Part shown: positions 1 through 10,036 of the stretch, one piece after another
How positions within the stretch are numbered: position 1 is the first letter of the stretch
How the letters are laid out: the number at the start of each line of letters is the position of its first letter
NCBI GenBank assembly: GCA_021802595.1
Contig: JAJZRT010000086.1
Span: forward strand, 1 to 10,036
DNA from: Pseudomonadota bacterium
Lineage (GTDB): Bacteria; Pseudomonadota; Gammaproteobacteria; Burkholderiales; Thiobacillaceae
Length of the DNA stretch: 10,036 nucleotides
Direction of reading: 5' to 3'
Position numbers and translations under genes: made by a program
The notes under the pieces: generated by a model
Database searches by the model: none
Told to the model about the DNA's origin: nothing
What the model saw: the letters and a program-made list of their open reading frames with translations, nothing else

Positions 1-276
1 TGCGACAACATCGACCTCAGCAAGCGCTATCAGGTGCCCTACGGCGACGCCACCTTCTATGTGCTGCCGATTTCCGAGGCGACGGTCTACAACGAGCTGC
101 TCGAATTGCTGTACCTCGAACGCAGTGACCTGAAGAAGCTCGACACGGCCGGCAAGGTGGACAAGGTCGCCGACACCGCGCTGGGTTTTTCCGCCACCTT
201 CCCCAGCATGAGCTACGAGGAAGGCCTGAAGGTGATGGGGCCGGTGCGTGACCCCGGCGAGAACCGGCCGGTCTGA
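1..276 (+). CDS. Unidentified protein, 5'-truncated by the window edge
   Basis: The reading frame is open from base 1 and ends at TGA 274-276, leaving the last 91 residues. A GTG at 34 could act as a start, but the frame continues upstream of it without a stop, so I treat this as the C-terminal part of a longer protein. The visible part is soluble and mixed in character, with a hydrophobic helix-like stretch (NELLELLYLERSDLKKL) and no membrane segment or catalytic motif I recognise. It lies 40 bases before the next gene in the same direction, so it probably belongs to one operon with the two small genes that follow. Function unknown; I could not assign a family. Confidence 0.65.
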   Translation, partial: CDNIDLSKRYQVPYGDATFYVLPISEATVYNELLELLYLERSDLKKLDTAGKVDKVADTALGFSATFPSMSYEEGLKVMGPVRDPGENRPV

Positions 277-303
277 GGCGGACGGCAGTGATCTTCATCC
301 ATC

Positions 304-309
304 AGGGAG
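304..309 (+). promoter_or_regulatory. Ribosome binding site fixing the start of the 102-aa protein
   Basis: AGGGAG lies 7 bases before ATG 317. It favours this start over an in-frame ATG at 248, which would sit inside the preceding gene. Confidence 0.6.
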
Positions 310-316
310 CCGGACC

Positions 317-625
317 ATGGGCGTGCTGATCAAGACCACAACGGACGGGCGCAAGCTGGAAGTCATCGGCAGCGCGCTCTATCTGGCGGGTGTGAAGGAG
401 GCGGACGATATCGATCCGGTCGTCTACCATCCCAACCGGGTACGCATCCTCGATGCGGCGCCCGATGCCACCCACATGGCGGGACGCGTCCCGCTGACGT
501 GGCAGGAGGCGCTGGCCGCGAATGCCGCGCTCAAGGAAGCGCGCGCGGCCTTCGAGTCCAGCCCGCAGGGGCTGGCGGAACGCATGCGCCAGGCCCAGAA
601 CAAGGGCATGCTGGCGCGCGACTGA
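317..625 (+). CDS. Small protein of unknown function (102 aa)
   Basis: The frame starts at ATG 317 behind a good Shine-Dalgarno and ends at TGA 623-625. The protein is soluble, with a beta-rich N-terminal half (MGVLIKTTTDGRKLEVIG) and a charged, probably helical C-terminal half rich in Ala, Glu and Arg (from about residue 57). It has no signal peptide, membrane segment or cysteines. The gene is 40 bases after the upstream gene and 10 bases before the next, which suggests co-transcription and perhaps a shared process. I recognise no family. GC-rich third positions match the neighbours, so the coding call is sound although the function is unknown. Confidence 0.7.
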   Translation: MGVLIKTTTDGRKLEVIGSALYLAGVKEADDIDPVVYHPNRVRILDAAPDATHMAGRVPLTWQEALAANAALKEARAAFESSPQGLAERMRQAQNKGMLARD

Positions 626-635
626 GGCCAGCCGC

Positions 636-938
636 ATGATCTACATCGTCGAATTCCCCCATCAGGGACGCGCGCATGCCTGGTTCGCCTTCGACCGCGA
701 CGACTTCGTGCGCAAGGTGCGGGCCACCCATGAGACGGACCTGGCACCGGAAGATTTCGATGCCAGTGTCGCGGTGCTGGAACGGGCCCTCAGGGCGTGC
801 CGCATTTACCTGCATGAAGCGTCGGCCATCAGGGCATTGCAGAGCGAGCCGTTGCTGGATCCGAGAGCGGGCTTCTACGCGCACATGGCCCTGCGCGAGC
901 AGCTGATCGCGATGGATGCGATGGAAGAGGATATCTAG
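636..938 (+). CDS. Small protein of unknown function (100 aa)
   Basis: ATG 636 is preceded by GAGG (624-627) at 8 bases, a site that overlaps the stop codon of the upstream gene, so translation of the two may be coupled. TAG 936-938 ends it. The protein starts MIYIVEFPHQGRAHAWFAFD, a beta-strand-like opening with aromatic residues, and continues as an acidic helical region ending AMDAMEEDI. No membrane segment, signal peptide or known motif is visible. It is the last gene of the left operon; a mobile element begins 41 bases after its stop and the convergent PLD gene follows. Function unknown. Confidence 0.7.
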   Translation: MIYIVEFPHQGRAHAWFAFDRDDFVRKVRATHETDLAPEDFDASVAVLERALRACRIYLHEASAIRALQSEPLLDPRAGFYAHMALREQLIAMDAMEEDI

Positions 939-979
939 CGGCGGCTGCGATCCCGCCGCCCGGCAGGCGAGCCCCCTAG

Positions 980-1089
980 GGAAGCGCTGAACAAGTCCTT
1001 CGACAAGCTCAGGACGAACGGCAACTTGTTGATTCCGTTCGTGGTGAGCCTGTCGAACCATGAGCGGAATCAACTTGTTCAGCGCTTCC
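980..1089 (+). mobile_element. MITE-like element, copy 1 (IS5-type ends)
   Basis: This is a 110-bp element with perfect 17-bp terminal inverted repeats (GGAAGCGCTGAACAAGT at the left, its complement at the right). It is flanked by CTAG at 976-979 and 1090-1093, a 4-bp target duplication of the YTAR type. Inside are two REP-like motifs (CTTCGACAAGCTCAGGACGA, and GTTCG...CGAAC with a 15-base loop) and an inner inverted repeat TTGATTCCG/CGGAATCAA, so the transcript can fold into a long branched hairpin. It encodes no transposase. It separates the convergent left operon and PLD gene, and the right CTAG contains the PLD stop codon. It is identical to copies 3 and 4. Confidence 0.85.
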
Positions 1090-2811
1090 CTAGGCGAACA
1101 GCTCACGATCCCGAATCTTCCGGGCATCCGTGTAGTCCTCTTCCCACCAGGGCGTGTCGCCAGGGCTGCGCGGCGGCCTGGACAGCTGCAGCTTCCGCCT
1201 GGCCTTTCTTGCCGACTGCTGGGCCACCCGGAAATGGTAATGGTCGAAGATGCGCAGCGCCTCGATCATGTACGAGGTGGCGATGCGGCGGTCGCGGATC
1301 AGGAGCAGGTTTTCCCCGTTCCTGATGTCCGCCGGCGAGGAGAAGTTGTAAGAGCCGAAATAGACCCGTGCGGTTGGCTTGTCGAAGTCGATGACGACGA
1401 ATTTGTGGTGCATGCGTGTGCCCGTGCCGCCCGTGGGTTCGCGCTTGAACGGCTCCGGCAGGTTCTTCGCGAGGGCCGAGGCAAAGACTGGCGGGATATT
1501 GCCGTCCGGCGTCTGGAGGTCGAGCCCGCCGCCGGCCTTCCGGTCGGAAATGCCGTAGACGAAAACCCTGCCGTCCCTGGAGACCTTTTCGATCGCGTCG
1601 CGGATGGGCCCCTGCGTTTGGTAAAGGAAGGCCAGCGAATAGAAGAGCGACGATTTGGTCCGTCCGCCGATGTCGTCCGCGATGGACTGCAGCAGGGCGT
1701 TCGATTTCGCGTGCGGCGAGAAGCTCACCTTGGCGTTGATTCCATCGAGGCCCAGCGTGCGCCATTTCGCGGCGTCCGTCGTGCCGAAGCCGGCGGCGCC
1801 GTCATTCTGCCAGTAGTCATCGAAGGCTTCGCGGAAGGGGGCGACCGCTGTCCTGCCCTCCAGGATCACGGCATTGTTCGCCTGGACGAAGAATCCCCGC
1901 CAGCTGAAATTGGTCGAACCGCACACGACCCGCCGGCATTGGGGGCCATCGACCACGATGGTCTTGTTGTGCTGCAGGCTGCCCATGTGTTGCCGCTTGA
2001 CGTTGTCCGCCCCGGCCGTGGCTTTCAGACGTGCTGCCGCCACCGACTCGGCGGAGTCCGGCTGGCCGTGGGTACCGCTGTCATCGATGATGATCTGCAG
2101 CCGTTTTCCGAGCGCCTGGAGACGCAGGACGACTTCCCGCTCGTTCAGGTCATACGCCACCACGCGGACCCGGGCCTTCTTGTCACGGATCGCCGCGTCG
2201 AGCACCTCGAGAATGGCATCGCGTGCCTCAAAGCCCATCCATTCCAGGGCTTCGACGGCCTTGGGGTGGGTGGGAATGAAATCCAGGCCGTCATCGGCGT
2301 TGGCCGGCAGCAGGGTGGCGATCCCGTCGTGCGCGGTGACGTACCGGTCCACGAAGGCCTGTGACGACACGAAGCCGCGCGTGAAGGTGACATTGAGTTG
2401 CCCGGGGCAGGTTTCGCGCCGAAGCTCGATGGCGGCGTCCTGCGCCTCTCCATAGCTCAATACGTCGTCCGCATCCATGAAGACCGGCGTGACCCGGTAA
2501 ACGAACTGGCCGGCGAGTCCGGCATTGCGCGGGAAATGCACCCAGCGGAATTTCTGGATCGGCGACAGCCGGGTGGACAGCTGGTTCGGGTTGACCGCGC
2601 CGGCCGCGCCGGGAAACGCAAGACGGTTCTTCAGGGCGAAGAATTTCTGGCCGCCCGGCTCCTTGTACTCGATTGCGAAGCCGACGAAATCCTCCGGAGG
2701 CCTCCCTTTCTTCCAGTTCATCGCGACCAGCGTCATGCCGTCGCCGCGATGCAGCTTGAGCGTGAAAAGCGCCGCCGGATTCTGGCCGCCGACCTGAAAT
2801 GCACTGTTCAT
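1090..2811 (-). CDS. Phospholipase D-like phosphodiesterase with two HKD motifs
   Basis: This 573-residue protein belongs to the PLD superfamily, whose members cleave or transfer phosphodiester bonds in phospholipids or nucleic acids through a phosphohistidine intermediate. Both catalytic motifs are intact: H281-x-K283-x4-D288 followed by GSTNF (298-302), and H468-x-K470-x4-D475 followed by GSYNF (486-490). A single chain can therefore build the whole active site. Residues 1 to about 160 form a separate, unrecognised N-terminal domain of beta-like character. The C-terminal tail (from about 530) is basic. No signal peptide or membrane segment is visible, so a cytoplasmic location is inferred. 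ATG 2811 has GGAGG at 2819-2823. The stop codon lies at the edge of mobile element copy 1. The substrate cannot be read from the sequence; a nuclease, a lipase and a defence or toxin role all remain possible. Confidence 0.9.
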   Translation of the reverse strand: MNSAFQVGGQNPAALFTLKLHRGDGMTLVAMNWKKGRPPEDFVGFAIEYKEPGGQKFFALKNRLAFPGAAGAVNPNQLSTRLSPIQKFRWVHFPRNAGLAGQFVYRVTPVFMDADDVLSYGEAQDAAIELRRETCPGQLNVTFTRGFVSSQAFVDRYVTAHDGIATLLPANADDGLDFIPTHPKAVEALEWMGFEARDAILEVLDAAIRDKKARVRVVAYDLNEREVVLRLQALGKRLQIIIDDSGTHGQPDSAESVAAARLKATAGADNVKRQHMGSLQHNKTIVVDGPQCRRVVCGSTNFSWRGFFVQANNAVILEGRTAVAPFREAFDDYWQNDGAAGFGTTDAAKWRTLGLDGINAKVSFSPHAKSNALLQSIADDIGGRTKSSLFYSLAFLYQTQGPIRDAIEKVSRDGRVFVYGISDRKAGGGLDLQTPDGNIPPVFASALAKNLPEPFKREPTGGTGTRMHHKFVVIDFDKPTARVYFGSYNFSSPADIRNGENLLLIRDRRIATSYMIEALRIFDHYHFRVAQQSARKARRKLQLSRPPRSPGDTPWWEEDYTDARKIRDRELFA

Positions 2812-2818
2812 TGCACGT

Positions 2819-2823
2819 CCTCC
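2819..2823 (-). promoter_or_regulatory. Strong Shine-Dalgarno of the PLD gene
   Basis: GGAGG on the minus strand lies 7 bases before ATG 2811 and fixes this start. Confidence 0.7.
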
Positions 2824-2852
2824 AAGGTGGAAGAAAGGGGCGGCTCCCGCGG

Positions 2853-2870
2853 GGCATCCAGAAGGATGCC
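2853..2870. other. Short perfect hairpin in the leader of the PLD gene
   Basis: GGCATCC (2853-2859) and GGATGCC (2864-2870) pair over a 4-base loop. It sits about 40 bases upstream of the PLD start, so it may lie in the 5' leader. There is no T run on either strand, so it does not look like an intrinsic terminator. The rest of 2824-3046 shows no gene and no promoter I would defend. Confidence 0.4.
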
Positions 2871-3050
2871 GGGGCCGGCGCCATCCAGCGCCTGAGCCGC
2901 AGAAGTCAGCTTAGGCCAACTATCTCAAAGATTGATGCATGGCAGGCATGGAGAATGTGTTCGCGGCAGCCCTCCTGGCCCGATTGACCGCCGGGCGGAT
3001 GGGCCTGAATGCGCCGCCATCCTGGTTGGCACGCCGGACTGTTCGCTTAG

Positions 3051-3160
3051 GGAAGCGCTGAACAAGTTGATTCCGCTCATGGTTCGACAGACTCGCCACG
3101 AACGGAATCAACAAGTTGCCGTTCGTCCTGAGCTTGTCGAAGGACTTGTTCAGCGCTTCC
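3051..3160 (-). mobile_element. MITE-like element, copy 2 (inverted, two substitutions)
   Basis: Same 110-bp element as copy 1 but in the opposite orientation, differing at two positions in one REP-like arm (ACAGACTCGCC where the others read ACAGGCTCACC). It is flanked by TTAG at 3047-3050 and 3161-3164. It lies in the spacer between the divergent PLD and zinc-sensor genes and ends about 60 bases before the operator-like palindrome, so it may affect the upstream part of the zinc operon promoter. It is the only copy not placed on a stop codon and the only diverged one, which suggests an older insertion. Confidence 0.85.
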
Positions 3161-3219
3161 TTAGGCATCGCCTGCGGGGATACGCGTTGGCCTTGCGGGG
3201 TCCGGCCCGGATAGATAAC

Positions 3220-3239
3220 ATGTAAACATCTGTTTATAT
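3220..3239. promoter_or_regulatory. Operator-like palindrome and AT-rich promoter of the zinc operon
   Basis: A perfect inverted repeat TAAACA-TC-TGTTTA (3223-3236) sits in an AT-rich island (3211-3244) that stands out from the GC-rich surroundings. Its layout resembles the short-spaced palindromes bound by SmtB/CzrA-type ArsR repressors. TTGCGG (3193-3198) and TAACAT (3216-3221), 17 bases apart, are a possible -35/-10 pair; TATATA (3235-3240) is an alternative -10. Either way the palindrome overlaps the promoter, as expected for repression by metal-free ArsR and release by metal. The exact transcription start is inference. Confidence 0.6.
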
Positions 3240-3252
3240 ATATTCGCGATAC

Positions 3253-3561
3253 ATGCATGATCCTGACGCCCCCGTCGCCGACCTCGCCGACCTCTTCCGT
3301 CTGCTGGGCGATCCGACCCGCCTGCGCATTGTGCTGGCCTGTCTTGAATCCCCCGTCTCGGTCGGCGATATCGCCGGCAAACTCGCGTTGAGCGGGCCGC
3401 TGGTCAGCCATCACCTGCGGCTCCTTCGGGCGGCGCGCATCCTCAAGGCCGATCGGCAAGGCAAGCAGGTGTTCTATGCGGCCGCCGACCGGCACGTTTC
3501 GGAAATGCTGGCCGACATGCTGGAGCATGTCGCAGAACCCCATCAGGAAACCGACGCATGA
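3253..3561 (+). CDS. ArsR/SmtB-family zinc-type metal-sensing repressor
   Basis: This 102-residue winged-helix protein matches the usual ArsR/SmtB length. The helix-turn-helix spans about residues 36-64 (DIAGKLALSGPLVSHHLRLL). The C-terminal helix carries D79-x-H81-x10-H92-x2-E95, the same spacing and residue types as the alpha-5 zinc site of SmtB and CzrA. The alpha-3 cysteine motif of arsenic and cadmium/lead sensors is absent. I infer a homodimer that represses its own operon until zinc (perhaps cobalt) binds. Its stop overlaps the start of the exporter gene (ATGA), so the two are translationally coupled. ATG 3253 has no visible Shine-Dalgarno, only AT-rich promoter sequence, so the message may have a very short leader or none. 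Confidence 0.92.
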   Translation: MHDPDAPVADLADLFRLLGDPTRLRIVLACLESPVSVGDIAGKLALSGPLVSHHLRLLRAARILKADRQGKQVFYAAADRHVSEMLADMLEHVAEPHQETDA

Positions 3562-4493
3562 CAGCCCACGCCCACCACTCCGCCCATGGCCATGATCATG
3601 CAGGCCATCACCATCATGGCGACCCCGACAGCCATGGCCGCGCGTTCTTCGTCGCCGTCGTTCTCAACAGTCTGTTCGTCGTGGTCGAGTTTTCCTATGG
3701 CGTGGTCGCCAACTCGACGGCGCTGATGGCGGATGCCGGACACAACCTGTCCGACGTGCTGGGGCTGCTGCTCGCCTGGGGGGCGGCCATGCTTGCCCGC
3801 CGCGCGCCGAGTGGCCGCTTCACCTATGGCTTGCGCAGCACCTCCATCATGGCGGCCGTGGCCAATGCGATGCTGTTGCTGGCCGCGTGCGGCGCCATCA
3901 CCTGGGAGGCCGTCCAGCGCTTCCATCAACCCCCTGCGGTGGCGGGAATGACCGTGACCCTGGTCGCCGGGGCCGGCATCGTCGTCAACAGCCTGTCGGC
4001 GTGGCTGTTCATGAAGGGCAGCAAGGGCGATCTGAACATCCGGGGCGCCTATCTGCATATGGCCGCCGACGCTGCCGTGTCGCTGGGCGTGGTGGTCGCC
4101 GGCGTGGCGATGATGGTCACGGGCGGGTTCTGGCTGGACCCGGCGATCAGTCTTGCGATCGTGGGGGTGATTGTCTACAGCACCTGGGGCCTGCTGCGGG
4201 AGTCGATGCAACTGCTGCTCAATGCCGTTCCCGCGCATATCGACCTAGAGAAGGTGGAGGCCTATCTGCACGCCCTTCCTGGCGTTGCGGACATCCACGA
4301 CCTGCATGTCTGGGGGATGAGCACCACCGAGGCCGCGCTGACCGTCCATCTGGTCACCCCCGGCGGGTATCCCGGCGACGCCTTCATGGATGCGGTGACG
4401 CATGAGCTGGAGGCGCGTTTCGGGATCCATCACAGCACCCTCCAGGTCGAGCAGGGCACGACCCCTCACGCCTGTCGACTGCATTCGCAGTAG
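3558..4493 (+). CDS. Cation diffusion facilitator zinc exporter (ZitB/CzcD type)
   Basis: This 311-residue CDF protein should export Zn2+ from the cytoplasm in exchange for protons. It has six membrane segments between about residues 28 and 210. The transport-site residues are H62-x3-D66 in the second segment (GHNLSD) and H167-x3-D171 in the fifth (HMAAD), the His-Asp/His-Asp set associated with zinc preference in this family. A C-terminal cytoplasmic domain follows (about 225-300, with HDLHVWGMSTTE). The first 26 residues are very histidine-rich (HAHHSAHGHDHAGHHHHGD) and probably bind metal. ATG 3558 overlaps the regulator's stop and has AGGA 9 bases upstream. Control by the preceding ArsR protein is inferred. 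Cobalt, cadmium or nickel may be secondary substrates. Confidence 0.93.
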   Translation: MTAHAHHSAHGHDHAGHHHHGDPDSHGRAFFVAVVLNSLFVVVEFSYGVVANSTALMADAGHNLSDVLGLLLAWGAAMLARRAPSGRFTYGLRSTSIMAAVANAMLLLAACGAITWEAVQRFHQPPAVAGMTVTLVAGAGIVVNSLSAWLFMKGSKGDLNIRGAYLHMAADAAVSLGVVVAGVAMMVTGGFWLDPAISLAIVGVIVYSTWGLLRESMQLLLNAVPAHIDLEKVEAYLHALPGVADIHDLHVWGMSTTEAALTVHLVTPGGYPGDAFMDAVTHELEARFGIHHSTLQVEQGTTPHACRLHSQ

Positions 4494-4516
4494 CATCCCC
4501 GGGGCCGCCCGCCTAA

Positions 4517-4626
4517 GGAAGCGCTGAACAAGTCCTTCGACAAGCTCAGGACGAACGGCAACTTGTTGATTCCGTTCGTGGTGAGCCTGTCGAACCATGA
4601 GCGGAATCAACTTGTTCAGCGCTTCC
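4517..4626 (+). mobile_element. MITE-like element, copy 3
   Basis: A 110-bp element identical to copy 1 and in the same orientation, flanked by CTAA at 4513-4516 and 4627-4630. It lies between the convergent zinc exporter and EamA transporter genes. The right-hand duplication contains the EamA stop codon (TTAG on the minus strand, T from the last His codon plus TAG). As the only sequence between the two gene ends besides 19 bases, its hairpin may shape the 3' ends of both messages, although no T run follows it. Confidence 0.85.
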
Positions 4627-5688
4627 CTAATGGCCGTGCCGGTGATGCAGATCGGGCAAATGGGGGTGGTCGTGCAGCAGGGCCTCGTGACGGTGGGGGT
4701 GGGAATGGGGTTCCGGACCTTCGCTGCCGTCGTGGGGGTGCTGGTGGTGCGCATCATGGACGTGGCGATGGGCATGCTCCAGCGGCTCATGAAGGTGTTC
4801 ATGCGCGTGGCGCTCGGTCAGCACCAGCCATGTCGCGACCAGCATGAGACCGAAGGCCGACAGCAGGGGGACGGTCAGCGGTTCGCCGAGGAGAAGCACG
4901 GACAGGATGGCGCCGATGAACGGGGCCGTCGCGAAGTGGGCCGCGGTCCGGGCGCTGCCGAGGTGACGCAGGGCCAGGATGTAGAACAGGAGGCTGGCGC
5001 CGTAGGCGAGGCTGCCCAGGATCAGCGCTGCCACGGCATAGGCGGGCGACGGCCCCGCTTCGCCGGCCAGATGGGCCAGGACGAGATTCACGCTGCCCGC
5101 GACCATGCCCTTGACCATCGCGATGACCACCGGGTCGCCGCCGGAAATCGGGCGGGTCAGGTTGTTGTCCAGTCCCCAGAGCCCGCAGGCGCCCACCACT
5201 GCCAGCGCGTGAACCGACAGGCCCACGCCTGCGCCGGGCGAATAAGCCAGCAGGCCGCCGGCGAACAGCATCAGAACGGCACCCGCCCAGACGCGGCCGT
5301 CGACCGCTTCCCTGAACGCCAGGGCGGATATCAGGGTGGTCAGGACCCCTTCGGTGGACAGGAGCAGCGACGCCCCCGAAGCGGGTATGCCCGCCAATCC
5401 CCAGAGCAGGAGCACGGGTGCCGCGATGCCGCCGCAGGCCACGGAGCCGGCCAGCCACATGAAGTCCCTGCCGGCCAGAGGCGCTTCCTTCGCGACGCCC
5501 CGTGAACGGTGCCGGCGCAGCAGCCAGACCGCGAGCAGGCCCAGCCCGCTGCCGAGATAGAGGAACGCAGCCAGGGAGAGCGGGCCGAAACCGGCAAGGA
5601 GCCGCTTCGAGAGCGGCGCGCTTGCGCCGAACAGCGCGGCGGCGAGCAGGGCGAGCAGGGCGAAGCGCTGGATTTCCCGGTTGATCAT
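4627..5688 (-). CDS. EamA/DMT-family transporter with histidine-rich C-terminal tail
   Basis: From ATG 5688 this gives 353 residues with about ten membrane segments in two EamA repeats (first repeat about residues 8-150, second about 160-292; motifs LFGASAPLSKRLL, LLSTEGVLTTLISALAF, FATAPFIGAILSVLLLGEPL). DMT permeases move metabolites across the inner membrane. Residues 294-353 hold 23 histidines in 60 positions and end HHRHGH, a soluble tail suited to metal binding. I recall similar tails in other EamA proteins, so this looks like a subfamily trait. A metal-related role is inference, helped by the zinc exporter next door. An in-frame ATG ATG at 5719-5724 would add 12 residues; neither start has a clear Shine-Dalgarno. 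I chose 5688 because it begins just before the first membrane helix. The stop lies in the target duplication of element copy 3. Confidence 0.88.
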   Translation of the reverse strand: MINREIQRFALLALLAAALFGASAPLSKRLLAGFGPLSLAAFLYLGSGLGLLAVWLLRRHRSRGVAKEAPLAGRDFMWLAGSVACGGIAAPVLLLWGLAGIPASGASLLLSTEGVLTTLISALAFREAVDGRVWAGAVLMLFAGGLLAYSPGAGVGLSVHALAVVGACGLWGLDNNLTRPISGGDPVVIAMVKGMVAGSVNLVLAHLAGEAGPSPAYAVAALILGSLAYGASLLFYILALRHLGSARTAAHFATAPFIGAILSVLLLGEPLTVPLLSAFGLMLVATWLVLTERHAHEHLHEPLEHAHRHVHDAHHQHPHDGSEGPEPHSHPHRHEALLHDHPHLPDLHHRHGH

Positions 5689-5782
5689 GGGGGAGAACAC
5701 AGTCCGGACAAGGCCAGACATCATAGTCGCATTGCGCTGCCAAGGGCGTGCGCGCCAAGGCCGGTCCTGCTTCGGGGCAGCC

Positions 5783-6214
5783 TCACCCCATGATCAGATT
5801 GAACACCTGGCGCATCAATTCCAGCTCGGTCACGGGCATCCCGCGCATCTGGCTGATGGGCCTGAACACGCCGCCGAGCGGTTCGATGGCCGCGTGCGGG
5901 GCGTCGAGTCCGGTGAAACGGGCCAGATGGATGCGGATGAGGCCGCTGGCGTCAGACCGCCAGGCCTGGAAGCCGTCATCCATCTTCAGCTGCGCGGCGT
6001 CGAGGCCGTATCTCGCCGCCAGCGCGTCGAGCACCGCGCCGGGACCGTGCTGCCCGTCGACGTCATCGGGGGCCGGCATGTCGCGCACCGCCTCCGGCAG
6101 GGGCGCGGGGGCCAGGACGCTATCGCCGTAGCGGGCGAACAGCAGCGCTGCGCTGTAGCTGTCGAAGTGGCACAGGATCACGCGGTTGCGCTGGAGGAGG
6201 TCGGACGTTTCCAT
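5783..6214 (-). CDS. Conserved-looking protein of unknown function (143 aa)
   Basis: ATG 6214 follows directly after an in-frame TAA, so it is the earliest possible start; no Shine-Dalgarno is visible. The protein is soluble. It opens with METSDLLQRNRVILCHFDSY, then an Ala/Pro-rich linker (about 36-50), a central region with GLDAAQLKMDDGFQAWRSD (about 69-87), and a hydrophobic C-terminal helix (ELELMRQVFNLIMG). No catalytic motif or membrane segment is evident and I recognise no family. It lies 47 bases after the FAH-family gene and 94 bases (58 with the longer start) before the EamA gene, all on the minus strand, so these three may be co-transcribed. Codon use matches the neighbours. Function unknown. 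Confidence 0.7.
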   Translation of the reverse strand: METSDLLQRNRVILCHFDSYSAALLFARYGDSVLAPAPLPEAVRDMPAPDDVDGQHGPGAVLDALAARYGLDAAQLKMDDGFQAWRSDASGLIRIHLARFTGLDAPHAAIEPLGGVFRPISQMRGMPVTELELMRQVFNLIMG

Positions 6215-6261
6215 TTAGGCATTCAGATAGGGTGAAAGGGAAGGAAAACCTTGCTGTGCCG

Positions 6262-6948
6262 CTAGCCGATGGCGACGGTGAGCGGTTCCAGCCCGGCGAC
6301 GCTGGCCTCGATGACGTCGCCCCGGACCACCGGCGCGACGCCGGCAGGGGTGCCGGTGAAGATGAGGTCGCCCGGAAACAGCTCGACCTGGTTCGACAGC
6401 AGGTGGACGATCTGCGGAATCTTCCAGAGCATGTCGCCGACGTCGGCGCTCTGGCGGAGATCGCCGTTGACCTTGAGTTCGATCCTGCCGCGGGCGATGG
6501 CGCCGGAATAGAACTCGGGCGTGATCGCGGTGCACGGCGCCGAGTGGTCGAATCCCTTGGCCATGTCCCAGGGGCGGCCCTTCTCGCGCGCGGCCCGCTG
6601 CAGGTCGCGCCGGGTCATGTCCAGCCCCACGGCGTAGCCGAAGACGTAGTCGTAATCGACCCGCTCGGCGGGGATGTTGCGGCCGCCCTTGTGCAGGGCC
6701 ACCACCAGTTCCACTTCGGGCTGCAGGTCGGCGGTGGCAGGCGGATAGGGCAGCACGGAGTTGTTCTGCAGGATGGCGCTCGCCGGCTTCATGAAAAAGA
6801 AGGGTTCGTCCGTGGCAGGGTCGGCGCCCATTTCGCGCGCATGGTCGGGATAGTTCTGCCCCACGCAGAAAATGCGGCGCACCGGAAACGGGTTGCTCGA
6901 CATGGCGTCCAGGGTGACGACAGGGGCGGGCGGGAAGGCGTAGTTCAT
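6262..6948 (-). CDS. Fumarylacetoacetate hydrolase family protein (fumarylpyruvate hydrolase-like)
   Basis: This 228-residue FAH-fold enzyme should hydrolyse C-C bonds in beta-diketo acids such as fumarylpyruvate or an acylpyruvate, or decarboxylate a keto acid. Family landmarks are IFCVGQNYPDHAREMG (26-41), FFMKPASA (51-58), the metal ligands E78, E80 and D110 (PEVELVV, GLDMTRRDLQ), K131 in DMAKGFDHSAPC, and LIFTGTPAGV (195-204). Length and motifs are closest to NagK-type fumarylpyruvate hydrolases of gentisate/salicylate breakdown, but no other gene of that pathway is here, so the substrate is uncertain. ATG 6948 gives the usual N-terminus; a GTG at 6978 would add 10 residues. A REP-like palindrome lies just upstream, so its link to the SelO operon is doubtful. 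Confidence 0.88.
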   Translation of the reverse strand: MNYAFPPAPVVTLDAMSSNPFPVRRIFCVGQNYPDHAREMGADPATDEPFFFMKPASAILQNNSVLPYPPATADLQPEVELVVALHKGGRNIPAERVDYDYVFGYAVGLDMTRRDLQRAAREKGRPWDMAKGFDHSAPCTAITPEFYSGAIARGRIELKVNGDLRQSADVGDMLWKIPQIVHLLSNQVELFPGDLIFTGTPAGVAPVVRGDVIEASVAGLEPLTVAIG

Positions 6949-6991
6949 GGGTCGGGTCTCGTGATGTAGGGGGGCCACAGGCTCTCAGTCA

Positions 6992-7092
6992 CCGTTCGGC
7001 TGAGCTTGTCGAAGCCTGCTTGCCGAAGTGGCCCTGTGCCCTCGCGGACATGCCTTTCGATCGTTCGACAGGCTCACGATCAGGGCGAACGG
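6992..7092. repeat. REP-like inverted repeat between the 91-aa gene and the FAH-family gene
   Basis: CCGTTCG (6992-6998) and CGAACGG (7086-7092) form the outer arms of a 101-bp palindromic unit. Within it are TGAGCTTGTCGAAG and GTTCGACAGGCTCA, the motifs found inside the 110-bp MITEs, and an inner hairpin GATCGT/ACGATC (7059-7064 with 7076-7081). It fills most of the 161-base gap and lacks the IS5-type ends. It may mark the 3' end of the GST-SelO-91-aa transcript; there is no T run for a classic terminator. Confidence 0.65.
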
Positions 7093-7109
7093 GAACGTTG
7101 CGAAGCCTT

Positions 7110-7385
7110 TCACGCCACGCGCTCGCCATCGCGGTAGCCGGCATCCGCTTCGAACTCCAGGTAATGCATCCTGAAGTGCGCTTCGATAGTGTCTTCGTCC
7201 GGAATGGAATCGGCCCGTTCCGGGTAGCGCGCCAGCAGATCGCTGCGATGCGTACGCCAGGCATTCAGCAGCGCGCGTCGGGCGGTGTCCCGGTCGCGGC
7301 CGGCGCCGCGGAACATGAAGTGGTGCGTGTTCATTTCCGCGACGACGAATTTTTCCGGGGCCGGGGTCTCCATGTCAACGCGCAT
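7110..7385 (-). CDS. Small protein of unknown function coupled to SelO (91 aa)
   Basis: ATG 7385-7383 overlaps the SelO stop by one base (TGATG), so translation should be coupled to SelO. A GTG one codon earlier is possible but less likely. The protein is acidic, soluble and probably mixed alpha/beta: MRVDMETPAPEKFVVAEMNT, then a basic helical stretch (TARRALLNAWRTHRSDLL, about 35-52) and HFRMHYLEFEAD near the end. It has no cysteines and no motif I recognise. The position suggests a partner or accessory of SelO, which is inference only. Confidence 0.72.
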   Translation of the reverse strand: MRVDMETPAPEKFVVAEMNTHHFMFRGAGRDRDTARRALLNAWRTHRSDLLARYPERADSIPDEDTIEAHFRMHYLEFEADAGYRDGERVA

Positions 7386-8878
7386 CACGACGAGCAGCCG
7401 ATTTCCAGATTGCGCAGTTCGGCGGGCGGCGCCGCCGCGTAGCGCTCCATCCCCGGCTGTTCGTCGTAGGGACGGGCGAGCAGCCGCATCAGGGTGGCGA
7501 CCTCGCTGTCGTCGCCGGCCACCGCGCGGTCGATGGCGGCCTGCGCGAGATGGTTGCGCAGCACGTAGTGCGGGTTGACCCGGTTCATGCGGGCGGCGCG
7601 TGCGGCGTCGTCGGTGTTCGACTCGGCGCGCAGCCGGGCGCGGTAGTCGGAGGCCCAGGCATCGAAGGCCTGGTGGTTGGCGATCTCGCTGCGCAGCGCG
7701 GTGTCAGGCGCATCGCTGCCGGTGGAGAGCCGCGCCAGCAGACGGAAGCTGCGGGTGAAGTCGCTGCGGCTGCGCTGCAGCAGGGTGAGCAGGCGGCTGA
7801 CCAGTTCGGCGTCGCCCGCGCGCACCTCCACGAGCCCCAGCTTGTCCACCCAGCGGCGCAGGGCGGCACGCGAATACGCGGGCGCGTAGCGTTCGTAGAT
7901 CGCGGTGACGATCCCGGCCGCCTCGTCCGGGTCGTCCGACAGCAGCGGCAGCGCCGCCTGCAGCAGACGCTCGCAGTTCCACTGGCCGATCAGCGGCTGG
8001 CTGTCGTAGCTGTAGCGGCCGTCGTAGTCGGAATGGTTGCAGACATGGTGCTGGCGGAAGGCGTCGAGGAAGCCGAAGGGGCCGTAATCCAGGGTGAGGC
8101 CGTGGATGGAGAAATTGTCGGTGTTCATCACGCCGTGGCAGAAGCCCACCGTCTGCCATTGCGCGATCAGCCGCGCGGTACGTTCGATTACTTCGGTCAG
8201 CCAAAGGGCGTAGCGGTCCGGCTCGCCCGCCAGGTGCGGGAAGCCTTCCGCGATCACGTGATCGGCCAGCGGGGCGAGCCGGTCGTGCTGGCCGCGCTGG
8301 CTGAAGTATTCGAACTGGCCGAAGCGGACGAAGCTGGGCGCGACACGACAGACGACCGCGGCGGTCTCCAGTGTCTCGCGCTGCACCGGCTCGGGCGAGG
8401 CCACCAGGCTGAGGCAGCGGACGCTGGGGATGCCGAGCGCGTGCATGGCTTCGGAACAGAGGTACTCGCGGATCGACGAGCGCAGCACGGCGCGGCCGTC
8501 GGCGCCGCGCGAGTAGGGGGTGGGCCCGGCGCCCTTGAGCTGCAGTTCCATGCGCTTGCCGCCGGGCGTGCGGATTTCCGCGATGGTCAGCGCGCGGCCG
8601 TCGCCCAGCTGTGGCACCCAGTTGCCGAACTGGTGGCCGGCATAGACCGAAGCCAGCGGCGCATACGCCGGCCACGGGCGGTTGCCGCTAAGGATGTCGA
8701 GCAGCTCCTGGTCGCCGCGGTCGAGGCCGAGTTCCACCGCCAGCCGGTCGTTGAAGTGGACCAGGCGTGGCTGCGGCAGCGGCGTCGGCGCGACCGGCGT
8801 GTGGTAGGGGTCGCCCAGGCGGGCGTAGCGCGGTTCGATCGGAATCTCCCGGTAGGGTTTCAATGGCTGCGGGTGCAT
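7385..8878 (-). CDS. selO: SelO/YdiU protein adenylyltransferase
   Basis: This 497-residue protein has the length and motifs of SelO (YdiU), a pseudokinase-fold enzyme that transfers AMP from ATP to Ser, Thr or Tyr residues of proteins, linked in bacteria to oxidative-stress response. Visible are SVYAGHQFGNWVPQLGDGRA (78-97), ELQLKGAGPTPYSRGADGRA with nucleotide-binding K115 (111-130), and the active-site region GFCHGVMNTDNFSIHG and LTLDYGPFGFLD with D254, N255 and D264. It ends EIGCSS, where C495 stands in the C-terminal redox motif in which animal SelO has selenocysteine. The family looks complete and active. The gene starts 4 bases after the GST stop and overlaps the 91-aa gene by one base, forming a compact redox-themed operon. 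Confidence 0.95.
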   Translation of the reverse strand: MHPQPLKPYREIPIEPRYARLGDPYHTPVAPTPLPQPRLVHFNDRLAVELGLDRGDQELLDILSGNRPWPAYAPLASVYAGHQFGNWVPQLGDGRALTIAEIRTPGGKRMELQLKGAGPTPYSRGADGRAVLRSSIREYLCSEAMHALGIPSVRCLSLVASPEPVQRETLETAAVVCRVAPSFVRFGQFEYFSQRGQHDRLAPLADHVIAEGFPHLAGEPDRYALWLTEVIERTARLIAQWQTVGFCHGVMNTDNFSIHGLTLDYGPFGFLDAFRQHHVCNHSDYDGRYSYDSQPLIGQWNCERLLQAALPLLSDDPDEAAGIVTAIYERYAPAYSRAALRRWVDKLGLVEVRAGDAELVSRLLTLLQRSRSDFTRSFRLLARLSTGSDAPDTALRSEIANHQAFDAWASDYRARLRAESNTDDAARAARMNRVNPHYVLRNHLAQAAIDRAVAGDDSEVATLMRLLARPYDEQPGMERYAAAPPAELRNLEIGCSS

Positions 8879-8882
8879 CGCT

Positions 8883-9497
8883 TCAGCGATAACCCTCCTC
8901 GCGCAGCACGCGCTGCACGACCGGGCGCGCCCGCATGCGCTGGTAGTGTGCGCGACAGTGTTCCGGCAGCGCGATGTCCAGCTTGTCGGCCCAGAATTCC
9001 ACGTAGAACAGCGCGGCGTCGGCGATGGAGAAGCGGCCTGCGATGTAGTCCTGGCCGGCGAGCGCTGCGTTCATGATCGCGAAGCCCTGCTCGACGATTT
9101 CGCGCCCGCGCACCTTCACCGCGTCGTGGTCGGCCGCGTTCGGCGTGAAGCTGTCGGTGGTGAAAATGCGCGCGAAGCCCTGGCCGTGCAGGGTGCCGAC
9201 GATGTAGTCCATCGTCTCGATCACGCGCGCCTCGCCGTCCGCATCGCCGGGCAGCAGCCCGGCTTTCGGGTGGCTGCGCGCCAGCCACCAGGCGATCGCC
9301 TGGAACTCGGTCAGCGCCGAGCCGTCGTCGCGCACCAGGGCGGGGATGGTGGCTTTCGGGTTGACCGCGAGGTAGGCCGGCTTGCGGTGGTCGCCCGCCG
9401 GCAGGTTGACGATATGGGCCTCGAACGGCAGGTCGAGTTCTTCCAGCAGGATGTGGATGCCGGTGGAGCAGGCGCCGGGCGTCATGTAGAACTTCAT
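8883..9497 (-). CDS. Glutathione S-transferase (beta-class-like)
   Basis: This 204-residue protein has the two-domain GST layout: a thioredoxin-like N-terminal domain (1 to about 78; MKFYMTPGACS with the beta-class Cys10, NPKATIPALV around the cis-proline, then the glutathione-contacting LTEFQAIAWWLA) and a helical C-terminal domain (about 88-204, with the capping motif GRFSIADAALFYVE). GSTs conjugate or reduce electrophiles and peroxides with glutathione in the cytoplasm. It is the first gene of the operon with SelO (gap 4 bases), which suggests a shared redox or detoxification role. ATG 9497 gives the standard family start; ATG 9503 two codons earlier is better spaced from GGAAA and may be used instead. 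The frame stays open upstream through repeats, but that part is not GST. Confidence 0.92.
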   Translation of the reverse strand: MKFYMTPGACSTGIHILLEELDLPFEAHIVNLPAGDHRKPAYLAVNPKATIPALVRDDGSALTEFQAIAWWLARSHPKAGLLPGDADGEARVIETMDYIVGTLHGQGFARIFTTDSFTPNAADHDAVKVRGREIVEQGFAIMNAALAGQDYIAGRFSIADAALFYVEFWADKLDIALPEHCRAHYQRMRARPVVQRVLREEGYR

Positions 9498-9531
9498 GGG
9501 CATTGTTGGATTTCCATTGCACATAACAAAG

Positions 9532-9575
9532 GCCCGTTCACTCTGAGCCCTTCGACAAGCCCAGGGCGAACGGGC
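9532..9575. repeat. REP-like palindrome upstream of the GST gene
   Basis: GCCCGTTC (9532-9539) and GAACGGGC (9568-9575) are perfect 8-base arms around CCTTCGACAAGCCCAGGG, a variant of the motif inside the 110-bp elements. It lies about 30 bases upstream of the GST start, so it may be in the 5' leader. Confidence 0.65.
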
Positions 9576-9634
9576 TGGGGGTGGATTGCTTGGGTGAGTT
9601 CGTCGGCACACATGGATTTGTCCACTGGCCGTTG

Positions 9635-9714
9635 CACCGTTCGTGGTGAGCTTGTCGAACCACAGCGTCTCAAAGCCTCTTGACCGAAACCATAGAATCT
9701 CAGGGCGAACGGTG
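9635..9714. repeat. REP-like inverted repeat, second unit upstream of the GST gene
   Basis: CACCGTTCG (9635-9643) and CGAACGGTG (9706-9714) are perfect 9-base arms. Inside, GTGGTGAGCTTGTCGAACCAC (9643-9663) forms its own 5-base hairpin and is nearly the right-hand motif of the MITEs. With the unit at 9532-9575 and element copy 4 it fills much of the 385-base spacer between the GST gene and the right-edge gene; no gene is visible there. Confidence 0.65.
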
Positions 9715-9772
9715 ATTGAGGCCGACTTTTTGCAGGCATGTCGTCCGAAATGATTTGGCGCATTTCCTTTAG

Positions 9773-9882
9773 GGAAGCGCTGAACAAGTCCTTCGACAAG
9801 CTCAGGACGAACGGCAACTTGTTGATTCCGTTCGTGGTGAGCCTGTCGAACCATGAGCGGAATCAACTTGTTCAGCGCTTCC
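9773..9882 (+). mobile_element. MITE-like element, copy 4
   Basis: A 110-bp element identical to copies 1 and 3 and in the same orientation, flanked by TTAG at 9769-9772 and 9883-9886. The right duplication holds the stop codon of the right-edge gene (CTAA on the minus strand: C from the last Asp codon plus TAA). Confidence 0.85.
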
Positions 9883-10036
9883 TTAGTCGTCTTCCATCGA
9901 CGGCAGCAGGATCACCTCGTCCGGCACGCCGTTGCCGTTTTCCTCGAAATCCAGGCCGCCGACGAGCGAGTAGCCGGCATCGCCCTCGATCAGCACCACG
10001 GCCTGCGCCGGCATCTGCCGCAGCGCGGCGATCAGC
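9883..10036 (-). CDS. C-terminal end of an unidentified protein, cut by the window edge
   Basis: The minus-strand frame is open from the window edge to TAA 9885-9883 and gives the last 50 residues. It reads LIAALRQMPAQAVVLIEGDA, then GYSLVGGLDFEENGNGVPDE and VILLPSMEDD. The strand-helix pattern and GC-rich third positions support coding. The DFEENGNGVPDE stretch is acidic and could be an exposed loop or a calcium-type loop, but I cannot assign a family. The stop codon lies in the target duplication of element copy 4. Confidence 0.6.
   Translation of the reverse strand, partial: LIAALRQMPAQAVVLIEGDAGYSLVGGLDFEENGNGVPDEVILLPSMEDD

What the first reader, a model, noticed from the sequence alone, without database searches (positions are those of the whole stretch)
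1090..9886. Three of four insertions sit exactly on stop codons and restore them through the target duplication
On the minus strand the duplicated YTAR at 1090-1093, 4627-4630 and 9883-9886 reads C+TAG, T+TAG and C+TAA, where TAR is the in-frame stop of the PLD, EamA and right-edge genes. Because YTAR includes the whole stop codon, insertion duplicates it: the protein end is unchanged and the hairpin begins directly after the stop. The reconstructed empty sites carry the same stops. In a GC-rich genome YTAR is scarce within genes, so stop codons may be the main safe landing sites. This could be a simple route by which a MITE colonises 3' UTRs and changes mRNA ends.
Basis: partly seen in the sequence, partly recalled or inferred. 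Interest (0 to 1): 0.78.

Follow-up and report, generated by a model that had tools for sequence, protein, structure and literature searches.

The report
Small jumping DNA on stop codons
A short, non-coding jumping DNA element in a bacterial contig lands on a four-letter target that contains a complete stop codon and copies that target as it inserts, so the genes end exactly as before, and such landings are over-represented in the related bacteria examined.

Summary
Confirmed. Four 110-bp elements, each flanked by a YTAR duplication, sit in the window; three duplications contain the in-frame stop of the adjacent gene. They look like IS5-type MITEs. Homologues of the three proteins end at, or within a few residues of, the same point, so nothing was truncated. 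In the window alone the pattern is at chance: 5 of the 8 non-coding pre-insertion YTAR sites are stops (P = 0.5). Elsewhere it is not. Of 27 copies of this element with YTAR on both sides (five other genomes plus the window), 14 overlap a stop; stop against intergenic is 14:11 versus 44:244 for other YTAR sites (OR 7, P = 1e-5). In an independent genome with a related MITE it is 32:41 versus 42:220 (OR 4, P = 1.5e-6). Much of the excess is avoidance of genes and promoters; in convergent regions it vanishes under a stricter background. Yet stops also beat other YTAR sites within 100 nt of gene 3' ends (pooled OR 2.6, one-sided P = 0.0016). Best reading: insertion at YTAR followed by purifying selection, with stop-overlapping insertions silent for the protein. 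Effects on mRNA ends are untested. New member of a known kind; my paper searches showed no description of the stop-codon niche.

The parts
976..979 (.). left target duplication CTAG, copy 1
980..1089 (+). MITE copy 1, 110 bp, ends GGAAGCGCTGAACAAGT / inverse
1090..1093 (-). right duplication CTAG; holds the TAG stop (1090-1092) of the PLD-domain gene 1090-2811
   Evidence: of the 119 best-listed homologues 117 align to the last residue and none extends beyond it
3047..3050 (.). left duplication TTAG, copy 2
3051..3160 (-). MITE copy 2, opposite orientation, in a divergent intergenic region
3161..3164 (.). right duplication TTAG, copy 2; overlaps no stop
4513..4516 (.). left duplication CTAA, copy 3
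4517..4626 (+). MITE copy 3
4627..4630 (-). right duplication CTAA (TTAG on minus); holds the TAG stop (4627-4629) of the EamA gene
   Evidence: of the 120 best-listed homologues 119 align to the query's last residue, median extension beyond it 0, largest 7 residues
9769..9772 (.). left duplication TTAG, copy 4
9773..9882 (+). MITE copy 4
9883..9886 (-). right duplication TTAG (CTAA on minus); holds the TAA stop (9883-9885) of the gene cut by the right edge
   Evidence: 8 of 8 relatives examined (of 12 genomes with a match) end one residue earlier

Best explanation
The repeats are an IS5-type MITE family. A transposase supplied in trans (inferred; none in the window) inserts them at YTAR and duplicates those four bases (shown by the matching duplications). 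YTAR on either strand contains TAA or TAG, so at a gene end written Y-TAR the insertion copies the whole stop and leaves the protein unchanged (shown). Insertions in genes and near promoters are mostly lost (inferred from low occupancy). In these GC-rich genomes the surviving sites are concentrated at gene ends, and a YTAR stop is the most occupied class of site (shown in two sets). Why stops exceed nearby 3' sites is inferred: most likely selection, because the protein is untouched and the stop keeps the site stably YTAR.
For: Duplications vary between copies and match within them. Set 1 (27 copies): 14 stop, 11 intergenic, 2 CDS; background 44, 244, 194; OR 7.1, P 1.2e-5; without the window 11:10 against 42:242, OR 6.3, P 1.5e-4. 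Set 2 (genome G628, 77 copies): 32, 41, 4; background 42, 220, 119; OR 4.1, P 1.5e-6. Occupancy (copies over copies plus background): set 2 stop 0.43, 3' 1-100 nt 0.27, 5' within 60 nt 0.13, other 0.10, CDS 0.03; set 1 0.24, 0.06, 0.07, 0.02, 0.01. Stop versus 3' 1-100 nt: pooled OR 2.6, one-sided P 0.0016. The stop genes look real: 19 of 20 tested match a Pfam family at E<=0.001. Possible partner type: a 1,158-bp IS in G628, 5 copies, YTAR on both sides in each (identical in 4 of 5), related ends, transposase NF033581 at 352.9 bits against a cut-off of 140.
Against: The window alone is at chance. Conditional on the intergenic region hit, set 1 gives 14 of 26 observed versus 12.4 expected (P 0.12; most regions hold one YTAR, so power is low). 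With a background that leaves out regions holding a copy, the convergent-region excess in set 2 falls from OR 5.9 (P 7e-4) to 1.15 (n.s.), while co-directional stays at 2.6 (P 0.011). No IS with exactly the window element's ends was found, and PF05598 gave no match in the five genomes of set 1 (other IS5 subgroups not searched). In G628 the excess depends on the target: CTAG OR 13.7, CTAA/TTAG 3.7, TTAA 1.6 (not significant), which plain selection does not predict. Divergence from consensus does not differ significantly between stop and intergenic copies (P 0.14 and 0.31).
Confidence: 0.7

Rival explanations
1. Availability only: stops carry much of the tolerated YTAR in GC-rich DNA and gene ends tolerate insertions, so stop overlap is a by-product of avoiding genes and promoters; the stop itself is not special.
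For: The window fits (5 of 8 sites are stops); conditional test P 0.12; convergent regions show no significant excess in set 1 (OR 2.0, P 0.38) nor in set 2 with the stricter background (OR 1.15); copies in CDS are far fewer than background (2 of 27 against 194 of 482; 4 of 77 against 119 of 381).
Against: Stops exceed other YTAR sites within 100 nt of gene 3' ends in both sets (P 0.011 and 0.028; pooled OR 2.6, P 0.0016, one-sided), and co-directional regions show OR 2.6 to 4.8 in both sets and with both backgrounds.
Confidence: 0.35
2. Active targeting: the transpososome prefers features of gene ends (melting, structure, transcription-translation state) or a motif wider than YTAR.
For: Copies in G628 are nearly identical, so young, and already show the pattern; CTAG targets are 14 stop to 4 intergenic against 12 to 47; for IS5 a paper argues that DNA structure matters beyond the tetranucleotide (PMC5493358, passages).
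Against: No obvious wider motif in the flanking base composition (judged by eye); occupancy falls away from gene ends in set 2, as selection would also give.
Confidence: 0.12
3. The elements are kept because they help: the hairpin placed at the stop ends or protects transcripts.
For: Very stable fold of copy 1, -74.4 kcal/mol, z -9.2; position directly after the stop.
Against: No terminator-like site in the elements by a simple scan; no orientation bias relative to the stop gene in G628, 13 versus 20, P 0.30; many copies lie elsewhere.
Confidence: 0.1

Closest known systems
MITEPsy1 of Pseudomonas syringae (PMC3189936, passages seen)
   Same: [quoted passage not shown] its authors suggest that it arose from ISPsy2 and table it as 'IS5?'
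   Different: different interior and length; the passages seen place its six copies in two loci, two intergenic sites and two other transposons and do not speak of gene stops
IS5 (YTAR target; PMC10359306 and PMC5493358, passages seen)
   Same: YTAR duplication, CTAG 15 of 24 tabled targets; IS5-family IS copies with YTAR flanks found here in G628 and G595
   Different: the window elements are 110 bp without a gene; no IS with exactly their ends was found
RUP and other small bacterial MITEs (PMC2229807, passages seen)
   Same: non-autonomous, inverted ends, target duplication
   Different: RUP is tied there to IS630-Spn1 and a TA target, too short to hold a stop codon

Membership tests
bacterial MITE | short, multi-copy, inverted ends | tested here: met
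   four 110-bp copies, 97-98% alike over the long repeats; copies in other genomes
bacterial MITE | target duplication | tested here: met
   4 of 4 window copies identical on both sides; in the strict set of 27 (chosen for YTAR on both sides) 22 are identical
bacterial MITE | encodes no transposase | tested here: met
   110 bp; no transposase among the nine window proteins scanned with Pfam
IS5-family derivative | YTAR target | tested here: met
IS5-family derivative | ends shared with an IS5-family element | tested here: inconclusive
   IS ends GGATGCTCTGAACAAG in G628 resemble, but do not equal, GGAAGCGCTGAACAAG
IS5-family derivative | mobilised by an IS5 transposase | not testable with these tools
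   needs a transposition assay; no genome is held for the window
intrinsic terminator | hairpin followed by a T run | tested here: not met
   none of five terminator-like sites in the window lies in an element

The most novel reading that the evidence does not exclude
Translation stop sites are an actively favoured, not merely tolerated, niche of YTAR transposition: IS5-type elements are steered to gene ends, and duplication of the whole stop makes the insertion silent for the protein, giving a general route by which hairpin elements populate 3' UTRs.
Probability: 0.12. Interest if true: 0.8.

Novelty: new member of a known kind. Interest (0 to 1): 0.52.

Why it matters
It gives a simple, quantitative rule for where a class of small mobile elements survives: a target that contains a stop codon makes insertion at a gene end harmless to the protein, even where two convergent genes share the four bases (L133, and L259 in G628). 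It predicts where 3' hairpins arise in GC-rich bacteria and can be tested in any IS5-bearing genome.

Tried and rejected
Truncation of the host genes: not supported for any of the three. Chance: not rejected for the window alone, rejected for the wider sets. Tetramer preference as the cause: the set 2 excess survives stratification by tetramer (OR 4.3, P 4e-7). In one search I had treated CTAA and TTAG as separate classes; they are one site read on opposite strands, and pools them. Age: inconclusive; of the 153-bp class 8 of 28 younger and 8 of 16 older copies are at stops, of the 205-bp class 10 of 19 and 4 of 10. Orientation bias: none found. Rfam: no family in the window at gathering scores. 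Element end in the family of the closest relative found (G639, SelO 70% identical): 0 of 38 genomes. Plasmids: partial matches in 2 records. Viral contigs: 9 stretches hold the 17-base end, none with a paired end in the DNA held. A stricter gapped pattern over 399 genomes of the order matched 2. G716 and G595 were listed but not used, because the four loci looked at showed no clean second end.

Dropped rows: in set 1, 60 hits of at least 40 bits were listed; 33 were left out because they lacked YTAR on both sides, and by my reading 9 of those 33 also end a gene at gap 0, one of them (L155) with the same flank as another (L123). The conditional test used 26 of 27, leaving out L108. L156-L159 were left out of the background. 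In set 2, 91 exact pattern matches were listed and 77 copies kept (YTAR on both sides, at most 260 bp, one mismatch allowed in the end). Gene calls are my own hexamer scorer, not a curated annotation. The genomes of set 1 are in many contigs. Homologue lists are capped at the best 120.

Full report
Observation. The window is a 10,036-bp contig (GC 66%) for which no genome is held. It carries four 110-bp repeats with inverted ends GGAAGCGCTGAACAAGT, each flanked by a 4-bp YTAR duplication. My gene caller ends the PLD gene (1090-2811, minus), the EamA gene (ending at 4627, minus) and the gene cut by the right edge exactly on the right-hand duplication of copies 1, 3 and 4. Copy 2 lies between divergent genes.

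Logic of the duplication. Both flanks of a copy carry the same four bases and these differ between copies, so the bases are target, not element. A stop in frame at the duplication was therefore a stop before insertion, and insertion there cannot truncate the gene. Check: of the 119 best-listed PLD homologues 117 align to the last residue and none extends beyond the query's end; of the 120 best-listed EamA homologues 119 align to the query's last residue, with a median extension of 0 and at most 7 residues. For the right-edge gene 12 of 38 genomes of G639's family have a match; 8 of 8 examined stop one residue earlier, and 0 of those 38 genomes hold the element end.

Chance in the window. YTAR is rare: 14 found, 29.3 expected. 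Before insertion there were 10 sites: 5 stops, 3 intergenic, 2 in CDS. Drawing 4 of the 8 non-CDS sites gives three or more stops half of the time. The window alone is no evidence of preference.

Same element elsewhere. A pattern scan found the element in Thiobacillus MAG_64 and in another proteobacterial MAG; 7 of 117 genomes of that family have a matching end. From loci of five genomes plus the window, 60 profile hits of at least 40 bits were listed; 27 had YTAR on both sides. Of these 14 overlap a stop, 11 are intergenic, 2 are in called CDS; other YTAR sites in the same loci are 44 stop, 244 intergenic, 194 CDS (OR 7.1, P 1.2e-5). In L133 one TTAG serves two convergent genes and both stops are kept.

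Independent test. A class-wide scan (20 of 369 genomes with a matching end) led to G628, a 3,246,214-bp contig with 91 exact matches to the end of a related MITE. Of 77 copies with YTAR on both sides 32 overlap a stop, 41 are intergenic, 4 are in CDS; background 42, 220, 119 (OR 4.1, P 1.5e-6). Leaving out background sites in regions that hold a copy: OR 3.0, P 1.7e-4. By region type, full background then stricter background: set 2 convergent OR 5.9 (P 7e-4) then 1.15 (n.s.), co-directional 3.2 (P 0.003) then 2.6 (P 0.011); set 1 convergent 2.0 then 2.3 (both n.s.), co-directional 4.8 (P 0.013) then 4.5 (P 0.016). Stops against other YTAR sites within 100 nt of a gene 3' end: set 1 OR 4.8, P 0.011; set 2 OR 2.1, P 0.028; pooled OR 2.6, P 0.0016, all one-sided. 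Conditional on the region hit, set 1 shows no significant excess (14 of 26 against 12.4 expected, P 0.12), but most of those regions hold only one YTAR, so power is low.

The stop genes look like ordinary genes: 19 of 20 tested match a Pfam family at E<=0.001, among them MarC, TilS, QueC and asparagine synthase; the twentieth matched none.

Partner. G628 has five copies of a 1,158-bp IS with YTAR on both sides (identical in four, TTAG/CTAG in the fifth) and a 318-aa transposase in NF033581 (IS5 family); G595 has a similar one. One of the five also abuts a called gene stop (L307). PF05598 gave no match in the five genomes of set 1, and other IS5 transposase models were not searched there, so the link of the window's own element to IS5 rests on target, ends and size.

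Mechanism. Shown: target, duplication, stop preservation, excess at stops in two sets. Inferred: mobilisation in trans by an IS5 transposase, and selection as the sorting force. In set 2 occupancy falls from stops to 3' flanks to promoters to CDS; in set 1 the 3' flank (0.06) is no higher than the promoter side (0.07). Unexplained: in G628 the excess depends on the target, CTAG 14:4 against 12:47 (OR 13.7), CTAA/TTAG 14:20 against 21:112 (OR 3.7), TTAA 4:17 against 9:61 (OR 1.6, n.s.). Not shown: any effect on mRNA; copy 1 folds at -74.4 kcal/mol but is not a canonical terminator.

Literature. YTAR as the IS5 target and YTAR MITEs are known (PMC10359306, PMC5493358, PMC3189936; passages only). 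Seven searches listed no title or abstract opening that describes stop-codon landing of YTAR elements; four papers were looked at by passages and none was read whole. The library lacks most subscription journals, so this is not proof that the pattern is unpublished.

Noticed in passing
window 7000-7090 and 9530-9715: Units like TTCGACARGCTCAG...ACGAACGG, which make up much of the element's interior, also occur outside the elements; the MITE seems to carry a repeat found elsewhere between genes.
   Followed up: partly
L157 and L067: Elements with related ends and YTAR flanks but a different interior (TCATTCCGGCG / CCGGAATCCAG repeat).
   Followed up: no
L259 (G628) and L133 (G002): One YTAR shared by two convergent genes; after insertion each gene has its own stop.
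   Followed up: partly
L275 3005-3314 (G628): Two MITE copies in tandem, both flanked by CTAG.
   Followed up: no
L108 956-1065 (G001): A copy that the gene caller places inside one open frame; 110 + 4 bases is 38 codons, so an insertion here would keep the frame.
   Followed up: no
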